A stretch of DNA of 64,000 nucleotides from Herbaspirillum sp. alder98 (GTDB taxonomy: Bacteria; Pseudomonadota; Gammaproteobacteria; Burkholderiales; Burkholderiaceae_D), in the NCBI RefSeq assembly GCF_020179755.1, contig NZ_JAIUCY010000003.1, positions 1-64,000 on the forward strand. The letters are read 5' to 3'. The notes under the pieces are model-generated. The model saw nothing but the letters and a program-made list of their open reading frames with translations, made no database searches and had not been told where the DNA came from. This document shows positions 1-64,000 of the stretch, piece by piece. Positions within the stretch are counted from its first letter, which is position 1, and every line of letters begins with the position of its first letter. Made by a program: the position numbers and the translations under genes.

Positions 1-127
1 GTCTGTCGCTTCCATTAAACGCCCACGCTTATCGGCTGTTAATTTTTAAAGATCTTTTCTGTCGCACCGCGTCGCTTTCGCTTCGCTTGCGTCGCCAACA
101 AATCGTTTTGTTTGTCAGCAGCAGAGA
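1..127 (-). promoter_or_regulatory. rRNA operon leader with boxA-like antitermination site
   Basis: Read on the minus strand, this stretch ends in a segment typical of Burkholderiales rRNA leaders: a boxA-like ATCTTTAAAAA (about 44-54), then TTAACAGCCGATAAG and a GC-rich GTGGGCG. The 16S gene itself would begin to the left of base 1 and is not visible. The short open frames here on both strands have no start signal or protein character and are not genes. The assignment rests on recalled family sequence and on the two rRNA-type promoters just upstream. Confidence 0.75.
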
Positions 128-133
128 GATGAG

Positions 134-200
134 ATTATGTGGTTTTTATCGAATCGCGTCAACTACTTTTTTCGCTTTTCTTTAAACTTTTTATCTCGGC
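134..200 (-). promoter_or_regulatory. rRNA operon promoter P2 (proximal)
   Basis: On the minus strand there is a -35 TTGACG (162-157), a 17-base spacer and a -10 CATAAT (139-134). An A/T-rich block at 163-200 sits upstream and looks like an UP element. Transcription would start near 127 and run left into the boxA leader. Near-consensus boxes plus an UP element are typical of strong rRNA promoters. Confidence 0.75.
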
Positions 201-310
201 GCTTGTCGTTGCTCGCCTGGATAAATCATTCAAAACCTTTTACTTCTCACCCGCCTCAGCTCGCAACTTTCGCTTCGTTCTTCACTCCGCTTTCTGCGTT
301 GCTTCAGCAG

Positions 311-375
311 GGGGCGAACTATAGCAACGGCCTAACTGTCGCGCAAGTGCTTTTTAAAGAATTATGCAAAATAAT
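311..375 (-). promoter_or_regulatory. rRNA operon promoter P1 (distal)
   Basis: On the minus strand there is a -35 TTGCGC (346-341), a 17-base spacer and a -10 TATAGT (323-318). The A/T-rich block at 350-375 behaves like an UP element. The start would be near 311. With the proximal promoter it forms the tandem arrangement common ahead of rRNA operons. Confidence 0.65.
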
Positions 376-470
376 TTACCGTGCACCGGCTCTCACGACT
401 AACAGAAACGTCCTCCTCCAATACCGGCCTGCCTTTCGGGCGATTTCGCCGATCCGGCGCTGTTATAAAA

Positions 471-502
471 CAAATGCCCGCCCCTCGCGGGGCGGGCATT
501 TG
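471..502 (-). terminator. Hairpin after the enoyl-CoA hydratase gene
   Basis: A perfect 14-base inverted repeat, CAAATGCCCGCCCC / GGGGCGGGCATTTG, closes on a TCGC tetraloop. It lies just past the 3' end of the leftward hydratase gene and upstream of the rRNA promoters, so it would insulate the two. The A/T-rich stem base (TTATAAAACAAATG) substitutes for a clean T-tract. Confidence 0.65.
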
Positions 503-541
503 TCTAAGTAAATCACCTGGCAATTGGGCGGTTTTTTCCCA

Positions 542-1318
542 TCAGCCGTTCTTGAAGGTCGGCGCGCGCTTCTCGATGAAGGCTTTCATGCCCTCCTTCT
601 GGTCTTCGGTTGCAAAGCAACTATAAAACAGCGCCCGTTCATACCTGAGACCGTCGGTCAGGGTCGACTCGAAGGCGCGGTTTACTGAGTCCTTGACCAT
701 CATGGCGACCTGGCGCGGCATGTCACAGATGGTATTGGCGGCAGCCAGCGCTTCTTCCATCAGTTTATCGGCAGGCACCACGCGCGAGACCAACCCGGCC
801 CGCTCGGCTTCCTGCGCATCCATCATGCGGGCGGTCAGTGCCATGTCCATCGCCTTGGCCTTGGACACCGCGCGCGGCAGGCGCTGGGTGCCACCGGCAC
901 CCGGCACGATCCCGATCTTGATCTCGGGCTGGCCGAAGCGGGCGTTGTCTGCGGCGATGATGAAATCGCACATCATTGCCAATTCACACCCGCCGCCCAG
1001 GGCAAACCCGGCCACCGCCGCAATCACCGGCTTGCGCACGCGGCGGATGGTTTCCCAGTTGCGGGTAATGAACTCACCGTTGAACACGTCCATATAGGTG
1101 AAATCGGCCATGGCAACGATATCGGCGCCAGCGGCAAACGCCTTTTCGCTACCGGTGACGATCACGCAACCGATCTCGTCGTCGGCATCGTAGGCCAGCA
1201 ATGCCTGGCCCAGTTCAGTCATGAGCGTGTCGTCGAGCGCATTGAGCGCCTTGGGGCGATGCAGGCGGATCACGCCGACCCGGCCCTGGGTTTCCACCAG
1301 GATATTTTGATAGCTCAT
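542..1318 (-). CDS. Enoyl-CoA hydratase (crotonase family)
   Basis: This 258-residue protein has the length and motifs of short-chain enoyl-CoA hydratases, which add water to trans-2-enoyl-CoA in beta-oxidation. The two catalytic glutamates of the family are in place: E112 in GGGCELA and E132 in GQPEIKIG, followed by the oxyanion-loop region [13 protein letters not shown]. The C-terminus ([12 protein letters not shown]) is the usual ending of this family. AAGGAG lies just before the ATG, so the start is secure. It is transcribed away from uspA and ends at a strong hairpin. The substrate range cannot be read from sequence, so I give no gene symbol. Confidence 0.93.
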
Positions 1319-1502
1319 GGAGTCTCCTTATATATAGATACAGGTAAGCAGCAGAAAGTAAGCAATAACAACCGTGCGCCGGGCACCAGAATAATCAAGA
1401 AATCTGACTTGGCGCAACGCGTAGCTGGAATTCCATGCAAGCAAGGCAGTCTCAGCATATATTGGAAGCACCTCTTCCCCCCATATCTATAAGGAGGTTC
1501 TT

Positions 1503-1940
1503 ATGTTCAAGACTATTCTGGTTCCCACGGACGGCTCCGACCGTTCAGACAAGGCGATCAACACTGCCGTGGACTATGCCCGCAATTGTGGCGCCAGCAT
1601 CATCGGCATCTCGGTAGCCGAGCCCTATCCTTTTTCGCCATTGGCCGAGAGTTCGATGGCGATCGACCCGAGCCTGTACGAGGAAAACGTGCGCACCCTG
1701 GCCGAACAGCACGTCAAGAAGATCAGCGATGCGGCCGCCGTGGCGGGCGTACCCTGCCAGACCGCTACCGTCCTGTCCTTTTCACCGGATGAAGAAATCA
1801 TTACCGCAGCCAAGACCTACGGCTGCGACGTGATCTTCATGGCCTCGCATGGCCGCAGCGGGATCTCGCGCATGTTTCTCGGCAGCAAGACACAGAAGGT
1901 ACTGGCCAATTCGACCATTCCGGTACTGGTCCTGCGCTAG
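1503..1940 (+). CDS. Universal stress protein, UspA family
   Basis: A single-domain, 145-residue Usp protein. The nucleotide-binding hallmarks are Asp10 in VPTDGS and a C-terminal loop ASHG-x9-GS ending in PVLVL. The loop has Ala where the ATP-binding signature usually has its first Gly, but ATP-type binding is still likely. AAGGAGG precedes the ATG with good spacing. Such proteins support survival under starvation, hypoxia or membrane stress, but the exact role is not predictable. It stands alone between the divergent hydratase gene and a terminator shared with convergent mltA. Confidence 0.92.
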   Translation: MFKTILVPTDGSDRSDKAINTAVDYARNCGASIIGISVAEPYPFSPLAESSMAIDPSLYEENVRTLAEQHVKKISDAAAVAGVPCQTATVLSFSPDEEIITAAKTYGCDVIFMASHGRSGISRMFLGSKTQKVLANSTIPVLVLR

Positions 1941-1970
1941 TTGACGCGTCAACTGCGTCAACTATATATA
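1941..1970 (+). promoter_or_regulatory. Promoter-like sequence after uspA
   Basis: Directly after the uspA stop lie TTGACG (1941-1946), a 16-base spacer containing two copies of GCGTCAAC, and TATATA (1963-1968). TTGACGCGTCAA is also a perfect palindrome. If active, it would produce an RNA of about 50 bases ending at the terminator at 1990-2026. It may instead be chance or a protein site. Confidence 0.3.
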
Positions 1971-1989
1971 GCGCGCCGCCAAAGAACAA

Positions 1990-2026
1990 AAGCCTGGCGC
2001 CCATCACTGGGGCCAGGCTTCTTGTT
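1990..2026. terminator. Intrinsic terminator between uspA and mltA
   Basis: The stem AAGCCTGGC (1990-1998) / GCCAGGCTT (2012-2020) is followed by CTTGTTGTTT. It sits between the convergent uspA and mltA 3' ends and can serve both directions. Confidence 0.7.
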
Positions 2027-2045
2027 GTTTAGTCCATTGGACTGA

Positions 2046-3287
2046 TTAGTTACCTGCGGTGGCCGGCACACTCATCGTCTTGGGCAGCAACACCCACATC
2101 GCGCCGCGCTGCTTCATCGAGCCGGCCATGTCTTCGGCCTCGTCACCAAAGCCCCAGAAGTAATCGGCTCGCACCACACCGCGAATCGCACCGCCCGTAT
2201 CCTGGGCCACTACCAGCCGTTGCAACGGCTTGTCGCTGTTAGGCAGGGTGGTAGACAAGAATACCGGCGCGCCCAGCGGCACATGCTGCGGATCGATGGC
2301 AATCGATCGCTGCGGCGTCAGCGGGATGCCCTGCGCCCCCTTGGGCCCCTTGGAGGGATCCGGCAGTTTTTCTTCCTTGAAGAAAACATAACTTGGATTA
2401 CTGTTGAGCAACTCTTCCTTGCGCGCCGGATTTGCCTTGACCCAGGCCTTGATGTTCTGCGCCGAGGCTTGCGACAGGTCCATTTCGCCCTTGTCTACCA
2501 GATAGCGCCCGATCGACTTGTAGGGGCGTCCGTTCTGATCGGCATAGGCCATGCGGATGGTTTCGCGGGTTTCGGGCAGATAGACCCGGCCCGAGCCCTG
2601 CACCTGCAGGAAGAACGCCTCGACCGGGTCGTCCACCCATACCAGCTCGCTACCGACCAACGCGTTGGACTGCATCAGCTCGGCCCGGCTGGGATAGGGC
2701 ACGACCTTGCGCCCCACCACCTTGCCGCGCAGGCGCAGGTTCTTCAGCTCGGGATAGGCCGACGCCATGTCGATCGTCAGCAGGTCGTCCGGCGCCTGGT
2801 ACAACGGCGTCTGGTATGCCCCGCCGCGACGGCGCGAGCCCTTCAGCAATGGTTCGTAGTAACCGGTCACCAGGCCACTGTCGCTGCCATCGGCATTGAA
2901 TAACTGATAGGGAGTGAAATAACTTTCAAAATAAGCCCGCAACAGACCAGCGTCGGCGGCGTTGACCTGCTGGGCCGCGCTGCAGGCGGCGCGCCATTCG
3001 GGCTTGCGGATCATCACCGAGCAGGACGATTGCAATGCCGGCCAGGCTTCGCGCAGGTCATCGCGGTTCCAGCCAGGCAGTTGCGCAAAGCTGGCCGCGC
3101 GCATGGCCGGGCCCGGTTGCGCGGACGGCTTCGACGGCGTGGGCGTGACGGCGGGGCCGGAGGGTGAACCAGTCGAGGTAGTAGGCGTGGTCTGGCAGGC
3201 TGCCAGCAGGACGGCGACCGATACGGTCGATATGGTTACACTAAGACGCTTGATAAAACGGTTGGTCGGCAAACGGTTCAATGACAT
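2046..3287 (-). CDS. mltA: Membrane-bound lytic murein transglycosylase A
   Basis: A lipoprotein that cleaves the MurNAc-GlcNAc bond of peptidoglycan with 1,6-anhydro ring formation, acting at the inner face of the outer membrane. The N-terminus has a basic stretch and a lipobox (VLLAACQ), followed by a Pro/Thr/Ser-rich linker of about 55 residues. The catalytic part carries family landmarks: GLVTGYYEPLLKGS, the FFLQVQGSGR segment, and the C-terminal 3D domain with VAQDTGGAIRG and the Asp pair of ADYFWGFG. I choose the ATG at 3287 (413 residues). An in-frame TTG at 3302 is possible and would abut the start of the divergent small gene. Neither start has a clear Shine-Dalgarno. Confidence 0.93.
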   Translation of the reverse strand: MSLNRLPTNRFIKRLSVTISTVSVAVLLAACQTTPTTSTGSPSGPAVTPTPSKPSAQPGPAMRAASFAQLPGWNRDDLREAWPALQSSCSVMIRKPEWRAACSAAQQVNAADAGLLRAYFESYFTPYQLFNADGSDSGLVTGYYEPLLKGSRRRGGAYQTPLYQAPDDLLTIDMASAYPELKNLRLRGKVVGRKVVPYPSRAELMQSNALVGSELVWVDDPVEAFFLQVQGSGRVYLPETRETIRMAYADQNGRPYKSIGRYLVDKGEMDLSQASAQNIKAWVKANPARKEELLNSNPSYVFFKEEKLPDPSKGPKGAQGIPLTPQRSIAIDPQHVPLGAPVFLSTTLPNSDKPLQRLVVAQDTGGAIRGVVRADYFWGFGDEAEDMAGSMKQRGAMWVLLPKTMSVPATAGN

Positions 3288-3302
3288 CGGGGATTGATTC
3301 AA

Positions 3303-3446
3303 ATGTTATGGTTGATCTTGGAAGCCTGCGGCGCCTTGCTGCTCCTGGTCTTCATCGTATGGTGGACCATGTTCTCGGGCCGCAAGGGGCTCGACGAGCA
3401 CCAGGCCAAAGCGCCGGACAAACCAGAAGACAGCGACAAGCGATAA
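3303..3446 (+). CDS. Small single-span membrane protein (47 aa)
   Basis: A short gene reads MLWLILEACGALLLLVF and onward. It has one hydrophobic helix (about residues 3-24, ending IVWWTMF), then SGRKG and a charged cytosolic-type tail rich in Lys, Asp and Glu. GGGGA lies 9 bases before the ATG. It is divergent from mltA, and the two 5' ends are only 15 bases apart, or touching if mltA uses TTG. The function is unknown. The membrane-helix pattern and codon use support a real gene, but no homologue was checked. Confidence 0.65.
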   Translation: MLWLILEACGALLLLVFIVWWTMFSGRKGLDEHQAKAPDKPEDSDKR

Positions 3447-3484
3447 AAAATCCGTCGCTCAACCCGCGATGGCGACCGCCCGGC

Positions 3485-3859
3485 TCAATGCAGCGTGCGC
3501 GGCAGCGACAGCACGAACTCGGGAATGCGCACGTCGAACTGCTCGCCATCTTCGGCCACGCAGAAGTATTCGCCGTGCATCGAGCCCTGGGGCGTCTTCA
3601 TGGCAGTGCCGCTGGTGTACTCGAACTGCTCCCCCGGCTGCAGGAAAGGCTGGTGGCCGACCACGCCCAGGCCGCGCACTTCCTCGACATGATTATTGGC
3701 ATCGGTGATGATCCAGTGGCGCGAGATCAGTTGCGCGGCAATGTTGCCGCTGTTGACGATACTGATCGCGTAGGCGAACACGTAGTGCGAGCGGGACGGA
3801 TCCGACTGCTCTTCCAGATACTGGGTCTTGACCGTCACCGTCAGCTCATACACTGCCAT
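3485..3859 (-). CDS. apaG: ApaG protein (FN3-like ApaG domain)
   Basis: The product has 124 residues when started at the ATG at 3859 (AGGATA upstream); the longer open frame is non-coding. ApaG is a small beta-sandwich protein found next to ApaH/KsgA in enterobacteria and next to rpe or mltA in Burkholderiales. It shows the typical RSHYVFAY, SRHWIITDANN, VVGHQPFLQPGE, YTSGTAMKTPQGSMHG segments. The biochemical role is not firmly established; links to diadenosine polyphosphates and Co/Mg resistance come from the enterobacterial operon. Confidence 0.92.
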   Translation of the reverse strand: MAVYELTVTVKTQYLEEQSDPSRSHYVFAYAISIVNSGNIAAQLISRHWIITDANNHVEEVRGLGVVGHQPFLQPGEQFEYTSGTAMKTPQGSMHGEYFCVAEDGEQFDVRIPEFVLSLPRTLH

Positions 3860-4075
3860 TTGGATATCCTGTGTTGTCGTACGGTTATGGATGCGGAGGC
3901 AAGCGCAGGCGCGCCGCCACCCGGATTGCACACCAATTCAGCACGCAGCGCAAGCAAGGCAGGCGCATCGCAGCGGTGCGAGGGAGTAGAATAACGCCTT
4001 TTGCAGCCTCCCGCCGCCTGCCGAAAGTGCCGGAACAGGCTGGCTGCCGTCGATCAAGCCATCATTTTTTCAGCC

Positions 4076-4741
4076 ATGCCGACCTACCGTATCGCTCCCA
4101 GCATCCTTTCCGCAGACTTTGCCCGCCTGGGCGAAGAAGTACGCAATGTCGTCGCCGCCGGCGCCGACTTCATCCATTTCGATGTGATGGACAATCATTA
4201 CGTCCCCAATCTGACCATCGGCCCGCTGGTGTGCGAGGCGATCCGTCCGCATGTGCAGGTGCCGATCGACGTGCACCTGATGGTCAAGCCGGTGGACCGC
4301 ATCATTCCCGATTTCGCCCGTGCAGGCGCCAACCTGATCACCTTCCACCCCGAAGCGTCCGAACACATCGACCGCTCGCTGCAGCTGATCCGCGACAACG
4401 GCTGCAAGTCGGGCCTGGTGTTCAATCCCGGCACGCCGCTGCATTACCTCGACCATGTCATGGACAAGATCGACATGATCCTGATCATGTCGGTCAACCC
4501 CGGCTTCGGCGGCCAGTCGTTCATTCCCGAGGCGCTCAAGAAGATCGCCGAGGTGCGGCGCCGCATTGATGAGTCGGGCCGCGACATCCTGCTCGAAGTC
4601 GATGGCGGCATCAAGGTCGAGAACATCGCCGCAGCCGCCCGTGCCGGCGCAGACACCTTCGTGGCCGGCTCGGCCATCTTCGGCAAGCCCGACTACAAGG
4701 CCGTGATCGACGCCATGCGCGCCGAGCTGGCCGCACTCTGA
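4076..4741 (+). CDS. rpe: Ribulose-phosphate 3-epimerase
   Basis: This 221-residue TIM-barrel enzyme interconverts ribulose-5-phosphate and xylulose-5-phosphate. Metal and catalytic positions are visible: [12 protein letters not shown] at the start, H34/D36 in [17 protein letters not shown], and VDGG with its Asp. The phosphate loops [10 protein letters not shown] and AGSAIFG follow. The start at 4076 (MPTYRIAPS) fits the family; the upstream extension of the open frame does not. The gene is 17 bases upstream of gph and probably cotranscribed, as in the cbb/rpe-gph-trp arrangement of beta-proteobacteria. Confidence 0.96.
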
Positions 4742-4758
4742 CTAAATAAATCAAACCC

Positions 4759-5439
4759 ATGACCAAGCTCGTCAACATCAAGGCTGCCATCATCGACCTC
4801 GACGGCACCATGCTCGACACCGCCGGCGATTTCCATGTGGCCGTCAATCGCATGCGCGCCGAGCTTGGCCTGTCGCCGCTGGCGCAGGAAACCATCGTCA
4901 ATTTCGTCGGCAAGGGCACTGAAAACCTGATGCGCCGGGTGCTGGCGGTGGATTATGGCGAAGACGAGGCCGAGCAGTATTTCGACCAGGCCCTGGCGTC
5001 CTACACCGAGCACTACCTGGCCATCAATGGCGACTTCGCCGACCTCTATCCGGACGTCAAGGAAGGCCTGGAGGCGATGGCAAAGAAGGGCTTGCGCCTG
5101 GCCTGCGTGACCAACAAGCCGATTGCCTTTACGCTGCCGTTGCTCGAGAAGAAAGGCCTGCGCGGCTTTTTCGACGTGGTGTATGGCGGTGATTCATTGC
5201 CCCGCAAGAAGCCCGATCCGATGCCGCTGCTGCAGGTTTGCCACGATTTCGGCCTGGCGCCGGCGCAGGTGGTGGCCATCGGCGACTCGTCCAACGACGC
5301 CCAGGCCGCGCGCGCGGCGGGTTGCCGGGTGCTCAATGTGCCGTATGGCTACAACCACGGCGAATCTATACACGACGTCGATTCGGATGGTATAGTTCAG
5401 ACGCTTCTCGAAGCAGCGCAGCAAATTTCGACCGACTGA
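4759..5439 (+). CDS. gph: Phosphoglycolate phosphatase (HAD family)
   Basis: The 226-residue HAD phosphatase has all four motifs: D13-L-D-G-T (nucleophile Asp13 and Asp15), the Thr of CVTNKP, the Lys of RKKPDP, and GDSSNDAQAA for Mg binding. Phosphoglycolate from DNA-repair or oxygenase reactions is the family substrate. It lies between rpe and the trp genes, a conserved position in this order. It is separated from trpE by a 333-base leader region, so the trp genes probably have their own promoter or leader control. Confidence 0.93.
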   Translation: MTKLVNIKAAIIDLDGTMLDTAGDFHVAVNRMRAELGLSPLAQETIVNFVGKGTENLMRRVLAVDYGEDEAEQYFDQALASYTEHYLAINGDFADLYPDVKEGLEAMAKKGLRLACVTNKPIAFTLPLLEKKGLRGFFDVVYGGDSLPRKKPDPMPLLQVCHDFGLAPAQVVAIGDSSNDAQAARAAGCRVLNVPYGYNHGESIHDVDSDGIVQTLLEAAQQISTD

Positions 5440-5772
5440 CACCTGTCATCGATCGACTAACACTCCAGATCGCGACCACACATCAATGTTTCGCAACAAC
5501 AAACGCACCGCCCAACATACAGCCGCCCCTGAGGCCTGGCTGTGGCGACGCTGGCAATTCCAGGCTCAATAAGAAGCCTTGCCTCCGGCCGCGCCTGCGC
5601 GCCGGAAGTTGTTGCAACACCGTATCCCCAGTTTCAGAAAATAAAGCCGGTCGACGCCGGTAAAGCCATCAACGACACCGTCGACGAGAGTCCGCTTTCG
5701 CCCTGTCCGCTCGCGCATGCCGCCGGCGGAAGGGGCTTGCAGCGTGCTCTACAATGACGCTCAGGAGCCCAC
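5440..5772 (+). promoter_or_regulatory. Leader region of the trp operon
   Basis: This 333-base gap between gph and trpE holds the Trp-rich mini-gene (5486-5572), the hairpin over its Trp codons, and a second hairpin with a one-base bulge (TCCGG-c-CGCG, loop CCTG, CGCG-CCGGA; 5584-5606). GTCGAC occurs twice about 30 bases apart, near 5650-5686. A weak promoter, CTGACA - 17 bases - AACACT, ends just before the mini-gene. AGGAG precedes trpE. Confidence 0.5.
5486..5572 (+). CDS. Candidate trp leader peptide (28 aa, three Trp codons)
   Basis: The short open frame encodes 28 residues with Trp at 18, 20 and 23 in the cluster AWLWRRW, then QFQAQ and a stop. Three Trp codons within six codons is a strong attenuator-type signature, directly ahead of trpE. 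The Trp codons sit inside a hairpin (GAGgCCTGG 5531-5539 with CCAGGCTC 5560-5567), and a second GC-rich hairpin follows at 5584-5606. No convincing Shine-Dalgarno precedes the ATG and no T-tract follows the second hairpin, so control could be translational, Rho-linked or absent. Confidence 0.5.
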   Translation: MFRNNKRTAQHTAAPEAWLWRRWQFQAQ

Positions 5773-7269
5773 ATGACAGAACTCGAATTCAAATCGCTGG
5801 CCACCGAAGGCTACAACCGCATTCCCCTCATCACGGAAGCTTTCGCCGACCTCGAGACGCCACTGACCCTGTATCTCAAGCTGGCGCAGAGCCAGCAGAC
5901 CGGTCGCAATACCTTTTTGCTGGAGTCGGTGGTGGGCGGCGAGCGCTTCGGTCGCTATTCCTTCATCGGCTTGCCGGCCTCGACCAAGATCCGCTGCACC
6001 GGCAATCGCATCGAAGTGCTCAAGAATGAAACGGTCATCGAGACTGCAGAAGGCAACGCGCTGGAATTCATCGCGCAATACCAGTCGCGCTTCAAGGTCG
6101 CGATTCGTCCCGGCATGCCGCGCTTCTGCGGTGGCCTGGCCGGTTACTTCGGCTACGATGCCGTACGCTATATCGAGAAGCGCCTCGAAAAGACCGCCCC
6201 GCCCGACACCCTCGGCCTGCCCGACATCCAGTTGCTGCTCACCGAGGAACTGGCGGTGATCGACAACCTGTCCGGCAAGCTGTACCTGATCGTCTACGCC
6301 GACCCGACCCAGCCGGAAGCCTATTCCAAGGCGCGCCAGCGTCTCAGGGATCTGCGCGCCATGCTGCGCCGTGCCGCCGATGCGCCGGTCACCACCGGTT
6401 CGGTGCGCACCGAGACCATCCGCGAATTCCCCAAGGAGCAATACCTCAAGGCCGTCGCGCGTGCCAAAGAATACGTGATGGCCGGCGACCTGATGCAGGT
6501 GCAGATCGGCCAGCGCCTGCGCAAGTCGTATGTCGATTCGCCGCTGATGCTGTATCGCGCGCTGCGCTCGATCAACCCGTCGCCCTACATGTACTTCTAT
6601 AACTTCGGCGACATGCAGATCGTCGGCTCGTCGCCCGAGATCCTGGTGCGCAATGAAGCCATCGGTCCCGACCAGAAGAAAATCACCATTCGCCCGCTGG
6701 CCGGCACCCGTCCGCGCGGCTCGACCATCGAACGCGACGAGCAACTGGCGCGCGAGCTGCTGGCCGACCCCAAGGAAATCGCCGAGCACGTGATGCTGAT
6801 CGACCTGGCCCGCAACGATATCGGCCGCATCGCCGCTACCGGCAGCGTCAAGGTCACCGACCAGATGGTGATCGAAAAATATTCCCACGTGCAGCACATC
6901 GTCTCCAATGTCGAAGGCATCCTCAAGCCCGGCATGTCCAACCTGGACGTGCTCAAGGCGACCTTCCCGGCCGGCACGCTGTCGGGTGCGCCCAAGGTGC
7001 GCGCCATGGAAGTCATCGACGAACTGGAACCGTCCAAGCGCGGCATCTACGGCGGCGCCTGCGGCTACCTGTCGTTTGGCGGCGAGATGGATGTGGCCAT
7101 AGCGATCCGCACCGGCGTCATCAAGGATGGCACGCTCTACGTGCAGGCCGCCGCCGGCATCGTGGCCGACTCGGTGCCTGAGATGGAATGGGAAGAAACC
7201 GAAAACAAGGCGCGTGCCGTGCTGCGCGCCGCCGAACAAGTTCAAGATGGCCTGGATGGAGAAATCTAA
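5773..7269 (+). CDS. trpE: Anthranilate synthase component I
   Basis: The 498-residue subunit converts chorismate and ammonia to anthranilate, the first step of tryptophan synthesis. The N-terminal half has the Trp feedback site LLES (residues 49-52). The C-terminal chorismate-binding domain has the conserved blocks QIGQRL, GSSPEILVR, LAGTRPRG, LARNDIGR, SHVQHIVSNVEG, FPAGTLSGAPK and GIYGGACGY. It is first in the trpE-trpG-trpD-trpC operon and abuts trpG with no spacer. AGGAG precedes the ATG. Confidence 0.97.
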   Translation: MTELEFKSLATEGYNRIPLITEAFADLETPLTLYLKLAQSQQTGRNTFLLESVVGGERFGRYSFIGLPASTKIRCTGNRIEVLKNETVIETAEGNALEFIAQYQSRFKVAIRPGMPRFCGGLAGYFGYDAVRYIEKRLEKTAPPDTLGLPDIQLLLTEELAVIDNLSGKLYLIVYADPTQPEAYSKARQRLRDLRAMLRRAADAPVTTGSVRTETIREFPKEQYLKAVARAKEYVMAGDLMQVQIGQRLRKSYVDSPLMLYRALRSINPSPYMYFYNFGDMQIVGSSPEILVRNEAIGPDQKKITIRPLAGTRPRGSTIERDEQLARELLADPKEIAEHVMLIDLARNDIGRIAATGSVKVTDQMVIEKYSHVQHIVSNVEGILKPGMSNLDVLKATFPAGTLSGAPKVRAMEVIDELEPSKRGIYGGACGYLSFGGEMDVAIAIRTGVIKDGTLYVQAAAGIVADSVPEMEWEETENKARAVLRAAEQVQDGLDGEI

Positions 7270-7845
<576 letters not shown>

Positions 7846-7871
7846 TGCCTGCAACCAACGGAACCCAAGTC

Positions 7872-8909
7872 ATGGCCATCACCCCGCAAGAAGCGCTGCT
7901 GCGCTGTATCGAACACCGCGAAATCTTTCACGACGAGATGCTGACGCTGTTTCGTCAGATCATGAGTGGCGAGATGTCGCCGGTCATGATCGCGGCCCTC
8001 ACCATGGGCCTGCGCGTCAAGAAGGAAAGCATCGGCGAGATCGCTGCCGCCGCCCAGGTGATGCGCGAGTTCGCCACCAAGGTGCCGATGGCCGACACCA
8101 CCGGCCTGCTCGACATCGTCGGCACCGGCGGCGACGGCGCCCATACCTTCAACATTTCCACCGCCTCGATGTTCGTGGCCGCCGCCGCCGGCGCCCGCGT
8201 GGCCAAGCATGGCGGACGCAGCGTGTCGTCGTCCTCGGGCAGCGCCGATGTGCTCGAAGCCCTGGGCGCCGACATCAACCTGCAACCCGAGCAGGTGGCG
8301 CAATCGATTGCCCAGACCGGCATCGGCTTCATGTTCGCGCCCAACCACCATGCGGCGATGAAGCACGCCGCGCCGGTGCGCAAGGAGCTGGGCGTGCGCA
8401 CCATCTTCAACATCCTCGGGCCGCTGACCAACCCGGCCGGCGCGCCCAATATCCTGATGGGCGTGTTTCACGGCGACCTGGTCGGCATCCAGGTGCGGGT
8501 ATTGCAGCGCCTGGGCGCGCAGCATGCCATCGTGGTGTGGGGCCGTGATAACCTCGACGAAGTCACGCTCGGTGGCGCCACCATGGTCGGCGAGCTGGTC
8601 GATGGCGAGATCCGCGAATACGAGATCCATCCGGAAGATTACGGCCTGTCGATGTTCGCCAGCCGTAACCTGCAAGTGGCCAACGCGGCCGAATCGAAGC
8701 AGAAGATCTTTGAAGCGCTGCAAGGCGAACCCGGCCCGGTGCACGATATCGTGCTGATCAACGCCGGCACCGCGCTGTATGCGGCCGGTCGCGCCAAGTC
8801 GATTGCCGAAGGCCTCGCGCAGGCGCGCGAAGCCATCGCCAGCGGCGCGGCCCGCGCCAAGCTCGACCAGTTCGTGCAAGTTACCCGCCAGTTGGGCGGC
8901 AAACACTAA
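7872..8909 (+). CDS. trpD: Anthranilate phosphoribosyltransferase
   Basis: The 345-residue enzyme transfers phosphoribose from PRPP to anthranilate. The glycine-rich PRPP motif GTGGDG is at residues 84-89, followed by HTFNISTAS and [21 protein letters not shown], then [11 protein letters not shown]. The start at 7872 ([10 protein letters not shown]) matches the family. An alternative ATG at 7845 overlaps the trpG stop (TAATG) and would add nine residues. It is third in the trp operon. Confidence 0.96.
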
Positions 8910-8925
8910 TCCAGACGGGAACATC

Positions 8926-9726
8926 ATGTCCGACATCCTCAACAAGATCCTTGACGTCAAGGCCGAAGAAGTTCGCCTTGCCAAGAAGCAGCAAGACCTC
9001 GCCAGCCTGCGACGCGACGTCGAATCCGACAGCGAAGCGCGCTCTGAACTGCGCGGCTTCGAGGCGTCCCTGCGCGAGAAAATTGCCGCCGGCCAGGCTG
9101 GCGTGATCGCCGAGATCAAGAAGGCCTCGCCCTCCAAGGGCGTGATCCGCCCCGATTTCCGGCCCGCCGAGATTGCGGTCAGCTATGCCACGCATGGCGC
9201 GGCCTGCCTGTCGGTGCTGACCGACGAGCAGTTCTTCCAGGGCGCGCCCGACTATCTGAAGCAGGCCCGCGCGGCATGCTCCCTGCCGGTCATCCGCAAG
9301 GATTTCATGGTCGATATCTATCAGTTGTACCAGGCCCGCTCGTGGGGCGCCGATGCCGTCCTGCTGATCGTGGCCGCGCTGGACCACGGCCTGATGGCCG
9401 AGCTGGAAGCCTGCGCCCACGAGCTGGGCATGGCGGTGCTGGTGGAAGTGCACGACGGCGCCGAGCTGGACGCGGCATTGAAGCTGAAGACGCGACTGCT
9501 GGGTGTGAACAATCGCAACCTGCGCACCTTCGAGACCACCCTCGACACCACGCTCAACCTGCTGCCGCGCATTCCAGACGATAAGCTGGTGATCACCGAG
9601 TCGGCCATCGCCACCCCGGAAGATGTGAAGCGCATGCGTGACGCCAATGTGCATGGCTTCCTGGTGGGCGAAGCGTTCATGCGGGCCAAGGAACCGGGCG
9701 AGGAACTGGCCCGGTTGTTTGCATAA
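8926..9726 (+). CDS. trpC: Indole-3-glycerol phosphate synthase
   Basis: The 266-residue TIM-barrel enzyme closes the indole ring from CdRP. Conserved blocks are [10 protein letters not shown] (63-72, catalytic Lys and Glu), the VIRKDFM segment with its Lys, [19 protein letters not shown] and [10 protein letters not shown]. As in most proteobacteria outside the enterics it is not fused to TrpF. It is the last gene of the operon and ends before a strong terminator. trpF, trpB and trpA are not in this window. Confidence 0.96.
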
Positions 9727-9757
9727 GCCAGATATCAGCAGTAGCAATCAAAAGCAC

Positions 9758-9791
9758 CGGGGCCCTGATGAACGTCAGGGCCCCGTTTTTT
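9758..9791 (+). terminator. trp operon terminator
   Basis: A perfect 11-base stem, CGGGGCCCTGA (9758-9768) / TCAGGGCCCCG (9775-9785), is followed by six Ts. It is a canonical intrinsic terminator 32 bases after trpC. Confidence 0.93.
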
Positions 9792-9844
9792 CATCGCATT
9801 CAAAACATCCCGGGCAACAGACACTGCCCGGGACTGCTGCGCAC

Positions 9845-10603
9845 TCAAGCCGAGAAACCACCATCGATGGTCAGGCTGGCGCCGGTGATGTAACCGGCTT
9901 CAGGACCGGCCAGATACGCCACGAAACTGGCGATCTCTTCTACCTTGCCGTAGCGCGGCAAGGCCATCAGCCCCTTCAATGTCTCGGCAAAATCGCCGCT
10001 GGCCGGATTCATGTCGGTATCGACCGGGCCTGGCTGCAGGTTGTTGACGGTAATGCCGCGCTTGCCCAGGTCACGCGCCAGTCCCTTGGTCAGGCCGACC
10101 AGTGCCGCCTTGCTCATCGCATAGGCCGCGCCGCCTTCGAACGGCATGCGCTCGGCATTGGTGCTGCCGATGCTGATAACGCGACCGCCCTCTTTCATGA
10201 ACCGCACTGCTTCCTGGGTCGCCACGAAGACGCTGCGCACATTCACGTCCAGGGTGCGGTCCAGGTCTTCCAGTTTGAAATCATCAATCGGACCCAATGC
10301 CAGCACGCCAGCATTGTTGACCAGGATATCGAGGCGGCCGAAAGTCTCGGCGGTAATGCTGATGGCTTGCTTGAGGGCAGCGGCGTCGGCACTGTCGGCC
10401 TGGATCGCCAGGGCGCGGCCACCGGCGGCTTCGATCTGGGTGACCAGTTCCTGTGCCGGCTGGGGCGATGTCACGTAGGTAAAGGCGACGGTGGCGCCGT
10501 CGGCTGCGAGGCGCTTGACGATGGCCGCGCCGATGCCGCGCGAGCCGCCTTGCACGAAAGCAACCTTGTTGGCCAGGGATGGGGTGGTTTGTTGGTTCGA
10601 CAT
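9845..10603 (-). CDS. Short-chain dehydrogenase/reductase (SDR)
   Basis: The 252-residue classical SDR has the cofactor motif GGSRGIGAA near the N-terminus, the structural NNAG motif (LVNNAGVLALG), catalytic Ser in ISIGST and YAMSK with Tyr and Lys, then PGPVDTDM. An acidic residue after the second strand is absent and the segment TYVTSP is seen, so NADP(H) is more likely than NAD(H). AGGAGC precedes the ATG at 10603. It is divergent from a LysR regulator that probably controls it. The substrate is unknown. Confidence 0.92.
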   Translation of the reverse strand: MSNQQTTPSLANKVAFVQGGSRGIGAAIVKRLAADGATVAFTYVTSPQPAQELVTQIEAAGGRALAIQADSADAAALKQAISITAETFGRLDILVNNAGVLALGPIDDFKLEDLDRTLDVNVRSVFVATQEAVRFMKEGGRVISIGSTNAERMPFEGGAAYAMSKAALVGLTKGLARDLGKRGITVNNLQPGPVDTDMNPASGDFAETLKGLMALPRYGKVEEIASFVAYLAGPEAGYITGASLTIDGGFSA

Positions 10604-10679
10604 GATCTTGCTCCTGTTCAGTTGAGGGAAAACCCGGATGGGGTGAAGCAAGTATCGTTTTTTGATTATGGTTCGACTA

Positions 10680-10720
10680 GATAGCAATCACTATCTTCTT
10701 TTTAAACCATTGGTTTAAAA
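10680..10720. promoter_or_regulatory. Palindromic operator candidates between SDR and lysR
   Basis: Two dyads lie in the shared promoter region. GATAG-n6-CTATC spans 10680-10695. TTTTAAACCA-t-TGGTTTTAAA-type symmetry, read exactly as TTTTAAACCA (10700-10709), T, TGGTTTAAAA (10711-10720), forms a perfect 10-base inverted repeat ending 8 bases before the lysR start. Both are plausible LysR-type or other repressor sites. The binding protein is inferred only. Confidence 0.5.
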
Positions 10721-10728
10721 TCGCCGTC

Positions 10729-11655
10729 ATGGAATCCATGATCAGCATCGAATGCTTCGTCAACGCGGCCGACACCGGCAGCTTCTCGGCGGCCGCGCGT
10801 CGCATGGGACTGACCTCGGCGGCAGTCGGCAAGAATGTCGCGCGGCTCGAATCCAACCTGGGCGTGCGTCTGTTCCAGCGCAGCACCCGCAAGCTGACGC
10901 TGACCGAGGCCGGCGAACGCTTCCTGCAGGAAGTGGGCGGCGCGCTGGGCACCATTCGTAATGCGGTCAATAACCTGGCCACCGCCGACGGGCACCCGGC
11001 CGGTACGCTCAAGGTCAGCATGGGCACCGGGTTCGGGCGCCAATACGTGGTGCCGCTGCTGGGCGATTTCTTGCAGCGCTACCCGGCCATTTCGCCCGAC
11101 TGGCATTTCGACAACCGCCCGGTCGACCTGATCGCGGAAGGCTTCGATGCCGCCATCGGCGGCGGCATCGACCTGTCGCCCGGGGTGGTGGCGCGCGAAC
11201 TGGCGCCGGCGCACCGGGTGCTGCTGGCCTCGCCCGCCTATCTGGCCGACCACGCCCCGCTGCGCTCGCCGCAAGACCTGGCGCTGCACGATGGCATCCT
11301 GATCCGTTCGCCGCAGACCGGTCGCGTGCGGCCATGGACCTTGCGCGACCGTGCCGGGGCGCAGGCGCCGGTGACATTGAAGGTAAGAATGACCATGAGC
11401 GACCCCAACGCCGCCTGTGAAATCGCCGAAATGGGACTGGGCGTGACGCTGGTGTCGATGCCACATGCGGTGCTCTACCTGGAGCGTGGCACGCTGATGC
11501 GGGTCTTGCCCGACTGGTATGTCGACAGCGGCACGCTGTCGCTCTATTTCACGGCGGCGCGGCTGATGCCCGCCAAGACCCGGGTGTTCGTCGACTTCAT
11601 GGTGGAGCAGTTCCGCCGGCAGGCGCTGGCGGAACGCTTTTCAGCGGTTCGCTAA
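10729..11655 (+). CDS. LysR-family transcriptional regulator
   Basis: This 308-residue protein has a winged helix-turn-helix at the N-terminus (SFSAAARRMGLTSAAVGKNV, then LGVRLFQRSTRKLTLTEAG) and a periplasmic-binding-type effector domain from about residue 90. It is transcribed divergently from the SDR gene, the usual arrangement for a LysR regulator and its target. Two palindromes lie in the shared promoter. Either ATG at 10729 or at 10738 could be the start. It is convergent with the exporter gene, with four bases between. Confidence 0.92.
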   Translation: MESMISIECFVNAADTGSFSAAARRMGLTSAAVGKNVARLESNLGVRLFQRSTRKLTLTEAGERFLQEVGGALGTIRNAVNNLATADGHPAGTLKVSMGTGFGRQYVVPLLGDFLQRYPAISPDWHFDNRPVDLIAEGFDAAIGGGIDLSPGVVARELAPAHRVLLASPAYLADHAPLRSPQDLALHDGILIRSPQTGRVRPWTLRDRAGAQAPVTLKVRMTMSDPNAACEIAEMGLGVTLVSMPHAVLYLERGTLMRVLPDWYVDSGTLSLYFTAARLMPAKTRVFVDFMVEQFRRQALAERFSAVR

Positions 11656-11659
11656 GCGT

Positions 11660-13105
11660 TCAGCGGCCGGCGGCACGGCGCGCGCCGCCGCCGATATTGT
11701 TGCCGGCGTCACGCGCCAGGCCGCGATAACCCTGCACCGAAATCAACGTCACCAGCCCGGCCAGGGCAAACGCCCACTGGAAGTCGCCAAGCACGAAGTG
11801 CGCGCTGCCGTCGACGGCCTCGCCGCGCACATAGGCGGCGATGCGCAAGGCCAGCGCGCCGAAGGCGATGCCCATGCCGATCGTCATCTGCTGGGCCACG
11901 CTCCACAAGGTGCTGGCCGATCCCTTGCGGGCTTCGCTGATGTCGGCATAGGCCAGCGTGGCCAGGGTGGTAAATTGCATCGAGCGCGACAAGCCATAGC
12001 AGAACACCACCGCCAGGGTCAGCAGCAAGGGCGTGCCGGGCGTGAGCCAGCCGCAGGCGATGATGGCGCAGCCGGCGATGGCGGCATTGGTCACCGCCAC
12101 CCGGCGAAAACCGAAGCGTCGCAGGATGCGGGTCGTGAAAGCCTTCATGCCCAGGTTGCCCAGGGCGGTGGCCAGCAACAGCAGACCCGACTGGAAGGCC
12201 GACAGGCCGAACCCGATCTGGAACATCAGGGGCATCAGATACGGCACGGCATCGATACCGATGCGGGTCAGCGAACCGGTGATCACCGTCACCGAATAGG
12301 TCGGCGTGCCGAGATTGGAAAAATCCAGCAACGGATGCTCGGTGCGGCGCATGTGGCGCCAGGCCAGCCAGCCCAGCGCGATGCCGCCAGCGATGAAGCC
12401 CAGCGCTTCGAGCACATTGGATCCGGTATGGCTGGCGATCTCGGTGCCATACAGCAGCGAGGTCAAGGCCGCCCCGGAGAGGATGAAACCCAGCACATCC
12501 AGCGGTCGGCGCGCCCCGCCCTGCTCGTTGTTGACCAGCGCCATGACGGCGATGAAGGCGGCGATGCCGAATGGCACGTTCATCAGGAAGATCCAGTGCC
12601 ACGAGGCATAGGTGGTGATGAAACCGCCCACCGATGGCCCTACCACCGGCGCCACGATGGCCGGCCAGGTGATGGTGGCGATCGCCTTCATCAGGTGTTC
12701 GCGGCTGGTGCTGCGAACCACGATCATGCGCCCGACCGGCACCATCATGGCGCCGCCCAGCCCTTGCAGCACACGCGCGGCGGTGAATTCAAATACGGTC
12801 TGCGAGTAGCCGCACAGGATCGATGCGAACGTGAAAATGACGATCGCCGCGCCGAACACCGTGCGCGACCCGAGGCGATCGGCGACCCAGCCGCTGATGG
12901 GGATAAACACCGCCAGCGTCAGCATGTAGGCGGTCATGCCCAGGCTCAGTTCATTGGGCCCGACACCGAACGACTGCGCCATCTGCGGCAAGGCCGTGGC
13001 GATGATGGTGGTATCGAGGTATTCCATGAAGAAGGTTGCCGCTACGATGTAGGGCAACAGGCGCACGCGCAGATCACGTTCTGCTTGCGGTTCGGTCTCG
13101 GCCAT
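11660..13105 (-). CDS. MFS multidrug efflux transporter, DHA2 (14-TMS) type
   Basis: The 481-residue polytopic membrane protein has the drug:H+ antiporter landmarks: MEYLDTTIIATALP in helix 1 (motif D1), GWVADRLGSRTVF (motif A), RVLQGLGGAMMVPVGRMIV (motif B), and GPSVGGFI (motif C). About 14 hydrophobic segments are visible, as in EmrB-like proteins. No membrane-fusion partner is adjacent, so it may work alone. The substrate is unknown. Confidence 0.88.
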   Translation of the reverse strand: MAETEPQAERDLRVRLLPYIVAATFFMEYLDTTIIATALPQMAQSFGVGPNELSLGMTAYMLTLAVFIPISGWVADRLGSRTVFGAAIVIFTFASILCGYSQTVFEFTAARVLQGLGGAMMVPVGRMIVVRSTSREHLMKAIATITWPAIVAPVVGPSVGGFITTYASWHWIFLMNVPFGIAAFIAVMALVNNEQGGARRPLDVLGFILSGAALTSLLYGTEIASHTGSNVLEALGFIAGGIALGWLAWRHMRRTEHPLLDFSNLGTPTYSVTVITGSLTRIGIDAVPYLMPLMFQIGFGLSAFQSGLLLLATALGNLGMKAFTTRILRRFGFRRVAVTNAAIAGCAIIACGWLTPGTPLLLTLAVVFCYGLSRSMQFTTLATLAYADISEARKGSASTLWSVAQQMTIGMGIAFGALALRIAAYVRGEAVDGSAHFVLGDFQWAFALAGLVTLISVQGYRGLARDAGNNIGGGARRAAGR

Positions 13106-13126
13106 TGGCGTTCCTGTTCTTGTATG

Positions 13127-13154
13127 CGAAACGCCGGCGGGCGCCGGCGTTTCG
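13127..13154 (-). terminator. Strong hairpin after ubiB
   Basis: A perfect 12-base inverted repeat, CGAAACGCCGGC / GCCGGCGTTTCG, has a 4-base loop. It lies between the ubiB 3' end and the exporter start, both leftward. It has no T-tract in either direction, so it may stabilise the ubiB mRNA end or pause polymerase rather than terminate alone. Confidence 0.5.
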
Positions 13155-13188
13155 GGGGGCTCAACGTTAAATCATTGCACGCGCAGGT

Positions 13189-14760
13189 TCAGAAGCGCAG
13201 GAAGTGCAGCAGCAGCTGGATCACGACGATGCCACCCACCAGTCCGCCACCGAAATACACCACCACGCCCAGCAGCATGTTGGTACGACGCTGCTCGGCC
13301 ACCAGTTTCTTGAGCAGGTCGGCATTCTGCGAATGGCTGTCACCTTCGGTGTAATGCGTCAGCGCCTGGTGCACCAGGCGCGGAATCTGCGGCAGCAAGC
13401 GGCTGTAGCGCGGCACCTCGACCTTCAGTTGCTCGACGAAACCGCGCCAGCCGATCTGCTCGCTCATCCAGCGCTCCAGGTAGGGCTTGGCGGTCTTCCA
13501 CAGGTCCAGGTCGGGATCGAGCTGGCGCCCCAGTCCTTCGACGTTGAGCAAGGTCTTCTGCAGCAGCACCAGCTGCGGCTGCACTTCAACGTTGAAACGG
13601 CGTGAAGTCTGGAACAGCCGCAGCAGTACCTGGCCGAACGAGATATCTTTCAGCGGGCGATCGAAGATCGGTTCGCAGCAGGCGCGCACCGCCGCCTCGA
13701 GCTCGTCGACCCGGGTTTCCTTGGGCGCCCAGCCGGATTCGATGTGCGCTTCGGCCACGCGCTTATAGTCGCGCTGGAAGAAGGCCAGGAAATTCTGCGA
13801 CAGGTAATCCTTGTCGAAATCGTTGAGCGTACCGACGATGCCGAAGTCGAGCGCGATGTAGCGACCGAAGGTCTCGGGCGCGACCGACACCAGGATATTG
13901 CCGGGGTGCATGTCGGCGTGGAAGAAGCCATCACGAAACACCTGGGTGAAGAAGATCTCGACGCCATCGCGCGAGAGCTTGGCCAGGTCGACGCCTTCCT
14001 GCGCCAGGCGCTCGGTCTGCGAGATCGGGATGCCGTGCATGCGTTCCATCACGATCACCGACGGCGAGCAATAGTCCCAGTACATCTCCGGCACCATCAG
14101 CAAGGTCGAGCCGGCAAAGTTGCGGCGCAACTGGCTGGCGTTGGCGGCCTCGCGCATCAGGTCGAGCTCGTCGTGCAGGTACTTGTCGAATTCGCCCACG
14201 ACTTCCTTGGCCTTCAGGCGACGACCATCCGCCCACAATCGCTCGAACCAGTCGGCGGCGACATGCATCAAGCCGATATCGTGATCGATGATGGCGCGCA
14301 TGCCGGGACGCAGCACCTTGATGGCGACTTCCTTGCCATCCTTGAGCGTGGCGAAATGCACCTGGGCGATCGAGGCCGAGGCCACCGGGTCGCGCTCGAA
14401 GGTGGCGAACAGTTCATTGGGATGCGCGCCCAGCGACTTCTGGATCTGCAGCGCGGCCAGGTCGGAATCGAACGGTGGCACGCGGTCTTGCAGGCGGGTC
14501 AGTTCGTTGGCGATATCGGGCGGCATCAGGTCGCGCCGGGTCGACAGCACCTGGCCGAACTTGATGAAGATCGGTCCCAGGTCTTCCAGCGCGCGACGCA
14601 GCCGCTCGCCGCGCGGCGCCGACAGGTCGCGCCAGAAGAAGATGGCGTTGGCAATGCGCGCGATACGGGGCGGCGCGAATTCGGTGGCGATGATTTCGTC
14701 CAGTCCGTAGCGGATGGCGACGCGGATGATCTTGAGCAGGCGCAGGGAACGCAAGAACAT
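13189..14760 (-). CDS. ubiB: Ubiquinone biosynthesis protein kinase-like UbiB
   Basis: The 523-residue ABC1/ADCK atypical kinase is required for ubiquinone assembly. The family signatures are KFGQ (residues 67-70) within [11 protein letters not shown], the Ala-rich ASIAQVH nucleotide loop, VAIKVLRPG with the invariant Lys, DMHPGNILV (catalytic loop) and ALDFGIVG (DFG). A hydrophobic C-terminus ([19 protein letters not shown]) anchors it in the inner membrane. Its start overlaps the ubiJ stop by one base (TGATG), so the two are translationally coupled. Confidence 0.96.
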
Positions 14761-15362
14761 CAGCGACGCTCCAGCTTCTCGAGACGCTTGACCAGCCGTT
14801 CGACATCGTCACGCAGGCGCACCACGTCGGAAGAAAAGTCTTGCAGCATGCGGGGCCGTATCAACATGGGTTGCTCTTCAAGGAAATATTCGGCGACATT
14901 CTCGGTCACCTTGCGATGCGTGGCCACCAGGGTATCGACCAGGCCGCGCGCGCCCGACACCACACGGGTGGCGGCGACGTCACCAATCACGCGCGCCAGG
15001 TCATCTTCGGCGTCCCAGCGCAGGTTCTGGCTCAGTTGCGAAATGGCGTTGGCAAAATCGGCGTCGCCTTCCAGCTTCACATACGACACTGCGCGTTCGC
15101 GATTGGCCGCGATCAGGGGCAGGTCCGACAGCTTGATGCGGATAGTGACGTTGGCGGCCTGATCGGCAGCGGCGTCCTGCACATAGCCGTCGGCGGCCAC
15201 CTTCAGGCGCAACTGCACCGCGCCGGTGTCGATGCAGGCCAGCTTGCCGGCATGGGCCACCAGCTTCTGGCGCGCCCAGGGCTCTTGCGCCAGCAGGTGG
15301 TTGACCACGGCGGCAGCGGGCTTCATCGGGTTGATCGAGGTCAGGTCGGGCAGCGAGGGCAT
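14760..15362 (-). CDS. ubiJ: Ubiquinone biosynthesis accessory factor UbiJ (SCP2 domain)
   Basis: The 200-residue protein has an N-terminal SCP2-like lipid-binding domain (about 10-115) and a C-terminal helical stretch ending in a coiled-coil-like [16 protein letters not shown]. UbiJ forms a soluble complex that holds ubiquinone intermediates for the hydroxylases and methylases. The identification rests on the domain, the length and the position directly ahead of ubiB; in enterics the order is ubiE-ubiJ-ubiB, here with a Tim44-domain gene inserted between ubiE and ubiJ. Confidence 0.88.
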
Positions 15363-15390
15363 GTGTTAGTGAATGACGTCCAGGGAATCG

Positions 15391-15422
15391 ACAAAATAAA
15401 ACCGCCCGGATTGCGGGCGGTT
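15391..15422 (-). terminator. Terminator after the Tim44-domain gene
   Basis: On the minus strand, AACCGCCCG (15422-15414) / CGGGCGGTT (15408-15400) forms the stem and TTATTTTGT follows. It lies between the Tim44-domain gene and ubiJ, so part of the downstream ubi transcription may come from another promoter or from read-through. Confidence 0.75.
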
Positions 15423-15444
15423 CAAGTTTAACAGCTTGGCGGGC

Positions 15445-16410
15445 TCAGACCTGTTGAATGCCAGCCAATACCCAACCGCCACCGTTTTGCGGCTTGGACA
15501 GGTTCCAGATCTCGGCGAACGGCTCGGCCGACAGTTCCGGCGCTTCCTTGATCAGGCCCTGGAAGCGAACGGTCGCCAGGTAATCGTAGGCCTGGGTTTC
15601 GATGCCCAGCAGCTCAGCGTCGAGCTGCACCACATCGGTGGCGTTGGCCGAGGCGCCGCGTTCCTGCAATTGCAGGCGCAGTTCGGCAAACATCTCGGGC
15701 GTGGTGAATTCGCGGATATCGTTGATATCGGCGCGATCCCATGCCGCCTGCAAGCGGATGAAGTAAGTCTTGGCGTTGCGCACGAAACCGGGCGCATCGA
15801 AGTCGGCCGGGATACCCCACTTCTCGATGGCCACAGGCGTGGCCGGCGGGGCCGACGACGTGCCGTAGGCATTGCCTTGCAACGCGGCCGGAGGTGGATT
15901 GATGTCGCGCAGGCCGGAGCCGATCTCGGGCGTGGCGCCGGCGGCGCTGCCGATCGGGCTTACGCCCGGCATCGGCGCGGCATAGGCCGGGTTAGTGCTT
16001 TGCTCCTGGCGCGCCCGCGAGAACATGCGAAACAGGAAGAAGGCGACGCCACCCAGCAGCAGCAAGGTGATGATCGAGCCGAACATGCCGCCACCGGCGC
16101 CGCCCATGCCGAAGTGCGACATCAACGCGCCCAACCCCAGGCCGACCAGGGCGCCACCGACGATATTGCGCCATGGGCTGGCCGGCTTGGCCGGGATATT
16201 CTGCGGCGCGGGGGCAGCAGCAGGCGCTGCCGGACGCGCAGGCGCCGAGTACGATTGTCCGTACGATGGGCTGGCCGGCGCCTGGCGCGAGTAATTCGAG
16301 GATTGCTTGCCGAACGAACCGCCGCCGCCGAGACGCTTGGCATCAGCCGGCGACATCACCAGCGTCAACGAGGTCAACGCCAGCATCAGGAACAATAGAG
16401 TTTTTTTCAT
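15445..16410 (-). CDS. Tim44-like domain membrane protein
   Basis: The 321-residue protein has a cleavable signal or anchor (MKKTLLFLMLALTSLTLV...ADA), then a low-complexity Gly/Ser/Ala/Pro-rich stretch to about residue 85, and two hydrophobic segments (IVGGALVGLGLGALMSHFGM and SIITLLLLGGVAFFLFRMF). A C-terminal Tim44/MBA1-like domain follows (about 195-315: FVRNAKTYFIRLQAAWDRADINDIREFTTPEMFAEL). Bacterial members are membrane-associated with no agreed function. GAGGT precedes the ATG. It sits between ubiE and ubiJ on the same strand. Confidence 0.88.
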   Translation of the reverse strand: MKKTLLFLMLALTSLTLVMSPADAKRLGGGGSFGKQSSNYSRQAPASPSYGQSYSAPARPAAPAAAPAPQNIPAKPASPWRNIVGGALVGLGLGALMSHFGMGGAGGGMFGSIITLLLLGGVAFFLFRMFSRARQEQSTNPAYAAPMPGVSPIGSAAGATPEIGSGLRDINPPPAALQGNAYGTSSAPPATPVAIEKWGIPADFDAPGFVRNAKTYFIRLQAAWDRADINDIREFTTPEMFAELRLQLQERGASANATDVVQLDAELLGIETQAYDYLATVRFQGLIKEAPELSAEPFAEIWNLSKPQNGGGWVLAGIQQV

Positions 16411-16469
16411 GGGGGGACCTCTTCAAAAGAGCCTCGGGTGGTGCATTGTTGCCGCAAAAACTTAAGCCA

Positions 16470-16512
16470 CCCTTAACCTCTGACTTCTAAGTTCTAACCT
16501 CTAACTTCTCAA
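16470..16512. repeat. Short pyrimidine-rich direct repeat
   Basis: The gap after ubiE contains CTTAACCTCTGACTTCTAA followed by a second, near-identical CTAACCTCTAACTTCT copy, about 17 bases apart. No function is evident; it could be local slippage. Confidence 0.45.
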
Positions 16513-17247
16513 CTACATCTTGATGCCGGTATGCAATGCGGCAACGCCGGCGGTCAGGTTGAAATACTGGACGCGCTCCAGCCCGACCTGCTCCATCATC
16601 TGCTTGAGCGTTTCCTGGTCGGGGTGCATGCGGATCGATTCGGCCAGGTAGCGGTAGCTGTCGGCATCATTGGCGACCTTCTTGCCCAGCCACGGCAGCA
16701 CCGAGAACGAGTACACGTCGTAGGGCTTCTTGAGTGGCTCCCAGACCTTCGAGAATTCCAGCACCAGCAACTTGCCGCCGGGCTTGAGCACTCGCCGCAT
16801 CTCGGCCAGCGCGGCATCCTTGTGGGTCATGTTGCGCAGGCCGAAGGCGACCGACACGCGGTCGAAGTAATTATCGGGGAACGGCAGTTTCTCGGCGTCA
16901 CACAGCATGGTGGGCGTCACGACGCCCTTGTTGAGAAGGCGATCACGACCGACGCGCAGCATCGATTCGTTGATATCGGTCAGCCACACTTCGCCGGAGG
17001 GGCCGGCCTGCTTGGCGAAGGCCTTCGACAGGTCGCCGGTGCCACCGGCAATATCGAGCACCTTAAAGCCCGGCCGCACGCCGGCCTGGGCGATGGTGAA
17101 GGCTTTCCAGATGCGATGCAGGCCGGCCGACATGAAGTCATTCATGACGTCGTACTTGGCGGCCACCGAGTGGAACACTTCGCCGACCTTGCGGACCTTG
17201 TCTTCTTCTGCAACTGTTTCGTAACCGAAATGAGTGGTGTTGGTCAT
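16513..17247 (-). CDS. ubiE: Ubiquinone/menaquinone C-methyltransferase UbiE
   Basis: The 244-residue SAM-dependent methyltransferase methylates 2-polyprenyl-6-methoxy-1,4-benzoquinol (and demethylmenaquinone where present). Motif I is [15 protein letters not shown]. Further family blocks are [18 protein letters not shown] near the N-terminus, [12 protein letters not shown], and [18 protein letters not shown]. The C-terminus ([17 protein letters not shown]) is the standard UbiE ending. It is part of the leftward ubi cluster. Confidence 0.97.
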
Positions 17248-17331
17248 GGCTGGTATGTGACTGGAATTGGTGATGAGCGCAATGACACGCGACAGCGTGA
17301 AGAGCGCATTATAAATCGGCGCTTTGCCGCC

Positions 17332-17763
17332 TTAGTGCTTGTGACCGCAACCGTGTCCACCGCCCTGCTCCAGCGGCACGGCCTGCGGATCACGTCCGCC
17401 GTCGCGGGTAAAGCCGGCGGCTTCCAGCTTCTGCAGGTAGGTTTCCCACATCGGGGCCTGGTCACGGCCCAGCTGGTACAGGAAATCCCAGGTGTAGATG
17501 CCGCTGACGTGGCCATCCGAGAACAGCGGTTTGACGCCGTAATTGCCGACCGGTTCGATACCGTCGATGCCAACCTCGCGCTTGCCGATCTGCAGCACTT
17601 CCTGGCCGGGACCATGGCCGCGCACCTCGGCCGAAGGCGAATATACGCGCATCAGTTCGAAGGGCAAGGCAAAGCTGGCGCCATCGTCGAACTCGACCTC
17701 GACCACGCGCGACAGCTTGCGGACCTTGAACGACAGCGGAACCGGCGACGATGAAGAGCTCAT
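17332..17763 (-). CDS. DUF971 domain protein
   Basis: This is a 143-residue protein from the ATG at 17763; a TTG at 17781 would add six residues. It contains the DUF971 fold, related to the N-terminal domain of gamma-butyrobetaine hydroxylase (VVEVEFDDG, LPFELMRVYSPSAEV, VGNYGVKPLFSDGHVSGIYTWDFLYQLG). The C-terminus is His/Gly/Cys-rich (GGGHGCGHKH), suggesting metal binding. Members are often found near ubiE or Fe-S genes, but the role is not established. Confidence 0.88.
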   Translation of the reverse strand: MSSSSSPVPLSFKVRKLSRVVEVEFDDGASFALPFELMRVYSPSAEVRGHGPGQEVLQIGKREVGIDGIEPVGNYGVKPLFSDGHVSGIYTWDFLYQLGRDQAPMWETYLQKLEAAGFTRDGGRDPQAVPLEQGGGHGCGHKH

Positions 17764-17817
17764 GCAGGACTCACGATTCAATAAGAGAAAGCGGGCACCG
17801 GGACAAACCCGGCAACA

Positions 17818-18258
17818 TCAGGCGTCAAGGGCAGCGGCCTGCAATTGCTGCTGGATCGCCAGACGCAGTTGCGGCAACCGGGCACGACGCGCTTCGAGCG
17901 CCGCCGGATCGGCAGCGCGCTGTGGCGCGGCCCATACCGGCGCGGGAAAGTGACAGTCATCCGGATAGCGCGGAATGACGTGCCAATGCACGTGGGGCGT
18001 CATGTTGCCCAGCGTGGCCAGATTGACCTTCTCCGGCGCCATCGTGGCCCGCACTGCGGCCTCGACCGCCCACACGGCGTTGGCCACCAGGGTCCGGTCG
18101 GACGGCGCCAGGTCGGTCATTTCCTTGACATGGCTGTTCCAGACCACCCGGCAGAAACCCGGGTAATCCGGTTCGTCGACCAGCACCACGCGAAACGACG
18201 GATGCTGCCACAGCACCTCGCCGCCATCGCCGGCGCACAGATCACAGGTGGCGCTCAT
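17818..18258 (-). CDS. HIT-family hydrolase
   Basis: The 146-residue protein carries the histidine triad HVHWHVI (HxHxHxx), where the middle His is the nucleophile for nucleotide phosphoramidates or dinucleotides. An N-terminal CDLC pair may bind zinc, as in some branches. Its ATG follows the stop of the large dehydrogenase gene after one base, so the two are translationally coupled. The substrate is not determinable. Confidence 0.9.
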   Translation of the reverse strand: MSATCDLCAGDGGEVLWQHPSFRVVLVDEPDYPGFCRVVWNSHVKEMTDLAPSDRTLVANAVWAVEAAVRATMAPEKVNLATLGNMTPHVHWHVIPRYPDDCHFPAPVWAAPQRAADPAALEARRARLPQLRLAIQQQLQAAALDA

Positions 18259-18259
18259 G

Positions 18260-21200
18260 TCACACCAGAACGCGTTCGATGCCGCCGTTGTTGGCGCGCG
18301 CGACGTATTCCGGCATCCAGTTCTCGCCCAGCAGGTGGCGCGCCATCTCGACCACGATGTAGTCGGCGGTGGTGCCCGAGTCCTCGTTGTAGCGCGACAG
18401 GCCCTGGAAGCACGACGGGCACGACGTCAGGATCTTGACGTCGCCGGTGAAGCCGTCGGCGCGCACCTTGTCGGCGCCCTTGCGCATTTCTTCTTCCTTG
18501 CGGAAGCGCACCTGGGTCGACACATCCGGACGCGACACGCCAAAGGTGCCCGACTCGCCGCAGCAGCGATCGTTCTTCTCGATCTTCTGCGCGTCCACCG
18601 TAGTGATGAGCGAATTGACGGTCTTCATCGGGTCCTGCAACTTCATCGGCGAGTGGCAAGGATCGTGATACATGTAGCGGGTACCGGTGACGCCTTCCAG
18701 CTTGACGCCCTTCTCGAGCAGGAACTCGTGGATGTCGATGATGCGGCAGCCCGGGAATATCTTCTCGAATTCATACCCCTGCAACTGGTCGTAGCAGGTG
18801 CCGCACGACACCACCACGGTCTTGATATCGAGGTAGTTCAAGGTGTTGGCCATGCGATGGAACAGCACCCGGTTGTCGGTGATGATCTTGTCGGCCTTGT
18901 CGAAGTCGCCGGAGCCGCGTTGCGGATAACCGCAGCACAGATAGCCCGGCGGCAGCACCGTCTGCACCCCGACATTCCACAGCATCGCCTGGGTGGCCAG
19001 GCCGACCTGCGAGAACAGGCGCTCCGAACCGCAGCCGGGGAAGTAGAACACCGCCTCGGTATCGGCCGTGGTGGTCTTCGGGTTGCGGATGATCGGCACG
19101 ATCTTGTCGTCTTCGATATCGAGCAGCGCGCGCGCGGTCTTCTTGGGCAGGTTGCCCGGCATCTTCTTGTTGATGAAGTGGATCACCTGCTCTTTCACCG
19201 GTGGCTTGCCGACGGTGGCGGGCGGCTTCTGGGTCTGCTTGCGGGCAAATTTCTTGAGGATGTCGTTGCCCAGGCGCTGCGCCTTGAAGCCCCAGCCGGT
19301 CATCATCTTGCGGGTGGCGTTGATGGTGGCCGGATCGGTGGCGTTGAGGAAGAACATCGCCGTGGTGGTGCCGGCGTTGAACGACTTCTTGCCCATCTTG
19401 CGCAGCAGGTTGCGCATGTTCATCGAGACATCGCCGAAGTCGATATCCACCGGGCAGGGCGTGACGCACTTGTGGCACACCGTGCAATGGTCGGCCACGT
19501 CCTCGAACTCTTCCCAGTGCTTGATCGATACGCCGCGGCGGGTCTGCTCTTCGTACAGGAAGGCTTCGACCAGCAGCGAGGTCGCCAGGATCTTGTTGCG
19601 CGGCGAATACAGCAGGTTGGCGCGCGGCACGTGGGTCGAGCACACCGGCTTGCACTTGCCGCAGCGCAGGCAGTCCTTGACGCTGTTGGCGATGGCGCCG
19701 ATATCGCTTTGCTGCATGATCAGCGATTCGTGCCCCATCAACCCGAACGAAGGCGTATAGGCGTTGCTGAGGTCGGCTTCCATGCCGGGCAGGTTGAGCA
19801 ACTTGCCCTTGTTGAAGCGACCTTCGGGATCGACCCGCAACTTGTAGTCGCGGAACTCGACGATTTCGTCTTCGGTCAGGAACTCGAGCTTGGTGATGCC
19901 GATGCCGTGCTCGCCCGAAATCACGCCGTCCAGCGAACGCGCCAGCGCCATGATGCGGGCCACCGCCACATGGGCGTCCTGCAACATTTCGTAGTGATCG
20001 GAATTGACCGGCAGGTTGGTGTGCACGTTACCGTCACCGGCGTGCATGTGCAGCGCCACGAACACGCGACCACGCAGCACGCGCTTGTGAATGACGGTGG
20101 TTTCTTCAAGGATCGGCTTGAAGGCGGCGCCGCTGAAGATCTGACGCAACTGGGCCCGCACTTCCTGCTTCCAGGACACGCGCACGGTGCGATCCTGCAC
20201 CACGTCGAACACGGTCGCGCCCGGCTGGTCGCGCAGACGCTGATCGAACGCGGCGGTCAGCTTCTCCATGCCCAGCGCAATCATCTCGTCACGCGCATCG
20301 ACCAGCGAGCGGTCAAGATGGGTCAGCAGATACGACCAGCGGTCGTGGGTGCGATTGAGCAGATCCTCGGCCTGGTGCACGCGGTCTTCCAGCATTTCGG
20401 CGGCGGGAATATCTTCACCCTCGCCGTCGTCGCTCTTGCCCAGCGGCAGGTTGCCCTTGACGAAGAAGGTTTCCAGTTCAGCCAGCAGTTGCAGCTTGTT
20501 CTTGATCGACAGCTCGATGTTGATGCGTTCGATGCCGTCGGTGTACTCGCCCATCCGGTTCAGCGGGATCACCACGTCTTCATTGATCTTGAAGGCGTTG
20601 GTGTGCTTGGCGATGGCGGCCGTGCGCGAACGGTCGAGCCAGAACTTCTTGCGCGCCTCGGGGCTGACCGCGACGAAGCCTTCGCCCACGCGGTTGTTGG
20701 CCATGCGGATCACTTCCGAAGCGGCGGCGGCCACGGCGTTTTCGTCGTCACCGACGATGTCGCCGATCAGCACCATCTTGGGCAGCACGCCGCGCTTGGA
20801 CTTGGTGGCATAACCCACCGCGCGCAAATAACGCTCGTCCAGGTGTTCCAGGCCGGCCAGGATGGCGCCGCCACGCCGGGTCTCGGCGTCCAGGAAATCC
20901 TTGATCTCGACGATCGATGGAATCGCATCACGCGCCTGGCCAAAGAATTCGAGGCACACGGTGCGGGTCTGCTTGGGCATCTTGTGCAGGATCCAGCGGG
21001 CCGACGTGATCAAGCCATCGCAACCTTCCTTCTGCACGCCCGGCAGGCCCGACAGGAACTTGTCGGTCACGTCCTTGCCCAGGCCTTCCTTGCGGAACTT
21101 GCGGCCGGCGATCTCGAGTATCTCGGTCTTGAAGACTTCGGTCTTCTGGCCGCGCTCGCCCGGGTGCGACCACTCCAGCTTGAAGCGGGCCGACTCGACA

Positions 21201-22261
21201 TCGTGGATCTTGCCCAGGTTGTGGTCCAGGCGGGTGACTTCGAGCCAGTCGCCCTGCGGATCGACCATGCGCCAGCTGGCCAGGTTATCCAGTGCAGTAC
21301 CCCACAGCACGGCCTTCTTGCCGCCGGCATTCATGGCGACGTTGCCGCCGATGCACGAGGCTTCGGCCGAGGTCGGATCGACCGCGAACACGAAACCGGC
21401 GCGCTCGGCTGCGTCCGAGACGCGCTTGGTCACCACGCCGGCGCCCGAATAGATCGTGGCGTAGGGTTGGGTCAGGCCGGGCAGCACGGTCATCTCGACG
21501 GCGCCCAGTTGCTCCAGCTTTTCGGTGTTGATCACGGCCGACATGGGCGTGAGCGGAATGGCGCCGCCGGTGTAGCCGGTGCCGCCGCCGCGCGGGATGA
21601 TGGTCAGACCCAACTCGATGCAGGCCTTGACCAGCCCGGCCATCTCGTCTTCGCTATCGGGGGTGAGCACCACGAACGGGTACTCGACGCGCCAGTCGGT
21701 GGCGTCGGTGACGTGCGATACGCGCGAGAGGCCATCGAACTTGATATTGTCGCGCGCGGTATAGCGACCCAGCACCTTGGTGGCGCGACGGCGCAGGTCG
21801 TAGGTACGGCGGAATTCTTCGGCAAAATCGGCAATCGCCTTGCGGGCCGCCTTGATCAAGGCCTCGACGCTCTCGCTGCGACGTGCCGCATCGGCGTCGC
21901 CGATGGCGTTCTGGCCGACATCGATGCGACGCTTGTCGACTTCGCCCAGGCGATGGTTGAGCGCTTCGATCAACGCTGCGCGACGCTTGGGGTTATCCAG
22001 CAGGTCGTCCTGCAGATAGGGATTGCGACGCACGACCCAAATGTCGCCCAGGACCTCATACAGCATGCGCGCCGAACGGCCGGTCTGGCGCTTGCCGCGC
22101 AGCTCGTCGAGCAGCGACCAGGATGCTTCGCCCAACAACCGGATCACGATCTCGCGATCCGAGAACGAGGTGTAGTTGTACGGAATTTCGCGCAGGCGCG
22201 TGGGCGTAGCGCCATGGGGCGCATCAGTGAGCAAGGCTTGAATGTGGGCGGGGGCGTTCAT
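18260..22261 (-). CDS. Giant FAD-linked oxidase / Fe-S oxidoreductase (DUF3683 type)
   Basis: The 1333-residue fusion has four parts. First is an N-terminal DUF3683-like segment (about 1-190). Next is an FAD-binding PCMH domain with [17 protein letters not shown] and [13 protein letters not shown], then an FAD-oxidase C-terminal domain with [12 protein letters not shown] and SGEHGIG. Two 4Fe-4S clusters follow ([11 protein letters not shown] and [11 protein letters not shown]). Last come two CCG domains as in GlpC/LutA ([10 protein letters not shown]...CCGYPQRG and YHDPCHSP...CCGESGTFG). The architecture suits a membrane-linked 2-hydroxyacid (for example D-lactate or glycolate) dehydrogenase. 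The ATG at 22261 is preferred over a TTG one codon upstream. HIT is coupled downstream. Confidence 0.9.
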
Positions 22262-22659
22262 CAATGTAGAAAATAAGTCTGCTGCCGGATGTGCATTTTA
22301 GCCTATTGCCAAAAGTCGCGATGGCTGGAGCCCAGTTTCGCGGACGCAATGAAAATGATTCTCTTTTCGAGCGAATGACCTGCCACAACTGAGCAGCCAT
22401 CGATGCTGCATTGCGGCAAATTTGATTGTCGAGGTCCAGGTGTCGACAGAAAACTCGACAATTTGCCGCATTAAAGCGACAACCAAGCGACAAGCCTGCT
22501 TAAGTTGCTACCCACACTAGTTGACGCCGGTTCGGCCCAGGGCAATAGGCAATGGCAATTCAATTAATAAAAACAATCAATTTTATATAATCAATTCTTA
22601 AAATCTATAATCCATACCAACAACAGGGGTGTTTCCACTAAAAAAACCATGGAGGTGTT
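22262..22659. other. Divergent promoter region between the dehydrogenase and ZIP genes
   Basis: There is no gene here; the short open frames on the minus strand lack starts and protein character. It holds the Fur-like site and an imperfect inverted repeat (TGCGGCAAATTTgattGTCGAG at 22412-22432 against CTCGACAATTTGCCGCA at 22454-22470). An A/T-rich promoter zone for the ZIP leader at 22555-22615 has two -10-like TATAAT boxes, at 22586 and 22606. Confidence 0.6.
22350..22364. promoter_or_regulatory. Possible Fur box
   Basis: TGAAAATGATTCTCT matches the 7-1-7 Fur consensus TGATAATnATTATCA at 11 of 14 positions. It lies about 90 bases upstream of the Fe-S dehydrogenase gene and 300 bases upstream of the ZIP transporter. 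Iron control of an Fe-S enzyme would make sense. One site found by eye is weak evidence. Confidence 0.35.
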
Positions 22660-22737
22660 ATGGTTCGCATTCTCATTACCGAAATCTTGGAAAATCTAGC
22701 CATCACCCTGGCCGACTATGCGCATGGCAAGGCATAG
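22660..22737 (+). CDS. Leader ORF of the ZIP transporter (25 aa)
   Basis: A mini-gene encodes MVRILITEILENL and 12 more residues (AITLADYAHGKA). GGAGGT lies 4 bases before its ATG, the best ribosome site in the neighbourhood. Its stop codon TAG (22735-22737) forms part of the 3' arm of a stem in the leader RNA, so its translation would disrupt that fold. It ends 47 bases before the ZIP start. It could be a regulatory leader peptide or a small protein; no homologue was checked. Confidence 0.55.
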   Translation: MVRILITEILENLAITLADYAHGKA

Positions 22738-22776
22738 CCCGCAACACCGATGTCCGACTCATCGTTACCGCCAGGG
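22706..22776 (+). ncRNA. Three-way-junction leader RNA covering the ZIP ribosome site
   Basis: Three nested stems can form. P1 is CCCTGGC (22706-22712) / GCCAGGG (22770-22776). P2 is CTATGC (22716-22721) / GCATAG (22732-22737). P3 is CGATG (22748-22752) / CATCG (22760-22764). The 3' strand of P1 overlaps AGGGAG, the ribosome site of the ZIP gene. This is the geometry of a translation-controlling riboswitch or leader. It does not match any riboswitch class that I can name from memory. Confidence 0.45.
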
Positions 22777-22784
22777 AGACTGCC

Positions 22785-23786
22785 ATGATACCGGCACCGT
22801 TGAATAAAAATTTTCCAGCAAAATCAAATACTTCCGACGACGCCACCGCGTTCGATGGTGAATCGCCCCGGCCTGCCATCGGCGCCAAAACCGATCTCGG
22901 CGACAGCCTGACGCTCAATCTCAAGCCACGCCACATCGTCACACTGCTGGTGGCGCTGGTGTTCGTGCTGATCAAGTCCTACGAGACCTTGCACGGCTAC
23001 TTCACGGCCAATCCCCATGTATGGGCGGCGCTGCTGGGTTCATCGGCGGCCGCCGGCCTGACCGCGCTGGGCGCCATGGGCGTGTTTTTCACGCGGCGGC
23101 TGTCGGTCAAGGCGCAAGACGTGATGCTGGGCTATGGCGGCGGCGTGATGCTGGCCGCCAGCGTGTTTTCGTTGATCATCCCCGCCATGGATGCGGCCCA
23201 GGCCATCGGCTATGCCAAGAATGCCTCGGTGTTCCTGGCGGCGACCGGCATCATGCTGGGCGGCCTGTTCGTGCTGGCGCTCAATCACCTGATCCCGCAC
23301 CAGCATTTCCTGGCGATGGCCAGCGACCGCAACAGCGCCGCGCGCACCTCGCGCATCTGGCTGTTCGTGATGGCGGTGACGATCCACAACTTCCCCGAAG
23401 GCCTGGCCATCGGCGTCGGTTTCGGCGGCGAAGACTTCGGCAAGGCGGTGGCGCTGGCCACCGGCATCGGCATACAGGACATTCCAGAGGGGCTGGTGGT
23501 GGCGCTGGCACTGCGTTCGCTGGGCTATTCGGCGGCCAAATCGGCGGCCGCCGGCATCCTGTCGGGACTGGTCGAGCCGATCGGCGGCGTGCTGGGCGCG
23601 CTGGCCACCGGGGTATCGGCGACCGCCCTGCCCTGGGCGCTGGCCGGCGCCGGTGGCGCGATGCTGTTCGTCATCAGCCACGAAGTGATTCCCGAATCGC
23701 ACCGCCAGGGTCACGAATCACAGGCCACGCTGGGCCTGTTGGCGGGCTTCGTGACGATGATGCTGCTGGACGTGATCCTGGGCTAG
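22785..23786 (+). CDS. ZIP-family metal transporter
   Basis: The 333-residue inner-membrane protein has about eight helices and the two ZIP metal-site helices: TIHNFPEGLAIG (TM4) and GIQDIPEGLVVAL (TM5). A His-rich NHLIPHQH loop precedes them, and HEVIPESHRQGHES comes near the end. An N-terminal cytosolic extension of about 50 residues comes before the first helix. GufA/ZupT-like members take up Zn, Fe or Mn, and direction and metal cannot be read from sequence. GGGAG precedes the ATG at 22785 and is embedded in a leader stem. It is convergent with yqaA, overlapping by four bases. Confidence 0.92.
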   Translation: MIPAPLNKNFPAKSNTSDDATAFDGESPRPAIGAKTDLGDSLTLNLKPRHIVTLLVALVFVLIKSYETLHGYFTANPHVWAALLGSSAAAGLTALGAMGVFFTRRLSVKAQDVMLGYGGGVMLAASVFSLIIPAMDAAQAIGYAKNASVFLAATGIMLGGLFVLALNHLIPHQHFLAMASDRNSAARTSRIWLFVMAVTIHNFPEGLAIGVGFGGEDFGKAVALATGIGIQDIPEGLVVALALRSLGYSAAKSAAAGILSGLVEPIGGVLGALATGVSATALPWALAGAGGAMLFVISHEVIPESHRQGHESQATLGLLAGFVTMMLLDVILG

Positions 23787-24274
23787 CCGAGCAGGTCGGC
23801 GATGCGATGCCAGAACCCGTCTGGCACGTTCAGCAGCACCCAGGTCATGAACAGGTAGCGCAGGAACTTGCCGATGGCCATGTAGAACACCGATGGCCAG
23901 AACGGCAGGCGCAACCAGCCGGCCAGGGTACAGATCGGGTCGCCAATGCCGGGCAGCCAGGCCAGCAGCATGGTCTTGGGTCCGAACCGTTCAAGCCAGT
24001 GAAACCAGCGCGACGAACGTTCCTTCGAAAACGCCTGCTTGGCGCCATAACCCATCCAGTAATCCACCATCCCACCCAGGGTATTGCCCAGCGTCGCCAC
24101 CAGGATCACCGGCCAGAACATCTCGGGATTGGCCTTGATGACGGCAAACACGGCGGGCTCGGACCCTAGCGGCAGCAGGGTTGCCGACACAAAACTGATC
24201 AGGAAGACCGAGGTCAAGCCAACCGTGGGCACGGCGAGGATATTGAGGAGCCAGAGAACGGCGGATTCGATCAT
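23783..24274 (-). CDS. YqaA-type inner-membrane protein (DedA/SNARE-associated superfamily)
   Basis: The 163-residue protein has four to five hydrophobic segments. The family core is visible: SFVSATLLPLGSEPAVF, VATLGNTLGGMVDYWMGYG, and MLLAWLPGIGDPICTLAGWLRLPF. DedA superfamily proteins are implicated in lipid-carrier flipping and envelope homeostasis; the YqaA branch has no defined role. I choose ATG 24274 (MIESAVLWLL); an in-frame TTG at 24310 would add 12 residues. Confidence 0.85.
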   Translation of the reverse strand: MIESAVLWLLNILAVPTVGLTSVFLISFVSATLLPLGSEPAVFAVIKANPEMFWPVILVATLGNTLGGMVDYWMGYGAKQAFSKERSSRWFHWLERFGPKTMLLAWLPGIGDPICTLAGWLRLPFWPSVFYMAIGKFLRYLFMTWVLLNVPDGFWHRIADLLG

Positions 24275-24426
24275 GCGCAGCAGGAAAAGTGGTTGGATGT
24301 GGCCGAACAAGCGGCGCCTGGTTCAGGCACGCTGCCTCACGGACGAGGCTCGCATTCTAGCCGAAGCGCGCTGCTCATTTATAATGATCAGTTCCCTTGC
24401 TGCCTGGCACCACACTGAAGACCACT

Positions 24427-25953
24427 ATGAGTAACGATTATCTGCAGAAGATCCTGACCGCCCGCGTCTACGACGTCGCCCAGGAAACGCCATTGGAACT
24501 GGCCAACACGCTGTCGCAGCGGATGGATAATCGAATTTACTTCAAGCGCGAAGACATGCAGAGCGTGTTCAGCTTCAAGTTGCGTGGCGCCTATAACAAA
24601 ATGGCGCACCTGACACCGGCGCAACTGAAGCGCGGCGTGATCTGCGCCTCGGCCGGCAATCACGCACAGGGCGTGGCGCTGTCGGCGGCGCGCCTGGGCT
24701 GCCGTGCGGTGGTGGTCATGCCGACCACCACCCCGCAGGTAAAGATCGAGGCGGTCAAGGCGCGCGGCGCCGAGGTGGTGCTGTCGGGCGACTCGTTCAC
24801 CGATGCTTATAACCATGCGCTGACGCTCGAGAAAAAACACAAGCTGACCTTCGTGCATCCGTTCGACGACCCGCACGTGATCGCAGGCCAGGGCACGGTC
24901 GGCATGGAAATCCTGCGCCAGCACTCGGATCCGATTCACGCCATCTTCGTGGCCATCGGCGGCGGCGGCCTGATCGCCGGCGTGGCGGCCTACGTCAAGG
25001 CGGTACGCCCGGACATCAAGATCATCGGCGTGCAGACCACCGACTCGGACGCCATGGCGCGCAGCCTCAAGGCTGGCCGCCGGGTGACGCTGTCGGACGT
25101 CGGCCTGTTCTCGGACGGCACCGCCGTCAAGCTGGTGGGCGAAGAGACCTTCCGCCTGGCCCGCAAGTACGTGGATGACATCATCATCGTCGACACCGAT
25201 GCCGTCTGCACCGCCATCAAGGACATCTTCCAGGACACCCGCAGCATCGTCGAACCGGCCGGCGCCCTGGCCGTGGCCGGCGCCAAGGCGTATGTGGAGC
25301 GCGCCAAGAACAGCCGGCAACCGATCAAGGGGCAATCGCTCATCACCATCGCCTGTGGCGCCAACATGAATTTCGACCGCCTGCGTTTCGTGGCCGAGAT
25401 GGCCGACGTGGGCGAGGCGCGCGAGGCCGTGTTTGCGGTGACCATTCCCGAGGAACGCGGCAGCTTCCGCCGCTTCTGCGAGACCGTCGGTCCGCGCAAC
25501 GTGACCGAATTCAACTATCGCATCAGCGATGCCCGTGCCGCCCATGTGTTCGTGGGCGTGCAGATCGCCAACGCCGACGAGTCGGGCAAGATCGCCCGCA
25601 ATTTCGAGAAAGCCGGCTTCGGCGTGCTGGACCTGACCCATGACGAACTGGCCAAGGTCCATATCCGCCACCTGGTAGGCGGCAAGAGTTCGCTGGCCGA
25701 CGACGAGCTGTTGTACCGTTTCGAATTCCCCGAGCGGCCGGGTGCGCTGATGAAGTTCCTCTCCAGCATGAACCCGGGCTGGAACATCAGCCTGTTCCAC
25801 TACCGCAACCAGGGCGGCGATGTCGGTCGCATCCTGATCGGGCTGCAAGTGCCGAAGAAGGAAATGAAACAGTTCCGCACTTTCCTGGCCCAACTCGGCT
25901 ACCGTCACTGGGACGAAACCAAGAACCCGTTGTACAAGCTGTTCCTGGGCTAA
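24427..25953 (+). CDS. ilvA: Threonine ammonia-lyase, biosynthetic
   Basis: The 508-residue PLP enzyme deaminates threonine to 2-oxobutanoate, the first step to isoleucine. The PLP lysine is K51 in FSFKLRGAYNKM, and the phosphate loop is AIGGGGLIAG. The C-terminal third holds two ACT-like domains (about 330-415 and 425-508) typical of the isoleucine-inhibited form. A TATAAT lies at 24379-24384, upstream. queF follows after 27 bases. Confidence 0.95.
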   Translation: MSNDYLQKILTARVYDVAQETPLELANTLSQRMDNRIYFKREDMQSVFSFKLRGAYNKMAHLTPAQLKRGVICASAGNHAQGVALSAARLGCRAVVVMPTTTPQVKIEAVKARGAEVVLSGDSFTDAYNHALTLEKKHKLTFVHPFDDPHVIAGQGTVGMEILRQHSDPIHAIFVAIGGGGLIAGVAAYVKAVRPDIKIIGVQTTDSDAMARSLKAGRRVTLSDVGLFSDGTAVKLVGEETFRLARKYVDDIIIVDTDAVCTAIKDIFQDTRSIVEPAGALAVAGAKAYVERAKNSRQPIKGQSLITIACGANMNFDRLRFVAEMADVGEAREAVFAVTIPEERGSFRRFCETVGPRNVTEFNYRISDARAAHVFVGVQIANADESGKIARNFEKAGFGVLDLTHDELAKVHIRHLVGGKSSLADDELLYRFEFPERPGALMKFLSSMNPGWNISLFHYRNQGGDVGRILIGLQVPKKEMKQFRTFLAQLGYRHWDETKNPLYKLFLG

Positions 25954-25980
25954 CGCCCGGCAGCATCGCAGGAGCATCAC

Positions 25981-26838
25981 ATGAACCACGCCGCCACCGA
26001 TATGGGCCACTCGCCCGAAACCTCGCCGCTGGGCAAGCACTCGGCCTACCCGGCCGCGTACGACCCGGCGCTGCTGTTTCCGATCCCGCGCGCGCCCAAG
26101 CGGGCCGAGCTGCAGATCACCGGCACCCTGCCCTTCTTCGGCGTCGACATCTGGACCGCCTACGAAATCTCGTGGCTGAACCTGCGTGGCAAGCCACAGA
26201 TCGCCATCGCCACCTTCATGGTGCCGGCCGATTCGCCCAATATCATCGAATCGAAGTCGTTCAAGCTGTATCTGAATTCGTTCAACCAGGCGCGTCTCGA
26301 CAGCAGTGCAGCGCTGGTCGAGCGCATGCGGCTCGACCTGTCGGCCGCCGCCGGTGCGCCGGTGCAGGTCACGCTGACCGAAGCGACCCAGTTCGGCCAA
26401 TTGCGCTTCAATGAACTGGGCGGCCTTTCGCTGGACCGACTCGATATCGAGATCGAAGCCAGCGCCCATCCCGACGGCAGCATCCTGCGCGCCGATCATG
26501 AACAGGCCACCGTCGAAGAAACCTTCGTGTCGCATCTGCTCAAGTCGAACTGCCCGGTCACCAGCCAGCCTGACTGGGGGAGCGTGCAAATCCACTATGT
26601 CGGCGCGCCGATCGACCAGGAACAGCTGCTGAAATACATCATCGGCTTCCGCGACCATAACGAGTTTCACGAGCAGTGCGTCGAGCGCATCTTCAGTGAC
26701 ATCCTGCAATACTGCCGGCCCCAGAAACTGGCGGTGTATGCGCGTTACACCCGACGCGGCGGGCTCGACATCAATCCATGGCGCAGCAATTTCTCGAGCG
26801 CCAGACTGCCTTCGCTGGATCGCAACGCACGCCAGTAA
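25981..26838 (+). CDS. queF: NADPH-dependent 7-cyano-7-deazaguanine reductase
   Basis: The 285-residue enzyme reduces preQ0 to preQ1 in queuosine synthesis. It is the long two-domain form, similar in length to the E. coli protein. The active site is present: Cys191 in [16 protein letters not shown] and the NADPH signature E90[11 protein letters not shown]. [10 protein letters not shown] with a conserved Glu/His is in the C-terminal part. AGGAG precedes the ATG. It is likely cotranscribed with ilvA, although the pathways are unrelated. Confidence 0.95.
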
Positions 26839-27210
26839 TCCGCTCCGGCCTGGCTCGCCACCGATCGGCCCGCGACATCACTTCGTTAACAGCTGCTTAT
26901 AAATTGTTACAAATTTTGTCGGGCCGGTGATTGTCGATGCCATCGATGCTCGCCCACACATCCCCCCTGATCAGCTGAAACCCTTGTGTTTGCTGGGTTT
27001 CATGTTGCCATGATGCCTATTCCCGCCGGTCGCCGGATGTCCCTGCGCACTGCCTGCCGGACATGACTACGTAACATTTTCGTGGGCTGAAAAAAAGCAC
27101 CGCGGGATATTTCCATTCAAACTTCCGGTCTGTTGTACAAGTTCAGCGCCTTTTGGCCGATGAATGTTGCTCTCATCTTTCAACCGGCATCAGAAAAAAA
27201 ATATTGCACC
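26839..27210. other. Intergenic region between queF and pagP
   Basis: No gene is seen here. A hairpin TGAAACCC (26976-26983) / GGGTTTCA (26995-27002) may end the ilvA-queF transcript, though no T-tract follows. The rest probably carries the pagP promoter; I see no clear boxes. Confidence 0.5.
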
Positions 27211-27822
27211 ATGAAATTCGATCTCCAACGCCTGCGGGCACCCTCCCCCCTGACCAACTCCATGCGCCGCTACCAGCACTGGCTGGCGGCACTGGCGTGC
27301 GTGGCTGCATTGACGCCTGCGGCCCATGCCGAAGACACCAGTCTCTGGCAAGACACCAAAAGTCATCTGGGCAACATCTGGGACCAGGGCGACGACGCCA
27401 TTTACCTGTCCGGCATCGCCCACCACGGACGCAGCACCTATACCAAGGAAAAACTCAACGAACTCAACGAGCACGCCTGGGGCCTGGGCTACGGCAAGAC
27501 CTTGCGCAATGCCGATGGCAATGACGAATCGCTGTTCGGTTTCGTGCTGAAGGATTCGCACCGCCATCCCCAGTACATGGCCGGCTATGCCTACGAATGG
27601 GTGTTCCCGGTGGCAAAGACCGGGCTTGAGGTCGGCGTGGGCGGCACCGCCATGCTGATGAGCCGCCAGGATTATTTCGGCGGCGTGCCGTTTCCTGTGC
27701 CGCTGCCGCTGGCCTCGATCGGCACCGCCAAGGGCAAGGTAATGTTTGCCTATGTGCCACGCCTGAGCTCCAACAAGAACAATGGCGACGTGCTGCTGAT
27801 TTTCGGCCGCATCGAGATGTAA
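27211..27822 (+). CDS. pagP: Lipid A palmitoyltransferase PagP
   Basis: This 203-residue outer-membrane acyltransferase moves palmitate from phospholipid to lipid A. The catalytic residues of PagP are in place: His in YLSGIAHHGRSTY (H71 or H72) and Asp-Ser in FVLKDSHRHPQYMAGYAYEW (D115, S116). The signal peptide ends AAHA-ED. The start is uncertain: ATG 27211 gives a 17-residue tail before the usual signal, while ATG 27262 (MRRYQHWLAAL) gives a normal one. Neither has a good ribosome site. In pathogens and root colonisers PagP protects against cationic peptides. Confidence 0.9.
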   Translation: MKFDLQRLRAPSPLTNSMRRYQHWLAALACVAALTPAAHAEDTSLWQDTKSHLGNIWDQGDDAIYLSGIAHHGRSTYTKEKLNELNEHAWGLGYGKTLRNADGNDESLFGFVLKDSHRHPQYMAGYAYEWVFPVAKTGLEVGVGGTAMLMSRQDYFGGVPFPVPLPLASIGTAKGKVMFAYVPRLSSNKNNGDVLLIFGRIEM

Positions 27823-28036
27823 AGAACGCTACATGCCGCGCGACAACTCGTGCGGACATTGTTTTCTAACAACACGGGCCTGCGTGCGCCGCAGCCCGTG
27901 ATTCAAGCCAAATCCATCATCTCGCCGGCAATTCGGGCGCTGTTCCGGCTTTCCAAAGCGCTACCAGGCGCTCAAACAGGCCTATAATCCTGCTCAAAGT
28001 TTCACAGTTTCACCTCGTTGCGATCCCTTGAGCGTC

Positions 28037-28510
28037 ATGACAAATCTTGCAAAAATCCTTTCTCCAGAAAATGTCGTCCTGGATCTGGAAGTGTCCAGCA
28101 AAAAAAGAGCTTTCGAACAAGCCGGCCTGACCTTCGAAAACAATAGCGGCATCGCCCGCTCCACCGTTTCCGAAAACCTGTTTGCGCGTGAGCGCCTGGG
28201 TTCCACCGGACTTGGCCACGGCGTGGCCGTGCCACATGGCCGCATCAAGGGATTGAAGGCGCCACTGGCGTTGTTCATGCGCCTGGCAGACCCGATCCCG
28301 TTCGAGTCGCCCGATGGACAACCGGTCAAGCTGCTGGTGTTTCTGTTGATTCCCGATCATGTGACGCAGCAACATCTGGAAATCCTGTCGGAGATCGCCG
28401 AGATGTTTTCAGACGACGCCTTCCGCACCCAACTGGCCGCCGAGTCCGACCCTGCCGTGGTGTATTCGCGCCTGGTCACCTGGCAGACCAGCCTGGAAAA
28501 GACCGGCTGA
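28037..28510 (+). CDS. ptsN: PTS IIA-Ntr component
   Basis: The 157-residue EIIA-Ntr has the phosphorylated histidine His67 in GVAVPHGRIKG. It is the terminal acceptor of the nitrogen PTS (EI-Ntr, NPr) and regulates K+ transport, sigma-54 functions and polymer storage in beta-proteobacteria. ATG 28037 is preferred over a TTG nine bases upstream. hprK follows 90 bases on. The usual upstream partners rpoN and hpf are missing; pagP occupies that place. Confidence 0.93.
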   Translation: MTNLAKILSPENVVLDLEVSSKKRAFEQAGLTFENNSGIARSTVSENLFARERLGSTGLGHGVAVPHGRIKGLKAPLALFMRLADPIPFESPDGQPVKLLVFLLIPDHVTQQHLEILSEIAEMFSDDAFRTQLAAESDPAVVYSRLVTWQTSLEKTG

Positions 28511-28600
28511 AGTCGTTTGTCGCAGGCCGCTGCATTGCATGGCAGCGCATCACATGGCAACGCCCCCCCCAACCGTACCGTCCGCCGATCCGAAAGCCTC

Positions 28601-29539
28601 ATGCCCAACTATTCCGCGTTGTCGATCCAGCAGCTCTACGAAGAAAACAGGGAATCCCTGCAACTTGGCTGGTTCGCCGGCTTCCCCGGCGGCGAGCGCC
28701 TGATCTCCGGCGATGCCGTCTCGGCAGCCGACCAGGTGGGTCACCTGAACCTGATTCACCCGGGTCGCATCCAGGTCTTCGGCCACCAGGAAATCGAGTA
28801 CTACGAACGGCTGTCCAATACCTCGCGCGCCTACCAGACCGCCGAACTGGTCGCCGGCGAACCACCCGCATTCATCATTGCCCAGGGCTTGTCGACGCCG
28901 CCGGACATCCTGGCGATCTGCGACGAAAAAAATATCCCCCTGTTTTCGACGCCGCTGCCGGCGGCGCAGGTCATCGATTACCTGCGGGTCTACCTGTCCA
29001 AGAAGCTGGCGCAGCAGATCACCATGCACGGCGTCTTCATGGACGTGCTGGGCGTGGGGGTACTGATCACCGGCGAATCGGGATTGGGCAAGAGCGAACT
29101 GGGCCTGGAACTGATCTCGCGCAGTCACGGCCTGGTGGCCGATGATGCCGTCGAATTCGCCCGCATCGCACCCAACATGATCGAAGGCCGCTGCCCGCCG
29201 CTGCTGGCCAACCTGCTGGAAGTGCGTGGCCTGGGGCTGCTCGACATCAAGGCGATATTCGGCGAGACCGCCGTGCGTCGCAAGATGCGCCTGAAGCTGA
29301 TCGTGCACCTGGTTCGCCGCAGCACCCTCGAAGAAAACTACGAGCGCCTGCCGCTGGATGCCCAATACGAGGAAGTGCTGGGCCTGCCGATTCGCAAGGT
29401 GGTCATTCCCGTCGCGGCCGGGCGCAACATCGCGGTGCTGCTGGAGGCGGCGGTGCGCAACACCATCCTGCAACTGCGCGGCATCGATACGCTCAAGGAA
29501 TTCATCGAACGCCAGCGGCGCGCCATGAACGGCGAATAA
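28601..29539 (+). CDS. hprK: HPr kinase/phosphorylase
   Basis: This 312-residue enzyme phosphorylates a serine of HPr/NPr with ATP and reverses the reaction with phosphate. The Walker A loop GESGLGKS is at 158-165, the conserved His143 is in [10 protein letters not shown], and the HprK signature ([15 protein letters not shown]) follows. In proteobacteria it is linked to the regulatory PTS rather than to sugar uptake. The ATG at 28601 gives the usual N-terminus; an upstream in-frame extension is not conserved-looking. Confidence 0.94.
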
Positions 29540-29620
29540 ACACCTGCCCGACACCAATTCGTTCGATGCCACCGGCCCCGGCGCGTGGGTCTGCTTGTAG
29601 CTTGCGTTATCATTGGCGAC

Positions 29621-30484
29621 ATGAAAATCGTTCTGATCACAGGCATTTCAGGGTCCGGCAAATCGGTGGCGCTACACGTGCTCGAGGATGCCGGCTATTT
29701 CTGCGTCGACAACCTGCCGCCGGCGCTGTTGTGCGACCTGGTCGAGACCCGCATCCGGGAAGGGGCCAGCATCCTGGCGGTGGCCACCGATGCCCGCAGC
29801 GCCGACTCGCTGGTCACGCTGCGCACCGACATCGATCGCCTGCGCGCCGATGGCCATGACGTCAAGGTATTCTTCCTGACTGCCTCCAACGAAGCGCTGA
29901 TCACCCGCTTTTCGGAGACCCGCCGCAGCCATCCGCTGTCGCACCGACTGCTGCCGGGGCGCAATCCCACCGACAGCATGACGCTGTCCGAATGCATCGC
30001 GGTCGAACGTGAAATGCTCTCCGAGGTGCAGGAAATCGCCCACGTGATCGACACCTCGCAACTGAGCTCGAACAAGCTGCGCCGCTGGATCAAGGGCCTG
30101 GTCGATATCGAACGCTCGCCGCTGACGCTGCTGTTCCAGTCGTTTGCGTTCAAGCACGGCTTACCGCTGGATGCCGACCTGGTATTCGACGTGCGCATGT
30201 TGCCCAACCCGCATTACGACGCCACGCTACGCCCACTGACCGGGCGCGACGACCCGGTGATCGAATTTCTGTCCGGTTATGACGAGGTAGCGGACATGCT
30301 CGCCGACATCCGCGGCTTCGTCGAGAAGTGGCTGCCCGCCTTCAAGGCCGACAACCGTAGCTACCTGACGGTGGCCATCGGCTGTACCGGCGGCCAGCAT
30401 CGCTCGGTGTATATGGCCGAACAGCTGGCACGCCACTTCCGGGCGACCGAGCAAGTGGTCTGCCGTCACCGCCAACTCGACTAA
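29621..30484 (+). CDS. rapZ: RNase adapter protein RapZ
   Basis: The 287-residue P-loop protein has Walker A GISGSGKS at residues 8-15, a [10 protein letters not shown] segment, and the conserved C-terminal domain with the [17 protein letters not shown] loop. In E. coli it binds GlcZ sRNA and steers RNase E, controlling glucosamine-6-phosphate synthase. In beta-proteobacteria its nucleotide or RNA role is less studied. It follows ptsN-hprK, a conserved order, and is convergent with mutY with five bases between. Confidence 0.95.
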
Positions 30485-30489
30485 GCCAA

Positions 30490-31626
30490 TCAGATCGTCG
30501 CCAGCAGGTCGTCGCGCAGCAAGGCGCCCAGCAGCAGCTTCTTGACCGGCGCCGGCAAGGGTGCGTCGGCCAGCCGCTGCACCGGATACCAGAGCAACGC
30601 CTGCTGCGCCGTCATCGCGGCCCGCGCGTCAAGCGCCAGTTGATACGGCGCGACGTGCAACTTGAAATGGGTGAAGACGTGCGAGAACGGTTGCAACTTG
30701 CGACATCCGGCGATTTCGCCATACGGCGCCAGCAAGGCGTGCACCGCGACGTCGAACTGCGTCGCATCGCCCATCGCGATTTCGGGCAACGATAACAAGC
30801 CGCCCCAGATACCGCTGTCGGGCCGCTGCTCCAGCAGAACATCATCGCCATTGGTCACCACCAGCATCACCGTCTCGCGCTCGGGCACCGCTTTTTTCGG
30901 CTTGCTCACGGGCAGTTCCGAGATCCGGTCCTGCGTCAGCGCCACGCAGCGACCCGCCAGCGGGCAGCGTGCGCAGCCGGGCGTGCCGCGCACGCACAAG
31001 GTTGCGCCCAGGTCCATCAAGCCCTGGGTATAAGCCTCGATGCCCTCTTCGGGCAGCAGCGCCACGGCGCGCAACCACAGCTTGTCTTCGACCGGCTTGG
31101 CGCCGGGATAACCGTCGACGCCGAACACCCGCGCAAACACCCGCTTGACGTTACCGTCGAGGATGGCGGCACGGCGGCCATAAGAAAAAGCGGCAATGGC
31201 GGCGGCGGTCGAGCGACCGATGCCGGGCAGGTCAGCCAGCAGTACGGGGTCATCCGGAAAGCGACCGCCATATTCGTTGACCACCCGCTGCGCGCATTTG
31301 TGCAGATTGCGTGCCCGGGTGTAATAACCCAGGCCCGCCCACAGCGACATCACATCCTCGGACGGCGCCGCCGCCAGGCTGAAGACATCCGGGCAGCGTT
31401 CGAGGAAGCGCTGGTAATACGGGATCACCGCCGCCACCTGGGTCTGCTGCAACATGATTTCGGAGAGCCACACGCGATAGGCGTCGCGCGTGTTCTGCCA
31501 CGGCAAGGTGTGCCGCCCATGCCGCTTCTGCCAGGCGATCACATCGGCCGAGAACGAGGGATCGGCATAGTGCGCGCCATCGGCTGGCGGCGCCCGCCTT
31601 GCTGGCTTGTCGACTAACACTTTCAT
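30490..31626 (-). CDS. mutY: A/G-specific adenine glycosylase
   Basis: The 378-residue repair enzyme removes adenine opposite 8-oxoguanine. Catalytic Glu56 lies in WLSEIMLQQTQV, the helix-hairpin-helix is LPGIGRSTAAAI with the Asp of LDGNVKRV, and the 4Fe-4S cluster is C-x6-C-x2-C-x5-C (CVRGTPGCARCPLAGRC). The C-terminal NUDIX-like domain recognises 8-oxoG. Its ATG overlaps the mutM stop (ATGA), so the two GO-repair genes are coupled. Confidence 0.96.
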   Translation of the reverse strand: MKVLVDKPARRAPPADGAHYADPSFSADVIAWQKRHGRHTLPWQNTRDAYRVWLSEIMLQQTQVAAVIPYYQRFLERCPDVFSLAAAPSEDVMSLWAGLGYYTRARNLHKCAQRVVNEYGGRFPDDPVLLADLPGIGRSTAAAIAAFSYGRRAAILDGNVKRVFARVFGVDGYPGAKPVEDKLWLRAVALLPEEGIEAYTQGLMDLGATLCVRGTPGCARCPLAGRCVALTQDRISELPVSKPKKAVPERETVMLVVTNGDDVLLEQRPDSGIWGGLLSLPEIAMGDATQFDVAVHALLAPYGEIAGCRKLQPFSHVFTHFKLHVAPYQLALDARAAMTAQQALLWYPVQRLADAPLPAPVKKLLLGALLRDDLLATI

Positions 31627-32444
31627 TTCTGGCAATTCACGCAATAGAAGGTAGAGCGCTGACCCTGCTTGATCTGGCGGATCGGCGTGCTGCATACCCG
31701 GCATGGCTGCCCGGTACGGTTGTAGACAAAATAACTCTGCTGGAAGTAGCCCGACTGCCCATTGACCGCGATGAAGTCGCGCAGCGAACTGCCACCCTGC
31801 TCGATGGCCGCGGCCAGCGTCTCGCGGATCGCCACGACCAGTCGCTCCAGGCGCGCCAGGCTGATTCGCTGGGCCGGGGTCTTGGGATTGATGCGGGCCT
31901 TGAACAGGCTTTCGGAGGCATAGATGTTGCCCACCCCCACCACGATGTCTCCCGCCAGCAGCACCTGCTTGATCGGCGCGCTGCGGTTGCGGGTCTGGCG
32001 AAACAGCTCCAGCGCCGAGAAGCGATCTTCCAGCGGCTCCAGGCCCAGGCTGCGCAGCAGCATGTGTTCTTCGATCGAACCATCGGCCGAGTCATGCCAC
32101 AGGATGGCACCAAAACGCCGGGGATCGGTCATACGCATCACCTGGCCGCCCACCAGCAGGTCGAAGTGATCGTGCTTTTGCGGGGCGATGCCCGGCGGCA
32201 GGATGCGCAGGTGACCCGACATGCCCAGATGCACGATCAGCGTGCCATGGTCGAAGTTGATCAGGAGATACTTGCCGCGACGCCCGGTGCTGCGCACGGT
32301 GTGGCCGGCCACCAGCGCCTCGAGCCCGACCGGAAACGGCCAGCGCAGGCCGCTATGGCGCAGTACCACGCCGGTCACCGGCTGTCCTTCGAGATGCGGC
32401 GCGACGCCGCGCCGGGTAACTTCGACTTCTGGTAATTCTGGCAT
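31623..32444 (-). CDS. mutM: Formamidopyrimidine-DNA glycosylase
   Basis: The 273-residue bifunctional glycosylase/AP lyase removes 8-oxoG and FapyG. After Met removal, Pro1 is the nucleophile (MPELPEVE, with catalytic Glu). GRRGKYLLINF carries the conserved Lys, and the C-terminal zinc finger is CRVC-x16-CVNC. The ATG at 32444 gives the exact mature N-terminus; the longer frame is wrong. mutM-mutY together form the GO system against oxidised guanine. Confidence 0.96.
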   Translation of the reverse strand: MPELPEVEVTRRGVAPHLEGQPVTGVVLRHSGLRWPFPVGLEALVAGHTVRSTGRRGKYLLINFDHGTLIVHLGMSGHLRILPPGIAPQKHDHFDLLVGGQVMRMTDPRRFGAILWHDSADGSIEEHMLLRSLGLEPLEDRFSALELFRQTRNRSAPIKQVLLAGDIVVGVGNIYASESLFKARINPKTPAQRISLARLERLVVAIRETLAAAIEQGGSSLRDFIAVNGQSGYFQQSYFVYNRTGQPCRVCSTPIRQIKQGQRSTFYCVNCQK

Positions 32445-32636
32445 CTGGCGGCGTCGTTGAAAGCAACGATGGAAATGGCTGGAGGAAGACCCATATGATA
32501 ATCCAGATGTATAAAACAAGACCTTGGCCGTTGCCGGCGGCGGCCGGAGGTCGATGGATCGATTACACTCCCCTTACAGCAATGCATCAGCCGTTGAGCG
32601 TAAAATCTAAACTTCCCGAATAGTCAGGATCAGACC

Positions 32637-34445
32637 TTGAAAAAAACGCTTGCCCTCCTTACCAGTTCCCTGCTGCTGAGCGCGTGCGCCAGCTTCCAGC
32701 AGCCAGGCGACAAGGCTAATGCCGAAGCGACACCGGACAAGAAGGCCGCCCCGTCCAAGTCGGCAGCCGCCAACCGCAAGAAGTCGCCCAAGGCCAAGGT
32801 CCAGCCGCAGGAAGATGCGCTGCCCGCGGTCGAGTTGAGCGAAGATATTCTCTACAAGGTCCTGACTGCCGAGATCGCTTTCCAGCGCGGTCAATGGCAA
32901 GCCGCCTATGTCACCATGCTGGCCGCCGCCCAGCAGACGCGCGATCCGCGCCTGGCCAAGCGCGCCGCCGAGATCGCCGTCACCGCACGGCAACCCAACG
33001 AAGCCCTGGTGGCGGTACGCTTGTGGACCGAGCTGGCGCCGCACTCGGACGAGGCGCTGCAGAACTACCTGGGCCTGATCATGCTGGGCGATAGCGTCGA
33101 CGAGATCGAGCCGCTGCTGTCGCAACGCCTGAAAGAAGCCGCCCCGCAGGCGCGCGGCCCGATGATCCTGCAATTCCAGCGCCTGCTGGCGCGCGCCCGC
33201 GACAAGCAAGGCGGCTACGCGATCCTGCAAAAGGTGGTCCAGCCCTATGGCGACCTGCCCGAAACCCACCTGGCGCTGGCGCAAGGCGCCTTCAGCGTGG
33301 GCGATGGCGCCACTGCCCAGCGCGAGGCCGCCGCCGCACTCAAGATCAAGCCCGACTCGGAACTGGCGCTGCTGACGTCGGCGCAAGTGGCCAGCGATCA
33401 GCAGGAAGCCACGCGCCTGATGGTCGACTTCCTGCGCAAGTACCCCGATGCGCGTGAAGTGCGCATCGCCTATGCCCGCAGCCTGGTCGATCAAAAGGCC
33501 TTCAAGGAAGCGCGCTCGCAGTTCGAGGCGCTGCTCAAGGAAGACGGCGAAGACCCGACCACCCTGTTTGCGCTGGGCGTGCTGTCGGCCCAGACCGACC
33601 AGCTCAAGGATGCCGAAAGTTATCTGCAGCGTTACCTGCAGGTGCTCGCCGCGCAACCCGAGGACGACCGCGATCCGAGCCAGGCCATCCTGCTGCTGTC
33701 GCGCATCGCAGAAGAGCGGCGTGATTTCGACGCCGCCCTGCGCTATCTCGACCAGTCCGAGCCGGGCGCGGACGGCTACGTCAACATCCAGGTGCGCCGG
33801 GCGCAATTGCTGGCGCGCAAGAATGACATCGACGGCGCCCGCAAGGCGCTGGAAGCGGCCCAGTCCGAATCGAGCAATGACGCCGAGCAGCTGCAACTGC
33901 TCCAGGCCGAATCGATGCTGCTGCGCGACGCCAATCGCACCCAGGAAGCCTCCGACGTGCTCAAGGGCGCGCTGGAGCGTTTCCCTAACAATACCGACCT
34001 GCTGTACGACCATGCGATGGTGCTCGAAAAACTGGGCAACTTCGACGCCATGGAAAAATCGTTGCGCCGGGTGATCCAGCTGGCCCCCGGCAACCAGCAC
34101 GCCTATAACGCCCTGGGTTATTCGCTGGCAGACCGCAACATCCGCCTGCCGGAAGCGCTGGAACTGATCAAGAAAGCGGCCGAGATGGCGCCGCAAGACG
34201 CCTTCATCGCCGACAGCCTGGGCTGGATCCAGTTTCGCATGGGCCAGTTGAGCGAAGCCGAGACCCAGATGCGCCGCGCCTATGCCCTGCGCCCGGACCC
34301 GGAGATCGGGGTGCACCTGGGCGAAGTGCTGTGGGTCCGTGGCAAGCAGGACGAAGCGCGCAAGGTATTCCGTGAAGTGCAGGCCAAGGACCCCGAGAAC
34401 GACGTCCTCAAGAGCACACTGGCGCGCCTCAACGTCAAGCCATGA
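32637..34445 (+). CDS. TPR-repeat lipoprotein
   Basis: The 602-residue protein starts at a TTG with AGGAT 8 bases upstream. A lipoprotein signal ends LLLSACAS, followed by a Lys/Ala-rich linker to about residue 65. The rest is a long array of TPR-like helices, for example the repeats around DPTTLFALGVLSAQTDQLKDA and NQHAYNALGYSLADRN, with a LGYSLADR-type repeat near the end. It probably scaffolds an envelope complex. Its stop overlaps the lolB start (ATGA), suggesting a lipoprotein-related role. Confidence 0.88.
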   Translation: MKKTLALLTSSLLLSACASFQQPGDKANAEATPDKKAAPSKSAAANRKKSPKAKVQPQEDALPAVELSEDILYKVLTAEIAFQRGQWQAAYVTMLAAAQQTRDPRLAKRAAEIAVTARQPNEALVAVRLWTELAPHSDEALQNYLGLIMLGDSVDEIEPLLSQRLKEAAPQARGPMILQFQRLLARARDKQGGYAILQKVVQPYGDLPETHLALAQGAFSVGDGATAQREAAAALKIKPDSELALLTSAQVASDQQEATRLMVDFLRKYPDAREVRIAYARSLVDQKAFKEARSQFEALLKEDGEDPTTLFALGVLSAQTDQLKDAESYLQRYLQVLAAQPEDDRDPSQAILLLSRIAEERRDFDAALRYLDQSEPGADGYVNIQVRRAQLLARKNDIDGARKALEAAQSESSNDAEQLQLLQAESMLLRDANRTQEASDVLKGALERFPNNTDLLYDHAMVLEKLGNFDAMEKSLRRVIQLAPGNQHAYNALGYSLADRNIRLPEALELIKKAAEMAPQDAFIADSLGWIQFRMGQLSEAETQMRRAYALRPDPEIGVHLGEVLWVRGKQDEARKVFREVQAKDPENDVLKSTLARLNVKP

Positions 34446-35092
34446 ACGCAGTCGCATCGATGACAGGCCGGTGGCGCCCACTGGCCGCCGCCGGCTACCT
34501 GACGCTGGCGGCCTTGCTGGCGGGTTGCGCTGGCCTGTCGCAGCAAGCCGCGCCGGGCGCCGCCGTGCAGACCCTCTCGCCCTACCAGGAAAGCATCGCC
34601 ATCGACGGCCGCATCTCGGTCCAGTATGCCCAGAACGACCAGCCGCAGTCCCTGCACGGTAGCTTCAACTGGTCGCAGGCGCCCGGGCGGACCGGGCTTG
34701 AGCTGCTGTCACCGCTGGGACAGACGGTGGCGACCATCGACGTGCGGCCGGGCGTGGCCACGCTGGTGCAATCGGGCCGGGCGCCGCAGATAGCGCCCGA
34801 TATCGACCAGTTGGCCGCACGGGCGCTGGGCTGGCCGTTGCCGGTGTCGGGCATGCGCCACTGGCTGCAGGGGCGCGGCGTCGATCGCGCCGGCAAGCCA
34901 TTCCAGGCAGTGCCTGGCGACGACAATGCCAGTTTCGTCACCGCCGATGGCTGGCGGGTGGCCTATCCGACCTGGCAGGCCGCGACCGACGGCGACCGCC
35001 TGCGTCCGCGCCGTATCGATCTCACCCGCAATACCGAGCAGGCCGGCCCGGTGTCGATCCGTATCGTGATCGATCATTGGAACCAGCCCTGA
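34442..35092 (+). CDS. lolB: Outer-membrane lipoprotein receptor LolB
   Basis: This 216-residue lipoprotein receives lipoproteins from LolA and inserts them into the outer membrane. The lipobox is LLAGCAG. The LolB fold is indicated by ISVQYAQNDQPQSLHGSFNW, the LELLSPLGQTVATI strand pair, and GWPLPVSGMRHWLQGR. It overlaps the TPR gene and lies 18 bases ahead of ispE, the usual lolB-ispE order. Confidence 0.93.
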   Translation: MNAVASMTGRWRPLAAAGYLTLAALLAGCAGLSQQAAPGAAVQTLSPYQESIAIDGRISVQYAQNDQPQSLHGSFNWSQAPGRTGLELLSPLGQTVATIDVRPGVATLVQSGRAPQIAPDIDQLAARALGWPLPVSGMRHWLQGRGVDRAGKPFQAVPGDDNASFVTADGWRVAYPTWQAATDGDRLRPRRIDLTRNTEQAGPVSIRIVIDHWNQP

Positions 35093-35110
35093 GGCCCTGC
35101 CGCATTCATC

Positions 35111-35974
35111 ATGACCGACACCCTTCTCGACTGCCCGGCCCCGGCCAAGCTCAACCTGTTCCTGCATGTGACGGGGCGACGCGCCGATGGCTACCATTTG
35201 CTGCAAACCGCATTCCAGCTGATCGACCGCAGCGACAGCCTCGATTTTTCACAGCGCGACGATGGCCAGATCGTACGCACCAACGAGGTGGCGGGGGTAC
35301 CGGCCGAGTCCGACCTGGTGGTGCGCGCGGCACGCCTGCTGCGCGAGGCCAGCGGGCAGGCAGCGCTTGGCGCATCGATCACGGTGCGCAAGCGCCTGCC
35401 GATGGGTGGCGGGCTGGGCGGCGGGTCTTCCGACGCGGCGACCACCCTGCTGGCGTTGAATCATCTGTGGCAAACCGGGATGACGCGCGCGCAATTGATG
35501 GCCTTGGGCTTGCAACTGGGGGCGGACGTCCCGTTCTTCCTGTTCGGCCAGAATGCGTTTGCCGAAGGCGTCGGAGAAGCATTGCGCCCGCTCAAGACGG
35601 CAAATTGCTGGTTTGTGGTGATCGAGCCGGGCGTTTTGGTGCCGACCCCAATAATTTTTTCATCTCCGCTATTGACGAGGGATACAAATGTCGTCAGAAT
35701 AACGGACTTTCCTGATGCACAGAAACAAGTTGCTTCTGGCTTCGGAAAAAACGATCTGGAAATGGTGGCAAAACGGCACTTTCCGCAGATTGCAGAAGCC
35801 ATCGAATGGCTGGGCAATTTTGGAAAATCCCGAATGACCGGATCTGGCGCCTGTGTGTTTTGTGCCTTCGAACACGAACATCAGGCAGACGAAGTGCTGC
35901 AGCAAATGCCTTCGCGCTGGATCGGCTGGAAAGCCAAAGCGATGCAGGAACATCCTCTCGCCCATTTGGTGTGA
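35111..35974 (+). CDS. ispE: 4-diphosphocytidyl-2-C-methyl-D-erythritol kinase
   Basis: The 287-residue GHMP kinase acts in the MEP pathway to isoprenoids. PAPAKLNLFLHVTGRRADGYH and the ATP loop LPMGGGLGGGSSDAATTL are present, as is MTGSGACVF near the C-terminus. Base use changes inside the gene: from about 35640 to the stop the sequence is clearly more A/T-rich and uses codons such as AAA, TTT and GAA, unlike the first 500 bases. This suggests a recombined 3' segment next to the tRNA gene. Confidence 0.95.
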   Translation: MTDTLLDCPAPAKLNLFLHVTGRRADGYHLLQTAFQLIDRSDSLDFSQRDDGQIVRTNEVAGVPAESDLVVRAARLLREASGQAALGASITVRKRLPMGGGLGGGSSDAATTLLALNHLWQTGMTRAQLMALGLQLGADVPFFLFGQNAFAEGVGEALRPLKTANCWFVVIEPGVLVPTPIIFSSPLLTRDTNVVRITDFPDAQKQVASGFGKNDLEMVAKRHFPQIAEAIEWLGNFGKSRMTGSGACVFCAFEHEHQADEVLQQMPSRWIGWKAKAMQEHPLAHLV

Positions 35975-36001
35975 TCGTAAAAAGAATTAGTCTGACGATG
36001 C

Positions 36002-36020
36002 GCGACGCCCCAGGCGTCGC
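36002..36020. other. Hairpin between ispE and tRNA-Gln
   Basis: GCGACGCC / GGCGTCGC forms a perfect 8-base stem with a CCA loop. No T-tract follows on the plus strand. It may separate the ispE message from the tRNA or act as a processing signal. Confidence 0.45.
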
Positions 36021-36044
36021 AAAACGGCAGACAGCAAGTTGCGT

Positions 36045-36121
36045 AGGGGAATCGCCAAGCTGGTTAAGGCACTGGATTTTGATTCCAGCATTCCAAGGTT
36101 CGAATCCTTGTTCCCCTGCCA
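36045..36121 (+). tRNA. tRNA-Gln (UUG)
   Basis: A 77-base cloverleaf. The acceptor AGGGGAA / TTCCCCT is perfect, with discriminator G and an encoded CCA. The anticodon stem CTGGA / TCCAG holds the loop TTTTGAT (anticodon TTG), and the T arm contains GGTTCGAATCC. It sits between ispE and prs, as in many Burkholderiales. Confidence 0.97.
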
Positions 36122-36244
36122 TTAAATTCGGAGGCGGTCGCAGACCGACCTTCAGTCAAAAAGAATAAGCCGTCAATGTGAGACCTTCAAGTCAAGCATT
36201 GTCGGCTTTTCGACTTTATAACGATTGCATTCAGGGATACCCAT

Positions 36245-37195
36245 ATGGCACTTGAGAACCTGATGGTCTTTACCGGCAGCGCCAATCCAGAACTGGCGCG
36301 CGGCGTCGCCGAGAAGCTCGGCATTCCGCTCGGTAAAGCCAACGTCTCCAAGTTCTCGGACGGCGAAGTCATGGTCGAGATCAATGAGAACGTTCGCGGC
36401 AAGGACGTCTTCGTGCTGCAATCGACCTGTGCGCCGACCAATGACAACCTGATGGAAATCATGATCATGGTGGATGCCTTGAAGCGCGCATCTGCCGGTC
36501 GTATCACTGCTGCCATCCCCTATTATGGTTACGCCCGCCAGGACCGTCGTCCGCGTTCGGCGCGCGTGGCAATCTCGGCCAAGGTCGTGGCCAACATGCT
36601 GCAGGAAGCCGGTGTCGAACGCGTCCTGATCATGGATCTGCATGCCGACCAGATCCAGGGCTTCTTCGACATTCCGGTCGACAACATCTACGCCTCGCCG
36701 ATCCTGCTGAGCGACCTGGTGGCCAAGAACTACGAAGACCTGCTGGTGGTTTCGCCCGACGTCGGTGGCGTGGTGCGCGCACGTGCGCTGGCCAAGCGCC
36801 TGGGCTGCGACCTGGCGATCATCGACAAGCGCCGTCCCAAGGCCAATGTCTCGGAAGTGATGAACATCATCGGCGAAGTCGAAGGCCGCAACTGCGTGAT
36901 CATGGATGACATGGTCGACACCGCCGGCACCCTGACCAAGGCTGCCGAAGTGCTCAAGGAACGTGGCGCCAAGAAGGTCGTCGCCTACTGTACGCACCCG
37001 GTGCTGTCGGGTCCGGCCATCGACCGCATCGGCAATTCGCCGCTGGACGAGCTGGTGGTGACCGACACTATCCCGTTGTCGCCTGCGGCGCGCGCCTGCC
37101 CGAAGATTCGCCAGTTGACCTGCGCCGATCTGCTGGCCGAGACGTTCAAGCGCATCACCAAGGGTGATTCGGTGATGTCGCTGTTTGCCGAATAA
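36245..37195 (+). CDS. prs: Ribose-phosphate pyrophosphokinase
   Basis: The 316-residue enzyme makes PRPP from ribose-5-phosphate and ATP. The family blocks are [43 protein letters not shown] and the PRPP-binding [17 protein letters not shown] precedes the ATG. A strong terminator follows. PRPP also feeds TrpD, whose gene lies earlier in this window. Confidence 0.97.
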
Positions 37196-37207
37196 GATTC
37201 GAATTCG

Positions 37208-37237
37208 CCTCGCTGCAATCCTGTAGCGAGGTTTTTT
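37208..37237 (+). terminator. prs terminator
   Basis: The stem CCTCGCT (37208-37214) / AGCGAGG (37225-37231) is followed by six Ts. It separates prs from rplY. Confidence 0.88.
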
Positions 37238-37318
37238 ATATTCCCTGGTCGCGGGGAATATGCAACGTCAGGCTAACGTCGGTTGATCGACGCGTCTGGC
37301 ACACATTGGAGTATTTTC

Positions 37319-37924
37319 ATGAAGATTATCGGATTTCCACGCAAGGAACAGGGGACCGGAGCGAGCCGCCGCCTGCGTATTGCTGGCCAAACCCCAGGTA
37401 TCGTCTACGGTGGCACTGCCGCCCCGGTCAATATCGCTCTGGATCACAACGCGCTGTACCACGCGCTGAAGAAAGAGACCTTCCACGCATCGATTCTCGA
37501 TCTGGAGATCGAAGGCAAGGTCGAGCAGGTCCTGCTGCGCGACTTCCAGGTCCACGCGTTCAAGCAACTGGTCCTGCACGTCGACTTCCAACGCGTCGAT
37601 GCATCGCAAAAGCTGCACACCAAGGTGCCACTGCACTTCGTGAACGCTGAAGTGTCGCCAGCCGTGAAGCTGTCGTCGGGCATCATCAGCCACGTTCAAT
37701 CGGACCTGGACATCCAGTGCCTGCCGAAGAACCTGCCTGAGTTCATCGAAGTCGACCTGGCCAACCTGCAAGTCGGTCAATCGGTCCACCTGGCTGACCT
37801 GAAGCTGCCAGTTGGCGTGACTGCCGTGTCGCAAGAAAACCTGACCATCGCCACCGCAAGCGTGCCGGCTGGCCAGGTGTCTGCCGAAGGCGAAGCTGCC
37901 GCCGGCGACGCAGAAGCCAAGTAA
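37319..37924 (+). CDS. rplY: Large ribosomal subunit protein bL25 (Ctc form)
   Basis: The 201-residue protein has the N-terminal 5S-rRNA-binding L25 domain ([24 protein letters not shown]) and the C-terminal beta domain of the TL5/CTC type. It ends in an acidic/Ala-rich tail. GGAG precedes the ATG at 37319. It follows prs and would normally be followed by pth and ychF; here an AraC gene lies downstream on the other strand, so synteny breaks. Confidence 0.95.
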
Positions 37925-37945
37925 TCCGTTTTCTACGGATCACTG

Positions 37946-37973
37946 AAAACCCGCCTTCGTGGCGGGTTTTTTT
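37946..37973 (+). terminator. rplY terminator
   Basis: The stem AAAACCCGCC / GGCGGGTTTT has loop TTCGT and continues into a run of Ts. It is a canonical intrinsic terminator right after rplY. Confidence 0.93.
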
Positions 37974-39066
37974 ATGCCCGCACGGCGCCGCGCAACCAAT
38001 GCGCCCCGCCGGCGCGAAACTCCTGCGGCGCCATTCCATAACTGCGACGAAACGCCCGCGTGAAATCGGACGCGCTGGAAAATCCCAGGCCATAGGCGAT
38101 TTCGGCGACCGGGGCATTCGGCATCTCGACCAGCTCGATGGCGGCCGCTGACAGGCGGCACTGCCGGATGTAGGCCAACAATCCGCCGTCGGCTTCGAAC
38201 ATCCGGTACAGCGTTGCGCGCGGCAAGCCGAAGGTGACGAGAATATCTTCCGGCGCCAGCTCGCCGCGATGCAGATTGGCGCCGATATGACGCCGGATCT
38301 GCTCCTTGAGCGCATGACGGGCTGCGGCGCGGCCGCCACCGGAGAGCCGGTCGTGACGCGCGAATGCCGCCAGAATCAACTCGGCGCACTGGTGAATCGC
38401 CATGCCGGCTTGCTGCGGCGCCGTTTGCGCCAGCTGCGGCAGGCCCGCGCACAATGCCTGCAACTGCGGCAGCAGCAACCGGGCCATGGGCGAGGTATAG
38501 GAAATGACCTTGCCATGCAGCGCCTCGGGATCGTCGATGACCTGCGTGACCCGGTCGCGCGGCATGAAGAAGGCCAGCACCCGTGCCCGCGTGGGACGGT
38601 GCATGCGCATCGGCTGGCCCATGTCGAGCGCCAGGATGCCGGGCACGAACTGCTCGGCCTTGCGCTGACGGGTCGGGTCCACCACGGTTTCCATGATCCC
38701 TTCGACGGCCACATGAAAAACGAAGTTGCGCACGTTGTCGCGTGATATCTGGCCCAGGGTGCGCATCTGCAGCAGCGGATCGGTGCGGCTCTCGAGATAG
38801 ATCATGTCGGGCAGCACGTAGCTGTCGAGCTCACCATGGAAGCCGGTCTGCGCTTGCGCGCGCGAGACGGGCGTATCGACCAGCCGGCCGACACGGTCGG
38901 ACCAGGCCTGCGCCTGCTGGCTGCGGGCTTCGCCGGCCACGCTGAAATGCTCGTGCGCCAGCAGCGTTGCCCGCAACTCATGTGCGGCGCTTGACTGGGG
39001 AATGGCATAGCGTTCGCGCGAGCGCGACCGCTCCAGACCGACTGTCGTTGTGTAAGCCCCCGCCAT
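37972..39066 (-). CDS. AraC-family transcriptional regulator
   Basis: The 364-residue regulator has a C-terminal AraC/XylS double helix-turn-helix (about 255-350: LAPEDILVTFGLPRATLYRMF and VAEIAYGLGFSSASDFTRAFRRSYGMAPQEFR). The N-terminal part resembles the substrate-sensing AraC_binding_2 region of FeaR/NahR-like activators. No target gene is adjacent, so its regulon is unknown. It begins near an orphan small-RNA-like region. Confidence 0.9.
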   Translation of the reverse strand: MAGAYTTTVGLERSRSRERYAIPQSSAAHELRATLLAHEHFSVAGEARSQQAQAWSDRVGRLVDTPVSRAQAQTGFHGELDSYVLPDMIYLESRTDPLLQMRTLGQISRDNVRNFVFHVAVEGIMETVVDPTRQRKAEQFVPGILALDMGQPMRMHRPTRARVLAFFMPRDRVTQVIDDPEALHGKVISYTSPMARLLLPQLQALCAGLPQLAQTAPQQAGMAIHQCAELILAAFARHDRLSGGGRAAARHALKEQIRRHIGANLHRGELAPEDILVTFGLPRATLYRMFEADGGLLAYIRQCRLSAAAIELVEMPNAPVAEIAYGLGFSSASDFTRAFRRSYGMAPQEFRAGGAHWLRGAVRA

Positions 39067-39139
39067 ACCCAGCCCCGTTCTACCGATATCGCATTTTATT
39101 TTGAAAAAGTGAGACTGGCGGTCAAGTCGACTAAAAAAC

Positions 39140-39285
39140 CGGCGCTATGATTGTCTTGTTGGTAAGACTGCATGGCCATGGAGTAATAAATACCATCGGG
39201 CCAATCGACAACCAGAGCCCCCGCGCCACACCCGATGCAAGAAGACTCCCTCACTAGTGCCTGCCTCGCGGCAGGCATTTTTTTC
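39140..39285 (+). ncRNA. Candidate small RNA ending at an orphan terminator
   Basis: A strong intrinsic terminator (TGCCTGCC 39259-39266 / GGCAGGCA 39271-39278, then seven Ts) reads on the plus strand, yet no plus-strand gene lies upstream; both neighbours are leftward. A TATGAT box near 39147 with GTCAAG about 18 bases before it could start a transcript of about 130 bases. A bulged hairpin GGCCATGG...CCATcgGGCC precedes the terminator. The start is a guess; the terminator is firm. Confidence 0.4.
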
Positions 39286-41086
39286 AGCCCGACTTCTTCA
39301 GCCAGGATTCACGCTGGCGCACCGTGGCGGCAGGCTTGCCGAGTGCGCTCAACTTCACCGGCACCAGGCCATCGGCCTTGAGCCTGACCCCGACGTCGAG
39401 CAACTCGTCACGACGGAAGACGTGGACCCGCACGGTATCGTTGACGCGATAACGCGCCAGCAGGCCCTCGAAGCCACCCGCCACCACCCTGAGTCCATCC
39501 ATCGCCACCAGCTTGTCGCCGGCCGACAGGCCGGCCAGTGCCGCCGGTCCGCCTTCATAGACGCTGGCCAGCTTGGCATCGGCGCCATCCTTGACGATGC
39601 GCGCGCCCAACCATGGCTTGAGGTCACGACCGCTTTCATCATCATGACCGACACCGAAGGCCGGCAGCAGCTCGGCCAGCGGGACATCGTCGGTGCCGAC
39701 AATGTGGCGATCATAAAACCGCTTGAGACTGGCGCCGCTCAACTCTTCCATCAGGGCCAGCATCTGGTCTTCCGGCACCCCGGCGCCGATGGCGTCGCCC
39801 TCGAAGAAATCACGACCATAGCGCAGCCAGAGTCCGCGCATGACATCGTCAAGCGAGCGACGGCCACGGGTCTGGGTGCGGATGGTCAAATCCAGCCCCA
39901 GCGCCACCAGCGAACCCTTGGTGTAGTAACTGACGATGGCATTGGGCGCGTTTTCGTCCTGGCGGTAATACTTGACCCAGGCATCGAAGCTCGACTCGGC
40001 CACGCTCTGCTTCTTGCGACCGCTGCCGCGCAGCACGCCATTGACCGTCTTGGCCAGCAACTTGAGGTAATTGTCGGTATCGATGACGCCGGTGCGCACC
40101 AGGAACAGGTCGTCGTAATAGCTGGTGAAGCCTTCGAACAACCATAACAGCGAGGTATATCCCTCCTGGCGCAGGTCATACGGCGCGAACACGGCGGGCT
40201 TGATGCGCTTGACGTTCCAGGTATGGAAATATTCGTGACTGCACAGGCCCAGGTAGGTCCGATAGCCATCGGTCTGTTCGGCCCGCCCCTTGACCGGCAG
40301 GTCGGCGCGCGCGCAGATCAGGGCGGTCGAGGCGCGATGCTCGAGGCCGCCGTAGCCATCCCCCACCGCCATGGTCATGAACACATAGCGCGCCATCGGT
40401 GCGCGACGGGTCTTGGGTTCGAAGAACGCAATCTGGGCTTCGCAGATCTTCTTCAGGTCGGCGCACAGGCGCGGCAGGTCAAGGTTGGGGACCTGCCCGG
40501 TAATGACCACGTCATGCTGCGTGCCGTGGGCGTCGAAGGTGGCCAGGGCGAAGCTGCCGATTTCGACCGGATGATCGATCAGCTCGTCGTAGTTCTGCGC
40601 CACGTAGGAACCGAAACCATAGCGCCGGGCCTTCAACTCGGGCAACGAAGTGGCCACGCGCCAGCGCTTGAAGGCCTCGCCTTCGGGACGGACGATCTCG
40701 ACCACATGCTGCCCCTCTTCAAAGCCATGCACCGCCAGGAACACGCTGGTGCCATTGAAGAAACCGTGCGTCTGGTCCAGGTGCGCAGTGCGCACCGACA
40801 GGTCCCAGGCATAGACCTGGTACGACAGCGTCAGCGCTCCGTTGCAGGGCGCTGCCTGCCAGGTATGCTTGTCGCGCTTCTTGAGCGTTACCTTGCGCCC
40901 GCCCGACTCGCCCTTGATCTGCACGATATTCTTGGCGAATTCGCGAATCATGTAACTCCCCGGAATCCAGGCCGGTAGCGAAAACACCTGGCCATCGGCG
41001 GCAGGCCGATCAACCGTCACGGTGACTTCATAGACGTGGGATGCGGGATCGCGGGAAGTGATGGTGTAGCGGATCGGAGTGGCCAT
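39284..41086 (-). CDS. M61-family glycyl aminopeptidase-like protease with PDZ domain
   Basis: The 600-residue metalloprotease has an N-terminal beta domain (about 1-165), a catalytic domain with the zinc motif HEYFH (in LCSHEYFHTWN) and the third ligand Glu in WLFEGFTSYYDD. A PDZ domain follows near residues 480-560 (LGARIVKDGADAKLASVYEGGPAALAGLSAGDKLVAMDGLRV). No signal peptide is seen, so it is likely cytosolic. Family members show preference for N-terminal Gly/Ala in Sphingomonas; substrates here are unknown. Confidence 0.92.
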   Translation of the reverse strand: MATPIRYTITSRDPASHVYEVTVTVDRPAADGQVFSLPAWIPGSYMIREFAKNIVQIKGESGGRKVTLKKRDKHTWQAAPCNGALTLSYQVYAWDLSVRTAHLDQTHGFFNGTSVFLAVHGFEEGQHVVEIVRPEGEAFKRWRVATSLPELKARRYGFGSYVAQNYDELIDHPVEIGSFALATFDAHGTQHDVVITGQVPNLDLPRLCADLKKICEAQIAFFEPKTRRAPMARYVFMTMAVGDGYGGLEHRASTALICARADLPVKGRAEQTDGYRTYLGLCSHEYFHTWNVKRIKPAVFAPYDLRQEGYTSLLWLFEGFTSYYDDLFLVRTGVIDTDNYLKLLAKTVNGVLRGSGRKKQSVAESSFDAWVKYYRQDENAPNAIVSYYTKGSLVALGLDLTIRTQTRGRRSLDDVMRGLWLRYGRDFFEGDAIGAGVPEDQMLALMEELSGASLKRFYDRHIVGTDDVPLAELLPAFGVGHDDESGRDLKPWLGARIVKDGADAKLASVYEGGPAALAGLSAGDKLVAMDGLRVVAGGFEGLLARYRVNDTVRVHVFRRDELLDVGVRLKADGLVPVKLSALGKPAATVRQRESWLKKSG

Positions 41087-41221
41087 GTGCGTGAGCGAAG
41101 ATGCCGGCGTGCGGCGATGGCTTATTTTACTTGAGCCGCAGGGCGGTGCTGGAGTTATCCGTTAGCGTTGCGCGCTTCCTGAGCGTCAGGCTGGTGAAGC
41201 ATTGGAGTGCATAAAAACAAG

Positions 41222-41253
41222 ACGCTGGGTTCTGACGTTCGTCAGAACGACGG
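41222..41253 (-). repeat. REP-like palindromic element, copy A
   Basis: Read on the minus strand: CCGTCGT, hairpin TCTGAC-GAAC-GTCAGA, ACCCAGCGT (32 bases). The outer arms are identical to copy B at 41307-41338, while the hairpin stem differs by fully compensated bases. It lies in the non-coding gap between the M61 protease gene and gltD. Confidence 0.75.
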
Positions 41254-41306
41254 TGCTAGGGTGAGCGATACCGATGGAACACCCCATGGAGTTAGCCCCC
41301 CCTCCC

Positions 41307-41338
41307 CCGTCGTCCCGGCGAAGGCCGGGACCCAGCGT
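41307..41338 (+). repeat. REP-like palindromic element, copy B
   Basis: Read on the plus strand: CCGTCGT, hairpin CCCGGC-GAAG-GCCGGG, ACCCAGCGT (32 bases). It is inverted relative to copy A, so the pair forms a two-unit palindrome of the kind called BIME in enterics. The core CCCGGC-n4-GCCGGG-acCCAGCG is of a dispersed type found in many alpha- and beta-proteobacteria. Confidence 0.75.
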
Positions 41339-41381
41339 CGTTAACTCCACATCGATGCCGGACGAATAACAAAAACACGCG

Positions 41382-41415
41382 AAAAAAAACCGGAAAGACT
41401 TTCGTCTCTCCGGTT
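41382..41415 (-). terminator. gltBD operon terminator
   Basis: On the minus strand, AACCGGAgagac-gaaa-gtcttTCCGGTT is followed by TTTTTT, which shows as eight As at 41382-41389. It lies 49 bases past the gltD stop. Confidence 0.9.
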
Positions 41416-41463
41416 CCAGGGTCAAATGAAGCAAGCGTTACATTGCCGGTCCTGTGCGATCGA

Positions 41464-42927
41464 TCAGCGTGGCAGCAGCGAGGCGCCCATCAGGTATTCG
41501 TCGACCGCACGCGCGCATTGGCGGCCTTCGCGAATGGCCCACACCACCAGCGACTGACCACGACGCATATCGCCAGCGGCAAACACCTTGTCGACCGAGG
41601 TCTTGTAGCAACCTTCGCCGTCGGTGGCTGCCTTGGCATTGCCGCGTGCATCCTTGTCGACGCCGAAGGCGTCCAGCACCTGCTGCACCGGCGACACGAA
41701 GCCCATTGCCAGCAAGACCAGGTCGGCCTTCATCTCGAATTCGGAATCAGGCACTTCCTGCATCTTGCCGTCCTTCCATTCGACGCGCGCGGCGATCAGC
41801 TTCTCGACCTTTCCATTCTTGCCTTCCAGGCGCTTGGTGGCCACGGCCCAGTCGCGGTCGCAACCTTCTTCATGCGATGACGAGGTGCGCAGCTTGGTCG
41901 GCCAGTAAGGCCAGACCAGCGGCTTGTTTTCGGCTTCCGGCGGTTGCGGCATCAGTTCGAACTGGATCACCGATTCGGCGCCATGACGGTTCGAGGTGCC
42001 GACGCAATCGGAACCGGTATCGCCGCCGCCGATCACCACCACGTGCTTGCCGGTCGCCAGCAACTGGTTCTTCAGCTTGTCGCCGGCATTGACCTTGTTC
42101 TGGAACGGCAGGAAGTCCATCGCGAAATGCACGCCCTTCAATTCACGCCCCGGCACCGGCAGATCGCGCGGCTGCTCGGCGCCGCCCGAGATGATGACGG
42201 CGTCGAAGTCTTTCTTGAGCTCGTCCGGGGAGATGGTTTCCTTGGCCCAGTTATTGACGTTCTCGGGGAAATCCTTGCCCACGAAGACGCTGGTGCGGAA
42301 CACCACGCCTTCGGCTTCCATCTGCTTCACGCGCAGGTCGATGTGCTGCTTTTCCATCTTGAAGTCGGGAATGCCGTAACGCAGCAAACCACCGATGCGA
42401 TCGCTCTTCTCGAACACCGTCACGTCATGACCGGCGCGCGCCAGCTGCTGGGCTGCCGCCATGCCGGCGGGCCCGCCACCGACCACGGCGACCTTCTTGC
42501 CGGTCTTGATGGCGGCCGGTTGCGGCACCACCCAGCCGTTTTCCCAACCCTTGTCGATGATGAAGTGCTCGATCGACTTGATGCCCACGGCGTCGCTGTT
42601 GATGCCCAGCGTGCAGGCCGATTCGCATGGCGCCGGACAGATGCGGCCGGTGAATTCGGGGAAGTTGTTGGTCTGGTGCAGGGTGTCCAGCGCTTCCTTG
42701 TAGTCGCCGCGATAGACCAGGTCATTCCAGTCGGGAATGATGTTGTTGACCGGGCAGCCGTTGTTACAGAATGGAATGCCGCAATCCATGCAGCGCGCGC
42801 CCTGGATCTTGGCATCGCCGTCGCTCAGGTGCAGGACGAATTCCTTGTAGTGCTTGGTGCGTGCGGCTGGCGCTTCGCTGGCCTCCTTGAGGCGCTGGTA
42901 TTCCATGAAACCGGTTGCTTTTCCCAT
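41464..42927 (-). CDS. gltD: Glutamate synthase (NADPH) small subunit
   Basis: The 487-residue subunit passes electrons from NADPH to GltB. N-terminal cysteines for 4Fe-4S clusters are in [17 protein letters not shown] and [12 protein letters not shown]. The FAD site is [18 protein letters not shown] and the NADPH site [15 protein letters not shown]. It is downstream of gltB (116 bases) on the same strand, and a strong terminator closes the operon. Together the enzyme makes two glutamates from glutamine and 2-oxoglutarate. Confidence 0.96.
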
Positions 42928-43043
42928 TTTCCTCTCACATTCTCGCTAAGGATGCGACGGGCGGCGATTCGATTGCGCCTGCCCGTCGGCTTACTTGATT
43001 GACTTGACGTTGGCTGCTGCCTGATTCAGCGGACTCCGCTGGT

Positions 43044-47720
<4,677 letters not shown>

Positions 47721-47840
47721 ACGGTACTCCACCACTTTGTCAGTAAGGATATTAAGAATAGTGCAGTGCACCCAATAGTTCAATAAGAATAAATAGGGTC
47801 GGAGTAATAATTAAAACCCTGAAAATTCTCGGTTTTTATT

Positions 47841-47857
47841 ATTGGGGACAGAGTAAT
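47841..47857 (+). repeat. Left inverted repeat of the RAYT unit
   Basis: ATTGGGGACAGAGTAAT. Its reverse complement recurs, with one mismatch, at 48676-48692 on the far side of the transposase gene. A related AGGGTCGGAGTAATAATT lies just outside, at about 47795-47812. Confidence 0.75.
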
Positions 47858-47908
47858 GGAATCCGCGCCAAGTCATTGATATTGATACTCATTTTTATTT
47901 AAGCGTTT

Positions 47909-48637
47909 TCACTTCGACACTTCGCTATCGTCCGCATCGGCGACTTCTGCACGCGCCGCCAGCGGTCGGCCACGCTTGGCCGGGCTCACGCGGCGCCGGG
48001 TCTGCCGTTCGAGTTCCTGCTTGAAGGCATCCGAGCCCAGCGCCCAGCCCTTGAGCGTGGCGGCGGTAATACTGTCGATATGGGCCTGCGACAGCCCCTC
48101 TTCCAGCGACTGGCGATAGGCGATCTCGCGATCAAAGGGCGTGTTGCCAATATCCCAATAACGCGGATGATCGGTGACCAGTCCGTCCTGCTTGGCGCCG
48201 ATATGGTGCATCGCGCTGGACCACGGATAGTCGGCCGGCGACGCCACCAGCCCGCTGCGCACCGGATTGAGCTCGATGTAATGGCACACCGCCAGCAGGT
48301 GCAGCTCCGGGTCCACCACGGTAGCGCGGTAGCGGCCCTGCCAAAGCGTCCCGCTGCGCCCGACCTTCTGGTTGAAATAGGGCACATAGTGGCGCCCTAT
48401 CCATTGCATCATCCGTGCCAGCCCCTGGTCGTCGACCGGCGTGGCGAGCAGGTGCAGATGGTCCGGCATCAGGACATAGGCATGGATGGCAACCTTGAAC
48501 TGGCGCGCCGCCTCCTTGAGCCACGCCAGGAAATGGAGGTAGTCGTCGGCATCGCGAAAAATGGTCAGGCCATCATGCCCGCGCTGGATGATGTGATGCG
48601 GCTGGTGGGGAACGACGAGACGGGGAAGACGGGCCAT
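47909..48637 (-). CDS. REP-associated tyrosine transposase (RAYT, Y1_Tnp)
   Basis: The 242-residue protein starts at the ATG at 48637 (MARLPRLVVPHQPHHIIQRG); a TTG at 48661 would add eight residues. The N-terminal two-thirds is an IS200/IS605-like Y1 transposase domain. It has the HxH metal motif (H60, H62 in MPDHLHLLATP), SGTLWQGRYRA, and HYIELNPVRSGLV. The C-terminal 80 residues are basic and partly disordered. RAYT proteins bind and cut REP palindromes, and are usually domesticated rather than mobile. It is flanked by 17-base inverted repeats. Confidence 0.9.
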   Translation of the reverse strand: MARLPRLVVPHQPHHIIQRGHDGLTIFRDADDYLHFLAWLKEAARQFKVAIHAYVLMPDHLHLLATPVDDQGLARMMQWIGRHYVPYFNQKVGRSGTLWQGRYRATVVDPELHLLAVCHYIELNPVRSGLVASPADYPWSSAMHHIGAKQDGLVTDHPRYWDIGNTPFDREIAYRQSLEEGLSQAHIDSITAATLKGWALGSDAFKQELERQTRRRVSPAKRGRPLAARAEVADADDSEVSK

Positions 48638-48675
48638 GAGATCAGGGAAGGCGGGCGACAAAGCAAGCAGGCTAG

Positions 48676-48692
48676 ATTACTCCGTCCCCAAT
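48676..48692 (-). repeat. Right inverted repeat of the RAYT unit
   Basis: ATTACTCCGTCCCCAAT on the plus strand is the reverse complement of the left repeat with one mismatch. The two repeats enclose about 850 bases containing only the transposase gene, which suggests the whole unit inserted between gltB and the TerC genes. Confidence 0.75.
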
Positions 48693-48740
48693 TTCAAGCA
48701 GATTCGCACCCGTGCCCTTCGGCGCATCGCCAGGGGCAAT

Positions 48741-48773
48741 GAAAAAGGCCGACCGGATTGCGCCGGTCGGCCT
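48741..48773 (-). terminator. Terminator after the TerC gene
   Basis: An 11-base stem, AGGCCGACCGG (48746-48756) / CCGGTCGGCCT (48763-48773), is followed on the minus strand by five Ts. Confidence 0.9.
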
Positions 48774-48799
48774 CTACACCTGACATCAAGCTAGCTCAG

Positions 48800-49765
48800 T
48801 CAGACGGTCTTCTTGTCGCGCGTCAGCACCAGGCTGAGCAGGATCGACACCAGCAGGATCGCCCCCACCGTCGCCAGCGACCACATCACGGGGATGTGAT
48901 ACCAGTACGCCAGCAGCATCTTGCTCCCCACGAACAGCAGCACCAGCGCCAGGCCGTACTTGAGGAAGTGGAAGCGCTCGGCCGAATCCGCCAGCAGGAA
49001 GTACAGCGCCCGCAAGCCCATGATCGCAAACATGTTCGACGTGAACACGATGAACGGGTCCTTGGTGATGGCAAAGATGGCCGGGATGCTATCGACCGCA
49101 AACACCAGGTCGGACAACTCGATGAGCAGCAGCACCAGCATCAGCGGCGTGAAATAACGCACGCCATTCTGCATCGTGAAGAATTTCTCGCCGTCGTAGT
49201 TGTCGCTGATCTTCAGGTGACCGCGTAACCAGCGCAGCAACGCGTTGTTGCCAAGATCGCCTTCATGATCAGCAAAGATCAGCATCTTCACACCGGTAAA
49301 TACGAGGAACGCGCCGAAGATGTACAGGATCCAGCTGAACTGCGCGATCAGCCAGGCGCCCAGCAGGATCATCACCGCCCGCAGCACGATGGCGCCGATC
49401 ACACCGTACAGCAGCACCCGGCGCTGCAACTCCGGCGGCACCGCGAAGTAGCTGAAGATCATCAGGAACACGAAGATGTTATCGACCGACAGCGCCTTCT
49501 CGATCATGTACCCCGAGAGGAACTCGGCACTCTTCTGGTTGGCGATCTCGCGCCCGACGTTGGCATCCAGATACCACCACATCAGGCCGCCAAAGGCCAA
49601 TGCCAGCGCAATCCACACCAGCGACCAGCCCAGCGCCTCACGCGGGGTGACGCGGTGCGAATGACGCCCGCCCAGCACGAACATGTCCAGGGCCAGCATG
49701 CCCAGTACGAATACGATGAATCCAGCCCACATCGGGCCGGTTGCGAAGCTTTCCACTGCGCTCAT
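48800..49765 (-). CDS. TerC/Alx-family integral membrane protein
   Basis: The 321-residue protein has about nine helices. The TerC signature acidic motifs are ALDMF, EKALSVDNIFVFLMIF and LIELSDLVFAVDSIPAIFAIT. Family members (Alx, MeeF) export Mn2+ or help load exoenzymes with metal, and E. coli alx responds to alkaline pH. It lies 41 bases downstream of a zinc-ribbon gene on the same strand. A divergent NhaR-type regulator lies beyond. No yybP-ykoY riboswitch is evident in the short upstream gap. Confidence 0.92.
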   Translation of the reverse strand: MSAVESFATGPMWAGFIVFVLGMLALDMFVLGGRHSHRVTPREALGWSLVWIALALAFGGLMWWYLDANVGREIANQKSAEFLSGYMIEKALSVDNIFVFLMIFSYFAVPPELQRRVLLYGVIGAIVLRAVMILLGAWLIAQFSWILYIFGAFLVFTGVKMLIFADHEGDLGNNALLRWLRGHLKISDNYDGEKFFTMQNGVRYFTPLMLVLLLIELSDLVFAVDSIPAIFAITKDPFIVFTSNMFAIMGLRALYFLLADSAERFHFLKYGLALVLLFVGSKMLLAYWYHIPVMWSLATVGAILLVSILLSLVLTRDKKTV

Positions 49766-49806
49766 TTGTTTGCCTCTTTGGCGTTATTGTTGAAAAGCGT
49801 TGGTGT

Positions 49807-50145
49807 TCAGTCGAAATCGAAGATCTCGCCCAGAAAACCTTTTTTCTTGCGCTTGTGATCATAGCCGTACGAACCATGACTGTGGCCATGACCACTGTGA
49901 CCGCTGTGACCACTGTGACCACCATGACCGAAACGCTGGTCATTGGAATATTGCGGCGGCGCCGCGCGAGGCGCGGGTGCCGGCGTGAGCGCAGGTGGCG
50001 CGGCAGCGGCCGCCGAGCGCTCGATGAGCTTGTCGAGCTCACCACGATCCAGCCATACGCCGCGACACTGCCCGCAGTAGTCGATTTCGATACCTTGCCG
50101 TTCCGATATCAACAGGTCGGTGGTACTGCAAACGGGACATTTCAT
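49807..50145 (-). CDS. Zinc-ribbon (TFIIB-type) protein with His/Gly repeat
   Basis: A 112-residue protein. The N-terminus is a zf-TFIIB domain with two CxxC pairs (MKCPVC and YCGQCRGVWLDRGELDKLIE). An Ala/Pro linker follows, then a His-rich repeat based on GHS (GHGGHSGHSGHSGHGHSHG), and a basic tail ending GFLGEIFDFD. The repeat suggests Zn, Ni or Mn binding. It is the first gene of a probable two-gene operon with terC, and the C-terminal GEIFDFD motif recurs in this family. The DNA here is a short tandem array of CACTGTGAC-like units. Confidence 0.88.
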   Translation of the reverse strand: MKCPVCSTTDLLISERQGIEIDYCGQCRGVWLDRGELDKLIERSAAAAAPPALTPAPAPRAAPPQYSNDQRFGHGGHSGHSGHSGHGHSHGSYGYDHKRKKKGFLGEIFDFD

Positions 50146-50285
50146 CTGATCTCTCCTTGAAAGTATCGAAGAATCACGGGCCGAACGACCCGGAACAGCG
50201 CCACTTTAAGAGAAACTGAAACAATTGAAAATTCGAATATACTGAAATATCACATCGGAAAAACCGAACTATTCGACTTCTTGCT
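50146..50285. promoter_or_regulatory. Divergent promoter region, zinc-ribbon/terC and nhaR
   Basis: This A/T-rich 140-base gap between divergent genes contains the palindrome ATTCGAAT (50232-50239) and a small dyad CGGaaaaaCCG (50257-50267). AGGAGA lies ahead of the zinc-ribbon gene. NhaR or a similar LysR protein is the likely ligand; the exact operator is not resolved. Confidence 0.4.
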
Positions 50286-51215
50286 ATGGCCGCCCTCAAC
50301 TACAAGCACCTGCATTATTTCTGGACCGTCGCCAAGACCGGGGGCATCGCCCGCGCCAGCGAGCGACTGCACCTGACGGCACAGACGGTCAGCGGGCAGA
50401 TCGCCCTGTTCGAGGAAAGCCTGGGCTACAAGCTCTTCAAACGCGTGGGACGCCGGCTTGAACTCAATGACACCGGCCGCATGGTGTTCGACTATGCCGA
50501 CCGGCTCTTCACCATCGGCGAAGAACTCGAAGAGGCGCTGCGCTTCCGACCCGGCGGACGGGCGCTGCAGCTGCGCGTGGGCGTGGCCGATGCGGTGCCC
50601 AAGGCGATTGCCTACCTGCTGCTGGAGGCGGCCCTGGCCATGGACGAACCGATTCGCATCGTGTGCCGCGAGGGCAAACTCGATGTGCTGCTGGCCGAGT
50701 TGGCGATCCACCGGCTCGATATCGTCATCGCCGACAGTCCGATGCCGGCCAATGTCGAGGTCAGGGGATTTCACCACCTGCTGGGGGAAAGCGACACCAG
50801 CTTCTTCGCCACCCCGGCCCTGGCACGACGCTACAAGAAGGATTTTCCACGCAGCCTGGACGACGCGCCATTCCTGATGCCTGGCGACGATGCCGCCGTG
50901 CGGCCCCGGCTGCTGCGCTGGTTCGAAAAAGAAAAGGTGCGCCCGCAGATCGCCGGCGAATTCGACGATGGCGCCCTGCTGCTGGCGTTCGGCGACGCCG
51001 GTGCCGGTATCTTTGCCGCCCCCAGCGCCATCGCCGCGCAGATCAAGAAGCAATATGGCCTGGTCGAGATCGGGCGCACGGAGGCCGTACGCGAACAGTT
51101 CTATGCCATCTCCGTCGAACGCCGCCTGACCCATCCTGCCGTCCTGGCCATTCAATCCGCGGCACGCGCCAACCTGATCGGTAACACCGCGAAAAATACC
51201 CGCCCGGAGAACTGA
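50286..51215 (+). CDS. nhaR: NhaR-like LysR-family regulator
   Basis: The 309-residue protein has the characteristic NhaR N-terminus (NYKHLHYFWTVAKTGGIARASERLHLTAQTVSGQI, then LGYKLFKRVGRRLELNDTG). The effector domain contains LRVGVADAVPKAIAYLLLEAA. In E. coli NhaR activates Na+/H+ antiport and pga genes in response to Na+ and high pH. Here it is divergent from a zinc-ribbon/TerC operon, not from an nhaA gene, suggesting alkaline or metal stress control. The symbol follows family resemblance. Confidence 0.85.
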   Translation: MAALNYKHLHYFWTVAKTGGIARASERLHLTAQTVSGQIALFEESLGYKLFKRVGRRLELNDTGRMVFDYADRLFTIGEELEEALRFRPGGRALQLRVGVADAVPKAIAYLLLEAALAMDEPIRIVCREGKLDVLLAELAIHRLDIVIADSPMPANVEVRGFHHLLGESDTSFFATPALARRYKKDFPRSLDDAPFLMPGDDAAVRPRLLRWFEKEKVRPQIAGEFDDGALLLAFGDAGAGIFAAPSAIAAQIKKQYGLVEIGRTEAVREQFYAISVERRLTHPAVLAIQSAARANLIGNTAKNTRPEN

Positions 51216-51488
51216 CAACTTGCTGACTGAATCGACGCTGTTACAACTGACTGCTGCGATAACAAGGATGCAAAAACACTAACTCGATGCGCCCTTTGCG
51301 CCATCCATGCACGGCGGCGGCAGCACCTGAGGGTTCTCATGTGGCGAGGTTGTTTTTGCGAGGATGACGATTCCGCTGCGATGTACTCGCGCACATCATC
51401 AAAATCGATGAAAGAAGGCCGCAAACGCGCATCAAACATGCGTTTCGGCACAATCGATTCGGCAAAAGAAAAACCCCACGGGCTTTGC
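51216..51488. other. Non-coding region after nhaR with a bulged hairpin
   Basis: No credible gene; open frames on both strands here have poor codon character. It contains a bulged hairpin (AAACGCgcAT...ATGCGTTT, near 51424-51445) and leads into further hairpins to the right. Confidence 0.5.
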
Positions 51489-51577
51489 AGTCCGTGGGGT
51501 AAATCCCATTCTCGGGGGGGAGAATGGAGGGGGAACTTCAATATAAAAAAATCACTGCAGCGCTGCAGTCTTTTTTA
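51420..51577 (+). ncRNA. Candidate structured RNA or long nhaR 3' UTR
   Basis: Read on the plus strand, four hairpins follow one another. The first is bulged, near 51424-51445; the second is the ACCCCACGG stem (51473-51500). The third is CATTCT-cggggggg-AGAATG (51507-51526) and the last ACTGCAG-cg-CTGCAGT (51554-51569), followed by CTTTTTT. The last is an intrinsic terminator with no gene directly before it; nhaR ends 340 bases upstream. It may be an sRNA or the end of the nhaR message. Confidence 0.35.
51466..51500 (-). terminator. Terminator of the leftward lysR gene
   Basis: The stem ACCCCACGG (51473-51481) / CCGTGGGGT (51492-51500), read leftward, is followed by TTTTCTTTT. It lies 125 bases past the lysR gene ending at 51626. 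Confidence 0.7.
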
Positions 51578-51625
51578 CAAATTGTTACGCGGCCTTCATA
51601 GTTGCGACTGATGAAAACCAATATA

Positions 51626-52489
51626 TCAAACGCTCGCGAGAAGTAAAGAGCGCAAGGCGAGCAAGGCTGCCGAAGACTGTTCGCGACGACTGACAAGGCA
51701 GGTCACCACGCGCCCTTCGCGGCCCAGCGAGTGGGTCGCAAACCCGTGCGGCTCTATCTGCATCGCCACCACCGAGCGTGGCACCACCGCCACCCCGGCA
51801 CCGGCGGCGACACAGGCCAGGATCGCATGATAGGAAGCCAGCTCCAGGATCCGCGCCGGCCGCTTGCCGACACCACCGCGTGAGAACCACTGCTCGGCAT
51901 GCCGGCGATAGGTACAACCCTGCTCGAAGACGATGAGCGTATCGAGCGTGACGTCCTGCGGCGCGCGCACCCGCCGATGAAGACGCGGCGTGACCAGCAA
52001 CAGCTCTTCCTTGAACAAGGGCGTCGATTCGAGCATCGCGTCATCGATCACGCCCGAGACCACGGCAGCATCGAGCCTGGCTTCGCGCACCTGGGTCACC
52101 AGGTTCTCGCTGGGCCCGGTGGACAGCTCCAGCCGCACCTCGGGCCAGCGCCGATGGAATTCGGACAACGGCCCTGGCAGGCGACTGGCAGCGGCGCTCT
52201 CCATGGACCCGATGCGCAACCTGCCGCGTGGGCTTTGCGGCGCCACGACCTGGCGCGCCTCCTGCACCAGGTCGAGGATGCGCTCGGCGTAATCCAGCAA
52301 GGCTTCGCCGGCGGAGGTCAACACCATGCGCCGGCGGTCCCGCACGAACAGCGGCACGCCGATCGATTGCTCGAGCTGCTTGATGCGGGTGGTGACATTG
52401 GATTGCACCCGGTTGAGCCGCTCGGCGGCGCGCGTGACCCCGCCTTCCGCGACCACGGCACGAAATATCTCCAGCTCTGCCAGATCCAT
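51626..52489 (-). CDS. LysR-family transcriptional regulator
   Basis: This is a 287-residue protein from the ATG at 52489 (GGAG upstream). The N-terminal winged helix is ELEIFRAVVAEGGVTRAAERLNRVQSNVTTRIKQLE, and the effector domain starts near residue 85. It resembles CynR/GltC-like regulators with RLRIGSMESAAASRLP at the start of that domain. It is divergent from an MFS transporter of the YbfB type, which it probably regulates. Confidence 0.9.
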   Translation of the reverse strand: MDLAELEIFRAVVAEGGVTRAAERLNRVQSNVTTRIKQLEQSIGVPLFVRDRRRMVLTSAGEALLDYAERILDLVQEARQVVAPQSPRGRLRIGSMESAAASRLPGPLSEFHRRWPEVRLELSTGPSENLVTQVREARLDAAVVSGVIDDAMLESTPLFKEELLLVTPRLHRRVRAPQDVTLDTLIVFEQGCTYRRHAEQWFSRGGVGKRPARILELASYHAILACVAAGAGVAVVPRSVVAMQIEPHGFATHSLGREGRVVTCLVSRREQSSAALLALRSLLLASV

Positions 52490-52505
52490 GAAAATCTCCA
52501 AAAGC

Positions 52506-52539
52506 GATGAATTCATCCTTATTATTCATTTTTTAGGAT
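52506..52539. promoter_or_regulatory. Operator candidate between lysR and the MFS gene
   Basis: The perfect 12-base palindrome GATGAATTCATC (52506-52517) overlaps one arm of a second dyad, ATCCT (52515-52519) / AGGAT (52535-52539). They lie in the shared promoter region, suited to LysR binding. Confidence 0.45.
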
Positions 52540-52589
52540 GGCAAAAACAAGCTAGGATTGCTTCCCGATCAAACAAAAAATCAACCGCC

Positions 52590-53795
52590 ATGGATGCAAA
52601 CAGCCGCGCCGCCTGGAAAACCTGCCTGGCCGGCATGCTGGCCCTGTCGGCGGCCATGGGCATCGGCCGCTTCGCCTTCACGCCGCTCCTGCCGATGATG
52701 TTGCATGAAGGCAGCCTCGACCTGCAGATGGGCGGCTGGCTGGCCACCGCCAATTACGTGGGATATTTCATCGGCGCCTTGCTGTGTGCCATCCACCGCA
52801 GCGCGCGCACGACCGCCATGATTCGCACCGGCCTGGTGGCCACTGTCGTATTGACCCTGGGCATGGGGCTGCTGCACTCACCGTCGTGGTGGCTGGCGTT
52901 GCGCGTGCTGTCGGGTGTCATCAGCGCCTATGTGTTCGTCTACACCGCCGGCTGGTGCCTGCAGCGATTGACCCAATTGCAGCGCCCGGAACTGGGTGGG
53001 GTGATTTTCTGCGGCCCCGGCCTCGGCATCGCCCTGACCGGGTTGTCGACCGGCGCCATGGTGGCGGCCAACTGGCATGCCGCCGCCGGCTGGATCCTGT
53101 TTGCGTTGCTGGCACTGGGCTTGACCGCAGTGACCTGGACCACCTTCGGCGCCGCACCCGAAAGCGCCCATACGGCCCATGAAGACCAGCAGGCCGACAG
53201 CGCACCCGGCGCTGCACTGAAGAGCGAGATCCGCCAGCAGACCATCGGTTATGGCATCGCCGGCTTCGGCTACATCATCACCGCCACCTTCTTGCCGGTG
53301 ATTGCGCGCCAGGCCCTGCCCGGCTCGGCCTGGCCCGACTTCTTCTGGCCCATCTTCGGCGCCGGCGTGGCCATCGGCGCGTTTGGCGCCACCCGCCTGC
53401 CGGTGCAGGGCGACCAGCGCATGCTGCTGTGCTGGTCCTACCTGATGCAGGCGCTCGGGATCATGCTGTGCATCATCTTGCCCAACGCCATCGGCTTCGC
53501 GCTTGGCTGCCTGCTTTTAGGGCTTCCCTTCACCGCCATCACCTTGTTCGGCATGCGCGAGGCGCGCCGCCTGCGCGGCATCCACGCCAGCAAGCTGATG
53601 GGTTCGATGACTGCCGCCTATGGCATCGGCCAGATCGCCGGCCCGCCATTGGCCACGACGCTGGCCGAAGGCGGTTCCTTCACGCCCTCCCTGATTGTGG
53701 CCGCCCTGTCGCTGGTGGCGGGCGCCGGGCTGTACTATCGGCTGACAATAAAAAACCCGCTACCGGAATCGGTAGCGGGCCTGAAGCGGGCTTGA
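52590..53795 (+). CDS. MFS transporter, YbfB/YjiJ family
   Basis: The 401-residue protein has about 12 helices. The YbfB-type start GMLALSAAMGIGRFAFTPLLPMM is diagnostic, followed by GGWLATANYVGYFIGAL and, in the second half, TAAYGIGQIAGPPLA. Substrates of the family are unknown; it is often next to a divergent LysR gene, as here. The last coding bases contain the terminator hairpin of the convergent amn gene. Confidence 0.9.
   Translation: MDANSRAAWKTCLAGMLALSAAMGIGRFAFTPLLPMMLHEGSLDLQMGGWLATANYVGYFIGALLCAIHRSARTTAMIRTGLVATVVLTLGMGLLHSPSWWLALRVLSGVISAYVFVYTAGWCLQRLTQLQRPELGGVIFCGPGLGIALTGLSTGAMVAANWHAAAGWILFALLALGLTAVTWTTFGAAPESAHTAHEDQQADSAPGAALKSEIRQQTIGYGIAGFGYIITATFLPVIARQALPGSAWPDFFWPIFGAGVAIGAFGATRLPVQGDQRMLLCWSYLMQALGIMLCIILPNAIGFALGCLLLGLPFTAITLFGMREARRLRGIHASKLMGSMTAAYGIGQIAGPPLATTLAEGGSFTPSLIVAALSLVAGAGLYYRLTIKNPLPESVAGLKRA
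53748..53779 (-). terminator. amn terminator embedded in the MFS coding sequence
   Basis: CCCGCTACCG (53756-53765) / CGGTAGCGGG (53770-53779) is a perfect 10-base stem with a GAAT loop. On the minus strand TTTTTTATT follows. It lies within the last codons of the convergent MFS gene and 39 bases past the amn stop. Confidence 0.85.
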
Positions 53796-53817
53796 ATCCC
53801 GAGCCTGATGAGGCATG

Positions 53818-55317
53818 TCAGCGGAAGGCTGGCTCCGCGAAACTGCGCAGCTTGCGGCTGTGCAACTGCTCGATGCCGTGATTGCGCAACAATTCCAGGG
53901 CGCGGATGCCGATCTGCAGATGCTGCGCCACCCGTTGCTCATAGAAGGTATTGGCCATGCCGGGCAGCTTGATCTCGCCGTGCAGGGGCTTGTCCGAGAC
54001 GCACAGCAGCGTGCCATACGGCACCCGGAAGCGGAAACCGTTGGCCGCTACCGTTGCGCTCTCCATGTCCAGCGCGATGGCGCGACTCTGCGAAAAACGC
54101 AGCATCGGCGTGCGATGGTCGCGAAGCTCCCAGTTGCGATCATCCACCGAGGCCACGGTGCCGGTGCGCATGATGCGCTTGAGCTCGTAGCCCTCCAGCC
54201 GGGTGATGCCGGCCACCGCCTCCTGCAGCGCCAGCTGCACTTCAGCCAGCGCCGGAATCGGCACCCACAGCGGCAGGTCGTCATCCAGCACATGGTCGTC
54301 GCGCACATAGGCATGCGCCAGCACATAGTCCCCCATGCGCTGCGACGCCGACAGTCCCGCGCAATGCCCCAGCATCAGCCAGCCGTGCGGCCGCAACACC
54401 GCCACGTGATCGGTGACGGTCTTGGCGTTGGACGGACCGACTCCGATGTTGATCAGGGTGATACCGCTGCCGTCGGCGCGCTGCAGGTGAAACGCCGGCA
54501 TCTGCGGCTGCCGCGCCGGCGCCACGCCACTGGCGGCGGCGGCCGGTTGATCCTGGTTGCCGCTCCAGGTGACCACATTGCCGGGCTCGACGAAGGCGGT
54601 GTACTGCTGGCGATACTTGCGCACCTCCGGATCATCGCTTGCCTGCATCAACTGCCGGCCCAGGCGGATGAATTCATCCACATAGAACGCATAGTTGGTG
54701 AACAGCACGTAGCGCTGGAACTGGTCGGGCGAGGTGGCCGTGTAATGGCGCAGGCGGTGCAGCGAATAATCGATGCGAGGCCCCGTAAACAAGGCCAGCG
54801 GATGCAGGCCATCGCGCCAGGCGCCGTTGTCGGCCTCGTAGGTGCCATTGGCGATGCGGTCGTCCATGGTGGCCAGGTCCGGCAGGTCGAACACATCCGG
54901 CAGCGAGCGCAGATGATCGGGATCGAGACTGCCCTCGACGTGGATCCCTTCGGGAAAAGCGAAGTGCACCGGTATCGGCATGCTGCTTTCGCCGATCTCC
55001 AGCGGCACCTGGTGGTTCTCCAGCACCAGCTTGAACTGCGCCAGCAGGTACTGGCGATACAACGCCGGGCGGGTCAGCGTGGTTTCGTAGCTGCCGGGGC
55101 CGGCCACGAAACCGAACGATTGCCGGGTGTCGGCGTGGGTCGCCTTTTCGGTGGTGATGCGGACGAACGGATAATGCGCCCGTATGCGTTGCGACAGCAC
55201 TTCTCCATCTGAAAAACGGCGAAAGCCATCACGCAGAATGGCGGTGTTGTGGTCGTAGATGTCGATAACGCGCGCCAGGGCGGCTTCGGGATCGGTAAAA
55301 CTCTGCGTGGCAAACAT
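53818..55317 (-). CDS. amn: AMP nucleosidase
   Basis: The 499-residue enzyme hydrolyses AMP to adenine and ribose-5-phosphate. The N-terminal Amn domain (about 1-180) is followed by a nucleoside phosphorylase-like domain. Visible landmarks are INIGVGPSNAKTVTDHVAVLRPHGWLMLGHCAGL and ALDMESATVAANGFRFRVPYGTLLCVSDKP. The C-terminus (FYEQRVAQHLQIGIRALELLR) is typical. The gene stands alone with its own terminator. Confidence 0.95.
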   Translation of the reverse strand: MFATQSFTDPEAALARVIDIYDHNTAILRDGFRRFSDGEVLSQRIRAHYPFVRITTEKATHADTRQSFGFVAGPGSYETTLTRPALYRQYLLAQFKLVLENHQVPLEIGESSMPIPVHFAFPEGIHVEGSLDPDHLRSLPDVFDLPDLATMDDRIANGTYEADNGAWRDGLHPLALFTGPRIDYSLHRLRHYTATSPDQFQRYVLFTNYAFYVDEFIRLGRQLMQASDDPEVRKYRQQYTAFVEPGNVVTWSGNQDQPAAAASGVAPARQPQMPAFHLQRADGSGITLINIGVGPSNAKTVTDHVAVLRPHGWLMLGHCAGLSASQRMGDYVLAHAYVRDDHVLDDDLPLWVPIPALAEVQLALQEAVAGITRLEGYELKRIMRTGTVASVDDRNWELRDHRTPMLRFSQSRAIALDMESATVAANGFRFRVPYGTLLCVSDKPLHGEIKLPGMANTFYEQRVAQHLQIGIRALELLRNHGIEQLHSRKLRSFAEPAFR

Positions 55318-55649
55318 TTTCTTCTCCAGTTCATGAAAGTCCCCGATGGACCATCGAGCTCATCCTCACTCATGGGGCAATTCGATCTTACCCGAGTCGG
55401 CCCGTCTCCACGAATTTCCCCGAGGCCACAGATGCGCCACTTTGGTGCCAATTCGACGCTAACCTGCATCCACCAGGTGCACCTCTTCCCACTTGAGGTG
55501 CGCAATTCCCATGGGATAAAAAAACCTTTGATGGCAAAGCGAGCCGATGCTATCTTTGCGGGGCACTGACGTGCGCACGCCCCGTCGCAGTCTTTCTCCA
55601 CGGCAGCGGGGCGGAGCCAAAAAATCATTCCACACATACAGAGGCACAC
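55318..55649. promoter_or_regulatory. Divergent region amn / asparaginase with promoter
   Basis: No gene is seen here. A good plus-strand promoter for asparaginase is TTGATG (55528-55533), 17 bases, TATCTT (55551-55556). A hairpin GCACCTC (55479-55485) / GAGGTGC (55495-55501) lies upstream of it. AGAGG precedes the asparaginase ATG. Confidence 0.6.
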
Positions 55650-56717
55650 ATGCTCGCAAGAAAAATCTTCAGCCAAATCCTTATCCTGTTCTGCCTGGCG
55701 GCAGCGACCGCTGCGCAAGCGCAGACACTCCCGAATGTGACCATTCTGGCAACTGGCGGCACGATCGCCGGCACCGGCGCCACCAGCACCACCACGGTCG
55801 GCTATACCGCCGCCAAGATCGGCGTGGAAGCGCTGATCGATGCCGTTCCTGAACTGAAGAAGGTCGCCAATGTAAAAGGCGAGCAGGTTTTCCAGATCGC
55901 CAGCGAGAACATGAACAATGAGTACTGGCTGAAGCTGGCCAAGCGGGTCAACACGCTGCTGGCGCAAAGCGATGTGGATGGCATCGTGATCACCCACGGT
56001 ACCGACACCATCGAAGAAACCGCCTACTTCCTGGACCTGGTCGTCAAGAGCAAGAAGCCGGTCGTGATCGTGGGCGCGATGCGTCCGTCGACCGCCATCA
56101 GCGCCGACGGCCCGATCAACCTGTACAACGCGGTCCTGCTGGCCGGCAGCAAGGAAGCCATCGGCAAGGGCGTGCTGGTGACACTGAACGACCAGATCAA
56201 CGCTGCGCGTGAAGTGACCAAGACCAACACCTCAACCCTGGACACCTTCAAGACGCCGGAACTGGGCTACCTGGGCTACATCCAGGGCAGCAAGCCGTTC
56301 TTCTATCGCCAGTCGACCCGCAAGCACACCGCCGATTCGCAGTTCGACGTCTCCAAGCTGGACCAACTGCCGCAAGTCGACATCGTCTACGGCTATGCCA
56401 ACATGAACCCGATCGCCCTGAATGCCTTCGTGGCCGCTGGCGCCAAGGGCATCATCCACGCCGGCGTGGGTGATGGCAGCCTGAACAACACGGTCGTGCC
56501 ATCCCTGGTCGAAGCCCGCAAGAAGGGCGTGGTCATCGTGCGCAGCAGCCGCGTTGGTCAAGGCATCGTGGCGCGCAACGGCGAAGCCGACGATGACAAG
56601 CTGGACTTCGTCGTGTCCGACACCCTGAACGCGCAGAAGGCCCGCATCCTGCTGATGCTGGCACTGACCAAGACTACCGATACCAAGGAAATCCAGAAGA
56701 TCTTCTGGGAATATTGA
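55650..56717 (+). CDS. ansB: Type II L-asparaginase, periplasmic
   Basis: The 355-residue enzyme hydrolyses Asn (and often Gln) to the acid and ammonia. A signal peptide (MLARKIFSQILILFCLAAATAAQAQ) directs export. The two catalytic threonines lie in ILATGGTIAG (about T38) and VITHGTDTIEETAYF. The Tyr of VGYTAAKIG and the Ser of QIASENMNN are also present. It has its own promoter and terminator. It may scavenge nitrogen from amino acids. Confidence 0.95.
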   Translation: MLARKIFSQILILFCLAAATAAQAQTLPNVTILATGGTIAGTGATSTTTVGYTAAKIGVEALIDAVPELKKVANVKGEQVFQIASENMNNEYWLKLAKRVNTLLAQSDVDGIVITHGTDTIEETAYFLDLVVKSKKPVVIVGAMRPSTAISADGPINLYNAVLLAGSKEAIGKGVLVTLNDQINAAREVTKTNTSTLDTFKTPELGYLGYIQGSKPFFYRQSTRKHTADSQFDVSKLDQLPQVDIVYGYANMNPIALNAFVAAGAKGIIHAGVGDGSLNNTVVPSLVEARKKGVVIVRSSRVGQGIVARNGEADDDKLDFVVSDTLNAQKARILLMLALTKTTDTKEIQKIFWEY

Positions 56718-56738
56718 TCCGCGTTCAGTACCACTGAA

Positions 56739-56774
56739 AAAAGCCCGCTGCATGCAGATGCAGCGGGCTTTTTC
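56739..56774 (+). terminator. Asparaginase gene terminator
   Basis: A long perfect stem, AAAAGCCCGCTGCAT (56739-56753) / ATGCAGCGGGCTTTT (56758-56772), has loop GCAG and a run of Ts. It can also act in the other direction. Confidence 0.93.
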
Positions 56775-56931
56775 TATGGAAGAGCGGGAATGCTGCCGCC
56801 CCGCCACTTGCCAGCCTCCCCTCGCACCACCGCGCCGTGCTCATAGGAACCATCAGCGAGGCGACCACTCTGTAGTTCGCATGGCTGAGTTCTGGCCGCC
56901 ACCATTCCAACAAGAAACTACAGGTCTCCCT

Positions 56932-58545
56932 ATGTTGAATCGACGCCGCTTCCTCGCTTCCACCACCGCCGCCGCCGCGCTGTCGGCGCTCGGCATCAGC
57001 CCGCAGGCATTGGCCGCGGCGCGACTCAAGCTGGGCACGGCGCAAGCCTTTTCGTTCGACGCGCTGACGGCGCGGGCGCGCGAGCTGGCCAGCAAGGCCT
57101 ACCAGCCGCAGAGCAGGATCCCGCGCGAAGTGCTCGACCAGATCGACTACGAAGCGCACGGCAAGATCAAGTTCAAGACCGGCTATGCGCCGTTTGCCGA
57201 TGGCCCGGGCGCCTTCCCGCTGACCTTCTTCCACCTGGGCAAGTTCTTCCTGGTGCCGGTACGCATGTATCTGCTGGAAGGCGAAGCCGACCGGCGCCGC
57301 GCGCGTGAAATCGTCTATAGCGACGACTACTTCGACATGCCCGCCGACAGCCCGGCGCATCGCCTGCCGGCCGGTAGCGGCTTTGCCGGTTTCCGGTTCC
57401 AGGAAAGCCGCCTGGCCGACCAGCAGAAGAAAGACTGGCACAACAACGACTGGGTGGCTTTTCTGGGCGCGTCGTATTTCCGCGCCATCGGCGACCTGTA
57501 TCAATACGGCCTGTCGGCACGCGGCATCGCCATCGACGTGGCGCAGCCGGACAAGCCCGAGGAATTTCCCGACTTCACCCAGTTCTTCTTCGAGCCCTCG
57601 GCCCCCGGCAGCGACACCGTGGTGGTCTATGCGCTGCTGGATGGCCCCAGCGTCACGGGCGCCTATAAATTCACGATGCGGCGCGGCCAGGGCGTGACGA
57701 TGGAAGTCGACAAGTCGCTGTTCCTGCGGCGCGACGTCAAGCGCCTGGGACTGGCGCCGGCGACCTCGATGTACTGGTTTTCAGAGACGGTCAAGGGCAC
57801 CGGCGTCGACTGGCGCCCAGAGGTGCACGACTCGGACGGGCTGGCCATCTGGCGCGGCAACGGCGAGCATGTATGGCGCCCGCTCAACAATCCGCCGCGC
57901 ACCATGGCATCGGCCTTTGGCGACAGCAACCTGCGCGGTTTCGGCCTGTGCCAGCGCGACCGCAATTTCGACCACTATCAGGATGGGGTGATGTACGAGC
58001 GCCGCCCCAGCCTGTGGGTCGAGCCGCTCGAGGGCTGGGGCGACGGCGAGGTGCAACTGATCGAGATCAAGACCGACGACGAGATCCACGACAACGTCGT
58101 CGCCATGTGGGTACCCAAGGCACCGGCCACCGCAGGCGCCAGCTACCGCCTGCGTTATCGGCTGTACTGGCAGGGCGACGAACCTTTCCCCTCGCCGATG
58201 GCGCGCTGCGTGGCCACCCGGCTGGGCAACGGTGGCCAGCCCGGCCAGCCGCGTCCGCCCAACGTACGCAAGTTCATGGTCGAATTCAAGGGCGCGCCGC
58301 TGCAGGCGCTGCCGTTCGGCACCCGTCCCGAGGCGGTGCTGGAAAGCTCACGAGGCAGCTTCTCGTATGTCTTCACCGAGCCGGTTCCCAATGGGGTGGC
58401 AGGTCACTGGCGCGCCCAGTTCGACCTGACCGTCGACGGCGACGACCCGGTCGAGCTGCGCCTGTTCCTGCGTGACAAGGGGCAGGCGTTGTCCGAAACC
58501 TGGCTGTTCCAGTACCACCCGTTCAAGACCAGCACCGTGTATTGA
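56932..58545 (+). CDS. opgD: Glucan biosynthesis protein OpgD/OpgG
   Basis: The 537-residue periplasmic protein helps build osmoregulated periplasmic glucans. It carries a twin-arginine signal (NRRRFLAS, then an Ala-rich core ending ALAAA), which marks OpgD rather than OpgG. The MdoG domain is shown by FDALTARARELASKAYQP, PLTFFHLGKFF, RYRLYWQGDEPFP and the C-terminal Ig-like segment. The start at 56932 is set by the signal peptide. The usual opgH partner is not next to it. Confidence 0.92.
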   Translation: MLNRRRFLASTTAAAALSALGISPQALAAARLKLGTAQAFSFDALTARARELASKAYQPQSRIPREVLDQIDYEAHGKIKFKTGYAPFADGPGAFPLTFFHLGKFFLVPVRMYLLEGEADRRRAREIVYSDDYFDMPADSPAHRLPAGSGFAGFRFQESRLADQQKKDWHNNDWVAFLGASYFRAIGDLYQYGLSARGIAIDVAQPDKPEEFPDFTQFFFEPSAPGSDTVVVYALLDGPSVTGAYKFTMRRGQGVTMEVDKSLFLRRDVKRLGLAPATSMYWFSETVKGTGVDWRPEVHDSDGLAIWRGNGEHVWRPLNNPPRTMASAFGDSNLRGFGLCQRDRNFDHYQDGVMYERRPSLWVEPLEGWGDGEVQLIEIKTDDEIHDNVVAMWVPKAPATAGASYRLRYRLYWQGDEPFPSPMARCVATRLGNGGQPGQPRPPNVRKFMVEFKGAPLQALPFGTRPEAVLESSRGSFSYVFTEPVPNGVAGHWRAQFDLTVDGDDPVELRLFLRDKGQALSETWLFQYHPFKTSTVY

Positions 58546-58575
58546 TGCCTTGCCAAACATTTTTATCAAAAGGGC

Positions 58576-58605
58576 TTGCACACGATAATATTATGCCTCT
58601 ATAAT
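58576..58605 (+). promoter_or_regulatory. tRNA-Arg promoter
   Basis: TTGCAC (58576-58581), 18 bases, TATAAT (58600-58605), with the tRNA starting 11 bases on. Confidence 0.7.
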
Positions 58606-58615
58606 CTCGCTCTTC

Positions 58616-58692
58616 GCGGCTGTAGCTCAGCTGGATAGAGTACTTGGCTACGAACCAAGGGGTCGTGGGTTCGATTCCTGCCAGCCGCACCA
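58616..58692 (+). tRNA. tRNA-Arg (ACG)
   Basis: A 77-base cloverleaf. The acceptor GCGGCTG / CAGCCGC is perfect, with discriminator A and an encoded CCA. The anticodon arm CTTGG-ctACGaa-CCAAG gives anticodon ACG, read as ICG after editing. It has its own promoter and terminator. Confidence 0.97.
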
Positions 58693-58698
58693 AATGTA

Positions 58699-58728
58699 AA
58701 AGGGTCCATCGCAAGATGGGCCCTTTTT
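58699..58728 (+). terminator. tRNA-Arg terminator
   Basis: The stem AAAGGGTCCATC / GATGGGCCCTTT has one G-U pair and loop GCAA, and continues into Ts. Confidence 0.88.
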
Positions 58729-58848
58729 CTATTTCCGGCCCGCTTTTCCGACGGCGCATTGCGCATTTGTCCGACACTGAAAACCCCGCACCATGGTGAT
58801 AATGAATTTCTTTAATGGATTCGTTTATTCACCTCGACTGGAGCGGTC

Positions 58849-59100
58849 ATGAAAAAGACATCCCTGTTCATGCTGGCCTTGGCCTCGGTAGCCGTTGCGG
58901 CCTGTGCCAAACCGGCCATGCGACGCGCCGATGAGATCATCCGCCGCCGACGCGGCGAAACGCTCTCGGGCCTGCCCACGCAGATCGGCGAGGAAGACAT
59001 GCAAGCCGTCGCCCAGGAAAGCAGCATCGTCGCCGATGGCGCCCAGGCCCATGCGCCGACACCCTCTTCACTCCCGACGGTACAACCCGCAGGCGCCTGA
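58849..59100 (+). CDS. Small lipoprotein (83 aa)
   Basis: The signal MKKTSLFMLALASVAVAAC has a lipobox (AVAAC). It is followed by a basic stretch (MRRADEIIRRRRGE) and a Pro/Ala-rich end. GGAG lies before the ATG. The mature part is about 65 residues, with no recognisable domain. The DUF1810 gene starts six bases after its stop. The function is unknown. Confidence 0.75.
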   Translation: MKKTSLFMLALASVAVAACAKPAMRRADEIIRRRRGETLSGLPTQIGEEDMQAVAQESSIVADGAQAHAPTPSSLPTVQPAGA

Positions 59101-59105
59101 ATGCC

Positions 59106-59549
59106 ATGCAGGATCCCTATTCGCTGAATCGCTTCGTCGAGGCGCAGGCGCCACTGTTCGAGCAGGTAGTGGCCGAGCTGCGCGGCGGCGCCAAGCGCAG
59201 TCACTGGATGTGGTTCATCTTTCCGCAACTGGCGGGACTGGGCCGTAGCGACACGGCACGGCATTTCGCCATCCGCTCGATGGCCGAGGCGCAGGCCTAC
59301 CTGCGCCATCCGGTATTGGGAGTGCGCCTGGTCGAATGCACGCAGTTGGTCATGGCGGCGCACAAGGCCGATCCGACACGCACGGCTACCGATATCTTCG
59401 GGTCGCCCGATGACCTCAAGTTTCATTCATCGATGACGCTCTTTGCGATGACCGACCCTGCACAGCCCGAGTTTGGTGCCGCGCTGGCGCTGTTCTTCGA
59501 GAGCCGGGCCGATGCCGCCACGACGTCGCTGCTCGCAAAGGGCGCGTGA
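59106..59549 (+). CDS. DUF1810 family protein
   Basis: The 147-residue protein matches the DUF1810 core: DPYSLNRFVEAQ, SHWMWFIFPQLAGLGRS, LRHPVLGVRLVECT and DIFGSPDDLKFHSSMTLF. The function of this cytosolic family is not established (a calpastatin-like name has been used). It is closely spaced with the small lipoprotein gene and followed by a terminator. Confidence 0.9.
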   Translation: MQDPYSLNRFVEAQAPLFEQVVAELRGGAKRSHWMWFIFPQLAGLGRSDTARHFAIRSMAEAQAYLRHPVLGVRLVECTQLVMAAHKADPTRTATDIFGSPDDLKFHSSMTLFAMTDPAQPEFGAALALFFESRADAATTSLLAKGA

Positions 59550-59563
59550 GGCGGCAACAAAAA

Positions 59564-59590
59564 AACCCGCGACAAGCGCGGGTTTCTTTA
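59564..59590 (+). terminator. Terminator after the DUF1810 gene
   Basis: AACCCGCG (59564-59571) / CGCGGGTT (59577-59584) with loop ACAAG, then TCTTTA. It marks the border between core genes and the AT-richer accessory block. Confidence 0.8.
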
Positions 59591-59867
59591 AGGTCAGGCC
59601 TGCCGATCCATCAGAACGGTAGTTCTTATAGGGGCGTAATTCCAGGTCTATCGATTAGACTAAAACCCACGCAGGAATAGACGTTCGCGTTATTTTAGAC
59701 TTTGCCCACTATCAGCTTTTGTCATGAATCGAGCGCGGAAGCTACAGATCTGGAGGAAATTCATCTAAGCGAGCGGAACGGTGTAAAGATCGAAAGTACT
59801 CTTTTCTTTACACTATTTGTTTGCCACATCAATGACCATGCCACTTTATCCACTGGCGCCAGCGCCG
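59591..59867. other. AT-richer gap at the accessory border
   Basis: No convincing gene. A plus-strand open frame at 59702-59896 (64 codons) has poor codon character, no ribosome site, and runs against the minus-strand frame next door. I treat it as non-coding, probably decayed accessory sequence. Confidence 0.5.
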
Positions 59868-60029
59868 TCAGGCGAATCCGGCAATATTTTTCTTAGGAAT
59901 CGTAAAAAAAGGCCTGCCCTCTAATTCCGGCTTGTCCAAGGGCACTCTTCCAAATGTCGGCCTTTGCCCTTCCAACTGTCGCCCCGGTACGGTAAAACAT
60001 TGCGGAGCCGTATAGCCGCCAGCCAACAT
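59868..60029 (-). CDS. Short hypothetical frame after immunity gene C (53 aa)
   Basis: The open frame encodes MLAGGYTAPQCFTVPGRQLE and 33 more residues ending IPKKNIAGFA. It starts 22 bases past the stop of the adjacent gene, with TTGGAAA upstream. The composition (Pro, Gly, Lys, Arg) looks protein-like. It may be a small gene or the tail of a further toxin cassette. No family is recognised. Confidence 0.35.
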   Translation of the reverse strand: MLAGGYTAPQCFTVPGRQLEGQRPTFGRVPLDKPELEGRPFFTIPKKNIAGFA

Positions 60030-60050
60030 ACTATTTCCAAGTTTAGTCGG

Positions 60051-60476
60051 CTACAAACCGTATCGCGCAATTACCTCCTGCGCTTCCTTTAAGTGTTCTG
60101 GATACTTCTTACCAATATTTTCCAGGGCAAGACGTATGTAATAACGCACTTCCTTCACCGTATAGTAGGCGGTATCTGGTTCGATATCACTTACGTCCGC
60201 AAGAGCCCAGCAGCGGAAGAGTTGCTCGCCATTTTCATTATAGAAAAAACCACCTGTTTCATCGTTATTACCATCAATTTCCCAGCCCGGATCACCGCCG
60301 CAATATCCTCCGCCCTTTGGTACAGAATTTGGATGAATCAGAATACCGTCCAAGTAACGATCAAGAGGTGGCAACCCTGCGTAAAGAGAAAATCTGATGC
60401 AATAAAACAAAAGCTCCAGTCGATCTCCCACATTTAAAGGCGGCAGAAAGTCACTTACTCTGCGCGGATAATTCAT
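60051..60476 (-). CDS. Probable immunity protein C
   Basis: This is a 141-residue protein from the ATG at 60476, where AAGGAG gives a strong ribosome site. It is acidic and aromatic-rich, with no membrane segment; blocks include DFLPPLNVGDRLELLFYCIRF and YYTVKEVRYYIRLALENIGKKYPE. Its start overlaps the stop of the preceding fragment (ATGA), the arrangement expected of a toxin tail and its immunity gene. I do not recognise the family; the immunity role is inferred from context. Confidence 0.6.
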   Translation of the reverse strand: MNYPRRVSDFLPPLNVGDRLELLFYCIRFSLYAGLPPLDRYLDGILIHPNSVPKGGGYCGGDPGWEIDGNNDETGGFFYNENGEQLFRCWALADVSDIEPDTAYYTVKEVRYYIRLALENIGKKYPEHLKEAQEVIARYGL

Positions 60477-60655
60477 TTCACTCCTTTCGGCCACAATGGG
60501 AAAACTGTCTTAATCGTTCTTGTCGTCTCGTTTGCGGGAACATAAAAACTAATGCCATTAATTTTTATGTATTGGTCTACTACCCCATCAATTTGGTACT
60601 GAATCATCCCTAGAGCTGGACTCAACCGTTTTGGATGTAACTCAACAAACCAGCC
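60473..60655 (-). pseudogene. Toxin C-terminal fragment C (60 aa, no start)
   Basis: An open frame between two stops reads GWFVELHPKR, LSPALGMIQYQIDGV and on to FPLWPKGVK, and its TGA overlaps the immunity gene start. It has no credible start at its left edge and overlaps the end of immunity gene B in another frame, so it looks like a truncated tail. The GMIQYQIDG...KINGI segment has a diverged copy at 61337-61405. Confidence 0.5.
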
Positions 60656-60941
60656 TTAAATAGCGTTCGCAGTCTGCTCTCAAACGATGTGCAGTGTTTT
60701 CATTCGGGCACTCCAAACAAAAAGTGAAAGGGTAATCTGCCCAATAAGTATTGATGAATGATTGCTGATAACTCATCCTCCCGACGCCCTCTGCTACGCC
60801 TTGGTGCCAATAGTCGAATTTCTCACCAAGAAAAATGCATAATTTCTTTTGAAATTCTGCATAGCCCCCCGAAGGCTCAAAATCGTCCAATATCAATGAC
60901 CAGCCTTCACCTATAGCATGAGGTCGAATTTGAATTTTCAT
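60642..60941 (-). CDS. Probable immunity protein B
   Basis: This is a 99-residue protein from the ATG at 60941 (MKIQIRPHAIGEGWSLILDD). Aromatic and acidic blocks follow (EKFDYWHQGVAEG, NTYWADYPFTFCLECPN). An alternative ATG at 60980 overlaps the toxin fragment by 30 bases. It follows the end of fragment B (stop at 60949) by a few bases. The family is unrecognised; the role is inferred from its place. Confidence 0.55.
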   Translation of the reverse strand: MKIQIRPHAIGEGWSLILDDFEPSGGYAEFQKKLCIFLGEKFDYWHQGVAEGVGRMSYQQSFINTYWADYPFTFCLECPNENTAHRLRADCERYLRLVC

Positions 60942-60948
60942 CTTCTTG

Positions 60949-61169
60949 TCACCAACCTGGAGGCGAGAAATCGAACTCATCCCCTCCTGTTCGAGCCGTT
61001 CCGGCAGTAATTTTTGCCCATAACTTCGTCTGGGTTCGTGGTTGACCGACGCTAGCACCTAATGCATTCCCGTATGCGTTCATGTTTCTTGCTTCAAGCT
61101 CAACTAACAGTTTCATTCCGTTCAGAAGTTTGATCTGCATGGGTCCCCATATGGTGCCGAGCAGTGCCG
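60949..61169 (-). pseudogene. Toxin C-terminal fragment B
   Basis: The open frame runs out of the IS3-type fragment and ends with TGGDEFDFSPPGW. It includes MQIKLLNGMKLLVELEARNM and a Gly/Ala/Thr-rich stretch. No start or secretion region is present; the 5' part appears removed by the IS insertion at about 61170. It is followed at once by immunity gene B. The toxin nature is inferred from the arrangement. Confidence 0.45.
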
Positions 61170-61317
61170 CCGCTACCATAGACGTATTTGATTACATTGA
61201 AATTTTCTACAACCCGCTTCGTCGGCATGGTTCCGCTGGCAATCTTTCACCTGCAACATTTGAGCGGCGCTATGCATCAAACGGCTTGCGAGTGTCTATG
61301 AAACTCTAGCCGGTCCA
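61170..61317 (+). mobile_element. IS3-family orfB 3' remnant
   Basis: The plus-strand frame gives IDVFDYIEIFYN, PLRRHGSAGNLSP, ATFERRY, the C-terminal rve_3 segment of IS3-family OrfB, ending at 61309. The following GTGTCTATGAAACTCTAGCCGG (61289 onward) resembles an IS3 terminal repeat. The rest of the transposase, including DDE residues, is missing, so it is a dead fragment. It cuts the 5' side of toxin fragment B. Confidence 0.75.
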
Positions 61318-61336
61318 GAGTAATGTCCCGATTCAT

Positions 61337-61405
61337 TTAATTTCCTTCAATGCCTTTGATCTTTAAGTCCTGATCTGCAATTCCATCAGTCTGATGCTGA
61401 ATCAT
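61337..61405 (-). pseudogene. Degenerate copy of the toxin-tail module
   Basis: The frame MIQHQTDGIADQ, DLKIKGIEGN ends in a stop. It parallels MIQYQIDGVVDQ, YIKINGI of fragment C (60473-60655) in position and sequence. It lies just downstream of immunity gene A, so it looks like the leftover of a displaced cassette. Confidence 0.5.
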
Positions 61406-61442
61406 TCCCCGCGCCCGGCGCATCAGCAATCTGATCTTCCTT

Positions 61443-61910
61443 TTAAACTTCCACCATCATGAAAGGCGTTTCCCAATTCTTCGCATCCAGAGAACTAAAA
61501 ATCACTTCATCTTTTCTTTTTTTATAAAAACGGAAAACACATGTGGGCCCAAAATCGCCATGGACATAACTTAGAGTAACAACAACTGGATGGGTGAAAT
61601 TCTTGCGCCAGATACTCACGAAAGCATCAACAAATGCCCATCCCGCCTCCAGAACTCGATCATGGACAAAGTCCTCGATATGTATTTTGTTCAGCGCATA
61701 TTCATATCCACTTCTATCATGAAAAATAGTAGTTCCAATATTTGCAATTGAGGATGAAGTTTCCGGGGCCTCACTACTAAAGAAGACACACTCTTCTCGC
61801 ATTTCAAAACCCATATCAAGAAAATCCTGCAATACCGAAGGCAACTGGATAGAAGGATCTAGCTGCACCCTCATCAATTGCTCCATCGAATTTGATTTCG
61901 TAGTCTTCAT
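61443..61910 (-). CDS. Probable immunity protein A
   Basis: The 155-residue protein begins MKTTKSNSMEQLMRVQ with AAAGGAC upstream. It has mixed alpha/beta composition, with DFVHDRVLEAGWAFVDAFVSIWRKNF and a Lys/Arg-rich KKRKDE. Its ATG overlaps the stop of toxin fragment A (ATGA). The family is not recognised. The coupled start, its size and the lower GC are what one expects of an immunity gene. Confidence 0.65.
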   Translation of the reverse strand: MKTTKSNSMEQLMRVQLDPSIQLPSVLQDFLDMGFEMREECVFFSSEAPETSSSIANIGTTIFHDRSGYEYALNKIHIEDFVHDRVLEAGWAFVDAFVSIWRKNFTHPVVVTLSYVHGDFGPTCVFRFYKKRKDEVIFSSLDAKNWETPFMMVEV

Positions 61911-62310
61911 GTCCTTTTTGCTCCAAGATAGGTAAAAAGAGCTTTGTCGATTGCCCGCGCAAAATCTTTGTCTTGTAATAAATTTTGCACTGCTTTAGGA
62001 GCCAGCTCCTGAGTTTTCTGGGAGAAAAATAACTGAGTGTTTGGATCGTAATAGTATTTGTTGCCGCCATTGTCCTGATAATGAACTTGACCAGCACGCA
62101 CACCAGGAGCCGCATTTTCAACGTCAATGCGGGCCCTCCCCGGTCCTCTCCATAAAGTGAGGCTGTCAATTTCAGGGCCATTCTTCCCGAGCATCTCACC
62201 TTGATATCTAGTAGCATCAATCTTTCCGCTACTTCCGCCCTGCACAGACTGGACAATCATCACGGCGAGCATGCCTGCGGCTTGCTGAGACAAGCCAAAC
62301 CGAGCAACTA
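61907..62310 (-). pseudogene. Toxin C-terminal fragment A fused to an istA remnant
   Basis: The open frame runs on to 62395, but its first 30 or so residues are an out-of-frame reading of the istA remnant. From about 62310 the toxin part begins: ARFGLSQQAAGML, then SLTLWRGPGRARIDVEN, AGQVHYQDNGGNKYYYDPN, and a helical end (APKAVQNLLQDKDFARAIDKALFTYLG). The W-x-GP-x-R-x-DVEN...HYQ-x(4)-NKY pattern recalls polymorphic-toxin CT domains of CdiA/Rhs/WapA-type proteins. Delivery and pre-toxin regions are absent. Confidence 0.6.
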
Positions 62311-62527
62311 GTCGTGTTGCGGGAAATGCCCAGTCTGCGAGATATTTCCCGGATCGAGATGCGGTCTCTGATGCAGCAGCGTCGGATGATTCCAAGTAGG
62401 GCCACGTCTATCACTCCGTTCTCCTGCTCGCTGTCATGAGCAGGATTGTGGTCTAAACATGGGGCAACTTAGGATGCAAATTTCCTGGGAAATGCGTCTC
62501 TATCTTGCGCATTTCCTGTTTGCAACA
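62311..62527 (-). mobile_element. IS21-family left end with istA 5' remnant
   Basis: From a GTG at 62414 the frame gives IDVALLGIIRRCC, IRDRISIREISRRLGISRNT, the helix-turn-helix start of IS21 IstA, then it loses homology at about 62311. Upstream (to about 62527) lie repeated GGAAATGCGC / GCATTTCC motifs and a TGTTGCAAAC tip, as in IS21 terminal repeats. The element is truncated; the rest of istA and istB are absent. Confidence 0.7.
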
Positions 62528-62556
62528 ACCCTATCATTACAAGTTTTCAGCCCATG

Positions 62557-62588
62557 AAAAAAACCCTCACTCCTTTAGGGAGTGAGGG
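62557..62588 (-). terminator. ssb terminator
   Basis: CCCTCACTCC (62564-62573) / GGAGTGAGGG (62579-62588) with loop TTTAG; on the minus strand a run of seven Ts follows. It lies 90 bases past the ssb stop. Confidence 0.92.
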
Positions 62589-62676
62589 GTCAGTAAAAAC
62601 CGGATTAAATCTTATAGAACAGTAAGTTACGATTGAATTGACGGCATGCTGCTTTACAAAATCAATCTTGTAGGAT

Positions 62677-63213
62677 TTAGAATGGAATATCGTCGTCCAT
62701 ATCCTGGAAGTTGTTCGACGCCGGCTGACGCGCTGGCTGCTGGCGCGGCGCACTGGCGCCACCGCCGCCGCCACCTGCACCGCCACCTTGACGTGGAGCG
62801 CCGCCGCCATAGCTGCCACCACCGCCACCGCCGTAGCTGCCGCCGTCATCCATCGAACCGCCACCGCCGCCGCCACCTTGGCGACTACCCAGCATCTGCA
62901 TGGTGTCGGCGATGATTTCGGTGGTGTAGCGCTCGCCGCCGTCCTTGTCGGTCCACTTGCGGGTCTGCAGGCGGCCTTCGACGTAGATCTGCGAACCCTT
63001 CTTCAGATACTGACCGGCGATTTCGGCCAGCTTGCGGTAGAAGGTGATGCGGTGCCACTCGGTGAGTTCTTTCTTTTCACCGCTGTTCTTGTCTTTCCAG
63101 CTTTCGGTCGTGGCGACGGCAATGTTGGTAACCGCTTCGCCGTTGGGCATGTAGCGGGTTTCCGGGTCGCGCCCAAGGTTGCCGACGATGATGACTTTAT
63201 TGACCGATGCCAT
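62677..63213 (-). CDS. ssb: Single-stranded DNA-binding protein
   Basis: The 178-residue SSB has the OB-fold domain (about 1-110: [61 protein letters not shown]), a Gly-rich linker ([13 protein letters not shown] onward) and the acidic tail DMDDDIPF that binds repair partners. GGAG precedes the ATG. It is downstream of an MFS gene on the same strand, a common pairing in beta-proteobacteria. Confidence 0.97.
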
Positions 63214-63230
63214 TGTTTCTCCTGAATACG

Positions 63231-64000
63231 TTAAGCCGTTACGCCTGCCGCGCGCGCGCCGCGCCGTGGCAGGTTTTTCATGTTAGCCGCGATTATAAGC
63301 CAGGACAGCGTGACTAATCCTGACAGAAAGAACACCGACGATGCCCCTAGATTTTGTTTGAGCCAGCCGCCCAGCGCACCGCCGCAGAACAGGCCCAGCG
63401 CCTGCAGCGTGTTGTACACGCCCAGCGCCGTGCCCTTGGCGTCCGGCGGCGCAATGCGCGACACCAGCGATGGCTGCGATGCCTCCAGGATGTTGAAGGC
63501 CACGAAGAACAGGAACAGCAACGCCACCAGTACCGACCAGTGCGTCACCGGATGCGAGAGCGCCGCCCAGAAACCGATCTGCACCAGCAGCAGCAGCGCG
63601 ATCGAGGCGACGAATACCTGCTTCATGCGGCCATGCCGCTCGGCCACGAACACCGGCGGCAACATCAGCACGAACGAGGCCAGCACCACCGGCAGGTAGA
63701 TCTTCCAGTGCTCGTCGACCGGAATGCCCGAATACTGCACCAGGGCGCCAGGCAGCACCACGAACATCGCCAACTGGCTCATGTGCAGCGTAAACACCCC
63801 CACATTGAGCCGCATCAGTTCGCCATGGCGCAATACCTCGCCCAGCGGCACGCGCCGGGCGCGCACCATGGGCGCCGATGGCACCAGCCAGATGACAGCG
63901 GCAATCGCCAGCAACGAGAGCACGCCGGTCAGGCTGAAGATACCGCCCATGCCGATGTGCTTGAACAGGACCGGCGACGCCACCAGCGACACCGCAAAGG
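63231..64000 (-). CDS. MFS transporter, 3' part (partial)
   Basis: About the last 255 residues are seen; the 5' end lies beyond the window. Six or more hydrophobic segments are present (for example [21 protein letters not shown] and [21 protein letters not shown]). [37 protein letters not shown] is the conserved block of the YajR-like group. The gene ends 17 bases before the ssb start. The substrate is unknown. Confidence 0.88.

Follow-up and report, generated by a model that had tools for sequence, protein, structure and literature searches.

A conserved 25-residue small protein behind an OxyR-type promoter box, probably the head of a peroxide-type operon joined to a ZIP metal importer in Herbaspirillum

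The importer MntH of Escherichia coli belongs to the NRAMP family. According to the portion of PMC8115020 drawn on here, this manganese importer is induced by OxyR in E. coli, and an excerpt of PMC3953959 describes the OxyR site as 'four ATAG elements'. The copper-responsive uORF CruR (DUF2946) is characterised, in the part of PMC9426467 used here, by a CXXC motif, a C-terminal RAPP and Rho-dependent termination. The locus that we describe lies in a stretch of 64,000 nucleotides from Herbaspirillum sp. alder98, called the window throughout, where a short ORF (ORF1) stands before the gene for a ZIP-family transporter (Table 1). An earlier, sequence-only reading had taken ORF1 as part of a transporter leader, folded into a three-way junction that hides the ribosome site of the transporter. 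The ORF of 25 residues is present where that reading had put it, with a good ribosome site and with its stop codon within stem P2, and it is a genuine gene. The supposed transporter leader, however, gives way to a 25-aa protein family absent from Pfam, whose promoter is of the peroxide type and whose second cistron can be exchanged. We thus propose, with a probability of about 0.7, that the locus is an OxyR-type peroxide operon which is headed by a new small-protein family and is joined here to a ZIP importer, the RNA stem P1 contributing at most a coupling between the two cistrons.

Table 1. Features of the ORF1-ZIP locus (positions in the window; those of stems and ORFs were counted by eye).
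Feature	Position	Strand	Basis
OxyR-tetramer-like box ATAG-N7-CAAT-N7-ATAA-N7-CAAT	22545-22581	+	consensus score, PWM, promoter model
sigma-70-like promoter, weak -35 TTTATA, spacer 18, -10 TATAAT	22582-22611	+	motif scan; conserved -10
Shine-Dalgarno GGAGG of ORF1	22651-22655	+	sequence; 4 bases 5' of ATG
ORF1, 25-aa small protein, MVRILITEILENLAITLADYAHGKA, followed by stop	22660-22737	+	sequence, family homologues, pN/pS
P1 5' arm CCCTGGC, inside ORF1	22706-22712	+	sequence; in MFE
P2 CTATGC 22716-22721 / GCATAG 22732-22737, holds ORF1 stop	22716-22737	+	sequence; absent from MFE
P3 CGATG 22748-22752 / CATCG 22760-22764	22748-22764	+	sequence; in MFE
P1 3' arm GCCAGGG, overlaps ZIP ribosome site AGGGAG (22773-22778)	22770-22776	+	sequence; in MFE
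ZIP-family metal transporter, 333 aa	22785-23786	+	Pfam PF02535 70.8 bits, cut-off 35.1
ZIP N-terminal extension, hydrophobic segment (by eye)	22785-23012	+	hhalign homology to separate ORF2

ORF1 is a real gene, conserved at the protein level across three genera, well beyond chance. Its homologues occur in 46 of the 392 family genomes, namely in 29 of the 34 genomes of the same genus (where a peptide-profile search gave E 1.2e-5 or better), in 14 of the genus g68 and in three of the genus g15; this count leaves out three weak family matches (G400, G168 and G160). A search of 399 genomes of the order gave no convincing homologue outside the three genera, the matches being three family members and a weak one that sits inside a 294-aa frame. 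Nineteen of the 20 named loci carrying the peptide are from Herbaspirillum, and the remaining one is from a MAG filed as Duganella. Within each genus ORF1 is under purifying selection, with pN/pS values of 0.229 (27 distinct same-genus sequences), 0.170 (13 sequences of g68) and 0.348 (three of g15). The window peptide has no match in Pfam or NCBIfam, three of its homologues have none in Pfam, and a limited literature search found no publication on the peptide and no match for a uORF in connection with zinc and ZIP. Since ORF1 is conserved over much of its length, and also where no ZIP gene is present, we argue that the peptide itself matters; it probably represents a small-protein family without a name that acts as a protein. 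Its cysteine is not invariant, and the window peptide ends in HGKA. An amphipathic helix, considered as a property of the family, was rejected, because the hydrophobic moment is ordinary in the window (2473 of 5000 shuffles) and stands out only in the g68 sequence (40 of 5000) and in one from g15 (137 of 5000).

One relative, L018 (G027, a 63% complete genome), keeps a ZIP orthologue and the promoter box (34.3 bits with the PWM described below) and has a different ORF of 25 codons, MLKLMRHPRFAIALVFLVQSAQAKA, upstream of the ZIP gene. This ORF has the same Lys-Ala-stop end; it may be an ORF1 that was either replaced or strongly diverged.

The gene that starts 47 bases behind the ORF1 stop in the window scores above the gathering threshold of the ZIP family (Table 1) and reaches 114.4 bits, vs a cut-off of 252, with the ZupT equivalog NF003243 of NCBIfam; the match to this model begins at residue 78, and the roughly 77 residues before it form an N-terminal extension outside the model. 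When the ZIP protein was searched in 100 relatives, the 18 best matches (at least 72% identity, window included) all belonged to the same genus by the grouping of the tool, and 17 of the 18 had the peptide upstream. Viewed from ORF1, the association is looser, with ZIP following directly in 17 of the 46 homologues, all of them among the 29 same-genus ones, such that ORF1 lacks the specificity for one downstream gene that would mark a leader peptide. Twelve of the 29 same-genus homologues have no ZIP gene behind them, and in 11 of these 12 a separate ORF2 of 44-55 aa comes next. This ORF2 is related to the ZIP N-terminus, as judged by an hhalign comparison that was built from eight of the 11 ORF2 sequences and five of the 17 ZIP N-termini (probability 98.3, E 1.3e-14). 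At L101 (G008) no second ORF was found before the convergent VTT-domain gene.

In g68 and g15, no ZIP gene was found behind ORF1 in the 17 stretches examined, and 15 of the 17 genomes have another kind of small ORF there; it was not found at L086 (G258) and is cut short at L100 (G171). A comparison of this second ORF with the ZIP N-terminus gave no homology (probability 0.1), and three examples had no Pfam match above the cut-off. Its product is a small, hydrophobic protein of 45-51 aa with the pattern N-x-Y-x-G-x-S-x-L-L ... W (L083-L099 except L086 and L092). By their Pfam matches, the neighbours in the window are a divergent FAD-linked oxidase gene, the convergent VTT-domain gene, a threonine dehydratase gene and queF; the flanking proteins are the same, by eye, at six annotated ORF1 loci (two of g68, three of g15 and that of G008), with one extra gene among them at both g68 loci.

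These comparisons speak against a ZIP leader as such, which is how ORF1 had been read, since 29 of the 46 homologues are without ZIP directly behind them and in three no intact second small ORF was found. Hence, with ORF1 kept in bacteria that have no transporter at this place, a switch dedicated to ZIP is improbable. In the window ORF1 does precede ZIP, and it is likely that both lie on one transcript.

A regulatory signal that is stronger and better conserved than the RNA fold lies upstream of the segment that the sequence-only reading had singled out. The E. coli OxyR consensus consists of four ATAG/CTAT elements with 7-nt spacers. An AT-rich block upstream of ORF1, common to the three genera, has four such elements at 7-nt spacing (Table 1), and in the window it agrees with the E. 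coli consensus at 13 of 16 positions, which only one of 2000 dinucleotide shuffles equalled. Among 47 promoter rows from the 46 genomes, 38 rows reach 12 or 13 of 16 and nine stay below 12; in seven of these nine (9-10), all from relatives that carry ZIP, the first element is degenerate, while L100 is without a box (7). Of ten spacer lengths tried (3 to 12), 7 was the best over the 47 rows, with a mean of 12.15 vs 8.98-9.83. A first scoring of the box had been circular, as its consensus was made from the same ORF1-promoter sequences. The columns of the -10 element are conserved across 38 aligned promoters, whereas a sigma-70 scan of the window returned two sites vs a shuffle mean of 0.9, so that the promoter prediction is weak when taken alone. 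A Fur consensus with up to three mismatches was not found in the window. Before the divergent FAD oxidase gene, positions 22348-22367 read AATGAAAATGATTCTCTTTT, which we take to resemble a Fur box, and similar letters were seen by eye in some relatives.

Comparison with known peroxide genes of the same genomes gives a mixed picture, the box being common to some katG and, by consensus score, to most ahpC promoters. A PWM from 42 distinct sites was applied to 1.66 million positions of DNA taken from around ZIP, ORF1, katG and ahpC genes, which is thus not a random genome sample; here all matches above 16 bits outside the ORF1/ZIP promoters and their own overlaps lay upstream of katG or ahpC, with 43-44 bits at katG in L118 and L122 and 17.6-31 bits at ahpC promoters. 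For the genome of the window (G000), the ahpC promoter scores 22.3 bits and the katG promoter is outside the 51 best matches. With the consensus from the ORF1 promoters, the region upstream of ahpC reaches 13 or 14 of 16 in 26 of 30 cases, the site lying at -104 to -111, while in a shuffled control 10 of 1080 regions reach 13 or more anywhere. Most of the 24 katG upstream regions scanned have no convincing box; it is clear in G005, G031 and G209. A promoter model was applied genome-wide to eight genomes, seven of them of the same family, scoring being capped at 150 candidates for each. The ORF1 promoter ranked first in all seven, and in two of them the best match outside ORF1 was that of katG: G005 with E 1.7e-5, and G209 with E 0.019 (before a peroxidase gene of 714 aa). 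Nothing was found with this model in G087, which is of another family, nor was any katG or ahpC promoter found at E<=1 in G000; other weak matches, three in G000 among them, look like chance or are without explanation. One of the weak matches (E 0.08) lies at 2423-2451 of L161 (G209), just before the gene for a TonB-dependent receptor. As to the regulator itself, G000 encodes an OxyR candidate that scores 261.7 bits vs 141.3 for the next LysR protein (NCBIfam cut-off 329 bits) and carries GHCFRDQVLEVC, whose cysteines are presumably equivalent to C199/C208.

The three stems of the earlier reading are found in the window at the positions given for them and are able to coexist on paper, and P1 does pair ORF1 codons with the ZIP ribosome site AGGGAG. 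Nonetheless, the idea of a metal-binding riboswitch on this three-way junction is largely refuted and retains next to no likelihood. The MFE of the 161-base leader contains P1 and P3 and has P2 replaced by another middle stem, and its value of -43.0 is unremarkable (z -0.54), as shuffled sequences average -40.9 and 58 out of 200 equal or surpass it. In the 17 ZIP-bearing relatives P1 is partly kept, with 82.4% of cells paired, the first and last pairs holding in eight of 17 and one pair altered on both sides in five. P2 is broken in most of them (79.4% of cells paired, one pair failing in 13 of 17 and another in eight), and P3 is essentially restricted to the window (39.2%, the pair 139-149 holding in one of 17). 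The three-way junction is therefore not conserved, and variation of this kind in the stems is part of what the earlier reading had itself named as its refutation. The covariation score of the given structure, 0.089, exceeds the shuffled mean of 0.050, with none of 500 shuffles reaching it and six slid versions all lower, though relatedness alone could cause this. An Rfam scan of the leader gave no family at gathering score and, when relaxed, two matches with E values of 4 and 6. No described metal-sensing RNA matches the leader, which the earlier reading could not assign to a known riboswitch class either, and the fold that metal binding might switch shows neither an Rfam family nor a conserved, covarying multi-helix structure.

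A regulatory leader peptide, that is, ORF1 as a uORF that senses metal or redox state and whose translation or stalling would select between P1 and an alternative hairpin over the ribosome site of ZIP, is an unlikely reading that has more to draw on. None of the 17 ZIP-bearing relatives differs in ORF1 codons 12-16 (AAT CTA GCC ATC ACC), which include at codon 13 the rare CTA, used for 12 of 772 Leu codons in the relatives' ZIP genes; together with the conserved C-terminus YAxCKA, this could serve as a stalling feature. Because of this identity, a longer, interrupted helix proposed by RNAalifold, which pairs codons 12-18 with the ZIP start region, looked attractive, and recodings with uniform codon choice paired at least as strongly as the native sequence in only eight of 200 cases for the window (12 of 200 for L002 and 24-179 of 200 for the other 15 relatives). 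However, when synonymous ORF1 versions followed the codon usage found in the ZIP genes and were paired with the same start regions, 179 to 400 of 400, i.e., 45% (window) to 100% of draws, did at least as well, and the native pairing was in the lowest 5% for none of the 17; the long-range helix was hence rejected as a selected structure. Likewise, synonymous invariance is higher in ORF1 (five of 14 columns) than in ZIP (20 of 173; Fisher p 0.025), yet some 14-column stretches of ZIP reach six invariant codons, and two of the five invariant wobble positions, that of CTA included, are unpaired in the consensus helix. The invariance of codons 12-16, a point in favour of the earlier reading, may reflect pairing, codon-level pausing or short divergence. 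In a second ZIP subgroup (L009-L015 and L017), a post-stop hairpin of the type GGACAGCCATCC...GGATGACTGCC lies between the ORF1 stop and the ZIP start, and in all eight MFE structures it sequesters the ribosome site of ZIP, as a leader mechanism could use in place of P1. Against such a mechanism stand the occurrence of ORF1 without ZIP and, in three genomes, without an intact second ORF, and the absence, by eye, of the CXXC and RAPP motifs of CruR from 21 aligned ORF1 peptides. A combined version, in which ORF1 is a trans-acting protein in the three genera and in addition a nascent-chain or codon-level sensor gating importer translation in the ZIP lineage, with the invariant CTA-containing block and the Cys-Lys C-terminus as sensor candidates, strikes us as quite improbable. 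It is very unlikely, too, that a ZIP operon in decay has left ORF1 and the short ORF2 behind as relics that persist through inertia and not for a function. The homology of the same-genus ORF2 to the ZIP N-terminus would suit such decay, as would G002, in which ORF1 is shortened and a remnant of the ZIP N-terminus is left, and G171, with its diverged ORF1, missing box and incomplete ORF2. On the other hand, purifying selection acts on ORF1 in each genus, most loci retain the box, and in 15 of the 17 genomes of g68 and g15 the second ORF is unrelated to the ZIP N-terminus, with no ZIP gene found in their 17 stretches.

For the peroxide operon that we favour, the following sequence of events is the most likely. 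The box directly abuts the weak -35 element, where RNA polymerase would be brought in by oxidised OxyR in the manner expected for katG and ahpC; the regulator is most likely OxyR, or else another protein with the same box, and peroxide induction would follow from its binding. Transcription would start near position 22618, as placed from the -10 element, and one transcript would carry ORF1 and ZIP. Its first cistron would deliver the 25-aa product, which presumably acts as a protein, and the second differs between lineages, being the ZIP importer, the short ORF resembling the ZIP N-terminus, or the small hydrophobic protein that is unrelated to it. Where ZIP is present, ribosomes on ORF1 could open P1, and at most P1 may in this way couple the translation of ZIP to that of ORF1. 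Import of Mn(II) or Zn(II) under peroxide stress would have its counterpart in the OxyR control of mntH in E. coli. Short, conserved and easily deleted, the small protein lends itself to a direct test of its part in the response to peroxide or metal stress in a laboratory Herbaspirillum strain.

Among the described systems, CruR resembles the present locus in that a small ORF heads a metal-transport operon in a betaproteobacterium, as far as the cited part of PMC9426467 goes; unlike it, ORF1 has neither of the two CruR motifs and is kept without a transporter. The manganese homeostasis protein MntS of E. coli is, by description, also a small protein whose expression accompanies that of a metal importer (excerpt of PMC4361602), and differs from ORF1, which heads the operon and occurs also without an importer. 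A further parallel is offered by the OxyR regulon and mntH of E. coli, in which, by the cited portions of PMC8115020 and PMC3953959, a peroxide-type promoter with four ATAG-like elements likewise stands before a divalent metal importer. Here, the importer is a ZIP protein, a 25-aa cistron comes first and the OxyR site is a predicted one. This suggests that in these betaproteobacteria a ZIP metal importer has come under the control of peroxide, much as mntH has in E. coli.
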